From an uncultured Alphaproteobacteria bacterium (GTDB lineage Bacteria; Pseudomonadota; Alphaproteobacteria; Rhodobacterales; Rhodobacteraceae): a DNA stretch of 64,000 bases. How positions within the stretch are numbered: the stretch's first letter is position 1; every line of letters starts with the position of its first letter. Made by a program: the position numbers and the translations under genes. The notes below the pieces were generated by a model. It saw only the letters and a program-made list of their open reading frames with translations, searched no databases and was not told the origin of the DNA. Shown piece by piece: positions 1 through 64,000 of this stretch. The stretch spans positions 1 through 64,000 of the forward strand of contig CAJWEI010000002.1 of NCBI GenBank assembly GCA_913031285.1. The letters run 5' to 3'.

Positions 1-412
1 AACCCGCGCCTTAAGCTTGGAAGGCTCTTATGATACCATTTCACCATACCCGCTCGTCAGGTAACGCTGATAGATCAAGCCCCATTTAACGTCAAGGACG
101 AAGCACTAGATTCTGGTAAAATTAGAGGAATTGGGGATCACAGCTTTGAAAGCTATCTGATAACTAAAGCTTTAACTCAATAAAAGTACCAATAAATTTT
201 CTTAATAAACGTCACTCAACGTTTAAAAACATTATAGGCATCTTCTATTTCAATAGTTTTTTCAATCAAGCAAAAGTGGCTTTGCACATTAACTATAAAG
301 CCCTTATTACCTCTAAGAGGAAGGAAGGGAGTATCAATTTTTATTGTCAACATTACGCTACTTAATTCTCAAGTGGTCATTCGGAGGCCTGTGCTCCTAC
401 TATCCCTTTCTG
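1..412. other. Left-edge stretch without an intact gene
   Basis: No complete gene is visible. A plus-strand frame open from 34 to the TAA at 181-183 reads like the tail of a protein (ending ...SYLITKALTQ). A second plus-strand frame that runs in from the left edge closes at about 62-64. The first frame is closed upstream by a TGA at 31-33, so the two could be a frameshifted C-terminus of a gene lying to the left, or coincidence. I do not recognise the family. The remainder, 184-412, is AT-rich and shows nothing definable. Confidence 0.3.
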
Positions 413-1663
413 TCAATTAAGGCGCATTGTGACTGACATTTTCTCACTTGCAGTCCTGAACCAGTTTTGGATTTTCTTTCTTTCAGCTTTCTCCATCCAA
501 GTTATGTTGGCCGGCGGCATTGCATGTGTGATACCCGATTGAATAAATATCGCATTTGCCTGTGCTGTTACATCCGCTTGAGTTTCTAAAAACACATATT
601 TAGGCGCATAGTGTATGCCCTCATAAACTGGCTCTCTGGCGTGACACATTGAGCAACGTCCAGTAACAATATCATAGACTTCTTCAAATCCATCAGTAGT
701 GGCAAATATTTCCTGCTTTTGCGTTAAGACCGCATCCTGCTGGGGGCTTTGAGAAAGAGACGCAGTCGAAAGCCACATAATAAGCAAAAATAAAAGCGCC
801 GTGACTAACCATGTCCACCTTGGATTACCAGCCCCTGAATGTATGGTATTAAAATAATGCCGGATGGTTACACCCATCAAAAAGATCAACCCGGCAATAA
901 GCCAATTATATTCACTCGCAAAGGCAAGCGGATAGTGATTGGAAAGCATCAAAAATATCACAGGTAAAGTAAGATAATTGTTATGCGTGGAGCGCAGTTT
1001 GGCAATCTTGCCGTATTTGGCATCTGGAACTTGACCACTTATCAAATTATTAACGACAATTTTTTGGTTGGGCATGATAATGAAAAATACATTTGCCGTC
1101 ATAATTGTAGCGGTAAAGGCCCCCAAGTGTAAAAGTGCCGCCCGCCCGGTAAAGATTTGATCATACCCCCACGCCATAAGTACAAGTAGCCCAAATAGCA
1201 ATATCATGAGCATGGTAGGGTATCTTCCTAGTTGGGACTTACACAGGACATCATAAATGATCCAGCCAACCGTCAATGACCCTGCCGAAATCAATATGGC
1301 AGTCATTATGGTTAAATCAGCTTTTGCAGGATCAATAAGATAAAGCTCAGCACCAGCCCAATAGACAACCATCAATAAGGCAGCACCGGAAATCCATGTC
1401 ATATAGCTTTCCCATTTGAACCAAATCAAATGCTCAGGCATGTGAACAGGCGCAACTCGATATTTCTGTACGTGATAAAAGCCACCGCCATGAACTTGCC
1501 ATTCCTCTCCATCCACACCGTCCAAAAGTTCAGGACTTCGGCGTAACCCAAGATCTAAAGCTATAAAATAAAAAGAAGTACCAATCCAAGCCATTGCCGT
1601 AATAACATGCAGCCACCTAACCGCAAAGGCTAACCAATCCCAGATTATCGCAATATCACTCAT
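413..1663 (-). CDS. puuD: Membrane-bound urate hydroxylase (PuuD) with C-terminal cytochrome c
   Basis: A 416-residue protein that should oxidise urate to 5-hydroxyisourate at the inner membrane and pass electrons to the respiratory chain, unlike soluble cofactor-free uricase. About eight hydrophobic segments fill residues 12-310, with the PuuD N-terminal signature (WLHVITAMAWIG, then a VAPVHMPEHLIWFKWE stretch). A cytochrome c tail follows with a CSMCH haem motif at 337-341 and a candidate axial Met in HAMPP near 382. The length is normal for the fused membrane form. The gene is divergent from a LysR regulator and sits with uraH, puuE-uraD and allA, which supports the role. The ATG at 1663 fits the family N-terminus. 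Confidence 0.9.
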   Translation of the reverse strand: MSDIAIIWDWLAFAVRWLHVITAMAWIGTSFYFIALDLGLRRSPELLDGVDGEEWQVHGGGFYHVQKYRVAPVHMPEHLIWFKWESYMTWISGAALLMVVYWAGAELYLIDPAKADLTIMTAILISAGSLTVGWIIYDVLCKSQLGRYPTMLMILLFGLLVLMAWGYDQIFTGRAALLHLGAFTATIMTANVFFIIMPNQKIVVNNLISGQVPDAKYGKIAKLRSTHNNYLTLPVIFLMLSNHYPLAFASEYNWLIAGLIFLMGVTIRHYFNTIHSGAGNPRWTWLVTALLFLLIMWLSTASLSQSPQQDAVLTQKQEIFATTDGFEEVYDIVTGRCSMCHAREPVYEGIHYAPKYVFLETQADVTAQANAIFIQSGITHAMPPANITWMEKAERKKIQNWFRTASEKMSVTMRLN

Positions 1664-1713
1664 GACGGGTCCTTGCTTGGCCTATTTACATCCTAGCTCT
1701 TTGTAAGATTTAC

Positions 1714-1729
1714 TTGTATTATGAAACAA
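1714..1729. promoter_or_regulatory. Possible LysR-type operator between puuD and the LysR gene
   Basis: The 95-base divergent intergenic region contains TTGT-N8-ACAA (arms 1714-1717 and 1726-1729), an interrupted dyad compatible with the T-N11-A class bound by LysR regulators. It lies about 30 bases upstream of the lysR-type start and 50 upstream of puuD, where such a site would control both. The assignment rests on position and symmetry only. Confidence 0.35.
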
Positions 1730-1758
1730 ATCCAAGCTGTTTCAAGAAAATCCAGTAA

Positions 1759-2691
1759 ATGTCTTATATTGATAACATTCGCACGTTCGTTCGGGTCTAC
1801 GATCTTGGTAACATGTCGGCTGCGGCCCGCGACCAGCGCATTTCACCTGCAGTAGCATCTTCTCGTATTTCACAACTTGAAGATTACTTGGGCGTTAGAT
1901 TGTTTCAAAGGACAACGCGTAAACTTCACCCAACCGAGCAAGGTAAGCTTTTTTACAATGGCGCAACGCAAGTATTGAACGCGATTGAAGACGCTGAAAC
2001 ACAGGTTCAAAATGTCACTCAAACGCCACGTGGTTCAATATATATTGGCACTCCCTTTAGCATAGGGCGTCGTTTTATCGCTCCTGCTGTACCTGCGTTT
2101 AAGAGAGTATATCCAATGATTGATATTCGCATGCGCCTTTCTGATCGGGGCATCGACATCGCTGGTGAAGGTTTAGATATGGCGTTTTTCTTAGGCCTGC
2201 CAAAAGACTCTTCCCTGAAAATGAAAAAAATTGGTGATTGTCCAAGGCTTTTATGTGCGGCACCGAGCTATTTTAAAGCGCGAGGCATACCCCAATCTCC
2301 CCAAGAGCTAGTGGATGGATTACATGATTGTTTGCAATTGCGCTTTCCCGGCGCAACAGAATTTCAATGGCCCCTAAAAACTGCCAACGGCATCAAGAGC
2401 TTTGCAGTGGCGGGTCCTTTTGAAACGGATGATGGCGATATCCTGACAAATTGGGCGCTGGATGGCTTGGGCATAATTCTAAAGCCTTACTTTGAGGTTA
2501 TGCAGTATCTAAAATCCGGTGCATTAGTCCCTGTTTTACCCAATAACAGGCCGCCTGACTTACAAATTGGCTGTCTTTACCCACACCGCAAACAACAAGA
2601 TCCCAAGACCCGGTTTTTCATAGACTTCATTTCCCAGCGCATCAGTAAGAGTATGAAAAGTCTAATGAAGGGCACTCAACTTCCGCGATAG
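1759..2691 (+). CDS. LysR-family transcriptional regulator
   Basis: A 310-residue regulator with an N-terminal winged helix-turn-helix (residues 1-60; AAARDQRISPAVASSRISQLE is the recognition region) and a periplasmic-binding-like effector domain from about 90 to 295. It is transcribed away from puuD, and its 3' end overlaps that of uraH by 16 bases tail to tail. The placement suggests it controls the purine-degradation genes, with a purine intermediate as probable ligand. That is inferred from neighbourhood; the LysR fold alone says nothing of specificity. Confidence 0.85.
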   Translation: MSYIDNIRTFVRVYDLGNMSAAARDQRISPAVASSRISQLEDYLGVRLFQRTTRKLHPTEQGKLFYNGATQVLNAIEDAETQVQNVTQTPRGSIYIGTPFSIGRRFIAPAVPAFKRVYPMIDIRMRLSDRGIDIAGEGLDMAFFLGLPKDSSLKMKKIGDCPRLLCAAPSYFKARGIPQSPQELVDGLHDCLQLRFPGATEFQWPLKTANGIKSFAVAGPFETDDGDILTNWALDGLGIILKPYFEVMQYLKSGALVPVLPNNRPPDLQIGCLYPHRKQQDPKTRFFIDFISQRISKSMKSLMKGTQLPR

Positions 2692-3029
2692 GTCGAATAA
2701 CCGAAAGGCGACAAAAGCAAAGGCACGTGATAATGGGCCTCCTTCGCCATGTTAAATTGGATTGGAACTCTGTCTAAAAATAATTCGGAACGATCGGTAC
2801 CGGTTGAATGTATTATGTAGTCCCCAGCGTTGAATATCAATTCGTAAACACCCGTTTGGAATTTATCTTCAGGCAAGATTGGTGCATCCGTTCGACCATC
2901 AGAATTGCTATGCATGATTTTGAGATGTATGCGATGATCGCCTTCTAAACGGAAAAGATCAATCCTAACACCTTCGGCGGGACGGCCTTTGGCCGTGTCC
3001 AATATATGGGTTGTCAAATATCCAGACAT
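2676..3029 (-). CDS. uraH: 5-hydroxyisourate hydrolase (transthyretin-like)
   Basis: A 117-residue transthyretin-related protein that hydrolyses 5-hydroxyisourate, the PuuD product, to OHCU. The N-terminal pattern LTTHILDTAKGRPAEGV with its conserved His and the C-terminal tetrapeptide YRGS are diagnostic of HIUase rather than vertebrate transthyretin. The length is typical. The gene is convergent with the LysR gene and divergent from puuE-uraD, whose start is about 140 bases away, so the intergenic region 3030-3171 probably carries back-to-back promoters. Confidence 0.93.
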   Translation of the reverse strand: MSGYLTTHILDTAKGRPAEGVRIDLFRLEGDHRIHLKIMHSNSDGRTDAPILPEDKFQTGVYELIFNAGDYIIHSTGTDRSELFLDRVPIQFNMAKEAHYHVPLLLSPFGYSTYRGS

Positions 3030-3171
3030 GTATGTCCTCTTTCTTTAAAACCGGAACCATTCCTTATTGCACTTATATGCACAAGCGTACCTAAAATTAT
3101 AAACTGTTTCAAAATTTGCTTGAAATTAAATTTTAAGTATGGTGGTAGAAACCTGGTATGAGAGGCATAAA

Positions 3172-4587
3172 ATGACGCCATATAAGCGTAATATGCGAGG
3201 ATACGGCCAAAATCCACCTGCAGCCGATTGGCCGCATGGGGCAAATATAGCAATTCAAGTCGTGCTAAATTATGAAGAGGGTGGGGAAAGCTCGATCCTT
3301 CATGGCGACCCAAGTTCGGAAGCTTTCTTATCTGAAATTGTTGGAGCATCAGCCTGGCCAGATCAGCGGCATTGGAATATGGAGAGTATATACGAATATG
3401 GAGCTCGTGCCGGTTTCTGGCGGCTTCATAGGCTGTTCAATGAATTTGATATTCCAGTGACTGTATTCGGTGTCGCCTCAGCACTCGCGCGTAGTCCCGA
3501 ACAAACCCGAGCAATGCAATCCGCCAATTGGGAAATTGCAAGCCACGGTTTTAAATGGATTGAACACAAAGATATGTCACCAACAGAAGAAACAGAACAT
3601 ATCAAGCAAGCGATCAAACTGCACAAGGAAGTGACGGGAAATCGACCGGAGGGATGGTACACTGGCCGTTGCTCAGAAAACACTGTCGATCTGGTTAGCG
3701 CACAAGGTGGGTTTGAGTATATTTCTGACAGTTATGCAGACGACCTTCCTTATTGGGTGCGCTCAAATGGAAAGGATCAATTGATTATTCCTTACACGCT
3801 GGACGCGAATGATATGCGATTTGCAACAACGCAAGGTTTTAATTCTAGCGACCAGTTTTTCACTTATCTCAAAGATAGCTTTGATGCTATTTATAGCGAA
3901 GGTATACAGGGTCAGCCGAAAATGCTATCAATAGGCTTACACTGTCGCCTGGTAGGCAGACCAGGTCGCATCATGGGGCTGCGTCGCTTTATAGAATATG
4001 CGCAATCTCACAGTAAAGTCTGGTTCGCCCGTCGTATTGATATTGCAAAACATTGGCGCACCCACCATCCAGCAATAAGATTTGAGCGCCCATCTGAAAT
4101 GGAACAGGAACGGTTTTTAGAGCTGTTTGGCAGCATATTTGAGCACTCTGAGTGGATCGCACTAGGCGCATTTCAATTAGAACTAAGTCCGGCGCATGAC
4201 AGTGCCATTGGATTACATAATGCATTGGCAAGAATTTTCAGAACGGCAAGTAGGGATCAGAGGCTCGCTGTTTTGCGCGCCCATCCAGATCTTGCGGGAA
4301 AACTGGCGAAGGCCAAAAGATTGACACAAGCCTCAAACGAAGAGCAAGCGGGGGCAGGTCTTGACGCCCTGACAGACAGTGAGCGTGAGACATTTGAAAC
4401 TTTGAATGGCTACTATTCCAAAAAACATGGTTTCCCTTTCATCATCGCGGTAGGAGATAATACCAAATCAAGCATACTAAAAGCCTTCAAAGAAAGGCTA
4501 GACAATAATTCTCATATTGAGTTTGAGGCGGCTTGCAAACAAGTCGAACGCATTGCTGAACTTAGGTTGCAAGGCATGCTCCCATGA
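3172..4587 (+). CDS. puuE-uraD: Fused allantoinase (PuuE) and OHCU decarboxylase (UraD)
   Basis: A bifunctional protein of about 471 residues. The N-terminal 300 residues are a polysaccharide-deacetylase-like, metal-independent allantoinase (opening RNMRGYGQNPP; ASHGFKWIEH and GWYTGRCSENT motifs). The C-terminal 160 residues are OHCU decarboxylase (LRAHPDLAGK near 385 and FPFIIAV near 425). One chain thus makes S-allantoin from OHCU and then opens it to allantoate. An upstream ATG at 3139 is possible, but 3172 has an AGAGG eight bases before it and matches the family N-terminus. The 3' end overlaps allA by four bases, so the two are translationally coupled. Confidence 0.9.
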   Translation: MTPYKRNMRGYGQNPPAADWPHGANIAIQVVLNYEEGGESSILHGDPSSEAFLSEIVGASAWPDQRHWNMESIYEYGARAGFWRLHRLFNEFDIPVTVFGVASALARSPEQTRAMQSANWEIASHGFKWIEHKDMSPTEETEHIKQAIKLHKEVTGNRPEGWYTGRCSENTVDLVSAQGGFEYISDSYADDLPYWVRSNGKDQLIIPYTLDANDMRFATTQGFNSSDQFFTYLKDSFDAIYSEGIQGQPKMLSIGLHCRLVGRPGRIMGLRRFIEYAQSHSKVWFARRIDIAKHWRTHHPAIRFERPSEMEQERFLELFGSIFEHSEWIALGAFQLELSPAHDSAIGLHNALARIFRTASRDQRLAVLRAHPDLAGKLAKAKRLTQASNEEQAGAGLDALTDSERETFETLNGYYSKKHGFPFIIAVGDNTKSSILKAFKERLDNNSHIEFEAACKQVERIAELRLQGMLP

Positions 4588-5081
4588 CGCAGAACCTATA
4601 TACCAAACCCTTAACCTCTGAGGCTTTTGCGCCCTTTGGAGATATTTTGGACTTCTCTGGCCAACCCGATAAGATAATCAATCAGGGCTTTTGCGAGCGA
4701 TACGATGACCGAGCCGCAATAGATTTTTCAGACGGACGATCCGGGATAAGTCTGTTTAATGCAAAACCGCGGACAATGCCTTATAAATTGGACATGATGG
4801 AGCGCCATCCCCTCGGCTCACAAGCATTTATTCCGATGACTTATTCAGCTTTTTTAATAACTGTAGCTTTAGATGCGAATGATACTCCCACGCATCCCAT
4901 TGCTTTCTTGAGCGAACCAGGACAAGCAATCAATCTTCACCGTAATATCTGGCATGGGGTTCTCACTCCCTTGCAAGACCCTGGGATCTTCGCGGTTATC
5001 GATAGGATCGGACCAGAGGTCAACCTAGAGGAATTTTTTTTTACGCAGCCTTACACAGTGGCTCACGAAGTCGATTTTTGA
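4584..5081 (+). CDS. allA: Ureidoglycolate lyase
   Basis: A 165-residue cupin-fold protein that splits ureidoglycolate into glyoxylate and urea, the last step of ureide breakdown. Family features include the opening KPLTSEAFAPFGDIL, the ERHPLGSQAFIPM segment near residue 73 and NLHRNIWHGVLTPL near 115 carrying the metal-binding His. It overlaps the end of puuE-uraD (ATGA) and is therefore co-translated with it. Allantoicase or allantoate amidohydrolase, needed for the step in between, is not present in this window. Confidence 0.9.
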   Translation: MTQNLYTKPLTSEAFAPFGDILDFSGQPDKIINQGFCERYDDRAAIDFSDGRSGISLFNAKPRTMPYKLDMMERHPLGSQAFIPMTYSAFLITVALDANDTPTHPIAFLSEPGQAINLHRNIWHGVLTPLQDPGIFAVIDRIGPEVNLEEFFFTQPYTVAHEVDF

Positions 5082-5104
5082 ATATTTTTCTGAACCGCAA
5101 TTAT

Positions 5105-5866
5105 CTAATAAGTTTCTTTTTCCGCCCAACCGGCAAAGGTTTGTTCCAAAAGTACAACGATATAATAAAGAACTATGCCTAGGACTGCCAAAGTAATAAG
5201 AACTGCGAACATCAAGGGATAATCTGAATTTGTTTTCCCAGAGTCGAAAAGTGCCCCAAGTCCGCGCCCATGAGGACTGACTATTTCCATCAAATTTGTT
5301 CCAATGAACGCCAAAGATACCGAGACCTTCAAAGCACCAAAAAATTCTGGAAGAGTTTTAGGCAAAGCTATTTTCCAAAAAATAGTCATATCAGACGCTC
5401 CTAGGGAGCGCAGAATATCTCTATACTCCGCCTCAAGTGTCGATAATCCAATAGAGATCGATACTGCTATAGGAAAAAATGAAATCATAAAGGCTATCAA
5501 GATGGTGTTGAAATCATGTGCACCAACAAACATTAGTGCAACAATCGGTACAACAGTCGCTTTAGGTATCGCGTTAAAGCCTACTAGCAAAGGGTAGAGA
5601 GCCTCTCGCATAGTTTTACTCATGCCCATCACCATACCGATTAGAACACCAAATAAAATCGAAATAAGTAATCCAATTACGGTGCGCCAAAGTGTTTGCC
5701 AACCCATTATAAAAAATAACTCCCAATACTTCAAAAAAGCAGGGCCTAAATCAGAGGGTGATGCCATTTTATAGTTTGGCCAGTCATTCAACCAAACAAC
5801 TAATTCCCAAAAAATTAAAAATAATAGTGTTGCAACAATAGGAATGAACACTCTTTTCAAACGCAT
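5105..5866 (-). CDS. ABC transporter permease (SsuC/TauC type)
   Basis: The membrane subunit of an importer, about 253 residues with six predicted membrane segments and the permease EAA loop near residues 155-175 (EAEYRDILRSLGASDMTIFWKIALP). An ATG at 5899 also exists, but 5866 has AGAGG seven bases upstream and gives a normal N-terminus. It is third in an SBP-ATPase-permease operon. The family imports sulfonates, nitrate, hydroxymethylpyrimidine and related compounds; the binding protein and purine context favour a heterocycle here, but this is inference. Confidence 0.85.
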   Translation of the reverse strand: MRLKRVFIPIVATLLFLIFWELVVWLNDWPNYKMASPSDLGPAFLKYWELFFIMGWQTLWRTVIGLLISILFGVLIGMVMGMSKTMREALYPLLVGFNAIPKATVVPIVALMFVGAHDFNTILIAFMISFFPIAVSISIGLSTLEAEYRDILRSLGASDMTIFWKIALPKTLPEFFGALKVSVSLAFIGTNLMEIVSPHGRGLGALFDSGKTNSDYPLMFAVLITLAVLGIVLYYIVVLLEQTFAGWAEKETY

Positions 5867-5882
5867 TAAAGCTACCTCTATT

Positions 5883-6653
5883 TCAACTTGCTTGCGCAAT
5901 GCGAATTTGTTTTCGCAATTCTTTTAACATCGCCGTGGACTTTGCTGTGAAAAGTAGTTCAATATTCCGTTTTTCCGAAAACTCTACATCCATTAAATAT
6001 TGGGTCATAGCAGGACGTCCTGACAAAACAGCAACTTGGTCTGCTAAAAAAATTGATTCTCTCAGATCATGAGTTATAAGAAGGCCCGTAAACGGCTCTT
6101 CAGCTTTTACGTCAAGCAGTACTTGCCATAAATCTTCTCGAGTGAACGCATCTAAGGCGCCAAATGGTTCGTCCATTATTAAGACCTTTGGTTTATGGAC
6201 AATAGCCCTACAAAGAGAAGCTCTCTGACGCATACCGCCAGATAATTCTGATGGCCGGCGCCCCGCAAAATCAGCTAATCCCACTAAAGATAATAAGCGT
6301 TCAGCGCGTCCCACTTTTTCCTTTTTTGGCATTTTAGGAGCTACAATCTCTAAAGGAAGCATAATATTGTCTAATATTGTTCGCCATTCCAACAGAACGG
6401 GATTCTGAAACGCCATACCGACATTACTACGAGGTGACACGACCTTTTCGCCCTCCAAAAAGATTTCGCCTCTGTCAGGTTTTAAAAGTCCAGAAATTAA
6501 ACGGGTAAGCGTTGATTTTCCACAACCGGAGGGGCCAACAACCGCGGTGAGGCTATCTCTTTCGACAGACAGATCGAGATTTTTTAATACCTTTATTGGA
6601 CCATCATCACTTTCGAAGGCGTGTGACACGTTGCGGATTTTAATTAAGCTCAT
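5883..6653 (-). CDS. ABC transporter ATP-binding protein
   Basis: A 256-residue ATPase with Walker A GPSGCGKST near 38-46, Q-loop AFQNP near 81, signature LSGGMRQR near 137, Walker B VLIMDEPFGALD near 157 and the switch His in LLITHD near 192. It belongs to the nitrate/taurine/HMP importer group. It lies between the binding-protein gene (60-base gap holding a strong hairpin) and the permease (16-base gap). Confidence 0.9.
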   Translation of the reverse strand: MSLIKIRNVSHAFESDDGPIKVLKNLDLSVERDSLTAVVGPSGCGKSTLTRLISGLLKPDRGEIFLEGEKVVSPRSNVGMAFQNPVLLEWRTILDNIMLPLEIVAPKMPKKEKVGRAERLLSLVGLADFAGRRPSELSGGMRQRASLCRAIVHKPKVLIMDEPFGALDAFTREDLWQVLLDVKAEEPFTGLLITHDLRESIFLADQVAVLSGRPAMTQYLMDVEFSEKRNIELLFTAKSTAMLKELRKQIRIAQAS

Positions 6654-6669
6654 ACAAGTCTCAGAATTT

Positions 6670-6691
6670 AAGTGGGCTTAACAGCCCACTT
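6670..6691 (-). promoter_or_regulatory. Intercistronic stem-loop after the binding-protein gene
   Basis: A perfect nine-base-pair hairpin (arms 6670-6678 and 6683-6691, four-base loop) sits in the gap between the substrate-binding-protein gene and the ATPase gene. On the transcribed strand it is followed by AAATTCTG rather than a T-run, so it is not a classic full terminator. Such hairpins after a binding-protein gene commonly protect the upstream mRNA and lower downstream expression, giving binding protein in excess. Confidence 0.6.
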
Positions 6692-6712
6692 TCCTCAATC
6701 TTTCGTCAACTG

Positions 6713-7714
6713 TTAATTTAAGTTAAAGCCATTCGCTGGTAAAAATCTATTGTCAAAATATAAGGAAGCATCCGGCGGGCTAGAAAACTCATAAGTTGTA
6801 GACATCTGTTCTAGAGAGCGAGCCATACGGCCCTCAGAAATATGGCCCATACCATTGGCTAGCGTATAATCCGTGACAACATTTGCATCAATTGCCAGTT
6901 GCAAACGACGTTCTTCAAGAGCTGAATCTGCTGCGGGATTGCGTTTCATTAAGCTCTCGATCGCTTTCCCTGGATCAGCAATAGCATCTTTCCAACCAGC
7001 AGCGACAGCTGCTAAAAAGCCTTTGACAATTTCTTTATTATTTTCTGCAAATTCGGTATTAACAATAATTGCATTTCCATAGAGTTCTAAGCCATAATCT
7101 GCCATTAAAAGCGTCGAAATATCAGCCTCATCAACGCCTAAGCGAACCAGATTTAAATAGGAGCTAAACGAAAATCCGGTTATCGCAGCAACATTGCCTT
7201 CAGCAAGCATTGGTTCTCTAGTTGGAAAACCTACTGGCTCCACAGTAATCTTATCCATTTCAAGATTGTTTTCAGCCGCAAAAATTGGGAATTGTGCCCA
7301 AGCTCCGTCTGGCGGTGGTGCACCTAATACCCTACCTTGCAAATCTTTCGGATTTTCAATACCCAGAGATTTACGGCCAATTACAGCGAAAGGTGGTTTG
7401 TCATAAACCATCATAACGGCAGTCACAGGAGCGCCGGCATTCTGATCAAGAAATTTCACCAGACTGTTAATATCCGCAAAACCAATAGGGTAAGCTCCAG
7501 TTGCAACCTTTGGAATAGCGTCCAAAGACCCTTTACCCGCAGATATTTCAACATCTAGGCCAGCTTTGGAAAAATGCCCAGCATCAATAGACTGAAAATA
7601 TGGCGCCGACGGGCCTTCGAACTTCCAATCAAGGGCAAATGACAGTTTTGTATCTGCATTTACAGAACTCGCTAGTAAGACAGTAATAGCAGTTAAGGCT
7701 GACCTAATTAACAT
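6713..7714 (-). CDS. ABC transporter substrate-binding protein (NMT1/THI5-like)
   Basis: A 333-residue periplasmic protein with a signal peptide (about residues 1-20, ending near VNA-DT) and the NMT1/THI5 opening LSFALDWKFEGPSAPYF, which resembles pyrimidine-precursor and riboflavin-type binding proteins. It is first in a three-gene importer operon that faces the urate genes tail to tail. The ligand may be a purine, ureide or pyrimidine, judged only from neighbours and family. The ATG at 7714 has AAGGAG a few bases upstream. Confidence 0.85.
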   Translation of the reverse strand: MLIRSALTAITVLLASSVNADTKLSFALDWKFEGPSAPYFQSIDAGHFSKAGLDVEISAGKGSLDAIPKVATGAYPIGFADINSLVKFLDQNAGAPVTAVMMVYDKPPFAVIGRKSLGIENPKDLQGRVLGAPPPDGAWAQFPIFAAENNLEMDKITVEPVGFPTREPMLAEGNVAAITGFSFSSYLNLVRLGVDEADISTLLMADYGLELYGNAIIVNTEFAENNKEIVKGFLAAVAAGWKDAIADPGKAIESLMKRNPAADSALEERRLQLAIDANVVTDYTLANGMGHISEGRMARSLEQMSTTYEFSSPPDASLYFDNRFLPANGFNLN

Positions 7715-8212
7715 ATTTTAACTCCTTTTGAGAAAATCAAGAACGACGGATTACTGTCAATATACAAGCTTGATCCTTTTCTTATTACAAACAAAATCTA
7801 CAGTACTTATAAATTTAACCAAAAAAAGTTGCGATTGGTTAGTTTTTAATCAAACTGACTGATGTCAGTCAGTAAATCGACATTATTGCCAATATGTTTA
7901 ATGGATCGTAGTAAAGTGACAGGATAAATGAAAACGTGTAGATGTTAGAGCGGCAAGGTTTCAACATTTATCATGAAAATTGATATATCAGGCCTTGGGC
8001 ATTACATGGGTTTCTAAATGTTTATTATGAGGTTAAACACCCTGCCAATCCTGCATTAAGAAAAATCTGAGGTTTGAATAATCAGTAGTATCTGCATTTG
8101 CCAAAGCTCCTTGATTAGTAATATTTACATAAAAAATTAGCAATTAGATGGATTTTGTTTATAGCGGTCAAAAGCCTCAAAATTAAAATAGGAGGTTTCT
8201 GATAAAGATTGA
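7715..8212. other. Intergenic region upstream of the ABC importer and DUF2794
   Basis: No complete gene. It holds the 20-base palindrome described separately. A short open stretch 7984-8070 (plus) ends ...VYYEVKHPANPALRKI and might be a gene remnant, but I cannot place it. A strong AGGAGG lies at 8190-8195, just before the DUF2794 gene. Confidence 0.5.
7854..7873. promoter_or_regulatory. Perfect 20-base palindrome, probable repressor operator
   Basis: Nine-base arms ACTGACTGA and TCAGTCAGT are separated by TG. The element lies 140 bases upstream of the binding-protein start. Palindromes of this length and spacing are typical of TetR-family operators, which often repeat TGAC/GTCA units. No TetR gene is in the window, so the regulator would be encoded elsewhere. 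It is not followed by a T-run, so a terminator is unlikely. Confidence 0.55.
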
Positions 8213-8608
8213 TTGTTCAAAATCCTTGATTTCTTTAAAAATCAAGACAACATAGAAATTATGGACAGTTTTTCCTCGATATCAAAATCATCCCCTGAGA
8301 AATTCATTGAGAAGGTCGCCTTTCAAAGGCTTGAGATGAGCATAATTTTATCTCTTTATGGACGTATGGTCGCCGCAGGGGAATGGAGGGATTATGGCAT
8401 TTCCATGCTTCATGATGCTGCCATCTTTTCAATCTTCAAACGCACGGCCGAACATCCTATTTATAGAATCGAAAAACGCCCCCGCCTGAAAAATCGGCAG
8501 GGCGAATATGCTGTGATAGGAATGGATGGGCGCATATTAAAACGCGGTCACGATTTGAAAACTGTAATCCAAGTCCTCGAACGCAAACTAATCCGATCTG
8601 TGAGCTAA
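8213..8608 (+). CDS. DUF2794 family protein
   Basis: A conserved alphaproteobacterial protein of unknown function. The core LSLYGRMVAAGEWRDYGI, then the YRIEKRPRLKNRQG stretch and LKRGHDLKTVIQVLERKLIR, is the DUF2794 signature. The reading frame opens with TTG at 8213 (AGGAGG at 8190-8195, rather far away). An in-frame ATG at 8261 gives 115 residues, closer to the usual length, but has no obvious ribosome site, so the start is unsettled. A dehydrogenase gene begins four bases after the stop. Confidence 0.8.
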   Translation: MFKILDFFKNQDNIEIMDSFSSISKSSPEKFIEKVAFQRLEMSIILSLYGRMVAAGEWRDYGISMLHDAAIFSIFKRTAEHPIYRIEKRPRLKNRQGEYAVIGMDGRILKRGHDLKTVIQVLERKLIRSVS

Positions 8609-8612
8609 AGGG

Positions 8613-9557
8613 TTGACCGCAAATTCTATAACCTTACTAGGAGCTGGAACTATCGGCACAAGCTGGGCGGCACTTTTTTTAAGCAGAGGTGCAGATGTCA
8701 CAGTTTTTGACCCTAATCATACTGCGCTTATGATGTCAAAAGAGCAGGTTAAAATCGCATGGCAAGATCTATTGGCTTTAAATCCCACGATAGGGGAGCC
8801 AGCCTGGGACAGATTGAAGTTAACGACTGATATGCGCCAAGCCTGCAATAAACCAGATTGGGTACAAGAAAATGCACCAGATCGACTTGACTTGAAACAA
8901 GAAGTACTCGGGCAAGCCGAAAGATATCTTCCTTTCGACACCCCCATTGCGTCGTCAACAACCGCACTTTTGGCAACTGATATCCAAAATGCAATGCGAC
9001 ACCCCGAGCGGTTCTTGGTGGGCCATCCGTTTAACCCTCCACACCTTATTCCGCTCGTTGAAATTGTCTGCGGCAATAAGACTGGCACTGCGATGCTAGA
9101 ACGAGCAAAAGCTTTTTATGAACGCTATGGTAAAGAAGTTGTCATCGCAAAACGCGAGGCAGTTGGTCACATCGCCAATCGTTTAAACGCAGCTCTTTAT
9201 CGCGAAGTGGTGCACATGGTCGAATCTGGCATTGCAACAGTTGAGGATATTGATCGTGCTGTAAAGCATGGGCCTGGATTAAGATGGGCCTTTTTGGGTC
9301 CTAACATGGTATACCATTTGGGTGGTGGAGACGGCGGTTACAGTCAGTATTTAGAGCATCTTGGTCCCTCACAGGAAGCACGTTGGCTTGATCTTGGAAC
9401 TGCAACTTTGGATAAGGAAATTAAGGCCGAATTAGTCTCTCAGTTTGAAAAATCGTTAAACGGCGAAACCATGTCAGATTTACGTAAGCACCGCGATAGT
9501 GCATTAATCGGTCTATTGAAGCTAAAAAAACAATTGATTGAGGATCACTCTTTATAA
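8613..9557 (+). CDS. 3-hydroxyacyl-CoA dehydrogenase-family oxidoreductase, carnitine 3-dehydrogenase-like
   Basis: A 314-residue NAD-dependent dehydrogenase with an N-terminal Rossmann fold (LLGAGTIGTSWAALF; GAGTIG near 10-15) and the C-terminal helical domain of 3-hydroxyacyl-CoA dehydrogenases. The catalytic His is in LVGHPFNPPHLIPLVEI near residue 137 and the conserved Asn in GHIANRLNAALYRE near 190. Length and the GPGLRWAFLGPN motif match the L-carnitine / L-gulonate dehydrogenase branch that acts on small hydroxy acids. Start is TTG, four bases after DUF2794. Substrate not provable from sequence. Confidence 0.75.
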   Translation: MTANSITLLGAGTIGTSWAALFLSRGADVTVFDPNHTALMMSKEQVKIAWQDLLALNPTIGEPAWDRLKLTTDMRQACNKPDWVQENAPDRLDLKQEVLGQAERYLPFDTPIASSTTALLATDIQNAMRHPERFLVGHPFNPPHLIPLVEIVCGNKTGTAMLERAKAFYERYGKEVVIAKREAVGHIANRLNAALYREVVHMVESGIATVEDIDRAVKHGPGLRWAFLGPNMVYHLGGGDGGYSQYLEHLGPSQEARWLDLGTATLDKEIKAELVSQFEKSLNGETMSDLRKHRDSALIGLLKLKKQLIEDHSL

Positions 9558-9670
9558 CCTGTGCATGTTTTGGTGCATCTGTTTTTCAGCATTACCGCAA
9601 AACGGATAATTTTAATAAATAATGATAAATATGAAATGTTCCAAATTTATCACATTTGCTATTTGCATGA

Positions 9671-9685
9671 GAACAAAACGTGAAT
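9671..9685. promoter_or_regulatory. Possible degenerate LexA (SOS) box before dnaE2
   Basis: GAAC-N7-GAAT lies 15 bases upstream of the dnaE2 ATG at 9700. The alphaproteobacterial SOS box is GTTC-N7-GTTC, whose complement is GAAC-N7-GAAC, so seven of eight bases match. dnaE2 is a classic SOS gene. With one mismatch in a short motif the call is weak. Confidence 0.3.
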
Positions 9686-9699
9686 ATACTGAATGCCTT

Positions 9700-12576
9700 A
9701 TGTTTGTTGAACTCTCTGCCATATCTAATTTCTCCTTTCTTAAAGGGGCTGCGCATCCTGAGGAGTATATGGAACGCGCCGCGCTGCTGGGCATGCCTGC
9801 TTTGGCTATAGCGGATGAAAACTCTGTAGCTGGTATTGTGCGGGCACATAGCCAAGCACGCAAAATCAGGCACCTTGTAGCTGAACGTCAGGCCATAGAT
9901 GCATACGGCCCCCCAAGACCCAAAAATATTGCTAAACCACTGTCAGCCGATATCTTAAACACACCACGTCTTATCCCTGCGGCTACCTTGATCTTCCAAG
10001 AGGGCCTCACTCTCACAGTCTTACCAGAGAATCGCACTGGATGGGGAAACCTATGCCGCATTCTTTCCAAGGGGCGGCTAAGGGCAGAAAAAGGCACCTG
10101 TCATCTCAATCTCAGCGATCTTCTTGAACGGTCCCGAGGGCTACAGCTTGTTCTCCACCCACCACAAGAGACACTTTTACGGCGTGGTGCGCGCGAATGG
10201 TTACCACAGGCGGAACGCTTGGCACACCGTCTTAGAGATCAAATGCACCTCATGATGGCCCCCTTTTACGATGGCGAGGACCAAATCCGTTTTGAATACA
10301 CCGCGACTCTGGCAGAGCACCTTGGCCTTGAGACACTGGCAAGTGCCCAACCGATTATGCATCATTCTAAAAGGCGTCGACTGGCTGATGTCTTGACTGC
10401 GATCCGAACCAGCACACGCGTTGACCAATTGGGGCGTGCAGCTCTAGCCAATGCAGAACAACGTTTGCGCTCTGAGAATGAAATGCGCCAGATATTTCAC
10501 GCATTTCCCCAAGCTGTTGATCGCAGCTATGAGCTTTCTCAAACCATGACTTTTTCACTCGATGAGCTGCACTATGAGTATCCCTCCGAAATTAGTACGG
10601 AGGAAACCCCACAAGATCGGTTAAGCCGCCTAGCTTATGCCGGGCTGAAGTGGCGATATCCCTATGGTACAACTGAAAAGGTACGGGCTATGCTCGAACA
10701 TGAACTAACCCTGATCGCCAAACTGAAATATGAACCCTACTTCCTGACTGTTCGCGATATCGTCCATTTCGCAAGATCGCGTGACATTCTATGCCAAGGG
10801 CGCGGATCTGCAGCCAATTCAGTGGTCTGCTACTGCCTTGGTGTCACATCTGTAAGTCCAGAGATCGGAACTATGGTTTTTGAGCGCTTCGTTTCCGAAG
10901 CCCGCGATGAACCCCCGGACATCGATGTAGACTTTGAACATGAGCGCCGCGAAGAGGTTATACAGTATATCTATGAACGCTATGGCCGGCATCGTGCAGG
11001 ACTATGTGCAACCGTCATCCATTACCGCAGTAAACGCGCAGTACGCGAAGTCGGTACAGCCATGGGCCTCACACAAGACACCGTCGCTGCGCTATCATCC
11101 CAAATTTGGGGGTTTTACAGTAATGACGGTCTGCAAAATAAAAGGCTACGCGAAATCGGGCTGAACCCCAAAGATCGCAGGCTTTGTCAGACATTAGGTT
11201 TGATCTCTGAGATCATCGGCTTTCCCCGCCACCTAAGCCAGCATGTAGGCGGCTTTATCATCACTGAAGGACGGCTTGATGAGCTGGTCCCTATCGAAAA
11301 CGCAACGATGGAAGACCGCACTGTTATTTGCTGGGACAAGGATGATATCGACGCCCTTGGGATTCTCAAAGTAGATGTCCTCAGCCTCGGCATGCTCACT
11401 TGTCTACACAAATCTTTTGACCTGATGCGCCAACATCTAGGAGAAGAATATACGCTAGCAAGTTTACCTCCTGAAGACCCTAAAGTCTATGATATGCTCT
11501 GCAAAGCCGATAGCATCGGAGTGTTTCAAGTCGAGAGCCGTGCTCAGATGAACTTTCTCCCCCGCATGAAACCACGGTGCTTTTATGATCTGGTGATCGA
11601 AGTGGCTATCATCCGGCCTGGCCCCATTCAGGGCGATATGGTTCATCCCTATATTCGCCGCCGCAATAAAGAAGAACCAGTTAAGTTCCCCTCTGATGCT
11701 TTGGGCGAGGTCTTGGGCAAAACGCTTGGCGTACCGCTCTTTCAGGAACAGGCGATGCAGATCGCTATCATCGGTGCCGGCTTTACCCCAGATGAGGCCG
11801 ATCGTCTGCGTCGATCACTTGCAACGTTCAAAAAGCACGGCAATATAAGCGATTTCAAAAACCGTTTTCTAAACGGGATGCAGAAAAATGGCTATAAAGG
11901 TGAGTTTGCTGAACGCTGTTTTTCCCAAATTGAAGGCTTTGGATCTTACGGCTTTCCCGAGAGCCATGCTGCCAGTTTTGCATTTCTCGTCTATGCCAGT
12001 GCTTGGATCAAATGTCATCACCCGGGCATTTTTGCATGTGCACTTCTTAATTCCCAACCCATGGGGTTTTATGCCCCTGCCCAAATTGTGCGTGATGCAA
12101 AAGAACACGGGGTTGAAGTGCGCCCCGTTTCGATCAACGACAGCTATTGGGACAATGTGATGGAACCCGATGGGCGCGGCAGGCTCGCCCTGCGCCTTGG
12201 TTTTCGCCAGATCAAAGGGCTGCGACAGGATGATGTCACTTGGATCACCGCCGCGCGAGGCAATGGATATCTTTCGCTCGAAGATGTCTGGCGCCGCGCA
12301 GGCACACCGCCGTTAGTGCTTACCCGCCTGGCAGAAGCCGATGTTTTTGATCCTTTACGCCTGACAAGACGCGAAGCCCTATGGCAGGCCAAAGCTATTA
12401 CCTCGGAAAAACTCCTGCCCCTCTTTGCCGATGATATAGATGGTGAGGGTATCTTTGAACCCCAAGTTCACTTACCCCAGATGAGCCTTGGCGAAGAAGT
12501 AGTCGAAGATTACGTTGCCCTCCGCCTAAGCCTGCGCGCCCATCCAGTGGCGCTGCTACGGCACATTTTGACATAA
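9700..12576 (+). CDS. dnaE2: Error-prone DNA polymerase DnaE2, C-terminally short
   Basis: A catalytic alpha-type polymerase III of about 958 residues, used for SOS translesion synthesis. The PHP domain starts at the first residues (FVELSAISNFSFLKGAAHPEEY). The polymerase core carries PPDIDVDFEHERREEVIQYIY with the metal-binding Asp pair, and the GRGSAANSVVCYCLG and RPGPIQGDMVHPYIRR signatures are intact. It stops at VVEDYVALRLSLRAHPVALLRHIL, where family members continue for about 80-100 residues into an OB-fold. The frame extends upstream to 9622, but ATG 9700 matches the family start. No imuA/imuB genes adjoin it. By eye it is richer in G+C than neighbouring genes. Confidence 0.85.
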   Translation: MFVELSAISNFSFLKGAAHPEEYMERAALLGMPALAIADENSVAGIVRAHSQARKIRHLVAERQAIDAYGPPRPKNIAKPLSADILNTPRLIPAATLIFQEGLTLTVLPENRTGWGNLCRILSKGRLRAEKGTCHLNLSDLLERSRGLQLVLHPPQETLLRRGAREWLPQAERLAHRLRDQMHLMMAPFYDGEDQIRFEYTATLAEHLGLETLASAQPIMHHSKRRRLADVLTAIRTSTRVDQLGRAALANAEQRLRSENEMRQIFHAFPQAVDRSYELSQTMTFSLDELHYEYPSEISTEETPQDRLSRLAYAGLKWRYPYGTTEKVRAMLEHELTLIAKLKYEPYFLTVRDIVHFARSRDILCQGRGSAANSVVCYCLGVTSVSPEIGTMVFERFVSEARDEPPDIDVDFEHERREEVIQYIYERYGRHRAGLCATVIHYRSKRAVREVGTAMGLTQDTVAALSSQIWGFYSNDGLQNKRLREIGLNPKDRRLCQTLGLISEIIGFPRHLSQHVGGFIITEGRLDELVPIENATMEDRTVICWDKDDIDALGILKVDVLSLGMLTCLHKSFDLMRQHLGEEYTLASLPPEDPKVYDMLCKADSIGVFQVESRAQMNFLPRMKPRCFYDLVIEVAIIRPGPIQGDMVHPYIRRRNKEEPVKFPSDALGEVLGKTLGVPLFQEQAMQIAIIGAGFTPDEADRLRRSLATFKKHGNISDFKNRFLNGMQKNGYKGEFAERCFSQIEGFGSYGFPESHAASFAFLVYASAWIKCHHPGIFACALLNSQPMGFYAPAQIVRDAKEHGVEVRPVSINDSYWDNVMEPDGRGRLALRLGFRQIKGLRQDDVTWITAARGNGYLSLEDVWRRAGTPPLVLTRLAEADVFDPLRLTRREALWQAKAITSEKLLPLFADDIDGEGIFEPQVHLPQMSLGEEVVEDYVALRLSLRAHPVALLRHILT

Positions 12577-13274
12577 TAAACTCTTGAGTGTAAACTTTTT
12601 TATATTTCCTTATTTGTCATAAACTCATTAATGCGCCCCATTCAGTCGTTGGGAATGAAAATTAGCGTGTCAATGTATATATAAAGTTATGCTATTTATA
12701 GTCTTGCTATATTAGTAATTTCCGTAATTGGAACCATAATTCGAATTAATTACTTTTGACATAAAAAATGGGATGATCATGACAAAAAATACTAAACGAC
12801 ACAAGGGCGCTTCAAAGAAAATAAAAATAATGCGTTTCACGTATCCTTGAGGGTCAAAGCCTTTATTTTTTGTCAATATACCTGTATTTTACATTTATTG
12901 CATGCTCTATGCCCACAGATTTAGCAGCCTTCCAAACCACTTGGACGGCGACATATCATTGTACTTTTCTCAAGCACTAGGTCAGGAGAAAAAATGTGCA
13001 CTGAGAAGAAACACTATGGTTATTTGATTGATATTCATTTGCCTCAAGCAAACTGCTCAAAGAGCTCAATATTTATAATCGGGATGAAGGTATTATACTG
13101 TACGCGGGCGAACACATGCCGCAAGACGATAGGATTACGATGCCTCAGTAAATGAGTTTTGTTCAGAGGCTATATTTGCCGCGGTGCGCCACCTAAGCGC
13201 ATTATTCGACCTAAATTGATTGGAACTTGCGCCAAAATTACTTTGAGGATTTTCCACCAAAATCGCCCCCACTG
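12577..13274. other. Seven-hundred-base gap after dnaE2
   Basis: AT-rich and without an intact recognisable gene. It contains a small ORF (12994-13155, listed separately). Eleven-base inverted repeats GACAAAAAATA (12781-12791) and its complement (12864-12874) also occur, but they are so AT-rich that chance is plausible. No fragment resembling the missing dnaE2 C-terminus could be read. Confidence 0.45.
12994..13155 (+). other. Small unassigned ORF, perhaps frameshifted
   Basis: A 53-codon ORF begins with ATG behind CAGGAG (good ribosome-site spacing). From about the middle, another frame reads more protein-like (LNIYNRDEGIILYAGEHMPQDD) and closes at 13149-13151. This could be a small gene broken by a one-base shift, or noise. 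No family recognised. Confidence 0.2.
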
Positions 13275-13922
13275 CTAAAACGGCGCTTTGACACGGAACT
13301 TAATACCACGGCCATTTTCCGGATGTTTGATACGCAGCTCCTCTGAATGAAGCATCATTCGTGGAAAATCTGCCGCCGTTTCAGTACTATACAACGGATC
13401 ACCCAAAATTGGGTGCCCTATAGCCAGGCAGTGCAATCGTAACTGGTGAGAGCGTCCCGTTTTGGGTGTTAAACGCAGACGCGTTTCAGCCTCGCCCACC
13501 TTTATCACTTTCCACTCTGTCAAAGCCGATTTTCCCATCTCATGGCAAACTTTCTGCAGCGGACGGTTCGGCCAATCCACAATCAGCGGAAAATCAATTT
13601 CTCCCACCTTTTCAGTCACCTGCCCTGAGACACGCGCAATATATGTTTTTTTAGTAAGACGTTGCTCAAATTGCGCAGATAAGTGCCGTTGAGCATGAGC
13701 AGTGAGCGCAAAAACCATAACACCCGATGTATCCATATCAAGGCGATGCACTAATAGAGCATCGGGGAAAGCGATTCGTAAGCGCTGGATAAGACAATCG
13801 GCCAGATGCTCTTGGCGTCCCGGAACCGACAAGAGCCCAGCCGGTTTTTCGACAGCGACAATCTCACGGTCCTCGTGAAGGATATTAAGAGGGTCAGAGG
13901 GCGGATTGTAAGAGCTTTGCAT
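13275..13922 (-). CDS. rluA: RluA-family RNA pseudouridine synthase
   Basis: A 215-residue enzyme that isomerises uridine in 23S rRNA and/or tRNA. The catalytic motif HRLDMDTSG near residues 59-67 contains the essential Asp, preceded by KPAGLLSVPG and followed by TGRSHQLRLHCLAIGHPILGD. The length suits the small RluA (U746 of 23S rRNA / U32 of tRNA) type without an S4 domain, although subtype is inferred from length only. Divergent from the XRE-cupin gene. Confidence 0.85.
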   Translation of the reverse strand: MQSSYNPPSDPLNILHEDREIVAVEKPAGLLSVPGRQEHLADCLIQRLRIAFPDALLVHRLDMDTSGVMVFALTAHAQRHLSAQFEQRLTKKTYIARVSGQVTEKVGEIDFPLIVDWPNRPLQKVCHEMGKSALTEWKVIKVGEAETRLRLTPKTGRSHQLRLHCLAIGHPILGDPLYSTETAADFPRMMLHSEELRIKHPENGRGIKFRVKAPF

Positions 13923-14021
13923 AGGCGAACCGATATAGGCAACATTACCGCCTGTCTATCAACTTTAAAACTCTGTATTGAAGAAAAAATTTTTCTTGAT
14001 TTTTTCAGTTAGACACGGCAG

Positions 14022-14048
14022 CGTGAAAAAAAGTAAACAATTTTCACG
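14022..14048. promoter_or_regulatory. Inverted-repeat operator before the XRE-cupin regulator
   Basis: Perfect eight-base arms CGTGAAAA (14022-14029) and TTTTCACG (14041-14048) are separated by 11 bases and end eight bases before the ATG of the regulator. A second palindrome, AAGAAAAA-A-TTTTTCTT, lies at 13981-13997. Placement over the start region points to autorepression by the HTH protein; the site might also act on the divergent rluA-type gene. Confidence 0.55.
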
Positions 14049-14056
14049 AAAACTTC

Positions 14057-14629
14057 ATGTCCGCTCTTGATTTCACACTTCTTGACAGCCTTGGTGCCGA
14101 CCTTCGGTCACTGCGCAAGTCACGCGGTTTGACACTGAGTCGTCTAGCCGAAATAATAGGCAAATCCGTTGGTTGGCTCTCGCAGGTGGAGCGCAACCTC
14201 TCGGAACCCTCAATCAATGACCTACGCGATCTTGCCAAAGCACTCGACATACGTATGTCTATGCTGTTTGGCCAAGCCAAAGCTGTCCCCGAAGAGGCAG
14301 GCTTTGTGGTACGCCAAGGTGCGCGGCGAACAATTGGCTCAAATGAAGCGGGCCTGGTGGAAGAATTACTGTCTCCCGACCTAACGGATGACTTTGAAAT
14401 GGTGCATTCAACATTTGTACCCGGCGCAGAACTTGAAATGCCTGTGACCCGTCCAACTCAGGAAGTTGGCTATCTAATATCTGGCAAGCTCAATATCACG
14501 ATTGCAGGTAAATGTTTTATAATCCAGCCTGGTGATAGCTTTCGCATTCGTGGTCAAGCATTCCAATATGCCAACCCCTATCAGGAACCGGCTGTTGCGA
14601 TCTGGGTGATCGCCCCTCCAGTGTATTAG
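14057..14629 (+). CDS. XRE-family regulator with C-terminal cupin domain
   Basis: A 190-residue transcription factor. Residues 12-68 form an XRE helix-turn-helix (LRSLRKSRGLTLSRLAEIIG, then SQVERNLSEPSINDL). Residues about 110-188 form a small-molecule-binding cupin barrel (VGYLISGKLNI and IQPGDSFRIRG). This is the SutR/PuuR-like architecture, which commonly controls amino-acid or polyamine catabolism. It precedes the LysE-family gene and the FAD-GcvT cassette on the same strand, so these are its likely targets. Confidence 0.85.
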   Translation: MSALDFTLLDSLGADLRSLRKSRGLTLSRLAEIIGKSVGWLSQVERNLSEPSINDLRDLAKALDIRMSMLFGQAKAVPEEAGFVVRQGARRTIGSNEAGLVEELLSPDLTDDFEMVHSTFVPGAELEMPVTRPTQEVGYLISGKLNITIAGKCFIIQPGDSFRIRGQAFQYANPYQEPAVAIWVIAPPVY

Positions 14630-14632
14630 ACG

Positions 14633-15163
14633 ATGAGTTTGGACGCCTGGATCATATTTGCAAGCTTCTGGACACTATTTGTGACTACACCAGGGCCAAA
14701 TGCTTTAAATTGTATTAGCGTTTCTATGGCATATGGCTTTGGACGTGCGGTAATTTGCGTAGCGGCTATTCTGACCCAAACCAGCCTCTTTCTTACGCTC
14801 TCGGCATTTGGTATCACGGCACTGATCGCTACCTCGCCACTCGCATTTTTAGTGTTGCAATGGTTTGGCGCGGGGTTTTTAATCTACCTTGGCATCCGAG
14901 GTTGGCCAGTTGCTAGCTATCTTGCAGCGTTCAGCCAATTTATCCAGCCTCATCTGCCCATGGCGTCCCAGATGTGGGTTATAGTCCCTACCGCACTTAG
15001 CCTCACCACGCTCAGCTATGTGGGGTATTGTGCACTCGGATCTGGGTTGGGTCGTACTGCATTGAGTGCAATATTTAATACTTATTTTCGTCGTATTCTG
15101 GCGGTTTGTTTCATAATTTATGGGCTATTGTTGGGTTCATCTCATTTTCCAAAAGGGGCGTAA
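14633..15163 (+). pseudogene. LysE/RhtB-family exporter, apparently internally deleted
   Basis: It opens as a normal LysE-family amino-acid exporter (FWTLFVTTPGPNALNCISVSMAYGFG, the TPGPN motif near residue 20) with hydrophobic segments, and its end is also family-like. It has only 176 residues, where about 205 is usual. The join LGIRGWPVASYLAAFSQFIQP near residues 85-105 skips the loop and the conserved NPK motif that normally precede the AFLPQF segment. The frame is preserved, so an in-frame loss of roughly 25-30 residues seems likely and function is doubtful. The start lies three bases after the XRE-cupin stop. Confidence 0.6.
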
Positions 15164-15614
15164 TCGATGACTACAACAGGATTTTTTGCATGCATCGTGG
15201 TAAAGCTTAATCTATTTGGCAAGCTGCGGGAAGTTATGGTTCGCCATTCCACGCAACGTCGAAAAATGTCGAGTTCACATTGGGTGTCCGCTTCAGTACT
15301 GGTGGAACAGTTTAAACTGATCAAAATGAACAGTTTAAAATGGTACCTTTCTTTGAATGATGCGCACCGCCAGTTTTATACTGGATGCAAATTGAGCCAG
15401 TATTTCCAATCTGATTGCTACAGACCCACCACAGTCGAGGCCAACACCCTAAACAACGTAGTCGGTCTGCATACGAAAAAGAATATTTATGTCAAAATAA
15501 GGGTGACTATTACTGCATCGCTGATTATGAATCGCAGGTACCGTTCCGCTCAAAAACCGGGGTATAATCCCTACCTTTATGGCTAACACTTTGGATCTGA
15601 GGAGATATCTTCAA
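15164..15614. other. Gap between the LysE-like gene and the FAD-GcvT cassette
   Basis: A 139-codon plus-strand frame spans most of it (15167-15586) but has no family resemblance, an odd composition and runs past the start of the next gene, so I treat it as spurious. A GGAG at 15601-15604 serves as ribosome site for the next gene. No terminator seen. Confidence 0.5.
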
Positions 15615-18059
15615 ATGGTAGACATACCAACAACAGCACGAGTAGTTATCATCGGGGGCGGCGCGGTCGGTGCGTCCTGCTTGTATCATATGGCCAAAGC
15701 AGGTTGGGCTGATTGCGTTTTACTGGAGCGTAATGAGCTTACAGCTGGCAGCACATGGCACGCAGCTGGCAATGTACCAACATTTTCTACCTCATGGTCA
15801 GTGATGAACATGCAGCGGTATTCAACCGAACTTTATCGCAGTCTTGGCGAGGTGGTAGATTATCCAATGAACTATCACGTTACCGGTTCGATCCGCCTGG
15901 CGCACTCCGAAGAGCGGATGCAGGAATTTGAACGTGCCAAAGGCATGGGACGATCGCAGGGGATGGACCTTAATATTTTGGCAGTGACCGATATTAAAAG
16001 CCGTTACCCATTCATCAAAACTCATGATCTAAAAGGTGCACTTTATGATCCGCATGATGGCGATATTGATCCCGCACAGCTGACCCAAGCGCTGGCAAAA
16101 GGTGCGCGGGATCTGGGGGCAAAAATACTGCGTTTTACTCCTGCGAACGGCGTATCGCGCGACGGCGACGAGTGGATTGTCAAGACTGGTAAAGGCAATA
16201 TTCGTTGTGAATTCGTTGTCAATGCAGCGGGGTATTACGCTCAGCGCGTTGGTGAGTGGTTCAAACCCTATGGCGGGCGCACCGTTCCAATGATGGTGAT
16301 GAGCCATCAATATTTGCTCACTGATGAAATCCCCGAACTTGAGGCATGGAGCGCTGAGCAGGGGCAAAAGCTCCCGCTGCTGCGCGATGTCGACAGCAGC
16401 TATTACCTACGGCAAGAAAAGCACGGATTAAACCTTGGCCCTTACGAGCGCAATTGCAAAGCACATTGGGTTGACCCTTCTGATCCACTGCCCGAGGACT
16501 TCAGTTTTCAACTTTACCCTGATGATCTTGAAAGGCTGGAATGGTACGTCGAAGACGCTATGGCTCGGGTGCCACTTTTAGCGACCGCAGGCGTTAATAA
16601 GGTGATCAACGGACCAATTCCTTATGCACCCGACGGTATGCCGTTGATTGGCCCAATGCCGGGTGTCCCGAATGCATTTGAGGCTTGCGTCTTTACCTTC
16701 GGTATTGCGCAAGGCGGTGGCGCAGGCAAAGTTCTGGCAGAATGGATCACCGAGGGCTCTACTGAATGGGACATGTGGTCGTGTGACCCACGTCGCTACA
16801 CAGATTACACCGATCAAGAATACTGCGTCGCAAAGGGCATGGAAATTTATGGCCATGAATATGCCATGCATTTCCCGTGGCATGAGTGGCCAGCAGGTCG
16901 GGATAAAAAACTCTCACCTCTGCATGATAAGGTCGTCGCATTGGGCGGCGTGATGGGGGCCTACAACGGCTGGGAGCGTGCAAATTATTTTGCTAAGTCA
17001 GGCGACGACACCTCTGAGGAATGTACCCAGACATGGAACCGTGCCGGTCCATGGGAGGCACGTATTCGAGAAGAATGCGAGGCAGTGCGAGACCACTGCG
17101 GTGTACTAGATTTGCCAGGCTTTTCCCGCTTCTGGATACAAGGTGAAGGCGCAGACACTTGGCTGCGTGGATTTTGTACTGGCGCTATTCCGAAAATTGG
17201 CCGTATGAATCTGATTTATGTCGCAGACAAGCGTGGCCGCATCTTATCGGAATTTTCCTGCATTCGAATTAGCGAAGATAATTTTGTTCTCATTACCGCT
17301 GCAAGCGCTCAGTGGCATGATGGTGAAATGATCCGCAAAGTATTGCCAAAGGGGATTAATGTCCGCGAGACAACAATTGAACGCGATACTCTGGTTGTCA
17401 CTGGTCCTAAATCGCGCAAGATCCTAAAAGGTTTAACGGATGCGGATTTAGCCCAAGGCTGGCTGACCCATCAATTTGCCACAGTCGCTGGGCGAAAAGC
17501 ATTTCTAATCCGCGTTTCTTTTGCCGGGGAGCTGGGCTGGGAAATTCATGCGGAAAACGAAAATATGCCTGACATCTATGAGGCCGTGATTGGTGCCGGT
17601 GCCAAGCCCTTTGGAATGTGGGCTCTTAATTCCCTCCGCATGGAAAAAGGCTATCGCGCTTGGAAGGGCGATCTTTCCAGTGACTATTCTATGTTTGAAG
17701 GCGGTCTTGATCGTTTTGTCAAACTTGATAAGTCAGAGAATTTTGCTGGCAAGGCCGCGCTACTAAACGAAAAGCAGCAAGGCTGTAAAAAACGCTTTGT
17801 AACGCTTATGGTTGATGCCGGCGACTGCGATGCACCTTATATGTCAACGCTTTGGTATAATGGTCAAATCGTGGGAGAGACTACATCAGGCGCTTGGGGC
17901 TATCGGGTCAATCACAGTATTGCTCTAGGCATGCTGCAAGCTGATCTTGCAGTGCCAGGAACCGAGATTGAAGTTGAAATTTTTGGCACACGTTACAAGG
18001 CGACAGTCCAGAATGATAAACCACTTTGGGATGCCGAGAACGAGAGATTGAGAGCGTGA
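15615..18059 (+). CDS. FAD-dependent dimethylglycine/sarcosine dehydrogenase-like protein with GcvT domain (copy 1)
   Basis: About 814 residues. The N-terminal FAD-binding oxidoreductase domain has VVIIGGGAVGAS near 10-21 and STWHAAG near 50, whose His is the covalent flavin attachment site in dimethylglycine dehydrogenase. From about 430 onward are FAO-M and GcvT-type folate-binding domains (FAGELGWEIHAE, then the RMEKGYRAW signature). Such enzymes oxidatively remove an N-methyl group and pass formaldehyde to tetrahydrofolate. The frame extends to 15579, but ATG 15615 has GGAG before it. The stop overlaps the next start (TGATG), giving translational coupling. Confidence 0.85.
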   Translation: MVDIPTTARVVIIGGGAVGASCLYHMAKAGWADCVLLERNELTAGSTWHAAGNVPTFSTSWSVMNMQRYSTELYRSLGEVVDYPMNYHVTGSIRLAHSEERMQEFERAKGMGRSQGMDLNILAVTDIKSRYPFIKTHDLKGALYDPHDGDIDPAQLTQALAKGARDLGAKILRFTPANGVSRDGDEWIVKTGKGNIRCEFVVNAAGYYAQRVGEWFKPYGGRTVPMMVMSHQYLLTDEIPELEAWSAEQGQKLPLLRDVDSSYYLRQEKHGLNLGPYERNCKAHWVDPSDPLPEDFSFQLYPDDLERLEWYVEDAMARVPLLATAGVNKVINGPIPYAPDGMPLIGPMPGVPNAFEACVFTFGIAQGGGAGKVLAEWITEGSTEWDMWSCDPRRYTDYTDQEYCVAKGMEIYGHEYAMHFPWHEWPAGRDKKLSPLHDKVVALGGVMGAYNGWERANYFAKSGDDTSEECTQTWNRAGPWEARIREECEAVRDHCGVLDLPGFSRFWIQGEGADTWLRGFCTGAIPKIGRMNLIYVADKRGRILSEFSCIRISEDNFVLITAASAQWHDGEMIRKVLPKGINVRETTIERDTLVVTGPKSRKILKGLTDADLAQGWLTHQFATVAGRKAFLIRVSFAGELGWEIHAENENMPDIYEAVIGAGAKPFGMWALNSLRMEKGYRAWKGDLSSDYSMFEGGLDRFVKLDKSENFAGKAALLNEKQQGCKKRFVTLMVDAGDCDAPYMSTLWYNGQIVGETTSGAWGYRVNHSIALGMLQADLAVPGTEIEVEIFGTRYKATVQNDKPLWDAENERLRA

Positions 18060-18952
18060 TGGAGATTACCCTGCTAGACGGTTCGATTGGACAAGAGCTG
18101 GTGAAACGCTCTGGTGATCCAGCGACGCCGCTTTGGTCAACAAGTGTAATGATCGAAAAACCAGAAATTGTGAGTGAGGTGCATTCCGAATATTTCAACG
18201 CAGGCGCCACAGTGGCGACAACCAATACTTATGCTGTCCTTTATGATCGCCTCAAAACAGTAGATTTAAAAGATCAACGGTTTGAATTGTGGCAAACTGC
18301 TGTGAGAGCAGCAACTGCTGCCCGCGATTCATACGGATCTGGTCGTATTGCTGGTTCAATTGGTCCACTGATTGCCTCTTACCGACCAGAACTTTGTCCC
18401 CCTCCAGATCAAGCAGCTGAGTTTTATGGCGAAATAATCGAAGAGATCGGACCTTTTGTCGACATACTTCTGATTGAGACCATGTGCTCGATTGATCAGG
18501 CCGATGGTGCTATGCGAGCGGCTAAAAAATCAGATCGACCTATCTGGTTGGCATTGTCAGTCGATGATTTTGATGGTGAGAAACTTCGCTCCGGCGAGAA
18601 CCTCGAAGACGTGCGACCAATGTTAGACCAACATCAGCCAGACGCGATTTTGATCAATTGCTCCCGTCCAGAAGCTGTCAGTAACGGCGTTAGAATTATT
18701 TCTGAATTTGGGTTCCAATTTGGCGCCTATGCAAATGGTTTCACCAAAATTTCGGATAGCTTTTTACAAGATTCCCCTACGGTAGATGCGCTCAAACAAC
18801 GTCAGGATATGTCACCAAATCACTATGCTGAATTTGCCATGGAATGGGTTTCATTCGGGGCAACAATCGTCGGGGGATGCTGCGAAGTTGGACCCGATCA
18901 CATCAAAGAGCTTGCCAAAAGACTAATTTTAGCTGGCCACACTATCGTATAG
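18059..18952 (+). CDS. Homocysteine S-methyltransferase family protein (BHMT/MmuM-like)
   Basis: A zinc-dependent methyltransferase of 297 residues. It opens with LLDGSIGQELVKRSGD and carries the three zinc-binding Cys: one in ILINCSRPEAV near 199 and two in VGGCCEVGPDHI near 275. Family members move a methyl group from betaine or S-methylmethionine to homocysteine. It lies between two demethylase-type genes, so betaine is the attractive donor: it would yield methionine and dimethylglycine, the substrate of its neighbours. The frame extends upstream, but ATG 18059 is the natural start. The donor is inferred from context. Confidence 0.8.
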   Translation: MEITLLDGSIGQELVKRSGDPATPLWSTSVMIEKPEIVSEVHSEYFNAGATVATTNTYAVLYDRLKTVDLKDQRFELWQTAVRAATAARDSYGSGRIAGSIGPLIASYRPELCPPPDQAAEFYGEIIEEIGPFVDILLIETMCSIDQADGAMRAAKKSDRPIWLALSVDDFDGEKLRSGENLEDVRPMLDQHQPDAILINCSRPEAVSNGVRIISEFGFQFGAYANGFTKISDSFLQDSPTVDALKQRQDMSPNHYAEFAMEWVSFGATIVGGCCEVGPDHIKELAKRLILAGHTIV

Positions 18953-18962
18953 AGGTATTAAA

Positions 18963-21410
18963 ATGGCGAACCTTCCAAATCAAGCCCGAGTGGTAATTAT
19001 CGGAGGCGGCGTGGTGGGCTGTTCTGTGGCATATCATTTAACAAAACTAGGCTGGAAAGACGTTGTCTTGCTAGAGCGCAAACAGCTTACATCTGGAACA
19101 ACTTGGCATGCGGCTGGGCTGATTGCACAATTGCGCGCGACAGCAAATATGACTAAACTTGCAAAATATTCTCAGGAGCTTTATGGCGCTCTGGAAGAAG
19201 AAACAGGAGTTGCAACAGGGTTTAAGCGGGTTGGGTCGATTACAGTTGCCCTTACAAAAGAGCGCAAAGAAGAGATTTTCCGATCTGCTGCTATGGCGCG
19301 CGCCTTTGGCGTAGATATCGAAGAAGTTTCTGCTGCTGAAATTGGCCATAGATATCCTCATCTCAACTTGGCAGATGTGAAAGCGGGTGTATATCTGGGC
19401 AAAGATGGACAAGGCGACCCGGGCAATATTGCTCTTGCCCTTGCAAAGGGTGCACGCCAGCGCGGCGCTATGATAAAAGAACAGGTAAAAGTTTCTGCTA
19501 TTGAGCGGAAGGATCGCACAGTCATAGGTGTGGACTGGCAGAGCGAAAATGGTTCATCCGGCCATATTACCTGCGATATGATCGTAAATTGCGCTGGTAT
19601 GTGGGGACACGAGGTGGGGCTTATGTCAGGTACCAATGTACCACTTCATGCCTGCGAGCATTTCTACATCGTCTCAGAACCCATTGAGGGCCTTGCTCAG
19701 CTTCCAGTTTTGCGTGTTCCCGATGAATGTTCCTACTTTAAGGAAGATGCTGGAAAAATGATGCTTGGTGCTTTTGAGCCATGGTCCAAACCCTGGGCGA
19801 TGAAAGGCATCCCAAAAGATTTTGAATTTGATCAATTGCCAGAAGATTTTGATCATTTTGAGCCTATTTTAGAAATGGCAGTAAATCGAATGCCAATTTT
19901 GGGCGATGCGGGAATCCATACATTTTTTAATGGACCAGAGAGCTTTACACCAGATAACGCATATCATCTTGGGCTTGCACCCGATATGGATAACGTCTGG
20001 GTTGCTGCAGGCTTTAATTCGATTGGGATCCAATCAGCTGGCGGAGCTGGCATGGCGCTTAGTCAATGGATGGATGCAGGCGAAAAACCTTTTGATCTTG
20101 GAGATGTCGATATTTCTAGGATGCAGCCCTTTCAGGGCAATAAACACTATTTATTCGAACGATCTAAGGAAACCCTGGGACTGCTTTATGCAGATCACTT
20201 TCCCTATCGGCAAAAGGAAACAGCACGTGGTATCCGTCGCACGCCATTTCATGCTCAACTTGCACAGCAAGGAGCAGTTTTTGGTGAGCTTGCGGGTTGG
20301 GAAAGGGCTAATTGGTTTGCCAATAAGAACCAAGATGCAAATTATGCTTATAGTTGGAAGCGTCAAAACTGGTTTGAGAATTCAGCCCGGGAGCATTACG
20401 CAATCCGTAATGATGTGGGAATGTATGATATGTCCTCATTTGGCAAAATACGCGTTGAAGGGCACGATTGCGAAGAATTCTTAAACTATGTATGCGGCGC
20501 AGATATGGCAGTGCCTACCGGCAAAATTGTTTACACTCAATTTCTGAACAGAAATGGCGGCATAGAGGCTGATATCACAGTTACCCGGCTCTCTGAGACG
20601 GCCTATCTTGTTGTGACGCCAGCCGCCACACGACAGGCCGATGAAAACTGGATGCGACGCCATTTGGGCAGGTATAACGCCGTGATCACAGATGTTACTT
20701 CCGGCGAGGGCGTCCTTGCAATCATGGGTCCAAAGGCACGCGACGTGATGCAAGCCGTATCACCTAACAATTTTGACAATGACTCCAATCCATTCGGTAC
20801 GATGCAGCACATAGAGATAGGCATGGGGTTGGCGCGCGCGCATCGAGTGAGTTTCGTCGGCGAACTGGGCTGGGAGGTTTATGTCAGCAGCGATATGGCA
20901 GGACATGTGTTTGAAACGCTGCATCAGGCGGGCCATGATCATTCAATGAAGCTGTGCGGTATGCACGTGATGGACAGCTGTAGAATTGAAAAAGCGTTTC
21001 GTCACTTTGGGCACGATATCACTTGTGAAGATCATGTGCTAGAGGCCGGGCTAGGCTTTGCAGTCAATACCGCCAAACCCGATTTTATCGGGCGGGACAG
21101 TGTTCTGCGCAAAAAAGAGGTCGGGCTAGAAAAACGCATCCTGCAATTCCGTCTGCGTAATCCCGAGCCATTGCTTTATCATAATGAACCAATCCTAAGA
21201 GATGGAGACATTATCGGTTACATCAGTTCGGGTTCTTATGGTCATCATCTTGGGAGTGCTATCGGTATGGGCTATGTGCCATGTGCAGGTGAAACCTTGG
21301 AGCAGATCTTGTCATCAAGCTATGAAATTGACGTTGCAGGTACGTGCTTTGAGGCCGACGTATCGGCAAAACCGATGTACGACCCAAGTTCAGAACGGGT
21401 CAAAGTGTAG
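18963..21410 (+). CDS. FAD-dependent dimethylglycine/sarcosine dehydrogenase-like protein with GcvT domain (copy 2)
   Basis: An 815-residue paralogue of the gene at 15615 with the same order: Rossmann FAD motif VVIIGGGVVGCS near 9-20, TTWHAAGLIAQLR near 50 with the covalent-flavin His, the FAO-M linker, then GcvT domains (FVGELGWEVYVS). The sequences differ enough to suggest different substrates, for example dimethylglycine versus sarcosine. It starts 10 bases after the methyltransferase behind AGAGG, so all three form one operon. The 3' end overlaps the convergent MFS gene by 11 bases. Confidence 0.85.
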   Translation: MANLPNQARVVIIGGGVVGCSVAYHLTKLGWKDVVLLERKQLTSGTTWHAAGLIAQLRATANMTKLAKYSQELYGALEEETGVATGFKRVGSITVALTKERKEEIFRSAAMARAFGVDIEEVSAAEIGHRYPHLNLADVKAGVYLGKDGQGDPGNIALALAKGARQRGAMIKEQVKVSAIERKDRTVIGVDWQSENGSSGHITCDMIVNCAGMWGHEVGLMSGTNVPLHACEHFYIVSEPIEGLAQLPVLRVPDECSYFKEDAGKMMLGAFEPWSKPWAMKGIPKDFEFDQLPEDFDHFEPILEMAVNRMPILGDAGIHTFFNGPESFTPDNAYHLGLAPDMDNVWVAAGFNSIGIQSAGGAGMALSQWMDAGEKPFDLGDVDISRMQPFQGNKHYLFERSKETLGLLYADHFPYRQKETARGIRRTPFHAQLAQQGAVFGELAGWERANWFANKNQDANYAYSWKRQNWFENSAREHYAIRNDVGMYDMSSFGKIRVEGHDCEEFLNYVCGADMAVPTGKIVYTQFLNRNGGIEADITVTRLSETAYLVVTPAATRQADENWMRRHLGRYNAVITDVTSGEGVLAIMGPKARDVMQAVSPNNFDNDSNPFGTMQHIEIGMGLARAHRVSFVGELGWEVYVSSDMAGHVFETLHQAGHDHSMKLCGMHVMDSCRIEKAFRHFGHDITCEDHVLEAGLGFAVNTAKPDFIGRDSVLRKKEVGLEKRILQFRLRNPEPLLYHNEPILRDGDIIGYISSGSYGHHLGSAIGMGYVPCAGETLEQILSSSYEIDVAGTCFEADVSAKPMYDPSSERVKV

Positions 21411-22608
21411 AGACCCTATCAGAAAAAATCTCTGGTGGCGTGATAGTCGGCTGCAAAAGAGCACTCAGCATCCCGAGGATTAAGATACTGCCACTTAGCA
21501 GTAATATCCAAACGCTATCCCCAGTTTGATCTAGCACATAGCCTGCGCCAATCGGCCCCATTATCTGACCAAGGGAGAAAAACACTGTAAATAGAGCCAC
21601 TGCTGCCCCCATAACAGGCTGTGCAACGCTTGTTTTAGCAAAATTAGTTGCCGATGTGGGAACCATGAACATCGCTCCACCAAACATGAGAGCCGATATA
21701 AGGATACTGAAAGTGCCACCAAAAAGTGGGATCAACGCTCCAAGGCCCACGGTTAAGTTTGTCCAGGCAATCGCACGTCCAGCACGGGCCTGCGACAGCA
21801 TGCGACGCCACATAAACGGCGAGGCCATGACAGCAATTCCCATCAATGACCAAACAGCAGATGTCAGAGTGGTACCAGATCCATTAGTTTTCAACCAACT
21901 GACTAAAAACGTCATATAAATCACATAGCCTGAACCGAATAAGAAATATGCGGTTATCGCGGGGACCATGGCTCCGATCCTGAGACCAGAGAGGCGGAGC
22001 TTGGAACCATCGCGCATTTCCTTCACTTGAGAGGCCGCCCAGATAATAATACCAAGCATCACACAACTGGCCAAAGCCATAAAACTCCATGACATTTGCC
22101 AACCAACAGGAAAATGGCGGTCTAGATAGATCGGTAGTAAGAGACCAGTACCCAGCATACCAAGGCCACCACCACCAAAATAGACAGCAATGGCAAAAGC
22201 ATTTAACTTTGGGTTGCTGGGGAATAGCGCCGCAGTAAGTACACCTCCCATCACAAATACCGGCGCACCTCCAATACCGGCAAGGATACGACATAGCGAT
22301 TGTGCCAAAAGATCAGGTGTTCCAGCAGATCCAAACATCGCTAAAGTCGTCAGCATGAACCCAGATATGAAAAGCCGTTTTGGACCGAATCTTCCAACCA
22401 AAAAAAGCGCCATTAGAGCGCCAAGTAGGTAGCCGATCCCATTTGCAGTATTGAGCCATCCAGCCTGTGTATAGGTCCATCCAAGATCTGCACGCATCGA
22501 TGGCAATAATAATGCATAGGCAAACCTTGCAAAGCCATTTGCCATAGCCGGCCCCATCGACAAGCCCACTATGATCAGCCATTTCGTTGTATCACTTTGC
22601 TCATTCAT
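21400..22608 (-). CDS. MFS transporter, YbfB/YjiJ family
   Basis: About 402 residues with twelve predicted membrane segments and the family opening GPAMANGFARFAYALLLPSMRADLGWTYTQAG. The loop-2 motif GRFGPKRLF lies near residue 75. The ATG at 22608 is preferred; a TTG at 22635 is the other option. It faces the second FAD-GcvT gene tail to tail with an 11-base overlap. Cargo unknown; it could export or import something connected with methylamine use, but only proximity suggests that. Confidence 0.8.
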   Translation of the reverse strand: MNEQSDTTKWLIIVGLSMGPAMANGFARFAYALLLPSMRADLGWTYTQAGWLNTANGIGYLLGALMALFLVGRFGPKRLFISGFMLTTLAMFGSAGTPDLLAQSLCRILAGIGGAPVFVMGGVLTAALFPSNPKLNAFAIAVYFGGGGLGMLGTGLLLPIYLDRHFPVGWQMSWSFMALASCVMLGIIIWAASQVKEMRDGSKLRLSGLRIGAMVPAITAYFLFGSGYVIYMTFLVSWLKTNGSGTTLTSAVWSLMGIAVMASPFMWRRMLSQARAGRAIAWTNLTVGLGALIPLFGGTFSILISALMFGGAMFMVPTSATNFAKTSVAQPVMGAAVALFTVFFSLGQIMGPIGAGYVLDQTGDSVWILLLSGSILILGMLSALLQPTITPPEIFSDRVSTL

Positions 22609-22820
22609 ATTTGGACTGTGACAGAAGGCGATCAAACCGCCAATGGTCTAAAAATATTCCGTAGTGTCTTTTGTAAGACTGCAAAAGAGTTTCTTCTGCC
22701 TGGGCCTAAGTTATAAGTCCAGTCTCTCTTCATCGAATCATCGCTTATTAGGCCTGCAGCACACAAATGCATCACCTCGTCTTACGGCGCCAGACGGAAT
22801 AAGGTATGCCCTGTCCTAAA

Positions 22821-22997
22821 TTACTTTTTATCGCGCGCATACTTTTCTTCTTTGGTCCACTTATTATTCCAAGCATTATTACTTAGACCAAGCTCACTGG
22901 GAAGAGGTTTCGTCTTGCCGACGCTGACCTTACCTCCCTTATTAAGAAACTCCTGAATAAGGGCGTCATCTGTAGTTTGTTTGGGAACCTGTTTCAT
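22821..22997 (-). CDS. Small conserved-looking protein, 58 residues
   Basis: ATG at 22997 (AGGG about nine bases upstream) opens a 58-codon frame. The product is hydrophilic and Lys/Asn/Trp-rich, beginning MKQVPKQTTDDALIQEF and ending WTKEEKYARDKK. The balanced composition, ribosome site and position in an otherwise empty gap argue for a real gene. I believe similar short proteins occur in Rhodobacteraceae but cannot name a family. No membrane segment, no Cys. Confidence 0.6.
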   Translation of the reverse strand: MKQVPKQTTDDALIQEFLNKGGKVSVGKTKPLPSELGLSNNAWNNKWTKEEKYARDKK

Positions 22998-23101
22998 AAT
23001 TTCACCCTAGCGTGTCAAAACGACCTTGTCACGCTGCATTGCATAGCGCTGAAGGTTTATGAACGAGGGCCTGCGCACACGCAGCACGCAATGGATTTGC
23101 C

Positions 23102-24085
23102 TCAAGCAACTTTCAGAACAATCTTACCAATATGGGCGCTGCTTTCCATGCGCACATGGGCCTGAGAGGCGTCTTTCAGATCAAATGTGCTGTCCAAAAC
23201 CGGATGAAGTCTTCCCCGATCGAGTAGCGGCCAGACTTTGTCCCGCAGGGTCTGGGCAATTTTCGACTTGGCAAGATTTGACTGTGGTCTGAGCGTGCTG
23301 CCTGTAATAGTCAAACGACGAGCCATCACGTGTACAAAATTAACCTCAACTTTTGGTCCTTGCAAAAAAGCTATTTGTACAAGGCGACCATCATCAGCTA
23401 GGGATTTTATATTACGCGGAATATAGTCACCGCCGACCATATCGAGGATAAGGTTTGCACCTCCCTCTTTTTGCATCGCTTCAACGAAGTCATCCTCTTT
23501 ATAATTCATAGCAACTTCCGCACCCAAATCACGACACGCCTGACATTTCTCGTCAGAACCAGCCGTTGCAAAAACGCGCGCACCAAATACACTGGCCATT
23601 TGTACCGCAGTTGTCCCAATCCCCGATGACCCCCCGTGGACCAAAAACCTCTCGCCAGCCTGCAAAGCGCCACGATGAAATACATTTGACCATACGGTGA
23701 AATATGTTTCTGGAAGACAGGCGGCTTCCTTCAAAGACAACCCTTTAGGCACAGGTAAACAATGATCCGCCTGCGTCACAACATATTCTGCATATCCGCC
23801 TCCAGGCAGGAGCGCACTAACATGATCCCCCTCCTGGATACCAGTAACCCCCATACCCAATTTGACTACAGTCCCAGAGGCCTCTAGGCCCGGCAAGTCG
23901 CTGGCATTGGGAGGTGGGTTATAAAGCCCAGCACGCTGTAAAGCATCGGGCCTGTTCACACCAGCATAAGCCACTTTTATCAAAACCTGACCATATTGGG
24001 GTACAGGAACCGCTCTTGTTGTAGGTACAAGAACTGACGGATCACCCGGCTTGCTGATTTCAATAACCTGCATATCTTTGCTCAT
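23102..24085 (-). CDS. NAD(P)H quinone oxidoreductase, zinc-independent MDR family (PIG3-like)
   Basis: A 327-residue medium-chain dehydrogenase/reductase without the zinc-binding Cys set. The N-terminal GroES-like part contains YAGVNRPDALQRAGLYNPPP and LPGLEASGTV. The NADPH site is VHGGSSGIGTTAVQMA near residue 150. The PIG3/QOR branch reduces quinones or enals with NADPH. AGAGG lies five bases before the ATG. The COQ9 gene ends 24 bases upstream on the same strand, so they may be co-transcribed. Confidence 0.85.
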   Translation of the reverse strand: MSKDMQVIEISKPGDPSVLVPTTRAVPVPQYGQVLIKVAYAGVNRPDALQRAGLYNPPPNASDLPGLEASGTVVKLGMGVTGIQEGDHVSALLPGGGYAEYVVTQADHCLPVPKGLSLKEAACLPETYFTVWSNVFHRGALQAGERFLVHGGSSGIGTTAVQMASVFGARVFATAGSDEKCQACRDLGAEVAMNYKEDDFVEAMQKEGGANLILDMVGGDYIPRNIKSLADDGRLVQIAFLQGPKVEVNFVHVMARRLTITGSTLRPQSNLAKSKIAQTLRDKVWPLLDRGRLHPVLDSTFDLKDASQAHVRMESSAHIGKIVLKVA

Positions 24086-24109
24086 AGAGGCCTCTTACTG
24101 TGAATTATT

Positions 24110-24793
24110 TCAAGTACCTGGAGAGTGTTTCCCCGTCTTGTTTTGCGGCGAACTGATTTTCGAAATCAGCCACTTCGGCCCAGAAAGGATCTGCTGCAGC
24201 GGCGCATTTTCACGCGCTTTGGATTTCACTTTTTCAAACTGCATCACATTCTCAATGCGCCTATCCAAAAACTCCCAAGTCGCCGCATGATCAGGGCTAT
24301 CATCCCCCAACCAAAAGAGTACGCAAGAACCATAAACCGCGCTCAATGTGGCACGTTTGGTATACCAATTCACATCCGTCGAATTATCGCCCAATCCCGA
24401 CCAGATCGCGTCAGCACTTCCCCAGATCAAACGTGCGCCCAACGCCACGTTCTGTGGAAGGGAAAATAGTGCCGCCCCGCGCCGAACAGCCTCTTTATCT
24501 TCAACAGATTGCAGCCTAAAACGAACCGCTGCGGCAACTTTGTCGCGAAACCGCATTGTTGAAAAATCTTCTTCATCTATCCGCAGCTGCATCGCTTTAT
24601 CGCCTTTGACATGAAAAAATACTGCCAGATCTAAAGCTCCACGCGGAAAAGCCAAACGCGCGTGAGACAGCTCTATGTCAGAATCTTCACAGGCTTGGCC
24701 AAAAGCAGCTTCAGACCAACCGTCAAAGGCGACATGTGGCAAGATCGCTGCTAATAATTGGTTTTTCATATCTTCATGCATATCCATAGCCAA
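24110..24793 (-). CDS. COQ9 family protein
   Basis: A 227-residue homologue of the COQ9 ubiquinone-biosynthesis accessory protein, a lipid-binding TetR-like fold common in alphaproteobacteria. Signatures include LLAAILPHVAFDGWSEAAF near 13-31 and the C-terminal WEFLDRRIENVMQFEK near 170-185. Several in-frame starts (24793, 24784, 24772) are possible. It lies upstream of the quinone oxidoreductase on the same strand. In relatives it often neighbours rpsU, which is not seen here. Confidence 0.85.
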   Translation of the reverse strand: MAMDMHEDMKNQLLAAILPHVAFDGWSEAAFGQACEDSDIELSHARLAFPRGALDLAVFFHVKGDKAMQLRIDEEDFSTMRFRDKVAAAVRFRLQSVEDKEAVRRGAALFSLPQNVALGARLIWGSADAIWSGLGDNSTDVNWYTKRATLSAVYGSCVLFWLGDDSPDHAATWEFLDRRIENVMQFEKVKSKARENAPLQQILSGPKWLISKISSPQNKTGKHSPGT

Positions 24794-25763
24794 TTTATAC
24801 TTACTCCCACTGAACTGTTTTACTTATCCTACTCAGTCAAACTAGACCTGTCTTGCAAAAAAAGTAGATCTTAAGAACAAGTTATTACTTTAGACGACAG
24901 AAGTTGAAAACGACAGGCAGGTGAGTGTATGAAATAGCTTTGTTTAGAAGGCACCCAGATCGCTAAAAAAACTGTGGTAAGACAGATTAAGCAACACGCT
25001 TTGCCTACAACTTATACCACACAAAAGCTTGAAGGCTTTTAAAGCAAGTTAAAGGCGGTTTGCCTTATAGAAGCGAATATCCCAGCCGTACTGAAGACTT
25101 TAGAGTGGCGAGAGTAATTAGCAACAAAATTTTTGGACCCGTATGGGCAATGAATAAAAAATATTTCATACCTATCGCTTACGCGTTTACACGCGGATCA
25201 ATATGCTTACTTTGCATTTTAAAAAATAAATATGCCCACCACGAGATAAACCCATGTAAAGAAGTTGTCTGAATATTACATCCCTCTGGACACAATCATG
25301 TGTAAAACCACGATGGCCTTACAAGATAAAATCACATCCATCGTTTACCACCACCCTTGCTGGTCTAAGATCCCAACGGTTTTTGTCATGCCCATTTTCC
25401 ATCCACTAAAAAGCGTCCAAGGGTCAAAAATGAAATAATACAAGACATGACAGAACGCCACAAAGCATAGAGTTTAATGGATAGATTTGCTCTTAATGAA
25501 ATAACGCTTAAAGAGGCAATATATCTCTTGCCAATCATCAGTTTATACCTGAGCCCCTCGATTCTCAACTCACCAACTAACAGGGCGAGGCTTTGTAGCG
25601 CTATCCAAAACTACCGGTCTGGTAATGAAATATATTGGACACTCAGATGGTGCGTGAAACTGCGCCAATTTTCTATTAGGTTTCGCAAACTTAGTCTTGA
25701 ACCTTGCTGTCCTCAGCAGCCTCAAATAGACTGAAGTTGAAGGTAAAACAGGGATTGACACGA
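24794..25763. other. Gene-poor gap of almost 1 kb
   Basis: Only short frames: 25060-25272 plus (70 codons, starting with an unlikely codon), 25298-25438 plus (46 codons from ATG) and 25477-25734 plus. None resembles a family or has a convincing ribosome site, so I leave them uncalled. An AAAAGC-TTGAAG-GCTTTT dyad at about 25022-25039 lacks a T-run. The stretch looks like decayed coding or plain spacer. Confidence 0.5.
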
Positions 25764-26684
25764 ATGGACTGGCAAGCAGAAATCAGAGCAGCAGTGCAGC
25801 GCACAGCGGGGTATTTAGTGAAAACACCAACGACGGTTTCAAACAGTTTTGGGCAATCATTTCCAATTGAGCTAAAATTCGAGCAAATGCAGCATACCGG
25901 AAGTTTTAAACCGCGTGGGGCTTTTAATACGCTCTTATCTGAAGGTGCGCCAGAAGCAGGCGTTGTGGCTGCATCGGGGGGAAATCACGGAGCAGCAGTG
26001 GCTTTCGCAGCCAAAACACTTGGGCATAGTGCTCGTATTTATGTGCCCGAGGTGGCAGGCTCCACCAAGATTTCCCTCATTGAGGCCATGGGCGCCGACC
26101 TTCAGATCGTTCCAGGGAAATATGCTGATGCAATGGTTCAAGCTCAATCTTGGGAAGCCGAAACTGGGGCGCGGCAAGTTCATGCCTATGATACCGTCAC
26201 AACCGTTGCAGGCCAAGGCAGTTTGGCGCATGAATGGCAGAATCAGGGATTGAGTGCTGATACGATATTCATTGCGGTAGGTGGCGGTGGACTTATTGCT
26301 GGTGTTGCAGCTTGGTTTGGTAAGGATAAGAAAATTGTAGCAGTAGAACCGGCAACCTCATGCGCACTACACGCTGCACTGGAACAAGAGGGACCTGTCG
26401 ATGTCGATGTTTCGGGTGTCGCAGTAAATGCACTAGGAGCAAAACGAATTGGGCGAATTTGTTTCGACTTAGCCGTTGAAACTGGAATTCAGTCCATTCT
26501 TGTCAGCGACGAAGCTATTTTACAAGCTCAAAACCTTTTATGGTCGGCCCACAGACAACTTGTTGAGCCTTCAGGAGCCGCTGCACTAGCGGCACTCACG
26601 AGCGGCGCATACATTCCCAGTCGAGGTGAAAAAGTAGCCGTTTTAGTTTGTGGCGCTAACGTTGACCCCAATCCACTAACTTAG
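25764..26684 (+). CDS. Threonine/serine dehydratase-like PLP enzyme
   Basis: A fold-type II PLP enzyme of about 306 residues. The Schiff-base Lys is in HTGSFKPRGA near 46, the substrate loop is ASGGNHG near 71-77 and the phosphate-binding glycine loop is VGGGGLIAG near 175. There is no ACT domain, so it is the catabolic or promiscuous type (threonine dehydratase, serine/threonine racemase or hydroxyaspartate dehydratase). The frame opens at 25704, but the ATG at 25764 matches the family. It converges on ppk2. Confidence 0.8.
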   Translation: MDWQAEIRAAVQRTAGYLVKTPTTVSNSFGQSFPIELKFEQMQHTGSFKPRGAFNTLLSEGAPEAGVVAASGGNHGAAVAFAAKTLGHSARIYVPEVAGSTKISLIEAMGADLQIVPGKYADAMVQAQSWEAETGARQVHAYDTVTTVAGQGSLAHEWQNQGLSADTIFIAVGGGGLIAGVAAWFGKDKKIVAVEPATSCALHAALEQEGPVDVDVSGVAVNALGAKRIGRICFDLAVETGIQSILVSDEAILQAQNLLWSAHRQLVEPSGAAALAALTSGAYIPSRGEKVAVLVCGANVDPNPLT

Positions 26685-26706
26685 GCAATGCAGCTCGTCG
26701 GTGCCT

Positions 26707-27621
26707 TTAATAAATCTTAGGCACATAAAGTTCGTTAGGCAAAACTTGCCGTTCGTAGTCAGGATTGAAAACCCTTTCTGGAAGGGTCACCTTCTCATTT
26801 GGAACATCTTGATAAGGTATCTGACTAAGGATATGCTCGATGCAATTCAAGCGTTCGCGCTTCTTATCATTGCCTTCAACGATATACCACGGTGCTTCTG
26901 CTATATTGGTACGAGCCAACATGTCTTCCTTCGCCGTGGTATACTGTTCCCATCGGATCCTGCTCTCCAAGTCCATAGGGGAAAGTTTCCACTGTTTCAT
27001 TGGATCATGAATACGCGTCATAAAACGTAGCTGCTGCTCTTCATCCGTAATCGAGAACCAATATTTGAGTAAAATAATTCCAGACCGCAGCAGCATTCTT
27101 TCAAATTCCGGAACATCGCGGAAAAACTGTTCAATCTGATCTTCACTGGCAAATCCCATCACCCGTTCTACTCCGGCGCGATTATACCAGGAGCGATCGA
27201 ACAGCACCATTTCTCCACCCGCTGGCAAATGTGGAACATATCTTTGAAAATACCACTGGGTTTGTTCCCTTTCGGTGGGCTTTGGTAGGGCAACAACCCG
27301 CGCAACCCGTGGATTAAGCCGCTGAGTAATGCGTTTAATCACGCCACCTTTTCCAGCACTGTCACGGCCTTCGCAAATAATCAAAACCTTTGCGCAAGTA
27401 GCTTCAACCCAATCTTGTAGCTTGATTAGCTCTGATTGCAGCCGCAACAAATTGCGATAATAGACCATACGACCAAGCGGGTTTTGAACTCTACCTTTGT
27501 AAAGCTCTCGAATTTCGTCCGACAGCATCGGCTCGCTTAATTCATTTTCTACCATTTCGTCGATACTATCTCTAAGCTCTGCTTCAAGCCAATCGACGCT
27601 ATCTGAGTCTTCTTTATTCAT
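26707..27621 (-). CDS. ppk2: Polyphosphate kinase 2
   Basis: A 304-residue PPK2 that transfers phosphate between polyphosphate and nucleotides. The Walker A-type loop CEGRDSAGKGG lies near 87-97, Walker B is MVLFDRSWYNRAGVERVMGF near 145, and the lid LRFMTRIHDPMKQWKLSP near 205. The single PPK2 domain is consistent with class I, but nucleotide preference cannot be read. Convergent with the dehydratase gene. The N-terminal 35 residues are acidic. Confidence 0.92.
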   Translation of the reverse strand: MNKEDSDSVDWLEAELRDSIDEMVENELSEPMLSDEIRELYKGRVQNPLGRMVYYRNLLRLQSELIKLQDWVEATCAKVLIICEGRDSAGKGGVIKRITQRLNPRVARVVALPKPTEREQTQWYFQRYVPHLPAGGEMVLFDRSWYNRAGVERVMGFASEDQIEQFFRDVPEFERMLLRSGIILLKYWFSITDEEQQLRFMTRIHDPMKQWKLSPMDLESRIRWEQYTTAKEDMLARTNIAEAPWYIVEGNDKKRERLNCIEHILSQIPYQDVPNEKVTLPERVFNPDYERQVLPNELYVPKIY

Positions 27622-27979
27622 ACCTATAGTCCTTCGACCAAAGTTTCTTATGCCGTGTCCATCACAAATTATGACTTAGCAGCATGAGATCTGCCTGCCG
27701 ACGTAACGTGGCAAAACATTCTATAAGAGTGCTCTCCCTATTGAGCTAATTGCTCAGCAATTATAGCAAATAGTCCAATTAGATACCTTTGTTATCATAC
27801 TGATTAATTAAAAGCGCACTCATTCTGGCTGGGAAAGGATAAACCTTTTTAAGCATCGGGCAATAACTTTTTGCACTTTGACACTTAAAAGCATCTGATT
27901 TAAGTTGATCACAAGTCTGAGCGGATTAGCAGCCCTAAAGCCTTAAAGCGGATACAGGTTGATCAGATAGGAAGAAATA
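27622..27979. other. Divergent intergenic region between ppk2 and the proline-racemase-family gene
   Basis: About 360 bases, AT-rich, presumably holding both promoters. No hairpin, repeat or small gene that I would defend. Confidence 0.5.
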
Positions 27980-29023
27980 ATGCGTAGCTCTAGGCTGGTA
28001 CATGTGATTTCTGCTCATGCAGAGGGCGAAGTTGGGGACGTAATCGTCGGTGGAATTCCCGTACCGCCAGGAGAAAGTCTTTGGGAACAGAGTAGGTTTA
28101 TTGCACACGACAAAAAGTTGCGGAATTTTGTTCTGAACGAGCCCCGCGGTGGTGTCTTTCGCCATGTAAACCTTTTGGTCCCGCCCAAACACCCAGATGC
28201 AGATGCCGCCTTCATTATAATGGAACCAGAAGATACACCGCCAATGTCTGGATCTAATTCTATCTGCGTCGCAACAGTTTTATTAGACAGTGGCATTTTT
28301 GCGATGCGCGAGCCAATTACTGAATTAACTCTGGAAGCTCCAGGTGGTCTTGTAAAAGTTCGTGCAGATTGTAAAAACGGCAAAGCCGAGCGAATTACTG
28401 TGCGCAATATTGCATCTTTTGTAGGTAAACTTGATGCAACATTGGAGGTTGAAGCTTTTGGTACAATCCAGGTCGACACCGCTTTTGGTGGTGATAGCTT
28501 TGTCATTGTTAATGCCGAGGACTTCGGATTCCAAATCGTCGAAAGTGAAGCCAGCGACATTGCCGAACTGGGGGTCAAAATCACAGCTGCGGCGACAGAA
28601 CAACTTGGGTTTCACCATCCAACACTTCCTGATTGGACTCACTTTTCATTTTGCCTGTTTGCCGGGGCACTAAAGGAAAGCGAAAATGGCTTCCAAGCCA
28701 AATCAGCTGTCGCTATCCGTCCAGGAAAAGTTGACCGATCGCCAACGGGTACTGCAGTATCGGCACGGATGGCTTTGCTGCATGCGCGTGGAAGATTAGA
28801 GGTTGGTCAGACGCTGGAAGCAACGTCAATCATTGGCTCAAAATTCCTAGGCCGTATAGCGGCAACCACCCTAGTCGGACATCGCACTGCCATTATTCCA
28901 GAAATCTCAGGGCGAGGATGGATCGCCGGCACTTCTCAATTAATGCTTGATCCAGACGATCCATGGCCAGAGGGCTACCGTCTCAGCGATACGTGGGGAA
29001 CTGGAGGCCAAAATACCCGCTAG
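27980..29023 (+). CDS. Proline racemase superfamily protein with Ser/Thr at the catalytic positions
   Basis: A 347-residue member of the proline racemase / hydroxyproline epimerase / trans-3-hydroxyproline dehydratase fold. The first catalytic motif reads [16 protein letters not shown] near residues 92-107, with Ser in place of Cys. The second reads [14 protein letters not shown] near 254-267, with Thr where racemases and epimerases have Cys. Racemases are Cys/Cys and 3-hydroxyproline dehydratases Cys/Thr. A Ser/Thr pair fits neither and may mean a different lyase reaction. No hydroxyproline genes adjoin it, so do not read it as a proline racemase. Confidence 0.75.
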
Positions 29024-29288
29024 TATTGAGTTTCTTAAGTGAATATCGTTGTAGTGAGGGGGCAGGCATAAATAAAGAATACTAACTTCTCTAAAAGCCA
29101 TATGGTGTATATTTAATAAATATTTAAACTGCGTTTTTGCAAATTGCTTTGAAACCCATGCCGATAGGATTAATTTTCGATCAGGCCGGTAGTCCGCAAC
29201 CATTTATTTAAAGTTTTATTTTTGCTTTTCTCAAACTTTATGGCTATGAGTGAATTAATAGCGTTTGGATAATATTTGAGGCTCAGTA

Positions 29289-29639
29289 ATGTTCGGTATG
29301 GGAAAAAAGAAAAAATTTGAGCACCATCAGAAACTTTTGTTTCAATGCCATAGTTTTGCAGAATTTGTATTAGCAATTGCGCAGGAGAATGCTGATGCAG
29401 ATCAAATAGAATTCTGGGACACCAAGCTGATCAAGATCGTCAAAGTACGTGATATTAGCATGAGGAAGGAAGGGATCATCGACAAGAATGATGAGGTTTT
29501 TCTAGAAACGCTTCGGGAAAAGTCCGAAGAGGCTTTTTACAAAACTGATCTAGCCAAGCAACAATCGTTTGATGATAGTTTTCAGCCGGATGAGGGCTGG
29601 GAGGACTATCTAGAGACTATAAGAAATAAAATGGATTGA
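29289..29639 (+). CDS. Hypothetical protein, 116 residues
   Basis: A soluble, charged protein (MGKKKKFEHHQ at the N-terminus, then alternating helices rich in Glu, Asp and Lys; ending EGWEDYLETIRNKMD). No membrane segment, signal or recognised motif. The ATG has GAGG about 10 bases upstream, and composition looks coding. It is monocistronic, between the racemase-family gene and an oppositely oriented Lrp gene. Confidence 0.6.
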   Translation: MFGMGKKKKFEHHQKLLFQCHSFAEFVLAIAQENADADQIEFWDTKLIKIVKVRDISMRKEGIIDKNDEVFLETLREKSEEAFYKTDLAKQQSFDDSFQPDEGWEDYLETIRNKMD

Positions 29640-29688
29640 GATAATTTATATCACTCCCTCTAATAAAGGCTTCTTTTTCCTGCAACAT

Positions 29689-30147
29689 CTAGATCGGTAA
29701 TGCGGTTGTTTTAAAAACCGTTCTAAGAGCAAATGAGGATTGCATTTGTGCAACCCCAGGCAGCCGCGTCAGATATCGACGATGAATTCGGGCGAAATCA
29801 TCTGTGTCTTCGGCTACAACCTTCAAAATATAATCCGCCGTTCCCGCCATTAGGTGACATTCCAAGACATCTGGAATACGCGCAACCGCCTTTTCAAAAT
29901 TATCCAAAACCTCGTCCGCCTGCGCAGACAGTGTAATTTCGACAAAAACCGTTGTTGGTACTCCGATTTTTCGCGGGCTAAGCAAGGCAACATACTCCTT
30001 AATGAAACCCTCTTTCTCTAATCTTTGAACTCGACGATGACAAGCTGACGCCGATAAATTGACTAAATCGGCAAGTTCAGCATTTGAAATTCTCCCCTTC
30101 CTTTGCAAGACTCTTAAAGTAGCACGATCTATATCATCAAGCTTCAT
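29689..30147 (-). CDS. Lrp/AsnC-family regulator, AldR-like by position
   Basis: A 152-residue regulator: helix-turn-helix at 5-55 (LQRKGRISNAELADLVNLSASACHRR) and a RAM/ACT effector domain at 70-148 (VLECHLMAGTADYILKVVAEDTDDF). It is divergent from a decayed alanine dehydrogenase N-terminus 135 bases away. Lrp regulators divergent from ald normally activate it with alanine. Here the regulator is intact and its partner is not. Confidence 0.85.
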   Translation of the reverse strand: MKLDDIDRATLRVLQRKGRISNAELADLVNLSASACHRRVQRLEKEGFIKEYVALLSPRKIGVPTTVFVEITLSAQADEVLDNFEKAVARIPDVLECHLMAGTADYILKVVAEDTDDFARIHRRYLTRLPGVAQMQSSFALRTVFKTTALPI

Positions 30148-30281
30148 TATAAAAATTTTCCATCATTTTTGAGACTGTGTTTAGAAAATAATTCGAAATT
30201 ACATATTAACACAATAATTTTTTCAACACTAATTCTTAGCATAACGCTGTATCGTTTCAGTAGGTGAAAGGAAAACCAGCA

Positions 30282-30448
30282 ATGAAAATAGGATGTAAAA
30301 AAGAAATTACCCCACAGGCATTTCGCTTAGAGCGTACGCTGAAGGAAGTTGGTGAAATCACACTAAGCGGTCAAAGTGTCTTAGGGCAAAAGATGAAGTT
30401 CTCGTTAAAGGCTTTCCGGACACCCATTCTCGTCTGGTAGTAGTAGAG
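30282..30448 (+). pseudogene. ald: Alanine dehydrogenase remnant
   Basis: ATG at 30282, with AAAGGA before it, opens a 52-codon frame whose first 35 residues match the alanine dehydrogenase N-terminus position by position (MKIGCKKEITPQAFRLERT, then a VGE...G.SVL pattern). Matching then ends, and the frame stops at 30438-30440. The overlapping frame from about 30387 reads AKDEVLVKGFP and may be a further scrap. At least 90 percent of the normal 370-residue enzyme is gone. The convergent YtoQ gene occupies the place of its body. Confidence 0.7.
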
Positions 30449-30904
30449 TTAGCTGGTTTTCGGCAAGGTCCCACAAAGAACATAGCGTAGAATGTCCACG
30501 ACCTGGTTTGGTTCTTTGACAACTGCCAATGCTGCAGCATCTACCTCTTTCAACGCGTGTTGGTGATCTGCTGAGTGCATGATTACCAGAGATTTTCCTA
30601 AAGCCGCGGCATAGCCTGCATCAAAGGCTGCATTCCACTGTTTGTATTTTTCACCAAAGCGCACTACAACTATATCAGCTTTTTCTATGCCTTTTCTGGT
30701 TCTAATGGCATTCAGTTTTGCACCTTTATTATCATGCCAAAACTTGTCTGGCTCCGCCCCCATGATCGCGACTCCACAGTCATCACTCGCGGCATGATCC
30801 GTCACGGCACTGGTAAAGACAACATTTAGATCGCGGGCACCTTCCAAAATCTTTTCGCGCCAATCGGTATGAATTTCACCAGATAAATAAACTGTTAGCA
30901 TCAT
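30449..30904 (-). CDS. YtoQ family protein
   Basis: A 151-residue protein of the YtoQ family, which has a nucleoside 2-deoxyribosyltransferase-like fold. The opening LTVYLSGEIHTDWREKI and the middle RTRKGIEKADIVVVRFGEKYKQWNAAFDAGYAAALGK are characteristic; the latter resembles the nucleotide-sugar binding region of the fold. Function is not established. It lies downstream of pheT on the same strand (43-base gap) and converges on the ald remnant. Confidence 0.8.
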   Translation of the reverse strand: MMLTVYLSGEIHTDWREKILEGARDLNVVFTSAVTDHAASDDCGVAIMGAEPDKFWHDNKGAKLNAIRTRKGIEKADIVVVRFGEKYKQWNAAFDAGYAAALGKSLVIMHSADHQHALKEVDAAALAVVKEPNQVVDILRYVLCGTLPKTS

Positions 30905-30947
30905 AAACCTTTCTGAAAAAAAATGGGCTCAAGGTCAAGCCACAACC

Positions 30948-33347
30948 TTACTCTCTCAATTCTCCACCTGTAGCCTTAATCACCTTGTCAATAATTTTAT
31001 CGCTAACAGCTTTAATATCTTCATCTTTGAGCGTCGCCTCCCGCGGTTGCAATCGCACCGCTATAGCAAGTGACTTTTTTCCATCACCAAGCGATCCTCC
31101 AGTGAATTCGTCAAATAGCCACACATTTTTAATCAGCACTTTATCAGCACCAAAAGCTGCGTTGACAAGGGTCAAAGCGTTTACAGAGGTGCCTACCACA
31201 AAGGCAAAATCGCGTTCAACCACTTGTAAGTCACTGACATACAATGCAGGCCGTGTGGCGATAGATTTGCGCGGCACAGGGATATCTTCGGGCCAAATGG
31301 TAAATGCAACCGCGGGGCCTTTGACATCCATTTCACTGAGAACTTTGGGATGCAATTCACCAAAAACAGCTAACTTCTTTTTTGGACCAAGACAGAGTAG
31401 CCCATGGCGTCCAGGGTGCCACCACTGCGCACCGTCTCGCAACACTTGAGTTTTCTTAGGGGCCCCAATGGCTGCCAAGACTGCTTCAGCATCGGCTTTG
31501 GCATCATAAAGATCAATTGGACGGCTTTCGCCATGCACGTCTTTTGGCCCTGTACGACCAATCAACAGGCCAGCAACCTGGGAATGCTGTTCGTCAGGCT
31601 CACCACCGTGAAAAGCAGGCCCAACTTCAAAGAGGGCCATATCAACAAAGCCGCGTGCTTGATTTCGATTAGCCGCCTGCAAAAGTCCCGCTAATAGGTC
31701 TGGACGCATATGGCTCATCTCAGAGCTAATTGGATTTGCAAGCATAGTTTTATCTAGACCACCCCCAAAGAGCTGTGCAGATGCTCTATCAATAAAGGAA
31801 TATGTGACGCACTCGTTATAACCCAAAGCCGCCACAGCGCGCCGGGCAATCTGCTCGCGTTTTTGCATTGCCGACAGAATTGGCTTAGGCACTCCTGCAT
31901 TCATACGAGGGAGAGGGCGACCTTCTAATTTGGTAAGAGAGGCGATGCGTGCTACTTCTTCAACTAAATCCGCTTCACCCAAAACATCCGGTCGCCAACT
32001 GGGTACATGCGCCAAGTCATCTTCTAGATTAAACCCTAGTGCCATCAGAGTTTTACGCTGCACATCTGCAGGAATAGTCATGCCGACAAGCGACTGCACG
32101 CGGTCGGTATCAAGGGTGTAGCTACGCGAGTGGTCCGGTATCTCCCCAGCAACAATCACTTCGGAGGCCTCCCCACCACAAAGTTCAAGGATCATCTGTG
32201 TCGCTGCATCTATGCCGTGAGGCGTCCAATTGGGATCAATACCACGCTCGAAACGATAGCGTGCATCCGAATTAATCTTTAGGGCCCGTCCCGTGTAGGC
32301 CGTACGAATTGGGTCAAAAAAAGCCGCTTCGACAAATACATCAGTCGTCTCCTCTGTACAGCCAGATTTAATTCCTCCCATAATACCGCCAAGACTTTCT
32401 ACGCCTGAGTCATCAGAAATAACCGTCATCCCCTCGGCAAGGGAATATTTCTTATCATCAAGCGCAAAAAATATTTCATCGCCTACTGCACGGTGAATGC
32501 GAAGTTTATTTCCAGCCACTTTGCCTACATCAAACACATGCAGAGGACGATTGTTATCAAACGTAAAAAAATTAGTCACATCTACCAGAGCCGAAATGGG
32601 CCGTACACCTATCGCTTTAAGCCTATCTTGAAGCCACTGCGGGCTTGGACCATTTTTGACACCTTTTATAACGCGCCCATAAAATACTGGGCATTGATCA
32701 AGTGTATCCACATCGATTCTCACAGAAACTGGACATGGGAACACAGGCTTAATGTCAAAGGTTTTTGCAGCTTTTAGAACACCAAGCCCACGCGCAGCTA
32801 AATCTCGGGCAATCCCGCGCACACCAAGGGCATCTGGGCGATTTGGCGTGATGGCAATCTCAATCGCAGTATCCACCTTGGAAGGTTCGTTTTCTGCCAA
32901 CCATTCCGTAAAAAAGTCTCCCACTTTGCCAGAGGCAAGCTCAATGATACCATCATGCTCATCCGACAGATCCATCTCGCGCTCTGAACACATCATGCCA
33001 AAGCTTTCGATCCCGCGTATCTTACCAACACCTATGGTGGTATCTATTCCGGGCACATAAGTACCAGGCTTTGCGATCACCACCGTAATTCCAGCCCGCG
33101 CATTTGGCGCTCCACAAATTATCTGAGTTTTCCCCTCGTTTGTCTCCACCTGACAAACTTTTAATTTGTCCGCGTCAGGATGTTTGTTAGCTTCAAGTAC
33201 TTTACCAATAGTAAAATCTTTCAATCTGTCAGCAGGATTTGAAACTTCTTCCACTTCAAGACCAAGATCGGTCAGAGCATAAAGAATTTGATCCAACGAA
33301 GCATCAGTTTCAAGATGGTCTTTCAGCCAAGCAAGAGTGAATTTCAT
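30948..33347 (-). CDS. pheT: Phenylalanine--tRNA ligase beta subunit
   Basis: The beta chain of the alpha2-beta2 enzyme, about 799 residues. Order: N-terminal tRNA-binding domain (residues 39-150, with HPDADKLKVCQVETN), B3/B4 editing domain (about 210-380), B5, catalytic-like core, and C-terminal anticodon-binding FDX-ACB domain (last 95 residues). An ATG at 33368 is in frame, but the one at 33347 starting MKFTLAWLKDHL matches the family and has AAGGAA upstream. Third in the pheS-ASCH-pheT operon. Confidence 0.96.
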   Translation of the reverse strand: MKFTLAWLKDHLETDASLDQILYALTDLGLEVEEVSNPADRLKDFTIGKVLEANKHPDADKLKVCQVETNEGKTQIICGAPNARAGITVVIAKPGTYVPGIDTTIGVGKIRGIESFGMMCSEREMDLSDEHDGIIELASGKVGDFFTEWLAENEPSKVDTAIEIAITPNRPDALGVRGIARDLAARGLGVLKAAKTFDIKPVFPCPVSVRIDVDTLDQCPVFYGRVIKGVKNGPSPQWLQDRLKAIGVRPISALVDVTNFFTFDNNRPLHVFDVGKVAGNKLRIHRAVGDEIFFALDDKKYSLAEGMTVISDDSGVESLGGIMGGIKSGCTEETTDVFVEAAFFDPIRTAYTGRALKINSDARYRFERGIDPNWTPHGIDAATQMILELCGGEASEVIVAGEIPDHSRSYTLDTDRVQSLVGMTIPADVQRKTLMALGFNLEDDLAHVPSWRPDVLGEADLVEEVARIASLTKLEGRPLPRMNAGVPKPILSAMQKREQIARRAVAALGYNECVTYSFIDRASAQLFGGGLDKTMLANPISSEMSHMRPDLLAGLLQAANRNQARGFVDMALFEVGPAFHGGEPDEQHSQVAGLLIGRTGPKDVHGESRPIDLYDAKADAEAVLAAIGAPKKTQVLRDGAQWWHPGRHGLLCLGPKKKLAVFGELHPKVLSEMDVKGPAVAFTIWPEDIPVPRKSIATRPALYVSDLQVVERDFAFVVGTSVNALTLVNAAFGADKVLIKNVWLFDEFTGGSLGDGKKSLAIAVRLQPREATLKDEDIKAVSDKIIDKVIKATGGELRE

Positions 33348-33371
33348 AATCGTTCCTTCCAATGGCACCGC

Positions 33372-33794
33372 TCAATGGTCTGCTAGATTCTCAACAAGTT
33401 CAAAGTGTTCAAAAAGTAGCATCATTTCTGGTTCAAAGCCGCCGTTGCGTTCAAAAAACGCTTTCTGGTCTTTCCTCCAGCCGTCTAAATCCGAATTTTC
33501 GCCTGTAGCGAAAGCTATCCCTAAACTGACATCACAAATGCGAATTCTTTCTACGCTATTTGTACAAATAACCAGCGTGGAAACGTCTTGCCGATCTGTT
33601 GCAATATCGCATCGACCAACTTTGGGCATGGCATTTGGCTGATTATCATAATAAGCCAGCGCATTATATTCTGCTGTTTTATGACCTGAGTGAACCAACC
33701 TGTTCAGCCGATCACATGCCACTTTATTATCATGCAGCCTGACCGTTCCCACACAGGGGTAAGTTTCTTGCAGATCTTCCATTTCTTCGATCAT
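33372..33794 (-). CDS. ASCH domain protein between pheS and pheT
   Basis: A 140-residue ASCH-fold protein (RNA-binding, related to PUA). The N-terminal half has [17 protein letters not shown] and [11 protein letters not shown], and the C-terminal half [30 protein letters not shown], all typical of the family. It overlaps the 3' end of pheS by four bases and lies 24 bases before pheT, so it is made with the synthetase subunits. ASCH proteins bind or act on modified nucleosides or RNA; a link to phenylalanyl-tRNA is suggested only by position. Confidence 0.8.
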
Positions 33795-34864
33795 CTGCTA
33801 AGGCCACCTTGCAAACTGGGCTGATCCAGACTACCAAACCCATAATGATGCAACCAGCGAAGATCACTGTCGAAAAATGCTCGCAAGTCTGGAATGCCAT
33901 ATTTCAACATTGCGATACGATCGATGCCCATGCCGAAGGCAAATCCTTGCCATTCGTTCGGGTCAATACCTCCCGCTTTAAGGACCTTGGGATGAACCAT
34001 ACCACTACCCAAGATTTCCAACCAATCATCACCTTCACCCACTTTCAACTGTCCACCGGCCCAAGAACAACGAATGTCTACTTCGGCAGAGGGCTCAGTG
34101 AATGGAAAATGTGATGCGCGGAACCTAAGCTCTACTTCATCAACTTCAAAGAATGCCTTCACAAATTCCTCCAGCGCCCACTTCAGGTTGGCCATGGAGA
34201 TGTCTTTATCCACCGCCAGCCCTTCAACCTGATGAAACATTGGCGTGTGCGTCTGGTCATAATCCGCGCGATATACACCACCCGGACAGATAATGCGCAA
34301 CGGTGCACCCATCTTTTCCATTGAGCGAAGCTGAACAGGAGAGGTATGCGTGCGCAATACATGTGGCGGTTGATTATCGCTCTCTGAACGATACATATAG
34401 AAAGTGTCCATTTCTGCCCTAGCCGGGTGGTGGTCAGGAATATTCAAAGCGTCAAAATTATACCAATCGCTGTCTACCTGAGGTCCTTCGGCTACAGCAA
34501 ATCCCATATCAGCGAAAATGGCGGTCACTTCTTCTGTGACTTGGCTGACAGGATGAATACTTCCCTGCCCGCGTCGACGTGACGGCAGGGTAACATCAAG
34601 CCATTCATTACGAAGCCGGTCTTCCAAAGCTGCGTCTGCAAGCGAGACTTTGCGCGCTACCAAAGCTGAGTTAATTTCATTTTTTAAGGCATTAAGGGCC
34701 GGGCCTGCAATTTGTCGCTCTTCCGGGTTCATTTTTCCCAATTCGCGCATTTTTAGAGAGACTTCTCCCTTTTTTCCTACTGCAGCAAGCCGCACGTCTT
34801 CCAATGTTGCTTCATCAGCCGCGTCTGCAATGGCGGAGATATATTTATTGCGCAGCTCTTGCAT
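33791..34864 (-). CDS. pheS: Phenylalanine--tRNA ligase alpha subunit
   Basis: The 357-residue catalytic subunit: N-terminal coiled-coil (1-90), then the class II core with motif 2 ([13 protein letters not shown] near 165 and [10 protein letters not shown] near 208) and motif 3 ([22 protein letters not shown] near 310). ATG at 34864 with GGAGGG upstream. First gene of the operon; the 800-base region upstream contains a nested inverted repeat at 35006-35036. Confidence 0.97.
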
Positions 34865-35005
34865 GCTGACCCTCCAATTATTAAAGCTTTTGCTACCATA
34901 TTAATCGAGTAGCGCAAGGCGCTTAGCGGTGTTTTATATTAGAAGATTGATTTGCGGGGCCAATCCTCAAGCATTTTGTCCAATCTGTACGTCTTCCGTC
35001 ATTGT

Positions 35006-35036
35006 ACACAACTGAGATAGTTATCTCACCATGTGT
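35006..35036. promoter_or_regulatory. Nested inverted repeat upstream of pheS
   Basis: An inner perfect dyad TGAGATA-GT-TATCTCA (35013-35028) is enclosed by outer arms ACACA (35006-35010) and TGTGT (35032-35036). It lies about 145 bases upstream of the pheS ATG. It could be an operator or a leader hairpin. No T-run follows on either strand within a few bases, so termination is unlikely. Confidence 0.4.
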
Positions 35037-35160
35037 TAACTTTTCAAATGCTACAAGAAACCAATTAAACTAAACCTGATAGATTTCTTTCACGGCTGAA
35101 TGAGGCGGAAATGAAGCATCTCAATCCGTTTACCAAATATAAAAACCGTCGACAGGGTCA

Positions 35161-35382
35161 TTAGCTTTTTAGATAAAGTGTTTTAATTAGGGAAACCACA
35201 TTCAAAGCCTGGCCTGTAAATTGTTTGAGTTTCTCCAACAATACAATGTCCACTTTATGTCCAAAGAACCAAAGCGTTTCAGATCTGACGGATGGCCAGT
35301 ACATTTGATAACCGCCATCATCAAACGCCAGATCAACCAGACCTAAGTTTTTCCAAGAACCAAAAATTAAGGATCGCTCTAA
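35161..35382 (-). pseudogene. Unidentified gene remnant
   Basis: A 73-codon frame without an early ATG reads like real protein (GSWKNLGLVDLAFDDGGY, later VDIVLLEKLKQFTGQALNV) and ends at TAA 35161-35163. It is closed upstream by TGA at 35383-35385. Lack of a start codon or ribosome site suggests the C-terminal piece of a lost gene. Family not recognised. Confidence 0.3.
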
Positions 35383-35554
35383 TCATCTACTTCAATGATT
35401 TTTCACTCAGTTTTTAACGTTTTAAAAATTGTATCAATATCAGCAAATAAAAGCATTGAATTTGGATATAAATAAAGCCGTCATATGCCAAGGGAGCTAG
35501 CTTGCCTTGAGACTCCCTTACCAGTTATCATTAAATATTTAGATAATGACCTAT

Positions 35555-35665
35555 TTACTCAATGCTTTGCCATGCCTCCGGGTTTAATTGCCCTGAAATC
35601 TCTTCATTTAGATGCATCTTATAAAAGCCCGGGCTAAGTTGTACGGCCTTACCAAAATTATCCAC
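35555..35665 (-). other. Small ORF directly downstream of rplT
   Basis: Twelve bases after the rplT stop, a GTG opens a 36-codon frame (VDNFGKAVQLSPGFYK..., ending EAWQSIE). Composition is protein-like and the spacing would permit co-translation, but there is no ribosome site and no known family. Remnant or small gene; undecided. Confidence 0.2.
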
Positions 35666-35676
35666 GACTGTTAAAT

Positions 35677-36039
35677 TTATGTTAACGCCGCCTTTGCCTG
35701 CGAAACTATCATTCCGAAAGCTTCGGGCTCGTGAACAGCTAAATCAGCTAATACTTTACGGTCGACTTCGATACCCGCACGGGTCAGTCCGTTGATAAAA
35801 CGGGAATATGTTAGTCCTTCATCGTGACCGCGAACGGCAGCATTGATCCTCTGGATCCACAAAGCACGGAAATTGCGTTTGCGGTTATGACGGTCGCGGG
35901 TGGCATATTGGTTAGCTTTATCGACAGCCTGGGCAGCCACTTTAAAGGTATTCTTGCGACGTCCATAATAGCCTTTTGCCTGATCGGTAATTTTTTTGTG
36001 GCGGGCGTGGGTTACTGTACCACCTTTAACGCGTGACAT
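35677..36039 (-). CDS. rplT: 50S ribosomal protein L20
   Basis: A 120-residue ribosomal protein, highly basic, with the L20 signatures [16 protein letters not shown] (residues 24-39) and [21 protein letters not shown] (48-68). Full length. Fourteen bases downstream of rpmI; infC, often the first gene of this operon, is not upstream here. Confidence 0.98.
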
Positions 36040-36053
36040 ATCTCAAACTCTCC

Positions 36054-36254
36054 CTAACGTGAATAAGGCATCATCGACTTGATAATTTTCTCATCAGGTG
36101 TCGACATGACAGTTGTTCCGCGCGCTGTGCGGATAAATTTCGCTGAGCGTTTGATCATTCCGTGGCGTTTTCCGGCCTGACCCGACTTGACACGGCCACC
36201 GGCAGTGACCTTGAACCGCTTTTTGCAGCTCGATTTCGTCTTCATCTTAGGCAT
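36054..36254 (-). CDS. rpmI: 50S ribosomal protein L35
   Basis: A 66-residue basic protein with the family opening [19 protein letters not shown] and KRHGMIKRS near residue 29. Ribosome site GGAGACGG before ATG 36254. Co-transcribed with rplT. Confidence 0.97.
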
Positions 36255-36330
36255 TTCCGTCTCCTGTCTTTTAGATACGGTTAACCGCGACTCGGCATGC
36301 CATTTGGCCGGACGCGCAATCGAGTAGTCC

Positions 36331-36358
36331 GTATAAGCTCATAAAAAATTGATTACAA
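36331..36358 (-). promoter_or_regulatory. Possible sigma-70-type promoter for rpmI-rplT
   Basis: On the minus strand, TTGTAA (36358-36353) and TTATAC (36336-36331) are separated by 16 bases, about 75 bases before the rpmI ATG. Four of six consensus bases in each box. Plausible, not proven. Confidence 0.35.
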
Positions 36359-36369
36359 GCTTAAAGTGC

Positions 36370-37815
36370 CTATTCAGGATCTGTTGAATAGATCATCCGT
36401 TCATCGCAGGGCGCAACGCGTAGAATATTTGTCGTGCCCGGAATATTAAACGGAACTCCCGCGGTTATAACAACTTGATCGTCAGCCGCGGCATAGCCTT
36501 CGGAAAGGGTAGCCCTGACGGCCGAAACAACCGCTTCTTTGAAACGTTTTTTTGGCCCAGACATCACGCAATTTGTTCCCCAACTAAGTGCCAAGCGACG
36601 TGCTGTACCCATCAATGAGGTCATCGCTATAATTGGAACCCTAGGGCGTTCGCGCGCTGTTAAAAGGGCTGTTGTACCAGATTGTGTATAACAGCAAATG
36701 GCCTTGATCTCAGTCGTCTCAGCAATCTCGCGAGCTGCCGCAACAATTCCTTCGGCGACACTCGTGCGTTTAGCGCTGCGTGAGGCTTCTATGATTTCTG
36801 TATAGTTGGGATCATTTTCAACTTCAATTGCGACATTATCCATTGTAGTCACAGCTTCTACCGGAAAGTTGCCAGCCGCAGATTCAGCCGAAAGCATTAT
36901 TGCATCCGCACCTTCATAGATAGCAGTGGCCACATCTGAAACTTCCGCTCTTGTTGGCATGGGACTTTCTATCATAGATTCAAGCATCTGTGTTGCAACA
37001 ATCACAGGTTTGGCTGCGGATCTACATTTTCGCACAAGACGTTTTTGGATAGGAGGAACATTTTGCACCGGAAGTTCGACGCCTAAGTCCCCTCGGGCAA
37101 CCATAATACCGTCTGACACATTTAAGATTTCATCAAATTGCTCTACAGCCGAGGGCTTTTCAATCTTGGACAATAGAGCAGCACGCCCAGCCGCAAGCTC
37201 ACGCGCCTCCAACAAATCCTGAGGCCTTTGAACAAAGGAGAGCGCAAGCCAATCGACTCCAAGGTCACAGACAAACTCCAAGTCTGTTCGATCCTTGTCT
37301 GACAGGGCCGCAAGCGGCAACACGACGTCGGGTACATTCACGCCTTTGCGGTCCGAGATCACGCCTCCCGCAACAACATGGCACTGAGCAAAGTCATCTC
37401 CACAACTTTCGACACGAAGTCGAATTTTTCCATCGTCAACTAATAAATGTGCGCCAGGTGATAGCGCTACAAAAATTTCGGGATGGGGCAGTTGAACTCT
37501 CTCGGAATTTCCAGGTTTATCGTTCAAATCAAGTCGAAATGATCCATCATCGATGAGTTGCTGAGGGCCATTTTCGAATGCTCCAACGCGCAGTTTAGGC
37601 CCTTGAAGATCAGCCAAAATACCAATCGGACTGTTGAGGTCTTTTTCAACTTGCCTGATATGCTTATGACGCTCGGCAATGTCTGCATGTTCGCCGTGGC
37701 TCATATTTAGTCTAAATACATCTGCTCCAGCTTCGTGTAACGTTCGTATGACATCGTACGACGAGGACGCTGGACCCAAGGTTGCTACGATTTTGACATT
37801 GCGATGTCGTCTCAT
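36370..37815 (-). CDS. pyk: Pyruvate kinase
   Basis: A glycolytic enzyme of about 481 residues converting phosphoenolpyruvate and ADP to pyruvate and ATP. It begins RRHRNVKIVATLGPASS; RLNMSHG lies near 33, the catalytic ALLSKIEKPSAVE Lys region near 218, MVARGDLGVELP near 240, and the C-terminal allosteric domain from about 350. A longer frame to 37860 exists, but ATG 37815 has AGGAG six bases upstream and matches the family. Confidence 0.96.
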   Translation of the reverse strand: MRRHRNVKIVATLGPASSSYDVIRTLHEAGADVFRLNMSHGEHADIAERHKHIRQVEKDLNSPIGILADLQGPKLRVGAFENGPQQLIDDGSFRLDLNDKPGNSERVQLPHPEIFVALSPGAHLLVDDGKIRLRVESCGDDFAQCHVVAGGVISDRKGVNVPDVVLPLAALSDKDRTDLEFVCDLGVDWLALSFVQRPQDLLEARELAAGRAALLSKIEKPSAVEQFDEILNVSDGIMVARGDLGVELPVQNVPPIQKRLVRKCRSAAKPVIVATQMLESMIESPMPTRAEVSDVATAIYEGADAIMLSAESAAGNFPVEAVTTMDNVAIEVENDPNYTEIIEASRSAKRTSVAEGIVAAAREIAETTEIKAICCYTQSGTTALLTARERPRVPIIAMTSLMGTARRLALSWGTNCVMSGPKKRFKEAVVSAVRATLSEGYAAADDQVVITAGVPFNIPGTTNILRVAPCDERMIYSTDPE

Positions 37816-38133
37816 GATGGCTCCTAAGTATGGACGCGTGACTGATACCGTGTAACCCATTGCTTTCGCATATTGGCCGCATAAACGATTTTGGATGCCA
37901 TATCAATTAAGATGAAATATGCATGATTTCTTTCATTGCAAATACCGCAGGCAACAAATCTTTATGATTAGTTAAATTTCGCATCTTTGATTTACGTTAG
38001 CGCTATCACTAGCCATTATAAAATTTTTGAGCAAGGCCCCTGCGCATAATTATGATCAAATTGCACACAAAACTTGTGCAATACAGATATTTATTTATGT
38101 CTGTCTAAAATAACATCATTTAAGGAGAGTTTT

Positions 38134-38457
38134 ATGGACGACCAAATTCAAATAGAACTGGAAGCCACTGCATTTCGCACTTTGCGAGATCATTTGATGG
38201 ACAAGCGTACTGATGTTCAAAACATAGACTTGATGAATATGGCCGGCTTTTGCCGCAACTGTCTGTCGCGCTGGTATCAAGAAGCCGCCAATAAAAAAGG
38301 CATCGAAATGACCAAAGATGAAGCACGAGAAATATTTTACGGCATGACAATGGACGAATGGAAGGCCAATTATCAAACCCCAGTAAGTGACGCCAAGCAG
38401 CAAGACTTTAAAAAATCTTTTAAAGAAAATTTTAACACCAACCACGAAAATAGGTAA
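38134..38457 (+). CDS. DUF1244 family protein
   Basis: A 107-residue protein of the SMc04008-like DUF1244 family, small and helical, with a conserved GFCRNCLSRWYQEAA motif near 38-52 (two Cys), preceded by DLMNMAG and followed by EAREIFYGMTMDEWKANYQ. Function unknown. ATG 38134 has an excellent AAGGAGAG upstream; the frame opens earlier (38074) but without a ribosome site. Convergent with gltX. Confidence 0.88.
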   Translation: MDDQIQIELEATAFRTLRDHLMDKRTDVQNIDLMNMAGFCRNCLSRWYQEAANKKGIEMTKDEAREIFYGMTMDEWKANYQTPVSDAKQQDFKKSFKENFNTNHENR

Positions 38458-38497
38458 ATATCTTGGTGAGACCCAAACAGCATGCGCGGGCGAACTA

Positions 38498-39823
38498 TCA
38501 GGGCTTGGCTTTAATCACCTGAAGAAGCGGCATCATACAAGACATATCCGGACCATGGGCTTGTCCTGTCAGGGCCAATCTAAGAGGCATGAATAGCCCC
38601 TTACCCTTGCGCCCTGTCGTAGCTTTAACGGCGGAAGTCCAACTTGACCAAGTATCAATGTTGTGAGGCCCTTCAGGTAAGAGAGCCATTGCTTGAGATA
38701 CAAAATCTCTATCCTCCTGTGAAATGACTGGTTCAGCACCTTTTGAACAAAGCGTCCACCACCCTGCAAGATCGTTCAAAGTCGAGATGTTATCTCTGAC
38801 CACTGTCCAAAACCCTTCTGCCAAATCCTCTGGAACACCAATGTCGCGCAAATCATCAGCCACGTCTGAAACCGACAGGCTTTGCAGATGGCGCGATGTT
38901 AGGGGAAAAAGATCCTCAACGTCAAATTTAGTTGGAGACGACCCAAATTGCGACAGGTCAAAACCACCATAGACAGCGTCAATATCAGATTGCAATTCTA
39001 CAGGCTGGCTGGATCCCAAACGGGCCATTAGACTAATCAAAGCCTCTGGAGCAATACCTTTGGCTCGCATCTCCCGAAGAGCCAGAGTACCCAGACGCTT
39101 TGAAAGGCCCTCCCCCTGTGGGCCGGTCAAAAGGGAATGATGAGCAAACTCAGGAACTGAGCTAGCCAATGCGCGCATCATTTGAATTTGCGTTGCAGTG
39201 TTGGTGACGTGATCTGATCCACGCACAACATCAGTAACTCCCATTTCGGTGTCGTCTACGACCGAAGCCAATGTATAAAGATACTGCCCATCCCCTCGAA
39301 TCAGAACAGGGTCAGATACGCTTGACGCATCGATTGAAATGTTGCCAAGAATACCATCTTTCCATTCAATACGCTCATGCTCAAGCTTAAACCGCCAATG
39401 CCCTTGCCCGCGCTCTGCCCTCAAGGCATCTTTTTCTTCATCACTTAAAGTTAACGCAGCTCTGTCATAAACAGGTGGCTTACCCATATTCAGCTGTTTT
39501 TTGCGCTTTAAATCTAGTTCGGTTGGTGTCTCGAAACACTCATATAAAAGACCCATTTTGCGTAGGTTATCAGCCGCTGCATCATAAAGTGCCAAACGAT
39601 CAGATTGCCGCACAATCTTATCCCAATTTAACCCAAGCCAAGTTAGGTCTTCCTTAATTGCATCAATGTACTCTTCTTTTGAGCGTTCCAGATCTGTGTC
39701 ATCAATGCGCAGAATAAACGTGCCACCTTGTTTACGCGTCAAAAGATAGTTCATCAGCGCAGGGCGCATGTTTCCAACATGCAAATATCCAGTCGGTGAC
39801 GGAGCGAAGCGGGTAATTGTCAT
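38498..39823 (-). CDS. gltX: Glutamate--tRNA ligase
   Basis: A class I synthetase of about 441 residues. The HIGH-type motif is FAPSPTGYLHVGNMRPAL (residues 5-22) and the KMSKS-type motif is GEGLSKRLG near 240. The C-terminal anticodon domain is shorter than in standard GluRS, as in one of the two GltX copies common in alphaproteobacteria. That copy may charge tRNA-Glu or tRNA-Gln for amidation. The frame runs to 39910, but ATG 39823 fits the family. Confidence 0.94.
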   Translation of the reverse strand: MTITRFAPSPTGYLHVGNMRPALMNYLLTRKQGGTFILRIDDTDLERSKEEYIDAIKEDLTWLGLNWDKIVRQSDRLALYDAAADNLRKMGLLYECFETPTELDLKRKKQLNMGKPPVYDRAALTLSDEEKDALRAERGQGHWRFKLEHERIEWKDGILGNISIDASSVSDPVLIRGDGQYLYTLASVVDDTEMGVTDVVRGSDHVTNTATQIQMMRALASSVPEFAHHSLLTGPQGEGLSKRLGTLALREMRAKGIAPEALISLMARLGSSQPVELQSDIDAVYGGFDLSQFGSSPTKFDVEDLFPLTSRHLQSLSVSDVADDLRDIGVPEDLAEGFWTVVRDNISTLNDLAGWWTLCSKGAEPVISQEDRDFVSQAMALLPEGPHNIDTWSSWTSAVKATTGRKGKGLFMPLRLALTGQAHGPDMSCMMPLLQVIKAKP

Positions 39824-40031
39824 AAATGCTCTCCTGTTGGCGCTCCATTTTTCATACACACACTCGTTTGTCCAGCCACCTAAACCCTGCCTTCCAAAGA
39901 CTCGGCGCATGATACGGGTCTTTCAGAGCAGAACTTCCAACCTTTATCTTCATAAAGATTCTTATCGCACACTTGTTTACGTGCCCGAAAAAACCTGTTC
40001 TACATCAAGCGCTGTAGATTAGGGGCACATC

Positions 40032-41276
40032 ATGTCAAAACCAATAATTGTGATTGGAGCAGGCATCTGTGGAATGTCTACAGCCCTTTGGCTACGCCGG
40101 TTTGGGCACAATGTGATTTTGATGGATAAGGCCAAGCCAGGAATGGGTGCATCTTATGGCAACGCCGGTTTGCTTGCCCAATGGGCGATTGTGCCAATAA
40201 CAGAACCTTCCCTTTGGAAACAAATCCCAAAACACCTAATCGATCCAATGAGCCCCTTGTTTGTAAAATGGCGTTATCTGCCAACACTTCTGCCTTGGCT
40301 GGTAGAATTCTTAAGAAACGCTAATGCCAATAAGGCCCTTAAGACAAAGGATGCTCTGGTGCCGTTGCTTACAGATTCAGTTTTACAGCACAAAGTTCTA
40401 ACAGAAGGAACATCAGCTCAAAGTTGGATTGCGGACAGTAAATTTTCCTATGCTTATCGCGACAAAACCAGCTTTGAAAAAGACACCTTCAGTTGGGCCT
40501 GTAAAAAAGAGGCAGGCATGGTTCCAGATGTTATTACAGGATTGGACGTCCAAGACGTTGAGCCAATCTGCGGACCGGCTATAAAATGCCTCGCGGTTCT
40601 AAGTGGTCAGGGTCACGTTCTGAGCCCACACATCTATGTGAGCAAGCTTGCAGAGGTCTTTCAGAATTTAGGCGGAACATTTATCCAAACAGATGTACAG
40701 GACTTTGAAAAAAACATGGATAAAATTAGTGCCGTTTTGACAGACCAAGGGCGGTTTGCATGTGACAAGATAGTTGTAACGGCGGGCATCTGGTCAAAAC
40801 CTCTTATGGGCAAACTTGGCCTTAATGTTCCATTGGAAACTGAACGGGGCTACCATGTCGTTTACAAAAACCCATCTCAAACGCCGGAAAATCCAATGAT
40901 GATAACAACAGGGAAGTTTGCTGTCACGCCTATGACCGATGGGTTACGCTGCGCGGGAACAGTCGAATTGGGCGGTATCACTCTTGGACCAAGCGAAGCC
41001 CCTATCAAAATGTTGCGGCGTCGCGTCGCTGAGGTATTTCCGAATATGACCTATGAATGTACAGAGGAATGGATGGGATTTCGTCCTTCAACTCCTGACA
41101 GCCTTCCGCTCATTGGAGAATTAGATCACAGTGGTATTTTCACAGCCTTTGGCCATCAGCATGTTGGTATGACAGCAGGTCCAAAAACAGGACGGCTGAT
41201 CGCGGATATGATCGACAAGCGGACCCCCAATATTGATATGTCGCCCTACGATCCAGTCCGTTATGCCAGTCGCTAA
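40032..41276 (+). CDS. FAD-dependent D-amino acid dehydrogenase-like oxidoreductase
   Basis: A 414-residue DadA-type enzyme of the DAO superfamily. The FAD-binding loop IVIGAGICGMSTALWL lies at residues 5-20, the GASYGNAG segment near 37, and the C-terminal flavin motif MGFRPSTPDSLPLIG near 350. It oxidises a D-amino acid or secondary amine at the membrane side of the respiratory chain. GGGG about eight bases before the ATG may be the ribosome site. Monocistronic. Substrate cannot be told from sequence. Confidence 0.82.
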   Translation: MSKPIIVIGAGICGMSTALWLRRFGHNVILMDKAKPGMGASYGNAGLLAQWAIVPITEPSLWKQIPKHLIDPMSPLFVKWRYLPTLLPWLVEFLRNANANKALKTKDALVPLLTDSVLQHKVLTEGTSAQSWIADSKFSYAYRDKTSFEKDTFSWACKKEAGMVPDVITGLDVQDVEPICGPAIKCLAVLSGQGHVLSPHIYVSKLAEVFQNLGGTFIQTDVQDFEKNMDKISAVLTDQGRFACDKIVVTAGIWSKPLMGKLGLNVPLETERGYHVVYKNPSQTPENPMMITTGKFAVTPMTDGLRCAGTVELGGITLGPSEAPIKMLRRRVAEVFPNMTYECTEEWMGFRPSTPDSLPLIGELDHSGIFTAFGHQHVGMTAGPKTGRLIADMIDKRTPNIDMSPYDPVRYASR

Positions 41277-41324
41277 AGTTTTTATAGAAGCGACTATTCA
41301 CCAAATACTACTTTAAACCGGCCA

Positions 41325-42545
41325 TCAATCGTATTTGCGCTGATCTTCAATAACGAGGCCATCACGCGGAAGGCCTCCAGGCTCAATAATCTCGATATCC
41401 CCTTTAAGCTTGAGGTGTACCTTCACCAGATTTTCGAAGCTATCTGATTCTCCTGCTGAAGTTTCTATCTGAACTTTCATAGCGTCCATTTCACCCTGAC
41501 GCGTTGTGACAACGCGTACGCGCTCAATCAACTCATGTGATGCAACCAGCGCGGCTACTTGCTCAGGTCTGACAAACATACCTTTGATTTTTGTCGTCTG
41601 ATCCGCCCGACCCATCCAACCTTTGATGCGCATATTGGTACGACCACAAGGGCTTTGCCCAGGCAAAACAGCGCTTAGATCGCCAGTAGCAAAACGGATT
41701 AGTGGGTAATCTGGGTTTAATGTGGTAACTACCACTTCTCCCAATTCGCCCTCAGCCACAGGATTTCCAGTTCCCGGCGTCACAATTTCAACAATAACCC
41801 CTTCATCTACAATCATGCCTTCCATCGCTTCAGACTCATAAGCAATATTACCAAGATCTGCCGTTGCATAACTTTGCAGACAAATCACACCACGATCGGC
41901 ATATTCCTGTCTAAGTGACGGAAACAGCGCCCCTCCACCAACGGCAGCTTTTGTAATCGACAGACGCTCCCCCATCCTATCCGCCATATCCATAATAATT
42001 TTGAGATAATCGGGTGTGCCAGCATAAGCCGTTGTTTCGATATCGACTGCCGCCCTAACCTGTAATTCCGTCTGACCAACGCCCGCAGGCAGAACGGCAG
42101 CCCCGACTGCACGCGCACCACTTTCAAAGATCACACCAGCCGGCGTAAGATGATAACCAAAGCAATTTTGGACAATATCGCCCTTACCAATACCAACTGC
42201 ATGTAAGAAACGACCCATCCTCCACCAGTCTAGCTCGCTTCCACCGGGTTCATAAATTGGACCTGGTGATTGGAAAATATGAGAAAATTGCGAAAGTGGG
42301 CGAGCGTTAAAGCCTCCTAGTGCCTGCCCAGGTTTTTGCGCACTGGCGAGATCAGATTTACGCAACACAGGCAATGTTAGCAAATCTTTAAAAGTTTGAA
42401 TAGAGTCAGGATCTACATCAGTAAATCTTTCAGAATAGCCAACGAGTGATTTTGCTTTTACTATTTGCTGAGATAAAGCAATCAAAATAGCAGATTCGCG
42501 TTCGTCCGACCCTCTTATTTCTAAGGCATCAAAAAAACTCATCAT
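41325..42545 (-). CDS. Phenylacetate-CoA ligase-like protein (PaaK family)
   Basis: A 406-residue ANL-superfamily protein: N-terminal part with LPVLRKSDLASAQK, core GTPDYLKIIMDMADRMGERL near 193, acceptor loop region and C-terminal lid with MGRADQTTKIKGMFVRPEQV near 315. At the usual Ser/Thr/Gly-rich phosphate loop it has HIFQSPGPIYEPGGSE near 88, not an SSGTTG-type sequence, so ATP handling may differ. It is the last gene of the Liv operon, after livF. Confidence 0.8.
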   Translation of the reverse strand: MMSFFDALEIRGSDERESAILIALSQQIVKAKSLVGYSERFTDVDPDSIQTFKDLLTLPVLRKSDLASAQKPGQALGGFNARPLSQFSHIFQSPGPIYEPGGSELDWWRMGRFLHAVGIGKGDIVQNCFGYHLTPAGVIFESGARAVGAAVLPAGVGQTELQVRAAVDIETTAYAGTPDYLKIIMDMADRMGERLSITKAAVGGGALFPSLRQEYADRGVICLQSYATADLGNIAYESEAMEGMIVDEGVIVEIVTPGTGNPVAEGELGEVVVTTLNPDYPLIRFATGDLSAVLPGQSPCGRTNMRIKGWMGRADQTTKIKGMFVRPEQVAALVASHELIERVRVVTTRQGEMDAMKVQIETSAGESDSFENLVKVHLKLKGDIEIIEPGGLPRDGLVIEDQRKYD

Positions 42546-42614
42546 TTATTCCTTTATCTTGCGCAAGCACAAAACCGACTTTATCCGCCAAAACATTCCA
42601 GGCCAGCAGCAGCC

Positions 42615-43439
42615 TTAGTTCAACCAACGTTTTCGTCTGCGATAACTACGCACCTCACGGAATGATTTTCTGCCTTCATCGGACATTCCGAGGTAGAATT
42701 CCTTAACATCCGGATTCTCGCGTAGTTCTGCTGCAGGGCCATCCATAACGACGCGACCCGATTCCAGAATATAACCATAGTGTGCATAACGCAGCGCTAC
42801 ATTTGTATTTTGTTCCGCCAAGAGGAATGTAACACCTTCCTTTTCATTTAAATCGCGCACAATTTGAAAAATTTCTTCAACGAGCTGTGGCGCGAGCCCC
42901 ATTGACGGCTCGTCAAGTAAAACAGTCTCGGGTTTTGACATCAACGCTCGCCCAATGGCAACCATCTGTTGCTCGCCGCCAGATGTATAACCAGCAAGCG
43001 ATTTGCGACGTTCCTTCAGCCTCGGGAAGTAGCTATAGACCAGTTCTAAATTTTGATTTATTTCCGCACGTCCAATTTTGCGGGTGTAAGCGCCCGTTAA
43101 CAAGTTTTCCTCAACAGTAAGATGCCCAAAGCAATGCCGCCCTTCCATAACTTGTATAACGCCGCGTCTAACTAAATCTGCCGGTGACAGACCAACTACT
43201 CGGTCTCCACGATATTTAACATGACCTTTAGTAACTTCGCCACGTTCAGACAGCAAGAGGTTCGATATTGACTTCAGAGTCGTTGATTTACCCGCTCCAT
43301 TACCACCCAATAGAGCGGTAATACCACCTTTGGGGACCTTTAGACTCACCCCTTTCAAAACCAAGATCACATGATTGTATATCACCTCTACATTGCTGAC
43401 CTCCAGAAGCGTCTCGTCAGTATTAGTACCGTGCAACAT
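42615..43439 (-). CDS. livF: ABC transporter ATP-binding protein, LivF type
   Basis: An ATPase of about 274 residues of the branched-chain amino-acid family. Walker A GGNGAGKSTT near 44, signature TSGGEQQM near 152, Walker B TVLLDEPSMGLAP near 173. A C-terminal Arg/Lys-rich extension (SFREVRSYRRRKRWLN) is longer than in typical LivF. ATG 43439 has AAGGA upstream; a TTG at 43460 is the alternative. Second-last gene of the operon. Confidence 0.88.
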   Translation of the reverse strand: MLHGTNTDETLLEVSNVEVIYNHVILVLKGVSLKVPKGGITALLGGNGAGKSTTLKSISNLLLSERGEVTKGHVKYRGDRVVGLSPADLVRRGVIQVMEGRHCFGHLTVEENLLTGAYTRKIGRAEINQNLELVYSYFPRLKERRKSLAGYTSGGEQQMVAIGRALMSKPETVLLDEPSMGLAPQLVEEIFQIVRDLNEKEGVTFLLAEQNTNVALRYAHYGYILESGRVVMDGPAAELRENPDVKEFYLGMSDEGRKSFREVRSYRRRKRWLN

Positions 43440-43468
43440 ATCTATGTTCGTCCTTACCAAGTCGTAAA

Positions 43469-43491
43469 GGGATGGCCCAATCGGGCCACCC
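43469..43491 (-). promoter_or_regulatory. Intercistronic stem-loop between the binding-protein gene and livF
   Basis: GC-rich arms TGGCCC (43473-43478) and GGGCCA (43483-43488) pair perfectly around AATC and extend by GGG/CCC past one bulged A, nine pairs in all. On the transcribed strand no T-run follows, so this resembles an mRNA-stabilising hairpin after the binding-protein gene rather than a full terminator. Confidence 0.55.
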
Positions 43492-43509
43492 CTACTTCAA
43501 TTCCGATTA

Positions 43510-44808
43510 TCACTTACAAACTTGGCCCTTCCATTCAGGCTTATCTGCCTTGTAAGCTTCAGCTGCCGCAGCCAATAGAGGTTGCACAACATCAGTCATA
43601 GGAGGAATCGGATCAGTGATTTTCTCCCAGTCAGAACCGTTCCACTGCTGCAGAAAGACTCCACCAGCACCCTCATGATCTTTGCAATCACCCTTCACAT
43701 CGCCAGTAAACCCAGGAAGCCCAATTTCCGCAAGTCTTGCTTGATCCAACACGAAGTTTTCAAGTCCCAACCTCATGTCTTCACCTGTAATTACAGTCTT
43801 TCCAGTTATTTTCTGTGCTGCACGAATTGCTTCTGATACAAGAACCGCGTTGTAAAGGCCGCGGTTATAAAGCACATGGCCTACAGTAGATGGATCAGCT
43901 TGAGAGTTTCCAGCATCAACGACATACTTCATTACATCTTGAAGTGCTGGAAAATCCGTCCCAATACCGGAAAAGTTGGCACCAATGTAGCCTTTGCCTG
44001 CTTCACCAACGGGAACCAAGTCTGCATGCGCTGCTGACCACCAGTTCCCGATGAAGCGATCCAATGGAAAGCGCGTCTTTGCCGCTTCTTTTACAGCCGT
44101 AGCATTCATCGCCCCCCAGCCCCACATAATCATCCAATCAGGACGTTCTTTACGAACATTTAGCCACTGAGCGGACTGTGCCTGCATTTCCTTACCTGCA
44201 ACAGGGAACATAGCAAGTTCAAACCCCATTTCAGGAGCAACCTTCTCCAAAAGTGGGATAGGTTCACGTCCGTACCCAACGTCTAGATAGATAAAACCAA
44301 TTTTCTTACCTTTCAATCCACCATTGCTATCTATGTATTTGAGGATTGAAGACATTTGAGACCAATAAGAAGTTGGATAGGCAAATGTCCAAGGAAAAGT
44401 TTCCCCCATAGCCGCCGCCGACAGGCCGTAGCCCATTTGCAAAACTGGTATTTTATCCACTGGCGATTTTGGTATAAGCTGAAGAGTAATACCAGTTGAA
44501 AGAGGATTATATACGAGGGCACCTTTGCCTTTAGTCGCCTCGTAACATTCAACACCTTTCTGAGCGTTATAAGCAGTCTCGCACTCTTCCATAACGATTT
44601 TTGCTCCACCAACTCCGCCATCACGCGCATTAAGCATTGCCAGATAATCGTGAAATCCGTTGGCAAATGGCGTTCCGTTCCCGCCAAATGGTCCCGTACG
44701 ATAAGACAGCATTGGTATAAATAGTTCATCTTCCGCATGAACCACAGTAAAAGACGCTCCAAGAGCAATTGCTGCACTCAAAGCACCCGTGATTAGTTTT
44801 TTAAACAT
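43510..44808 (-). CDS. livK: ABC transporter substrate-binding protein, Liv/amide type
   Basis: A 432-residue periplasmic protein: signal peptide at residues 1-25 (cleavage near VVHA-EDE) and a type I periplasmic fold (GAKIVMEECETAYN near 75; KKIGFIYLDVGYGRE near 168; GWGAMNATAVKEAAKT near 230). It is longer than LivK for leucine, as in binding proteins for aromatic or other carboxylates. It follows livM by 111 bases. The ligand is unknown; flanking CoA-ligase genes hint at a carboxylic acid. Confidence 0.88.
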   Translation of the reverse strand: MFKKLITGALSAAIALGASFTVVHAEDELFIPMLSYRTGPFGGNGTPFANGFHDYLAMLNARDGGVGGAKIVMEECETAYNAQKGVECYEATKGKGALVYNPLSTGITLQLIPKSPVDKIPVLQMGYGLSAAAMGETFPWTFAYPTSYWSQMSSILKYIDSNGGLKGKKIGFIYLDVGYGREPIPLLEKVAPEMGFELAMFPVAGKEMQAQSAQWLNVRKERPDWMIMWGWGAMNATAVKEAAKTRFPLDRFIGNWWSAAHADLVPVGEAGKGYIGANFSGIGTDFPALQDVMKYVVDAGNSQADPSTVGHVLYNRGLYNAVLVSEAIRAAQKITGKTVITGEDMRLGLENFVLDQARLAEIGLPGFTGDVKGDCKDHEGAGGVFLQQWNGSDWEKITDPIPPMTDVVQPLLAAAAEAYKADKPEWKGQVCK

Positions 44809-44919
44809 ATTTCACTCTCCCATTAACAGTGTGGCGTTTTAAGACCACAGCCAAGTTTGGAACCGTATAATTTTGCCATTGGTCCGGCTCCGTGAAGCCA
44901 ACAGCTTTTATAAACCTTT

Positions 44920-46008
44920 TCAGTGTGCAAAAGGCCATATACGAAGTTTTTGTTTTCCGAGTTGCCACAACCTTGCAAGTCCGTGAGGTTCCTTGATCAA
45001 TATAAAAACTATTAACATGCCTATCGCAACAAGAGATACATTCTCCATTATTATCGAATCAATATCAAAAACTCGTTTTCCAAGCTCTTTCAAAAGAATT
45101 GGAAAAGTCCAAATGAAAGCTGCACCCATATATGAACCTGTAATTGAGCCAAGGCCTCCAAAGATAACCATAAAAAGATAAAGGAACGAGTGATTCACAT
45201 CAAAGCTTTCAACCTCGGCTGCACCGAGCCAAAGAAAGACCATAAGCGCTCCAGATACTCCACAATAATAAGAGGATACTGCGAAAGCCGACAACTTAGC
45301 CCTTAAGGGTCGTACTCCAATTAGTTCAGCGGCTATATCCATGTCACGTATCATCATCCAACTTCGCCCTATCCGACCTCGCACAAGGTTTCCCGCGATA
45401 ATTGTGAGAAAGATAAGTATGCCTAAAACTACGAGATAGCGAGTTGCTGGAGAAGCGGCAGCACCTGTAACCACAATCCCAAAGACTTCTCGCTGAGGGA
45501 CTTCTATTGCCCCAGATGGATTGTAATTGTATAGCCACTCTACCCGAATGAAGCACCACTCTAGGAAGAACTGTGCAGCAAGTGTTGCCACAACTAGATA
45601 AAACCCTTTAATTCTGAGGCTTGGTAGTCCGAAGAGTGCTCCAACTGCGGCAGAAACAAAGCCACTAGCTAAAATAATTAAGATGATGTTTACGTCCGGG
45701 AAATACGTGGTCAATTTGTAACATGCATACGCGCCAACGCCCATAAAAGCTCCCGTACCCAAACTGATCTGACCTGTATAACCTACTAAAATATTCAGCC
45801 CTAAAGCAGTAATTGTAAAAATCAGAACTGGGATCATTATTGCATTCATAGCGAATGTATATTCCAACCCAGGCAATCCAAAGAAGGGCACGTAGAAAAC
45901 AGCTAGCAAAAGCCATATTGCAATACCCACTTTATCTTCGCGCAGAGGTAAAGCTTGCAGATATTCCGCATAAGAGGTCTTAAATTGACCAGCTTCTCTA
46001 TAAAACAT
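44920..46008 (-). CDS. livM: ABC transporter permease, LivM type
   Basis: A 362-residue membrane subunit with eight to ten hydrophobic segments. Signatures are NILVGYTGQISLGTGAFMGVGAY near 70-92 and GGLGSITGSYMGAAF near 285. An N-terminal cytosolic stretch of about 30 residues precedes the first segment. Starts three bases after livH stops. Confidence 0.9.
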   Translation of the reverse strand: MFYREAGQFKTSYAEYLQALPLREDKVGIAIWLLLAVFYVPFFGLPGLEYTFAMNAIMIPVLIFTITALGLNILVGYTGQISLGTGAFMGVGAYACYKLTTYFPDVNIILIILASGFVSAAVGALFGLPSLRIKGFYLVVATLAAQFFLEWCFIRVEWLYNYNPSGAIEVPQREVFGIVVTGAAASPATRYLVVLGILIFLTIIAGNLVRGRIGRSWMMIRDMDIAAELIGVRPLRAKLSAFAVSSYYCGVSGALMVFLWLGAAEVESFDVNHSFLYLFMVIFGGLGSITGSYMGAAFIWTFPILLKELGKRVFDIDSIIMENVSLVAIGMLIVFILIKEPHGLARLWQLGKQKLRIWPFAH

Positions 46009-46011
46009 TTG

Positions 46012-46971
46012 CTAAACCCTTTCGATAATTTTCTCGCCGAATAGGCCCTGTGGCCTAAACAGGAGGAAAACGAGTGCTATAACATAAGCGAACCAGCCCT
46101 CTACACCAGAACCTAATAATGGGCCCCAGTAGATTTCAAATAGCTTCTCGCCTACTCCAATAATGAGACCACCAACGATCGCGCCGGGTACGGATGTAAA
46201 TCCACCCAAAACTAGCACTGGCAAAGCTTTAAGCGCAATAATCTGCAGAGAAAAGCTGACGTCTGATCTCGCTCCCCACATAATACCCGCGACAAGGGCG
46301 ACAATCCCCGCCGCAAACCATGTAATAACCCAAATTTGGTTAAGCGAAATTCCGACGGATAGCGAAGCTTGGTGATCATCAGCGACTGCCCTAAGTGCTC
46401 GCCCTACCTTGGTTTTAGAGAAAAATAAAGCTAGGCTCACAATGAGCAGCGCAGCTATAACTGCTGCTGCTATATCGATGTGTTGAAAAATCACTAAGCC
46501 GCCGCCAGGCTCCCACACAGACGAACCTGTAGGTATAAGCAATTCAGTGGTAATCATAGATTTGGTTTCAGAACCGAAAATCCATTGCCCCCCGCCTATT
46601 AAAATATTTGTCAATCCTATAGTCGCCATGAACAAAATTATATCAGGCTGATTCACCAAATTACGCAAAACCAAACGCTCGATGCCAAAAGCAAGTCCAT
46701 ACATCACAACAATTGTCATGAGCAATGCTACAAAAGCTGGAACGCCTAGAGCATGCAAACCCACCAGTGTTAGACCCGAGAAAACAACCATAATTCCTTG
46801 CGCAAAGTTAAAAATACCTGAAGCTTTAAAAATAAGTACAAATCCCAAAGCAATCAGTGCATAGAGGATGCCTGAAACAAAGCCCTCCCAGATTACCTGT
46901 ATAAAGAAATCAGGCATTTGCCACATCTGGACGAACGGGTCTCCCAAAATGCTATAAATCAGTCCATCCAT
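46012..46971 (-). CDS. livH: ABC transporter permease, LivH type
   Basis: A 319-residue permease with about eight membrane segments. Signatures are GFVSGILYALIALGFVLIFKASGIFNFAQG near 30-60 and LGGFTSVPGAIVGGLIIGVGEKL near 253-275. Its start shares one base with the livG stop, giving tight coupling. Confidence 0.92.
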   Translation of the reverse strand: MDGLIYSILGDPFVQMWQMPDFFIQVIWEGFVSGILYALIALGFVLIFKASGIFNFAQGIMVVFSGLTLVGLHALGVPAFVALLMTIVVMYGLAFGIERLVLRNLVNQPDIILFMATIGLTNILIGGGQWIFGSETKSMITTELLIPTGSSVWEPGGGLVIFQHIDIAAAVIAALLIVSLALFFSKTKVGRALRAVADDHQASLSVGISLNQIWVITWFAAGIVALVAGIMWGARSDVSFSLQIIALKALPVLVLGGFTSVPGAIVGGLIIGVGEKLFEIYWGPLLGSGVEGWFAYVIALVFLLFRPQGLFGEKIIERV

Positions 46972-47786
46972 TAGTGCTCTACTCCTAGGTAAGCATCAAT
47001 TACTGCTTGATTTTTTTGAACTTCATCTGGCGTTCCGTCAGCAAGCATTTTCCCGTAATCTAAAACTACAACGCGATCTGCCAAGTCCATTACTACGCTC
47101 ATATCGTGTTCAATTAACGCAATGGTAGTCCCATACTGGTCATTTACATCAAGGATGAATCGGGACATATCCTCTTTCTCTTCGACGTTCATTCCGGCCA
47201 TTGGTTCATCGAGCAATAAAAGTTTGGGCTCCATAGCCAGCGCTCGGGCAAGCTCGACTCGCTTTTGCAAACCATAAGGCAAGCTGCCCACGGGAGAGTT
47301 TCGGATAGCCTGAATTTCTAGGAAATCTATAATCTCTTCACAGCGACGCCGATGGACCACTTCCTCATCCAAGGCCGGCCCAATCCGTAAAAGTTGCCAG
47401 AGAAAATTTTTCTTCAGCATCAATTGGCGCCCCGTCATGACATTTTCAACCGTAGTCATACCCTTGAAAAGCGCTATGTTCTGGAAGGTTCTGGCAATGC
47501 CTTGCTCTGCAATTTCATAGGGGCGTAGTGATGGACGCTTTTTACCTCTAAACCAAATTTCTCCCTCTTGAGGGTGATAAAAACCATTGATTACATTCAG
47601 CATTGACGATTTGCCCGCTCCATTGGGTCCAATGATAGCACGGATCTCACCTTCACGAATGTCAAAAGAAGCATTAGTTATAGCAACAACACCTCCAAAC
47701 CGAAGTGTTATATTCCTCATTTCCATAATAACACTACCAATATGACGGCCGTCTTCCGTCACAAAGCTTTCTTTCGTATCTTTCAC
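46971..47786 (-). CDS. livG: ABC transporter ATP-binding protein, LivG type
   Basis: A 271-residue ATPase: Walker A GPNGAGKSS near 54, the LivG insert region, signature PYGLQKR near 163, Walker B LLLLDEPMAGM near 182, switch LIEHDMSVV near 218. It lies 12 bases after the acyl-CoA synthetase gene and one base over livH. Confidence 0.92.
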   Translation of the reverse strand: MKDTKESFVTEDGRHIGSVIMEMRNITLRFGGVVAITNASFDIREGEIRAIIGPNGAGKSSMLNVINGFYHPQEGEIWFRGKKRPSLRPYEIAEQGIARTFQNIALFKGMTTVENVMTGRQLMLKKNFLWQLLRIGPALDEEVVHRRRCEEIIDFLEIQAIRNSPVGSLPYGLQKRVELARALAMEPKLLLLDEPMAGMNVEEKEDMSRFILDVNDQYGTTIALIEHDMSVVMDLADRVVVLDYGKMLADGTPDEVQKNQAVIDAYLGVEH

Positions 47787-47798
47787 CTGATCATCCCC

Positions 47799-49751
47799 TT
47801 ATTCTGCTGCAACCGCACTAGGGGTCTGTATGAACGCAGCGTCGCGAATTTCCAACGTAGCAGAAATTTTTCCCTTCCGACCATCTTCATATGTAACTTC
47901 TGTTTCAGTGTATACATCAGTTGAACCGTCATAAAGAGCAGCTACCAAATCATCAAATTTTTCGCCGATTATTTTACGGCGTACTTTTCGGGTTCTAGTC
48001 ATTTCTCCATCATCTGCATCAAGTTCTTTGTGCAGCACAATAAATCTATGAATTTGGCAACCTGCTAGCATAGCGTCCTCAGAAATTGAATGATTTACAG
48101 TTTCAACATGATTTTGAACCATATCCAAAACTTTCGGATGCCCAGATAATTCTTGGTAACTTGAGTAAGCAATATTATTTCTCTCTGCCCAATTGCCGAC
48201 TGCATTTAGATCTATATTTATAAATGCCACACAATGCTCTTGATTTGCACCAAACAAGACCGCTTCTAAAATATTTGGAAAAAACTTAAGTTTGTTTTCA
48301 ACATATTTTGGAGCAAACATCGCGCCGCTGGATAGCTTTCCCACGTCTTTAGCTCTGTCAATTATGCGTAAATGCCCAGTATCATCTTCAATAAAGCCAG
48401 CGTCACCGGTAGCAACCCACCCATCAGCATCTTTTGCCTCTAATGTGCTTTTCGGGTTTTTGTAATACTCTACAAAAGCTCCCGGTGAACGATAATAAAC
48501 CTCACCATTATCGCCGATTTTAATTTCAACATCTGGTGCCGGCACCCCAACCGTATCAGATCGGACTTCCCCATCTGGCTGCACAGTAACGAAGACCGAA
48601 GCCTCCGTCTGACCGTAAAGTTGCTTCAAGTTTATTCCAAGAGAACGAAAGAAATCAAAAATTTCAGGACCGATGGCTTCTCCAGCGGTGTAACCCACCC
48701 GCACACGACTAAGACCAAGTGCATTTTTCAAAGGAGCGTATATCAAAAACTCGCCTAAACCATATTTCAAACGGGCCCACGCTCCTACTGATTTACCGTC
48801 CAATATTGCCGAACCTACCATAGTGGCATGTCCCATAAAATAGTTGTACAGCCATTTTTTGAGTCTGCCTGTGTCTTCAATCCGCAACACAACTGATGTG
48901 AGCATACTTTCATAAATTCTCGGTGGCGCAAAGTAATACGATGGTCCAATTTCTCTTAAATCTGCCAAAACAGTTTCTCTGCTTTCAGGACAGTTTATGC
49001 GCAAACCACCAACAACCGATTGACCAAAAGAGAAAATGAAATCACCAACCCAGGCCAAGGGTAAATAAGATAAAATTTCATCAGATGAGTTTAAGTTGTC
49101 AAAACTACATGAATTTATAGACGAAATAATAATGTTGCGGTTACTCAGGACCACACCTTTCGGTTTGCCTGTCGTCCCTGAAGTGTAGAGCATCACGCAA
49201 ACAGAATCATAGTTCAGCCTATCAATACGGCTTTCCAGTTCTTGCCTAGTCTTTTGCGAAGCGGATCGCCCGGCATCCTGAAGCACCCCGTAAGCATGTA
49301 ATTTGCTATGGTCATATTTTCGCATACCACCACCGTCCACATAAATCATGTGCTCTAGGTTTGGTAAACTCGTTTTAATTTCCAGCACTTTGTCGACTTG
49401 CTCTTGATCATCAGCGACAACAAAACGCGCACCACAATGCTCAAGAACATACTTCATTTCCTCTGCAACAGCGTCTTGATAGAGAGGAACGGGAACGGCT
49501 CCAACCATTTGTACAGCCATCATTGCCCAATACAAGTGAGGCCGATTTCTACCAATGACGGCGACATAATCACCCTCTTTGGCGTCTAGACTTAATAGCC
49601 CGAGAGCTAGTTCGGTAACGTGTACATCTACCTCAGCCCAAGTCCAAGTTTGCCATACTCCAAACTCTTTTTCGCGAAATGCTGGTTGTTCACTCAGCTT
49701 TTTCGCATTTCTACGTATATACAACGGAATAGACTCTATAATGCTGTCCAT
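47799..49751 (-). CDS. Long-chain-type acyl-CoA synthetase (AMP-binding)
   Basis: An ANL enzyme of about 650 residues that activates a carboxylic acid to its CoA thioester. The phosphate loop MLYTSGTTGKPKG lies near 192, LYGQTEA near 370, and the lid motif ATGDAGF plus RIIDRAKD near 445-465. The 90 residues after the lid are typical of long FadD-like members. An ATG at 49805 adds 18 residues and cannot be excluded; 49751 starts at MDSIIESIP, which looks like the family start. First gene of the transporter operon. Confidence 0.85.
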   Translation of the reverse strand: MDSIIESIPLYIRRNAKKLSEQPAFREKEFGVWQTWTWAEVDVHVTELALGLLSLDAKEGDYVAVIGRNRPHLYWAMMAVQMVGAVPVPLYQDAVAEEMKYVLEHCGARFVVADDQEQVDKVLEIKTSLPNLEHMIYVDGGGMRKYDHSKLHAYGVLQDAGRSASQKTRQELESRIDRLNYDSVCVMLYTSGTTGKPKGVVLSNRNIIISSINSCSFDNLNSSDEILSYLPLAWVGDFIFSFGQSVVGGLRINCPESRETVLADLREIGPSYYFAPPRIYESMLTSVVLRIEDTGRLKKWLYNYFMGHATMVGSAILDGKSVGAWARLKYGLGEFLIYAPLKNALGLSRVRVGYTAGEAIGPEIFDFFRSLGINLKQLYGQTEASVFVTVQPDGEVRSDTVGVPAPDVEIKIGDNGEVYYRSPGAFVEYYKNPKSTLEAKDADGWVATGDAGFIEDDTGHLRIIDRAKDVGKLSSGAMFAPKYVENKLKFFPNILEAVLFGANQEHCVAFINIDLNAVGNWAERNNIAYSSYQELSGHPKVLDMVQNHVETVNHSISEDAMLAGCQIHRFIVLHKELDADDGEMTRTRKVRRKIIGEKFDDLVAALYDGSTDVYTETEVTYEDGRKGKISATLEIRDAAFIQTPSAVAAE

Positions 49752-49805
49752 ATCAACAGACGGTAACAACGAACCAACCCTCCCACACGCTTTAACACTT
49801 TGCAC

Positions 49806-50414
49806 ATTCTGTGCTTTTTATTAAGAGTTAAAAATCGACACAATATAATGCTTTTTACATATATCTTACTCAGCTGCAACAGTCGGCTCATGCGACCAAA
49901 TTTCCTATTGTTTTGAACGAAAAATTAAGGCCGGCGACTACGCACAATAGTTTGCAATACCGCAGGCGAAACCGGTTTAGCTGAGCCACTAAAACCTCGT
50001 TTAAAATGAACATTTACTGTTAGGCAGAGTTTAAACCAAACCCAGCATATGTATTGTAAAAATCAGTCATGCCCAAAATTGCAATTTTCTATCTGAAAGT
50101 TCCAAAGTTGTAATTTGCTCATGCACCAAGTGAAAATGAACACACTCAATGCACTTACAAAGTAATAAGTGTAATTAGACAAGCGATTGAAATGCTTATT
50201 AGGCAGAATTTTATGATCTGCAATTAGCATAGTTTAATTTTGACACTCATTCAGTTTAAATTTTATAACTAAGATGATGAAACTAAAAGTCGCGAGTGCC
50301 GCATCACTTGTCCTGTAGATGAGACAAATTTTACCTTTTTTCAAAATACTCAAAAACAGTTCTAAATTAAAAAATTGCCACACATATCATCGATCTCACA
50401 TTGACCCCTGTGTT
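49806..50414. other. Intergenic region upstream of the Liv operon
   Basis: About 600 AT-rich bases between the divergently reading context of the acyl-CoA synthetase start and the SseB gene end. No gene or strong hairpin found. The promoter of the seven-gene operon should lie near its left end, but I could not single one out. Confidence 0.5.
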
Positions 50415-51206
50415 TTAATAGAGCTTCGGAGGCTTATCGATTTCATCTTGAGGCATTTCAGCGACAACAGGTCTGGTGGCCATCAGCTCAGGCAATTCTA
50501 TCCTAAGTCCCTGCCGAGAAATAGTTTTGAGACTTTTATCAGTGCTGGGCAGAAATGCGACATCAATTTGTAAATTGTCCTCTGCTGAAAATGTAACTGC
50601 CTCATGCGCTGCTTTTGCCAAAGCGCTTTCAGACCCCGGGTGAGCATCAATCACAGCTAAAAACAGACCCTTACTACCATCATCGTATTCTACACGGCTC
50701 AACCAAGCTTCTTTGGCAAGACCCGTTATCGTTTTTAACTTTTGATCCAAGGCCTGCAATAAGTCTGCAGACAGATCGGATGGTGGAAAAAATGCAACCG
50801 GCTTTGCCTGAAGTTCATCCGGTTGCTGTCTGATCAGATTATCGAGCCACTCCACGCCCTCTGCGGGCAACAAAAAGGAAGAGGGTGCTACATCGAGGTT
50901 CAATGCAATGCCAATATTTTGTCCGGTCAACATGTTTGCAATCAAACGCCCCGAGATAGCTGCAAAAGGAGACACTTGACCAGAAAACTCTGAAAGCCGT
51001 TCTTCGCTATCAAACACCAATGCAAATTGCGCTTCTTCACAAGACAGCAACTCTGGTGACAGAGTTTCATTCTTGGCCTCTTCGGTCAAAAGAATAAATA
51101 GTTCACAATCCGCCAATCGCTCAAAAAACCGCAATCTTAATTGTGTATTATCCGGTTTTCCCTCCATGAGCTCGTGGGCTCGATCCAATGGCGTCGATGG
51201 CTTCAA
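50415..51206 (-). CDS. SseB family protein
   Basis: A 263-residue protein with an N-terminal SseB domain (CELFILLTEEAKNETLSPE near 33, FALVFDSEERLSEFSG near 63) and a C-terminal extension found in Rhodobacterales homologues. In enterics SseB modulates serine-sensitivity phenotypes; the role here is unknown. Its start overlaps the DNA glycosylase stop by four bases. Confidence 0.82.
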   Translation of the reverse strand: MKPSTPLDRAHELMEGKPDNTQLRLRFFERLADCELFILLTEEAKNETLSPELLSCEEAQFALVFDSEERLSEFSGQVSPFAAISGRLIANMLTGQNIGIALNLDVAPSSFLLPAEGVEWLDNLIRQQPDELQAKPVAFFPPSDLSADLLQALDQKLKTITGLAKEAWLSRVEYDDGSKGLFLAVIDAHPGSESALAKAAHEAVTFSAEDNLQIDVAFLPSTDKSLKTISRQGLRIELPELMATRPVVAEMPQDEIDKPPKLY

Positions 51207-51802
51207 AAAAGTGCCTCCTGCACTTTTTGGCGCAAGACCTGAAGCACCTCAGCCTCAAACCACTTATTTTTTTTTAGCCAAGCATTATTCCGCCAACTCG
51301 GATGTGGCAAGGGTATGATCTGAGGTAAATAGATTTGCCAATCGCCAACAACAGCTTGCACGCTTAATTTAGTTTTTAAATGCCATTTTTGTGCATAGCC
51401 ACCAACTAGTATGGTCAAGACAATATTTGGAAATTGCGACAGCATAGCCGAACGCCACGTAATTGCGCAAACCGGTGGTGGCGGTAAATCTGCGCCTTTT
51501 GAGTCATAGCCCGGAAAACAAAAGGACATCGGCAATATGGCAATACGCCCAGCATCATAGAAAATATCTTCTCCAATGCCCATCCACGCCCTAAGCCTGT
51601 CACCTGAGGGATCTGTAAAAGGCTGTCCACTTTCATGCACTCTTAAGCCAGGGGCCTGACCTGCAATCAAAATGCGAGCTGAGCCCTCTCCTTGAAATAC
51701 CGGCCTTGGACTATGAGACGTCACCGTCGCACCAAACCGTGACGCGCACAATGTACAAGCTTTTAAATCTAAAAAATTAAAAGAGACTAATTGGTTTTGC
51801 AT
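51203..51802 (-). CDS. Uracil-DNA glycosylase family protein
   Basis: A 199-residue UDG-superfamily protein. CTLCASRF near 16 carries part of a Cys cluster, GQAPGLRVHESGQPF near 54 matches motif A (Gly-Gln-Ala-Pro-Gly-x5-8-Gly), and LPHPSWRNNAW near 167 is the His-Pro-Ser motif C. Length and motif A fit the uracil-DNA glycosylase-like group of Rhodobacterales rather than the standard family 4 enzyme. Base specificity uncertain. First of a two-gene operon with SseB. Confidence 0.8.
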   Translation of the reverse strand: MQNQLVSFNFLDLKACTLCASRFGATVTSHSPRPVFQGEGSARILIAGQAPGLRVHESGQPFTDPSGDRLRAWMGIGEDIFYDAGRIAILPMSFCFPGYDSKGADLPPPPVCAITWRSAMLSQFPNIVLTILVGGYAQKWHLKTKLSVQAVVGDWQIYLPQIIPLPHPSWRNNAWLKKNKWFEAEVLQVLRQKVQEALF

Positions 51803-52313
51803 ACGAGTAAACTAAGCAGCAACTCCAAAATAACAATCAATACTTTGAGTTTCAGCTAAATATTTAATGACCAATCTATGACGATATAACTTACCATTTT
51901 TTACTTTACTGCTATTGGATCAGACTAGAAATCGACCGTCATGAAAAATCTGGTTCGTGTAGGCTACGAGTTGCTTAGCAACAGATGGCTTGGAGGTGAT
52001 GGAATTGGGACTATTTTAGGTGGCCCCAATCGTCGGCACTTTGGCGCAACTCAACGGACACCCTCGCAGCTTTCTTGTGGGTAAGCAACAAAAACAAATA
52101 ATAAATCTTCAAACTGGCATTAGTTTTGTTACCTGAAGTGCAGTAGGCTGAATTTCAGCGGTCATCAATATTTAGGCACCTGTCAAACCGCAGACCTTTT
52201 TTCTAAATCTTTACTATGGCATTGTAGACTATTTGATCGCAGGCATGGACCGACAGAATGTTGCATAAATATAATGCTGTAAATTGGCTAATATGGCCTC
52301 TTCAAATACTTCC
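51803..52313. other. Gap with possible coding scraps
   Basis: Two overlapping short plus-strand frames, 51941-52084 (ATG, 47 codons) and 52020-52136 (VAPIVGTLAQLNGHPRSF...), read in different frames over the same stretch. They might be a frameshifted relic. No family recognised, no ribosome site. Nothing else visible. Confidence 0.35.
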
Positions 52314-53099
52314 TTACGCCCAGCTTGGCCTTCTTTTCTCGAGAAATGCATCTATACCTTCGCAGGCTTCATCACCCTCCCAAGTATCAGCGAGACATTT
52401 GATCGTATCTTCAATCACATCGTCGTCAATACTTGGCCCAAGCGAGCGAGCCAACGCTTTCGACATAGCAACCGCTTGTGGCGCTGTTCTGAGATAGGGA
52501 GCAATTTCAGCTTCGATACGGGCGTCCATTTCTTGCGACGGTACATAGTCGGAGATAATTTCAAGCTCTTTGGCCTCTTTGGCGGTAAATATGCGTGCCG
52601 ACATAAATACTCGACGCGCTTTTCCCTCGCCCATACGGGCAATAACGTAAGGGCTGATCGTCGCGGGTATTAAGCCAAGCCGTGTCTCAGTCAACCCAAA
52701 TTTAGTTCCTGTTTCCGCAATCACGACGTCACAGACGCATACCATTCCGATGCCTCCCCCAAAGGCGCCACCGTGAACAGCTCCGATTACGGGAATTGGC
52801 ATTTCATTGATTTTGCGCAGCATGTAAGCGAGCCTACGTGCTTCAGCAATGCGCCCATCTCTGTCCGACTCAATCTGTAGCTTCATCCATCCAAGATCGC
52901 CACCGGCACAAAATATATCACCTGCACCACGCAAAACCATGACACGACTTTTTGTCTCTGAAACGACGAAACTCGCAACCTGTGTTAAGTCTGCAATCAT
53001 TTCTGCTGAAAGCGCATTTTTCTTTTCGGGAAGATTGAGCGTCACAGTCAGCACGCCACGCATATCTATATCCAATTTCAGAGTTTCAAAATAATTCAT
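52314..53099 (-). CDS. liuC: Enoyl-CoA hydratase family, probable methylglutaconyl-CoA hydratase
   Basis: A crotonase-fold protein of about 261 residues: GAGDIFCAGGDLGWM near 64-78 and HGGAFGGGIGMVCVCDVVIAE near 108-128 form the oxyanion hole, with FGLTETRLGLIPATI following. Directly after HMG-CoA lyase, it most likely hydrates 3-methylglutaconyl-CoA in leucine breakdown. The ATG at 53099 overlaps the lyase stop by 14 bases; 53132 is another in-frame start deeper in the lyase gene. Confidence 0.82.
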   Translation of the reverse strand: MNYFETLKLDIDMRGVLTVTLNLPEKKNALSAEMIADLTQVASFVVSETKSRVMVLRGAGDIFCAGGDLGWMKLQIESDRDGRIAEARRLAYMLRKINEMPIPVIGAVHGGAFGGGIGMVCVCDVVIAETGTKFGLTETRLGLIPATISPYVIARMGEGKARRVFMSARIFTAKEAKELEIISDYVPSQEMDARIEAEIAPYLRTAPQAVAMSKALARSLGPSIDDDVIEDTIKCLADTWEGDEACEGIDAFLEKRRPSWA

Positions 53100-53952
53100 T
53101 AGTTTGCACCAAGCTCTGAGCAAATATCGCAACTTGAGAAAGTTTCTCCAAATTCAAGCCCGTCTCATATCCCATATTTTCAACCATATCCACGACAGCT
53201 TCAGTGGCCACATTCCCTGTTGCCCCGGGCGCATAAGGGCACCCGCCCAAACCACCAACTGAGGCATCAAAGACCCTCAGCCCCTTTTCGAGAGAAACTG
53301 CGATATTTTCCAGCGCTCGACCATTTGTGTCGTGAAAGTGTCCTGCCAATCTGTCGGCTGGCAATTCGTTCAAAACTGCATCCAACATTTTTGCAACTTG
53401 ATCCGGAGTGCCCGAACCAATTGTATCAGCCAGACTGATTTCATAGCACCCCATATTTGTAAGAGCTTTAGCAACCCGTACAACAGAGGCTGGGTCAACC
53501 TCCCCATCATAAGGGCAGTCAGTGACACAAGATACACAACCGCGTACCAGTATGCCATGCTCTCTAGCGGCCTTTAAGACGGGCGCAAAACGAGCTAGAC
53601 TTGCTTCGATCGAACAATTGATATTGGCTTGACTAAACCCCTCAGTCGCTGCAGCAAAAATAGCAACTTCTGTTGCCTGAGCAGACAATGCTCTATTGAA
53701 GCCTTTTATATTCGGCGTCAAAGCCGCATATGTAACATCCTTGTTACGATCAATTCCCTCCAGAACTTCGGCCGCATCAGACATTTGTGGCACCCATTTG
53801 GGACTGACGAAGCTGGTCACTTCAACTTTGGTAAAGCCACAGTCCGTTATTGCATCAACAAGCCTAATCTTATCTTGAGTTGCAATCAGCTTTTTTTCAT
53901 TCTGTAGACCGTCTCTCGGGCCCATTTCATAAATCGTAACATCTTCTTCCAT
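53086..53952 (-). CDS. liuE: Hydroxymethylglutaryl-CoA lyase
   Basis: A TIM-barrel lyase of about 288 residues that cleaves HMG-CoA to acetoacetate and acetyl-CoA. IYEMGPRDGLQNEK at residues 6-19 holds the catalytic Arg-Asp, LAGHFHDTNGRA near 214 the metal-binding His pair, and GGLGGCPYAPGATGNVATE near 245 the conserved Cys loop. The frame runs upstream to 54012, but ATG 53952 fits the family. liuA, liuB and liuD are absent from its flanks. Confidence 0.92.
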   Translation of the reverse strand: MEEDVTIYEMGPRDGLQNEKKLIATQDKIRLVDAITDCGFTKVEVTSFVSPKWVPQMSDAAEVLEGIDRNKDVTYAALTPNIKGFNRALSAQATEVAIFAAATEGFSQANINCSIEASLARFAPVLKAAREHGILVRGCVSCVTDCPYDGEVDPASVVRVAKALTNMGCYEISLADTIGSGTPDQVAKMLDAVLNELPADRLAGHFHDTNGRALENIAVSLEKGLRVFDASVGGLGGCPYAPGATGNVATEAVVDMVENMGYETGLNLEKLSQVAIFAQSLVQTNELF

Positions 53953-54119
53953 CTCGTCACAGCCCAATCTTGAGTCGCCATAGTTTACCGAATAATAGAC
54001 ACGCCAGTTCATTGAACAAGCTTAATCTAAAAAAGTTAATTTTTGCCTAAGCTCTACTAGATTAGTAGTCAGTGATATTATAAACCCAACTAAGATGAAT
54101 TTTTAAAAGGTAAATTAGA

Positions 54120-55379
54120 GTGCTGGAAAAATCGCAAGAACTGCTCGAAAAAATACGTCACAAATTCGCGCATGTTGACAGCTGCCCCTTCGAAGGTAAA
54201 AGAATATTTTTTGAAAATGCAGGCGGTGCATTGACGTTGAAGTCAGTCGTTGATACGTCCGCCAGATTTGCAGCCATTCCAGATAATCAGGGGCGTGACA
54301 ATCCAGCCAGCCATGCTTTGGTCGCAATCATAAACAAGTCCAAAGCCGATATGCGGGTTCTTTTTAATGCAACGCAAGGCCAATTCTTTGTTGGCGAAAG
54401 TGGGACAGAACTGTTATTTCGTCTAATCCGCAATGCGATCATCGGAGCACCAAGTGGAGGCCATGTTCTTGGCAGCACCCTCGAGCACCCTGCCTCACGC
54501 AGTGCAGCACGCCAATGGGCAGATTTTGCAAGCCGCCCCTATGTCAATGTACTCCACAACTCAGAGACTGGATCGGTAGACGATGTCGATTATGCCGCTT
54601 TAGTCACGCCTGAAACGCGGGTGGCAACGATTCTGCATACATCTCCTGTAACTGGGATGGGGGTTGAATTAGCTGCAATTTCAAAGGCGATTAGGTCAGT
54701 AGCTCCAGATTGCTTCATCATTGTGGATGGCATTCAGCATGCCGCGCATGGCTTACTCGATGTAGAAAGTTATGGAGTCGATGGTTATGTGATCTCACCT
54801 TACAAAATGTTCTCACGCCATGGATATGGGGTAGCTTGGGTCTCGGACCGTCTAACAGACCTCCCACATGAGATGCTGCGCGATGGCCCTGCTGACACTT
54901 GGGAGCTCGGAACCCGCGATACAGGGGCTTATGCTACAATGTCAGATGTCGTTGATTACCTCGATTGGCTTGGAAGCGAAGTCTCAGGCAGTGATGATAA
55001 ACGCGCGCGTATTGTCGCAGCAGGACAGGCTATTAAAGCCCATGAGAAAATATTGACCGATGCGATGCTTTACGGCAAGGATAACCTCAAAGGTGTTAGT
55101 GAATTGGACGGAATTGAGATTGTTGGTGGTATAGATAATCACAGACGCGAAGGTCTTATCTCGCTCAGACTAAAAGATATGGCATCAGCAGACCTCGTCA
55201 CAGCGCTTCGCAATCACAATATTCGAGCACATGTGAGAAAAGATGATCATTATTCTGGAAATATTTTAACACCGATGGGATGGTCCGATTGCGTACGGAT
55301 TTCCATGTGCCACTATAATTCTCTGGCAGAGGTCGCCAGTTTTTTGACTGCATTTGAAGAGATAACCAAATCTGCATAG
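54120..55379 (+). CDS. Class V aminotransferase (cysteine desulfurase-like)
   Basis: A 419-residue fold-type I PLP enzyme. RIFFENAGGALTL opens the domain near 29, the PLP-binding region FIIVDGIQHAAHGL contains Asp and His near 203-212, and the Schiff-base Lys lies in YVISPYKMFSRHGYG near 226-240. A mobile Cys loop expected of true cysteine desulfurases is not evident, so a different PLP reaction is likely. GTG start at 54120 with AAAGG nearby. Divergent from the HMG-CoA lyase gene; substrate unknown. Confidence 0.75.
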   Translation: MLEKSQELLEKIRHKFAHVDSCPFEGKRIFFENAGGALTLKSVVDTSARFAAIPDNQGRDNPASHALVAIINKSKADMRVLFNATQGQFFVGESGTELLFRLIRNAIIGAPSGGHVLGSTLEHPASRSAARQWADFASRPYVNVLHNSETGSVDDVDYAALVTPETRVATILHTSPVTGMGVELAAISKAIRSVAPDCFIIVDGIQHAAHGLLDVESYGVDGYVISPYKMFSRHGYGVAWVSDRLTDLPHEMLRDGPADTWELGTRDTGAYATMSDVVDYLDWLGSEVSGSDDKRARIVAAGQAIKAHEKILTDAMLYGKDNLKGVSELDGIEIVGGIDNHRREGLISLRLKDMASADLVTALRNHNIRAHVRKDDHYSGNILTPMGWSDCVRISMCHYNSLAEVASFLTAFEEITKSA

Positions 55380-55422
55380 CATCTTTTGGTCAGCGGTAAT
55401 TGTTTATGCTTTTTTACGTAAA

Positions 55423-55887
55423 TCATGTTAAATAATTCTTAACAGTTCTCCAACGGTTCTTGAGTCGTTCAACGATTTGATCTCTTGTTTGGCGATAGAC
55501 TACCAGCTTACTCTCTCGGGTTTCAGCCAATCCAGTCGGATCCATGATTGGCCAGTACTCGACTTCAAGATGAAAAAACCTTGTCAAATCCAAAGCGCGT
55601 CGTTGGCTGGCAGGCGAAAGAGCAACGATTAGGTCAAAAGAAGAGAGAGCATCGCCCAGCTTATCCATTTCATCAAAACTCCGCGATCGATGACGTGATA
55701 GTTCTACATCAATCTCCTGACAAACAGAGATGGCGAAACCATCGATTTCAAGGTCATTGGAAACGCCTGCTGACTGTACGTAAGTACCAATCCCATAAAG
55801 CTTTTTCATTATACCTTCAGCCATGGGAGATCGCACGGCATTATGATCGCAGCAAAAAAGAACAGATTGTGGGAACTCCACCGACAT
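55423..55887 (-). CDS. Low-molecular-weight protein-tyrosine-phosphatase/arsenate-reductase-like protein
   Basis: A 154-residue LMW-PTP-fold protein with the CX5R phosphate loop CDHNAVRS at residues 13-20, where the usual Gly-Asn/Ile pattern is altered. A late Asp in MDPTGLAETRES near 116 could be the general acid. Five bases after UPF0262. The family includes protein phosphatases and thioredoxin-type arsenate reductases; no ars genes are near. Confidence 0.8.
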   Translation of the reverse strand: MSVEFPQSVLFCCDHNAVRSPMAEGIMKKLYGIGTYVQSAGVSNDLEIDGFAISVCQEIDVELSRHRSRSFDEMDKLGDALSSFDLIVALSPASQRRALDLTRFFHLEVEYWPIMDPTGLAETRESKLVVYRQTRDQIVERLKNRWRTVKNYLT

Positions 55888-55892
55888 TTAAC

Positions 55893-56372
55893 CTAGTTTC
55901 CAAAATGCAAGACACACATGAGCGTGAAAAGCCGCCGGGCTGTGTCGTTATCAACTTCTGCTTTACCTTCCAGACGCTCTTCAAGAATTCGCGCACCTTC
56001 ATCATGAATACCGCGACGCGCCATATCTATAGTCTCAATTTGGCTTGGTGGCATATTCTTGACCGCATCATAATAGCTTTCACAAATGGCCCAATAATCT
56101 TTAACCACTTGCCTGAAAGGGCTCAGTGAAAGATGGAATTCAGCAGCTTTTTGATGTTCTTCAGTCTCAATTTCAAAGACCAGGCGCTTTTCGCGTATCG
56201 CCAATCCGAGCCGATAGGGACCGCTTGGATAAGTTTTGTCTAAATGGTCAGGTAATTTAAATGAGTTGTCTTCTAAGATATCGAACATTGCGACCTTGCG
56301 CTCTTGCTCGATTTCCGGTGTTGGCGGCGGCAAGTTAGCATCGTCTATTTCAATGTGAACTATGCGTGTCAT
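55893..56372 (-). CDS. UPF0262 family protein
   Basis: A protein of about 159 residues of unknown function, nearly restricted to alphaproteobacteria. The opening RIVHIEIDD, the middle FDILEDNSFKLPD and YRLGLAIREKRLVFEIE, and DMARRGIHDEGARILEERLEGK near 118 are diagnostic. ATG 56372 is chosen over 56426 from the family start. It lies between hisD and the phosphatase gene on the same strand, a conserved Rhodobacterales order. Confidence 0.88.
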   Translation of the reverse strand: MTRIVHIEIDDANLPPPTPEIEQERKVAMFDILEDNSFKLPDHLDKTYPSGPYRLGLAIREKRLVFEIETEEHQKAAEFHLSLSPFRQVVKDYWAICESYYDAVKNMPPSQIETIDMARRGIHDEGARILEERLEGKAEVDNDTARRLFTLMCVLHFGN

Positions 56373-56477
56373 TATTTCAGTGTCCCATTCTAGCTTATAG
56401 CTAGCTGATGCGTTGATTTTGCGCAATATCTTGTGGCGGTGTAGCGATTATCAGAATTGATAAAGCGAACATCGCAT

Positions 56478-57776
56478 TTAGGTTAACTTATCTAAACGCG
56501 CCGTCACAGACAGCCCGTGCGCCTCAAGGCTTTCAGATTTGGCAAGCGTCACAGCTGCAGGCCCAACATCGCGCAATACATCGGCACTCATTGCAGCCAG
56601 CGTCGTACGCTTCATGAAATCTAGCACAGACAAGCCACTGCTAAATCTAGAAGAGCGAGCAGTTGGCAGCACATGATTTGGCCCACCAACATAGTCGCCA
56701 ATTGCTTCTGGTGTCAAAGCTCCAAGAAAAATGGCACCAGCATGTTTAATTTTCTTAGACAATAAAAGAGGATCCTTAACGCAGAGCTCAAGGTGTTCAG
56801 GTGCAATTCTATTACAGAGATCGACGGCGATATCTAAAGATGGGACTGTTATAATTGCGCCAAAATCTCTCCAGCTTGCTTCAGCGATAGATTTACGTTG
56901 AAGCGTTTTCAATTTTTTATCAATGGCTTTCGCAACCGAATTGGCAAATTTGCCATCTGTTGTGATTAAAAGGGATTGCGCGCTTTTGTCATGTTCGGCC
57001 TGAGAGAGTAAATCAAGCGCGATCCAGTCAGGATCATTAACTCCATCTGCGATTATCAAGATTTCAGATGGACCAGCAATCATATCGATACCAACTTTGC
57101 CAAAAACGCGCCGTTTCGCTGCAGCGACGAACGCATTACCTGGACCCGTTATTTTATCCACTGGTGCGATGCTTTCAGTGCCATAGGCCAAGGCTGCAAC
57201 GGCCTGAGCGCCACCAATTCGATAAATTTCGGTAACCCCCGAAATCTTAGCGGCAAGCATCACAAGAGGATTGATCACTCCATCTGGTGTCGGCACAGTC
57301 ATCACAAGGCGCCCCACCCCTGCAACTTTCGCTGGTATGGCATTCATCAAAACGGATGAAGGATAACTGGCAAGACCACCAGGCACATATAGGCCTGCCT
57401 GCGCCACTGGTGTCCAGCGCCAGCCAAGCTCTGCCCCACTTCCGTCGCGCCACATCGCATCTTGAGGCAATTGCCGCTCATGATAATACCTGATACGATT
57501 AGCGGCTAACTCGAGTGCCACCCGCTCTTTATCTGGAACTTTTAGAATATACTCGGAGATTTCATCTTGAGAGATTTCTAAAGTCTCAACTGTTAAGGCA
57601 AAACGATCAAATTTCTGCGTCAGATCAAGAAGAGCTTCATCCCCGCGCGTGCGCACATCAGCAATAATTTCAGCGACAACATAATCGACATCTGGACTAT
57701 CTTCACGCTTTGAATTTAAAAGCCTCGAAAACGCCACTTCAAAGTCTGAATCGTTTGCGTCTAAAAATACTGGCAT
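56478..57776 (-). CDS. hisD: Histidinol dehydrogenase
   Basis: The 432-residue NAD- and zinc-dependent enzyme for the last two steps of histidine synthesis. VPGGLASYPSSVLMNAIPAKVAG near 128-150, GPGNAFVAAAKRRVFG near 212, IAGPSEILI near 236, the EHLEL catalytic Glu-His near 330 and the late GGPNHVLPT zinc ligand region near 368 are present. Full length. It is not with other his genes, as is usual in alphaproteobacteria. Confidence 0.96.
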   Translation of the reverse strand: MPVFLDANDSDFEVAFSRLLNSKREDSPDVDYVVAEIIADVRTRGDEALLDLTQKFDRFALTVETLEISQDEISEYILKVPDKERVALELAANRIRYYHERQLPQDAMWRDGSGAELGWRWTPVAQAGLYVPGGLASYPSSVLMNAIPAKVAGVGRLVMTVPTPDGVINPLVMLAAKISGVTEIYRIGGAQAVAALAYGTESIAPVDKITGPGNAFVAAAKRRVFGKVGIDMIAGPSEILIIADGVNDPDWIALDLLSQAEHDKSAQSLLITTDGKFANSVAKAIDKKLKTLQRKSIAEASWRDFGAIITVPSLDIAVDLCNRIAPEHLELCVKDPLLLSKKIKHAGAIFLGALTPEAIGDYVGGPNHVLPTARSSRFSSGLSVLDFMKRTTLAAMSADVLRDVGPAAVTLAKSESLEAHGLSVTARLDKLT

Positions 57777-57839
57777 CCTGCCCTCCGTTTACAGATTGGG
57801 ACATAGCGCTCTACTCCCCGACCCTCAAGTACTTGAATA

Positions 57840-58319
57840 TTATTCAGGATGTTTCGGAGTTTGGCTTGAATGCGCCAGATAGGGACGTGTCACGTCTTTT
57901 AGTCTCACTTCAATGGCCTCGACTTGCGCTTTAAGCACGCCATCACCTGCAAAAGTGATTGATAGGTCAAAATCACTGTTCTCGGCTTCGACCATGTCCA
58001 ATGACAAGAGAGAAAGGATCAAGCCACTCTGTTTACGATCAATGCTTTGCGATGACACAGAAACTACGTTGTCGACCAAAAGAAGGGATTGCACGCGCTC
58101 GAAAGGTCGACCCTGATGTACCGCTTTATCTCTGTCTTCCCAACGAAAGCGATTGACCAAAAGCCCAAGCCTGTGATGTTTAGACCACCAGCTGATCTCA
58201 GTGATGGGAAGCACTGCATCTTGGATCAAGGTCGAAACCACTGCGAGATCATGTTGATTAAACGCTCCGATATTCAATGGACGTTCATCTCCATCCTCAA
58301 ATCGCGCGTCTTGGCTCAT
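57840..58319 (-). CDS. DUF2948 family protein
   Basis: A 159-residue alphaproteobacterial protein of unknown function: [19 protein letters not shown] near 20, [21 protein letters not shown] near 42, and a C-terminal ECDxxL-type beta segment. It overlaps the end of murA by four bases and precedes hisD by 63 bases, so the three are probably one transcript. Confidence 0.87.
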
Positions 58320-59587
58320 ATGCCAGGTACTCTTTGCACTTGCGCACCAATGGCTTGGAGTTTTTCTTCGAGTTTTTCATAGCCACGGTCTAAATGATAC
58401 ACACGGCTGAGTATAGTTTCACCCTCAGCGGCCAAACCCGCCAAAATAAGCGATACTGACGCGCGCAAGTCAGTCGCCATAACCGGCGCACCTTTTAGTT
58501 TAGAGACGCCACTTACTTTGGCTATACCGCCCCTCACTTCAATTTGGGCCCCCATGCGGATTAGTTCAGGTGCATGCATGAAACGGTTTTCAAAAATAGT
58601 TTCCTCAAGATGACACACACCCTGGGCTGTACACATCAAAGCCATCATCTGCGCTTGTAAATCCGTTGGAAAGCCCGGAAAGACGCCCGTGGTCACATCG
58701 ACTGCCTTAATATCTGCATTTGTTCTCTTAGCTCTAATCCCACTGTCTGTTTCGTCAAATTCTACGCCTGCTGCGGCAAGCTTTTCGCAAAAGGACGTCA
58801 GTAAATCTAGACGTCCACCGACCAAATCCACCTCACCCCCAGTGATGGCCGGGATCAGCATATAAGTTCCCAATTCAATCCGATCACAGACCACAGGATG
58901 GGTCGCGCCATGGAGTCGGTCAACACCTTCTATTGTGATAGTCGAGGTACCTTCTCCCTGAATATGAGCTCCCATTTTGCGCAAACAGCTTACTAAATCC
59001 ACAATTTCTGGTTCGCGCGCAGCGTTTTCTAGAACAGACGCACCTTTGGCGAGGGTTGCAGCCATTAAAAAGTTCTCCGTCGCACCAACCGAAGCAAAAC
59101 GCATCTTATGACGACGACCTTGCAATCCATTTACTGGCGCACGGGCATGCAGATACCCTTCTTTCAACTCGATAACTGCACCCAGCGCCTCCAGCGCAGA
59201 GATATGGATATCCATTGGACGCGCCCCAATTGCACAGCCACCTGGAAGCGATACGACTGCCTCTCCAGAACGGGCCAGTAGTGGGCCAAGCACAAGGTTG
59301 GAGGCTCGCATCTTGCGCACAAGATCATAATCAGCCGAAAGATTAGTCAAATTATGCGACGACATTGCAATTACTAAGCCGTCATTAAGACTGCTAACTT
59401 CTGCTCCAAAAGACTGCAAAAGGCTTGACATCGTCTTGATATCGGACAGGCGAGGTGCATTTGTAAGGGTCAAAGGTTCTTCACTCAAAAGTGTTGCCGG
59501 CATAAGTGTAAGGCAGGCATTTTTCGCGCCAGCAATAGGGATTGTTCCGGACAAAGGACCGTTACCGGTTACTAAAATCGAATCCAT
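58316..59587 (-). CDS. murA: UDP-N-acetylglucosamine 1-carboxyvinyltransferase
   Basis: The 423-residue enzyme for the first committed step of peptidoglycan synthesis. [15 protein letters not shown] near 14 contains the substrate Lys-Asn, and [16 protein letters not shown] near 114-129 holds the catalytic Cys that fosfomycin attacks. [11 protein letters not shown] and [13 protein letters not shown] follow. Full length and conventional. Confidence 0.96.
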
Positions 59588-59592
59588 TTACT

Positions 59593-59769
59593 TTAATCCT
59601 CGCTAGTATCAACTGCCTCGTCTGACGCCTTACTCTGAATCTTTAAAGATGACTTAAGGCGAGCTTGCGCCTTTCGTTTAGCCATATTTGACTTCAACGC
59701 AGCCTTAAGGCGATCATCGCGGCTTTGCGCCGTCTTTGAACTAGGTTTTTTGCGCTCGTTCGACGTCAT
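59593..59769 (-). CDS. Small basic protein upstream of murA, 58 residues
   Basis: ATG at 59769 opens a 58-codon frame ending six bases before murA. The product is very basic and probably helical (KSNMAKRKAQARLKSSLK in the middle) with an acidic tail (DEAVDTSED). Its spacing to murA suggests co-expression. I believe short Lys/Ala-rich proteins occupy this place in other Rhodobacteraceae, but I cannot name a family. Confidence 0.6.
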   Translation of the reverse strand: MTSNERKKPSSKTAQSRDDRLKAALKSNMAKRKAQARLKSSLKIQSKASDEAVDTSED

Positions 59770-59854
59770 AGCGAGACGCTACAGCATTGGCAAGCCGTGG
59801 TCCATATACCGCTTGCCTAATAGCGAATTTCCGTCTACTCAGCGCCAATAAAGT

Positions 59855-59929
59855 GCCGCAGTAGCTCAGTGGTAGAGCACACCCTTGGTAAGGGTGAGGC
59901 CGGGAGTTCGATCCTCCCCTGCGGCACCA
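59855..59929 (+). tRNA. tRNA-Thr (GGT)
   Basis: A complete cloverleaf of 75 bases including an encoded CCA. Acceptor GCCGCAG pairs with CTGCGGC; anticodon stem CACCC/GGGTG encloses loop TTGGTAA, anticodon GGT (threonine, ACC/ACU codons); T-arm GGGAG-TTCGATC-CTCCC. No integrated element adjoins its 3' end. Confidence 0.97.
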
Positions 59930-60263
59930 TTTGTATCTCATATTTTAAAAAACATTCAGAATTTCATAATGCACACTGTGGATATCAGCGATTTAAGAAA
60001 AAGAACTTTTAAAAAAAGGATTTAACAATATTTCACATCCCAAATCATCATAAATATTGATCTATAAAGTGGTAATATAACCGCAAAAAGGTCTCATTCT
60101 GTTAGGACAGAATCTGAGTCAGAGCCAAGATTCACTCGACATTTTGGTTCTATAATAGCCAAAAAGTAATTAATTATTTTGGAAGATAACTGCAAATAGC
60201 TGTAAAAAAATATTTTTTTATTAATAAACTAAACAAATTCTTCACCTTACCGTTTTGTTTTTT
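59930..60263 (+). ncRNA. Structured non-coding stretch: candidate small RNA or leader
   Basis: Between the tRNA and the flagellin gene. ATTCTGT-TAGG-ACAGAAT (60096-60113) forms a perfect hairpin. Its 3' arm overlaps GAATCT (60110-60115), which can instead pair with AGATTC (60128-60133), so the two foldings exclude each other. Two terminators follow at 60264 and 60294. This could be a stand-alone small RNA, a tRNA trailer or an attenuating leader of the flagellin gene. No open frame of note. Confidence 0.4.
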
Positions 60264-60286
60264 GGGAACAATTCCCTTTTTTTTTT
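60264..60286 (+). terminator. Rho-independent terminator 1
   Basis: GGGAA-CAA-TTCCC stem (60264-60276) followed directly by ten T (60277-60286). A short but canonical terminator for plus-strand transcription, 127 bases before the flagellin start. Confidence 0.7.
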
Positions 60287-60293
60287 AACTTAG

Positions 60294-60320
60294 GCTATGG
60301 TTCATTCCATAGCTTTTTTT
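60294..60320 (+). terminator. Rho-independent terminator 2
   Basis: GCTATGG-TTCATT-CCATAGC stem (60294-60313) followed by seven T, a C and five more T. It is in tandem with terminator 1, eight bases further on, and 93 bases before the flagellin start. Confidence 0.75.
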
Positions 60321-60412
60321 CTTTTTATTGACATTACCAAGAATATTTGCCCTTTTTAAAGAAAAAAGGGAGCGAAGGTTTAACCTCAAAGAGGGAACTT
60401 TCGCTAAAATAT

Positions 60413-61924
60413 ATGACCGTTTCCTTGACCGCAAATAATGCGGCGCTTGTTGCTGCGTCCGCACTCTATAAAGCAACCAAAAGCCATGAGGTGTCTTTAG
60501 AAAGACTTGCGACCGGCATAAGAATTAATTCTGGCAAAGACGACCCTGGAAATCTGCATAAAATCTCCCGTTTAGCATCCGAAACTCGCGGCATCCAAAT
60601 GGGTATCCAAAATGCTCTCGAATTTCAAAGTATTTTGGAAATTGCTGACAGTACCAATGTTGAAATTTCAAATAAACTGCAATCTCTGCGGGAAAAATCT
60701 ATTTTGGCGATGAATTCAACTTATACAGTCCAAGATCGGGCTGATCTGCAGATTGACGCAGCACAAACTATAGCTGGAGCTGACCAAATGGCCACAGTTG
60801 CGGCATATAATAATCAGTCATTGACAGATGGGACATTCACCAGCAAAACGATCAGCCTAGGCGATGCAACGGCTGACCAAATAACCGTGAGTATAGAAAG
60901 CTCTAAGACGGCGGCACTGGGACAGTATTACATTTCCGGCACGTCGCATCTCAAAGTAGCAGCAAGTAACGATACGTCAGCAGTAACCGATGTAACCTCT
61001 CAAACGCTTAGTATTACGGGTAAAGCAAATGCAAGTGTTTCTATTACTACAGGTAGCTCTGCCAAAACCGCTGCTGCTGCAATAAACGCTACTACATCAA
61101 CTACCGGGGTATCAGCAACCGCATCAACAACCTTGAAAATTGATACACTCGCCAATTTAACGTCAGGCAAAACTGTAAGTTTTAAGATTGGTTCTACTCA
61201 GATTGCCAGTGCGCTGGTTACATCCAACGACTTAACAGCTCTAGCCACAAGTATAAATTTATCAACAGCCTCAACAGGTGTAACTGCGGTAGTGGGAAGT
61301 TCGAATTCTGAATTACTTTTAAGCAATACGGACGGCTCTGATATACTAATAGATGATTTTTTGACCACAAACACAGATGATTTGTCAGCTTCAATACAGG
61401 TAACTGCGGTAAATTCCCGCACAGGGGCGGAAGTGGGAAGTGCAGTCTCATTGTATCATGTAATAAACTCTACAAGGCAGGCAAGCATTGATAGCGTAAT
61501 AGCTATTGGTCAAGTAGAAATAGGTTATCACAAAACTTTTTCTATGACAGGTGGAGCATCAACTTCTACTCTGTTGGCACAGTCAAATACTGTTGCATCA
61601 GAATTTGTTTCCACCATTGATATATCCACTCAGTCAGGTGCAACTGCTGCAGTAAGAGTTCTAGACTCGGCTTTAACAAAAATCAGTGAAGTTAGAGCTA
61701 GTATTGGCGCAGTATCTTCAAGACTCGACTCTGCAACAGATTTTTTAACGTCAATCAATATACCACTTAGCGTTTCACTTTCGCATTTAAAAGATACTGA
61801 TTTTGCAGAAGAAACTTTAAATCTTACAAAGTCACAGCTCATAAGAGACAACGCAGCAGCCATGTTGGCCCAAGCCAACTCATCAATGGCCTCTATTCAG
61901 GAAAAAATACTGGGTGGGCTATGA
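60413..61924 (+). CDS. Flagellin with large variable domain
   Basis: The flagellar filament protein, about 503 residues. Conserved D0/D1 ends: N-terminal NNAALVAASALYKATKSHEVSLERLATGIRIN region (residues 7-38) and a C-terminal FAEETLNLTKSQLIRDNAAAMLAQANSSM region near the end. The centre is Thr/Ser/Ala-rich and contains two segments resembling Flagellin_IN repeats (about 195-240 and 245-305). No signal peptide and no Cys, as expected for type III export. ATG 60413 fits the family; the frame opens earlier. Preceded by tandem terminators. Confidence 0.85.
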   Translation: MTVSLTANNAALVAASALYKATKSHEVSLERLATGIRINSGKDDPGNLHKISRLASETRGIQMGIQNALEFQSILEIADSTNVEISNKLQSLREKSILAMNSTYTVQDRADLQIDAAQTIAGADQMATVAAYNNQSLTDGTFTSKTISLGDATADQITVSIESSKTAALGQYYISGTSHLKVAASNDTSAVTDVTSQTLSITGKANASVSITTGSSAKTAAAAINATTSTTGVSATASTTLKIDTLANLTSGKTVSFKIGSTQIASALVTSNDLTALATSINLSTASTGVTAVVGSSNSELLLSNTDGSDILIDDFLTTNTDDLSASIQVTAVNSRTGAEVGSAVSLYHVINSTRQASIDSVIAIGQVEIGYHKTFSMTGGASTSTLLAQSNTVASEFVSTIDISTQSGATAAVRVLDSALTKISEVRASIGAVSSRLDSATDFLTSINIPLSVSLSHLKDTDFAEETLNLTKSQLIRDNAAAMLAQANSSMASIQEKILGGL

Positions 61925-62204
61925 GATTTCAAAACTAACAGCTCTTATATTTCTGATAGCGAGTTTAGATTAAAAAATTCTTAAGTCTTTCGGCTGGGAT
62001 GCATTTCGCAAAATATTTCAGGAAAATTTCACCAAAAATAAATTCTACGAAACCCATATTAATTTCCAATAAGTCACTACAACCGGAAAATAAAACTTTT
62101 GAGACCAGCTATGTTAATCAGCGTGGATAGCTTTATAGGCAAAAAGTCATCATAAACTTTCTAATTAAGCTAAATTTCAAGCGAAAAAATTTACTCGCCT
62201 GAGT

Positions 62205-64000
62205 TTAGTTAAAGCTACGTAACAAGCTTGCAGGTTTTGCGTTCAAAGAGCCCATCGCAAAAAACAGACCGGAAATAAGGTTGGCTAAGAGACCCCCAAA
62301 AACAATAATAAGGGCATTAGACCAGATAACTTGGAAATCTGTTTCAAGAACAAAACGACACACTGCATAGCCAGCAGCAAATCCATATCCTACAGCAATC
62401 ATCCCAGCCCCAGCCCCCATTATAGCAGCACGCAAGGCAAAGCTTGCAAGGATTGATCCCTTGGCTGCTCCAAGGGACTTCAAAACCGAGGCTTCATAGC
62501 GTCTTGCGGGCTCACCTGACGCCGCTGTTCCAACCAAAACCAAAAAGCCAGTCAATAACGTCACAGAAGCTCCATAAGAAGTTGCCGCCGCAATTGATCC
62601 AAGCAGCCCAGAGATCCTCTCAATAGCATCCTTAATACGTATGGCAGTAATATTTGGGAATTTTCCAGCCAAAATTCGAAGTAATCTTATTTCAGAACTT
62701 GGATCGGCATAAACAGTCGCGATGAACGAATGGGGTGCATTTTCTAAAGCTGCTGGATTCATGGTCATGACGAATCCGATTCCAGCGGTGGCGAAATTTA
62801 CTTCTCTAAAACTCGTGATCGTTGATGTTATATCGCGGCCCATAATATTGACGGTCAAATCATCCCCCAAGGAAAGACCCATCTCAGTGGCCTCTTCAAA
62901 AGCAAAACTAATCTGATTAGGTCCGTCATAATTTTTAGGCCACCATGTTCCAGAAACAACTTTTGAAACTTCTGAAGGGAGTTCGGAATATGTTACCCCA
63001 CGATCACCTTGCAATACCCAATGTTCACCAGCCACTTCGTTCGCGGGACGACCATTAATCTGCGAGATGATCCCGCGCAGCATAGGGGCCTGATCAAGCC
63101 GCGACACGCCCGTCTCCGCCTTTAAAATATCCCGAAATTCCGGCATTTGTGATTTTTGAATATCAAGAAAAAAATAGGATGGAGCAACTTTTGGTAGATC
63201 ACGCTCTACTGCCGCCCTGAGATTCCCATCAATCTGGCCGACGCTGGCCAGCACCGACAAACCAAGCCCTAGTGCCAAAACGACTGATCCTGTAGACTCT
63301 CCAGGACCGCTTATTGATGCCAGTGCCCAGCGTAAAATTGGAACGCCATGCATCCACGGCATAGCCTTTCTTGAAATCCATTTAATCAATTTGGCACTAA
63401 AAAGCAGAGTTATCAAAGCCAAGACTATGCCAAACCCTGACCAAAGCGTTAACCGAACAGCCCCCGTAAAAAATACCACTAATCCCAAAAGCGCAATAAC
63501 CAGCCCACAAATCAGAAGGACATGGCGTAGTGCGGGAATTTCATTAGCAATATCGCCAGTATCTCGGAAAAGAGTTGCAGCCCTAATATTCTCAACGCTT
63601 GCCAGCGGCCAAACTGTAAAAATGAGTGCCATCAAAAGACCGTAGATACTGGCCTGTAAAATGGGTTCCCCATACACACTGATACGGATAGGGAATGGCA
63701 AAGCCGCCTCAATCAAGGGGGCAAAGAATATTGCCCCCCCCGTTCCAAGCACCAAACCAAGCGTAATGCCGACCAGTGAAAAGACAGCAATCTGTAAAAT
63801 ATAAACTTCAAATAGGATATTGCTGGTAGCTCCCAAACTCCGTAGTGTCGCTATAACAGGGGTTTTGACCACAAGATAGCTGCGAACCGCAGCTGAGACC
63901 CCAACACCGCCCACGGCAAGACCCGACAAACCGATAATGATCAAAAAGGCCCCTAGTCTGTCAACAAAACCCGTAATTCCCGGCGCTCCATCACGCCTAT
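62205..64000 (-). CDS. FtsX-like ABC transporter permease (YbbP family), cut by the window edge
   Basis: The C-terminal 598 residues of a lipoprotein-export-type or MacB/FtsX-like permease; the frame is open to base 64000 and the start lies outside. Two FtsX domains are visible: hydrophobic segments near the right edge (LSGLAVGGVGVSAAVR), then four more, a periplasmic domain, and a final four-segment block ending LRSFN. Members of the YbbP group work with a YbbA ATPase and often an esterase, probably exporting lipids or toxic hydrophobic compounds. Partner genes would be to the right. Confidence 0.85.
   Translation of the reverse strand, partial: RRDGAPGITGFVDRLGAFLIIIGLSGLAVGGVGVSAAVRSYLVVKTPVIATLRSLGATSNILFEVYILQIAVFSLVGITLGLVLGTGGAIFFAPLIEAALPFPIRISVYGEPILQASIYGLLMALIFTVWPLASVENIRAATLFRDTGDIANEIPALRHVLLICGLVIALLGLVVFFTGAVRLTLWSGFGIVLALITLLFSAKLIKWISRKAMPWMHGVPILRWALASISGPGESTGSVVLALGLGLSVLASVGQIDGNLRAAVERDLPKVAPSYFFLDIQKSQMPEFRDILKAETGVSRLDQAPMLRGIISQINGRPANEVAGEHWVLQGDRGVTYSELPSEVSKVVSGTWWPKNYDGPNQISFAFEEATEMGLSLGDDLTVNIMGRDITSTITSFREVNFATAGIGFVMTMNPAALENAPHSFIATVYADPSSEIRLLRILAGKFPNITAIRIKDAIERISGLLGSIAAATSYGASVTLLTGFLVLVGTAASGEPARRYEASVLKSLGAAKGSILASFALRAAIMGAGAGMIAVGYGFAAGYAVCRFVLETDFQVIWSNALIIVFGGLLANLISGLFFAMGSLNAKPASLLRSFN

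Follow-up and report, generated by a model that had tools for sequence, protein, structure and literature searches.

Two tandem terminators between a candidate FliA-type promoter and a flagellin gene in a Rhodobacteraceae-type genome

What are two intrinsic terminators doing in tandem directly ahead of a flagellin gene? The question is posed by the AT-rich stretch between a tRNA-Thr gene and a flagellin gene in the window, the whole 64 kb of DNA that was analysed. A sequence-only reading of this region had proposed a switch, in which two mutually exclusive stems upstream of the terminators would decide the output, either a small RNA downstream of the tRNA or a flagellin leader subject to attenuation. 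Our analysis does not support that switch. Allowing for appreciable doubt, we consider that 60229-60412 probably comprises a sigma28-dependent flagellin promoter together with a 5′ leader that acts as an attenuator, so that flagellin would be made by read-through.

The locus and its two terminators

The features first needed are as follows.

58316-59587, minus strand: murA
59855-59929, plus strand: tRNA-Thr(GGT), found by ARAGORN and by Rfam (tRNA, 72.9 bits)
60088-60166, plus strand: structured, unconserved segment holding the two proposed stems, outside the flagellin transcript as modelled
60229-60256, plus strand: candidate sigma28 (FliA)-type flagellin promoter, CTAAAC-N14-ACCGTTTT (ACCGTT), located with a matrix from genus flagellins
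60257-60263, plus strand: promoter to transcript start, the start being placed at ~60262-60264, the first bases of T1
60264-60286, plus strand: terminator T1, a GGGAACAATTCCC hairpin (5 bp, 60264-60276) followed by T10, terminator score 29.1
60292-60326, plus strand: terminator T2, a hairpin of 8-9 bp (60292-60315) followed by the T-rich tail T5CT5, score 42.2
60413-61924, plus strand: flagellin gene (ATG 60413, 503 aa) with the Pfam domains Flagellin_N (E 7.8e-16) and Flagellin_C (E 1.9e-15)

Seven genomes of the genus (55-96% complete) were compared. The nearest relative of the window's genome (G000) with this locus is Paracoccaceae bacterium AH-224-B08 (G002; JAOGIM010000039.1), whose flagellin is 78% identical; from this relative we infer that the window comes from a Rhodobacteraceae/Paracoccaceae-type genome.

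The tRNA-Thr gene named in the sequence-only reading is confirmed, and the two canonical terminators before flagellin are also present. In T1 and T2 a stable hairpin stands directly before a T-tract. On a graded score applied to both strands of the 64 kb, T2 ranks first and T1 second, the next candidate reaching 23.4; a simple pattern scan of 59700-60700 gave no excess, with two terminators found against 1.1 +/- 1.1 expected. T2 with its tail (60282-60326) folds with a z of -5.69, and the 60-nt segment carrying both hairpins (60263-60322) with a z of -4.82, matched by 0/200 shuffles. Such a terminator is absent from all 17 other flagellin upstream regions inspected (7 from the genus, 10 from other genera), where the highest score, 7.3, belongs to a site upstream of the promoter motif.

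A candidate flagellar promoter and a conserved leader

The promoter matrix was built from four other flagellin promoters of the genus, leaving out the window and its AH-224-B08 orthologue. Its best site, 60229-60256, lies upstream of T1 and T2 and downstream of the proposed stems. No shuffle of 2000 reached the score with 300 nt scanned; one did with 483 nt scanned, and again one with the FliS site added. No second site of this score occurs on either strand of the 64 kb. The transcript start was placed by the usual -10 to +1 distance, so that the RNA probably begins with T1. Along the DNA the order is promoter (60229-60256), T1 and T2 (60264-60326) and gene (60413); because the promoter precedes both terminators, these would lie inside the flagellin gene's own 5′ leader.

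Read from other flagellin leaders, the genus motif is CTAAAC-N13/14-(G/A)CCG. As a pattern it has 12 exact matches in the seven genomes, five preceding flagellins (the window and its orthologue included) and one preceding FliS, a count that is partly circular, the pattern having been written after viewing the window and the other genus leaders; the reversed control gave 61 matches. The distance from motif to ATG is 158 nt here and 160 in AH-224-B08, and 31, 100 and 104 in three other genus flagellins. A flagellin homologue (47%) in a further genus genome, G004, has a weaker site, reached by 35/2000 shuffles.

Flagellins of other genera provided loci that had not been used to define the motif. 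Eleven were found by protein similarity and ten were scanned, L116 (contig begins within the gene) being left out of both scans. TAAA-N14-16-(A/G)CCG was present within 250 nt of the ATG in 7/10, the expectation from the window being ~0.018 per 250 nt. This purine-form scan also excluded L040, L041, L091 and L095-L101 as partial, second or other hits; its coverage thus stops short of the starts of any additional flagellin genes that G006 may have. When the scan was repeated with any base before CCG, nine of the ten had the motif within 160 nt of the ATG, in all nine followed by TT; these TAAA-N14/16-CCGTT sites (L114, L115, L117-L119, L121-L124) lie at -70 to -100. Seven of them have a spacer of 14 nt and two a spacer of 16 nt, compared with 15 nt in the window and AH-224-B08, and a version with CTAAA and 15-17 nt matches only 1/10 because most other-genus sites have the 14-nt spacer. 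The motif is missing from two of seven other genus flagellins (C82 and C91, both of G000) and from one of the ten in other genera (L120).

The E. coli sigma28 consensus finds its best match in the window elsewhere, at a score reached by 399/1000 shuffles; the corresponding counts are 76 for the AH-224-B08 orthologue, 45 for C1 of the same genome, and 962 and 457 for C30 and C132 of G004. It is a poor yardstick here, and the lineage's own motif was therefore relied on. A TAAA-type -35 and a CCG-type -10 about 15 nt apart, shared with other late flagellar genes of the lineage, are consistent with a sigma28-dependent late promoter.

A matching sigma factor is encoded in the genus. FliA-like proteins were found in all five genus genomes searched (185.4-189.9 bits, 185.4 in G000), the next sigma factors scoring ~107; the curated cut-off of 189.6 is reached by one of the five, so that the name FliA rests on matches mostly just below it. 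The same search matched 10/14 control genomes, three above the cut-off. In Rhodobacter sphaeroides, fliC of the Fla1 system is reported to be directed by FliA (PMC7277832).

The promoter and leader are strongly conserved, with 164 of 186 columns identical between the window and AH-224-B08. By element, using the hairpins H3 and H4 listed below, identity is 13/13 for T1, 22/24 for T2, 21/21 for H3 and 34/35 for H4. One change in T2 turns a G-U pair into A-U and the other is in the loop; the single change in H4 keeps its pair. Stem positions changed in 2 of 72 cases, both pair-keeping, compared with 13 of 84 positions outside the stems (p 0.012, Fisher test). The leader is known from these two sequences, which show no covariation, no pair having been altered in both partners.

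In the flagellin gene itself, dS is 2.07 or 2.52 and dN 0.13 or 0.12 by two methods; third codon positions are 46% identical and 54% differing, and synonymous sites are saturated. The dN/dS of ~0.05-0.065 against the AH-224-B08 orthologue shows that the gene is under purifying selection. Downstream of the gene no recognisable conservation is seen (107/222 columns identical). Judged from this alignment, the leader is under constraint at the nucleotide level, because it is conserved although synonymous sites are saturated and the DNA downstream of the gene is not conserved. We note separately that the flagellin dS of 2.07 (60413-61921 against L032 4600-6111) exceeds the murA value from these two genomes (0.62) more than threefold, which points to fast divergence or to a different origin of the locus.

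A coding explanation of the conserved leader was considered and rejected. A frame is open from TTG 60347 to the ATG in both species; by reading, its three substitutions in 22 codons fall at first or second positions and none at third, and the constraint is therefore not on an amino-acid sequence. As for a peptide-coding attenuator leader, an upstream frame of 20 codons from ATG 60297 is also open in AH-224-B08; by reading, 7/8 of its substitutions are at first or second codon positions, unlike constrained coding sequence, a difference that so short a frame can do no more than suggest.

A DNA search of 41 genomes found the leader at length only in the window's genome and AH-224-B08; a few others gave fragments no longer than 46 nt, none with an E better than 0.003. 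Among 100 genomes of the family it occurs only in its own genome (eight others match over 18-28 nt, E 0.036 or worse), and the same holds among 390 genomes of the order; other members of the genus (55-86% complete) lie outside those 390 because all of these are at least 90% complete.

Leader folding and possible modes of action

Prediction of the leader fold adds the following elements.

60263-60322, plus strand: predicted short leader RNA, ~60 nt, ending at T2
60273-60288, plus strand: 5′ half of the helix LR, pairing with 60356-60371 and excluding T1 and H3
60350-60370, plus strand: hairpin H3 (CCCTTTTT/AAAAAGGG), -7.1 kcal/mol, its 3′ arm also a partner of LR
60356-60371, plus strand: A-rich 3′ half of LR, the partner of 60273-60288
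60371-60405, plus strand: hairpin H4, -16.9 kcal/mol, ending 7 nt before the flagellin ATG

The full leader folds with a z of -4.7 in the window and -5.19 in AH-224-B08, with 0/500 shuffles as good in each. In its favoured fold the 3′ arm and U-tract of T1 pair with the A-rich stretch to form LR. This helix spans 16 nt at 94% complementarity, an inverted repeat equalled in 1/200 shuffles, and has a probability of 0.75 in the window leader and 0.99 in AH-224-B08, where a 2-nt insertion makes it longer. T1 and H3 on one side and LR on the other are thus, in the predicted folds, a real pair of mutually exclusive structures. LR cannot be a classical antiterminator because it forms only after T2 is passed, and by reading we saw nothing in the short RNA ahead of T2 that could serve as an antiterminator in cis. 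H4 contains GAGGG at 60391-60395; by reading, the window leader has no AGGAG near the ATG, a motif present in 8/10 other-genus flagellins.

Taken together, these elements suggest an attenuator. RNA polymerase with FliA would start at the base of T1, at ~60263, so that the RNA would open with the small T1 hairpin and its synthesis would soon meet the strong terminator T2. Most transcripts would end there, giving a leader RNA of ~60 nt that carries both hairpins and finishes in a run of U, while a minority would read through into flagellin mRNA. The read-through leader would then refold, T1's 3′ arm and U-tract pairing with the A-rich stretch before H4, and the stable H4 hairpin would stand directly ahead of the start codon. 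This flagellin would then be made at a low level or only under certain conditions, and the leader RNA may itself act as a small RNA. Of the two outputs proposed from sequence alone, the attenuated flagellin leader is supported, though on other grounds: its promoter lies between the stems and the terminators, and its sequence is strongly conserved in AH-224-B08. It counts against the attenuator that a leader with two strong terminators ought to leave the flagellin gene nearly silent; T1, standing where the transcript begins, may be inactive as a terminator.

A tentative and distinctly less probable account makes the leader a regulatory RNA with a hairpin at its 5′ end, whose U-tracts would pair in cis or in trans with the A-rich 60356-60371, a self-limiting switch that operates without FlbT or CsrA. 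The T1 arm, the T2 tail and H3 would then compete for one partner in the flagellin mRNA, and read-through and translation of one flagellin would be coupled to the supply of FliA.

It is unlikely that flagellin is instead served by a second promoter after T2, at TTGACA 60328-60333. The hexamer TTGACATT (60328-60333) is kept in AH-224-B08 although the leader is at its least conserved there (60329-60349, 15/21 identical), but by reading it has no recognisable -10 at 16-18 nt, and the promoter scan lists no such site. No sigma28-like site lies between T2 and the ATG in the window species or AH-224-B08, though the motif closely precedes 9/10 other-genus flagellins, and reading for sigma54 and sigma70 promoters after T2 gave no convincing match.

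We also think it unlikely that in the cell T1 and T2, instead of terminating transcription, serve as 5′ stabilising hairpins or as DNA operators regulating the sigma28 promoter. In favour, each is an almost perfect inverted repeat, so that near-palindromic DNA lies at the start site and directly beyond it, and T1 is conserved at 13/13 positions where the transcript would begin. Against this, both have long T-tracts on the plus strand and the highest terminator scores of the window.

The attenuated flagellin leader that we favour can be set beside known systems. The Caulobacter flagellin leader is controlled by FlbT and, like the present one, is a 5′ leader structured near the start codon; unlike in Caulobacter, FlbT was found in none of the seven genus genomes (55-96% complete), whereas one of 14 controls, Caulobacter, matched. 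An FlbT-regulated leader was rejected because FlbT was not found in these incomplete genomes. Bacillus hag is controlled by CsrA-FliW. The same control is reported for Campylobacter flagellin mRNA (PMC4894983). These are likewise structured flagellin leaders containing GGA; unlike there, CsrA was found in 0/7 genus genomes (and in 3/14 controls, E. coli, B. subtilis and T. maritima), and a CsrA-regulated leader was rejected on that ground.

Two described leader RNAs offer parallels in mechanism. MotR of E. coli is described as having a sigma28 promoter and a terminator before motA, with read-through giving a late flagellar mRNA (PMC10578931). The present locus would likewise yield a short 5′ UTR RNA and a read-through mRNA from one sigma28 promoter, here predicted from sequence; it differs in gene (flagellin, not motA), in bacterial class, in having two tandem terminators with the first at the 5′ end, and in the hairpin next to the start codon. 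For UpsM, from the mraZ/dcw leader of Rhodobacter sphaeroides, read-through is put at about once in 100 (PMC5089854). That case, also in the Rhodobacteraceae, shares the long 5′ leader, the strong intrinsic terminator and the short RNA with rare read-through (predicted in ours), but concerns another gene and promoter; the mraZ arrangement is described as a consistent feature of Rhodobacteraceae (PMC5089854), whereas the flagellin leader is known from two genomes. Among titles and the opening lines of abstracts, in a collection that covers subscription journals thinly, we found no flagellin with a leader terminator and read-through.

The usual account is that flagellin synthesis runs at full rate as soon as free FliA is available. 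A flagellin leader with two strong terminators would imply a control step beyond FliA; two known regulators of flagellin leaders, FlbT and CsrA, were not found in the seven genomes of this genus. Flagellin would then join the genes, such as those of MotR and UpsM, with a leader RNA from read-through-prone termination. The promoter motif could help to annotate late flagellar genes in the family.

The segment next to tRNA-Thr

Much less survives of the proposals for the DNA upstream of the promoter. The two stems, A at 60096-60113 (7 bp, -4.9 kcal/mol) and B at 60110-60133 (-5.1 kcal/mol), can both be drawn and share 60110-60113, as the sequence-only reading had it, but they do not compete. Within 60088-60166, six of the seven pairs of stem A have a probability of at least 0.853 (the outermost 0.28), whereas the five outer pairs of stem B are at 0.0, because a hairpin at 60121-60151 (-11.8 kcal/mol) takes its place. 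With stem B forced the segment folds at -14.4 kcal/mol, and with stem A forced at -21.2 kcal/mol. The segment itself is structured (3/500 shuffles fold as well; 16/500 for 60081-60212), and appears as two adjacent stable hairpins without a relative in the genus. In six other, incomplete genus genomes the best match to 60081-60212 is 20 nt (E 0.04), and conservation of the stems was not recognisable there or in AH-224-B08. The alignment of 60080-60219 with AH-224-B08 has 82/158 identical columns, a score reached by 1/200 shuffles; there may be faint homology adjoining 60219.

That T1 and T2 end an upstream transcript, be it a small RNA (~60087-60320) after tRNA-Thr or read-through from the tRNA, and so shield flagellin, is very unlikely. 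The structured 60088-60166 followed by terminators would suit such an RNA. Set against it, conservation extends from flagellin to the terminators but not to the part upstream, other DNA precedes them in AH-224-B08, both lie downstream of the putative flagellin promoter, and promoter-like sites in 59700-60700 are not above chance (two found against 2.4 expected from shuffles). In AH-224-B08 the DNA upstream of the leader differs from the window, and the link between tRNA-Thr and the leader looks positional only, because ~2.5 kb of different DNA separates the two there.

That the two stems alternate and control T1 and T2 is highly improbable: the 4-nt overlap stands against a stem B that is unpopulated and ~7 kcal/mol worse when forced, in a segment upstream of the flagellin promoter for which no conservation was found, and the proposed switch was abandoned.

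A riboswitch was likewise rejected. No Rfam family but tRNA reaches its gathering score in the window, in agreement with the earlier statement that no known class was recognised; a low-threshold scan of 59930-60450 gave ten matches, all under the gathering score. Only T1 lies between the putative start and T2, and the upstream stems have no relative in the genus. Rfam also marks a partial tRNA at the edge of the window (positions 1-53, minus strand, 33.4 bits).

The other long flagellin of the window's genome (C82) lacks the late promoter motif and has an unexplained stretch upstream (L083 8140-8560), in which Rfam finds nothing at gathering score.

Mobile elements were looked for around the tRNA. 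A search of the window for an attachment site repeating the tRNA 3′ end, with up to 3 mismatches allowed, found the tRNA alone. Nine plasmid records match 59930-60228, the best eight of the nine spanning 32-41 nt with a lowest E of 0.002, and two phage records match 59930-60450 at E 0.1 or worse; no close relative of the flagellin was found on viral contigs with the single protein as query. At the loci L032, L033 and L034, which belong to G001, AH-224-B08 and G003 in no stated order, inspection of the DNA and its translations shows short integrase-like ORFs, seemingly degraded, downstream of this tRNA-Thr gene; the site is perhaps an insertion hot spot.
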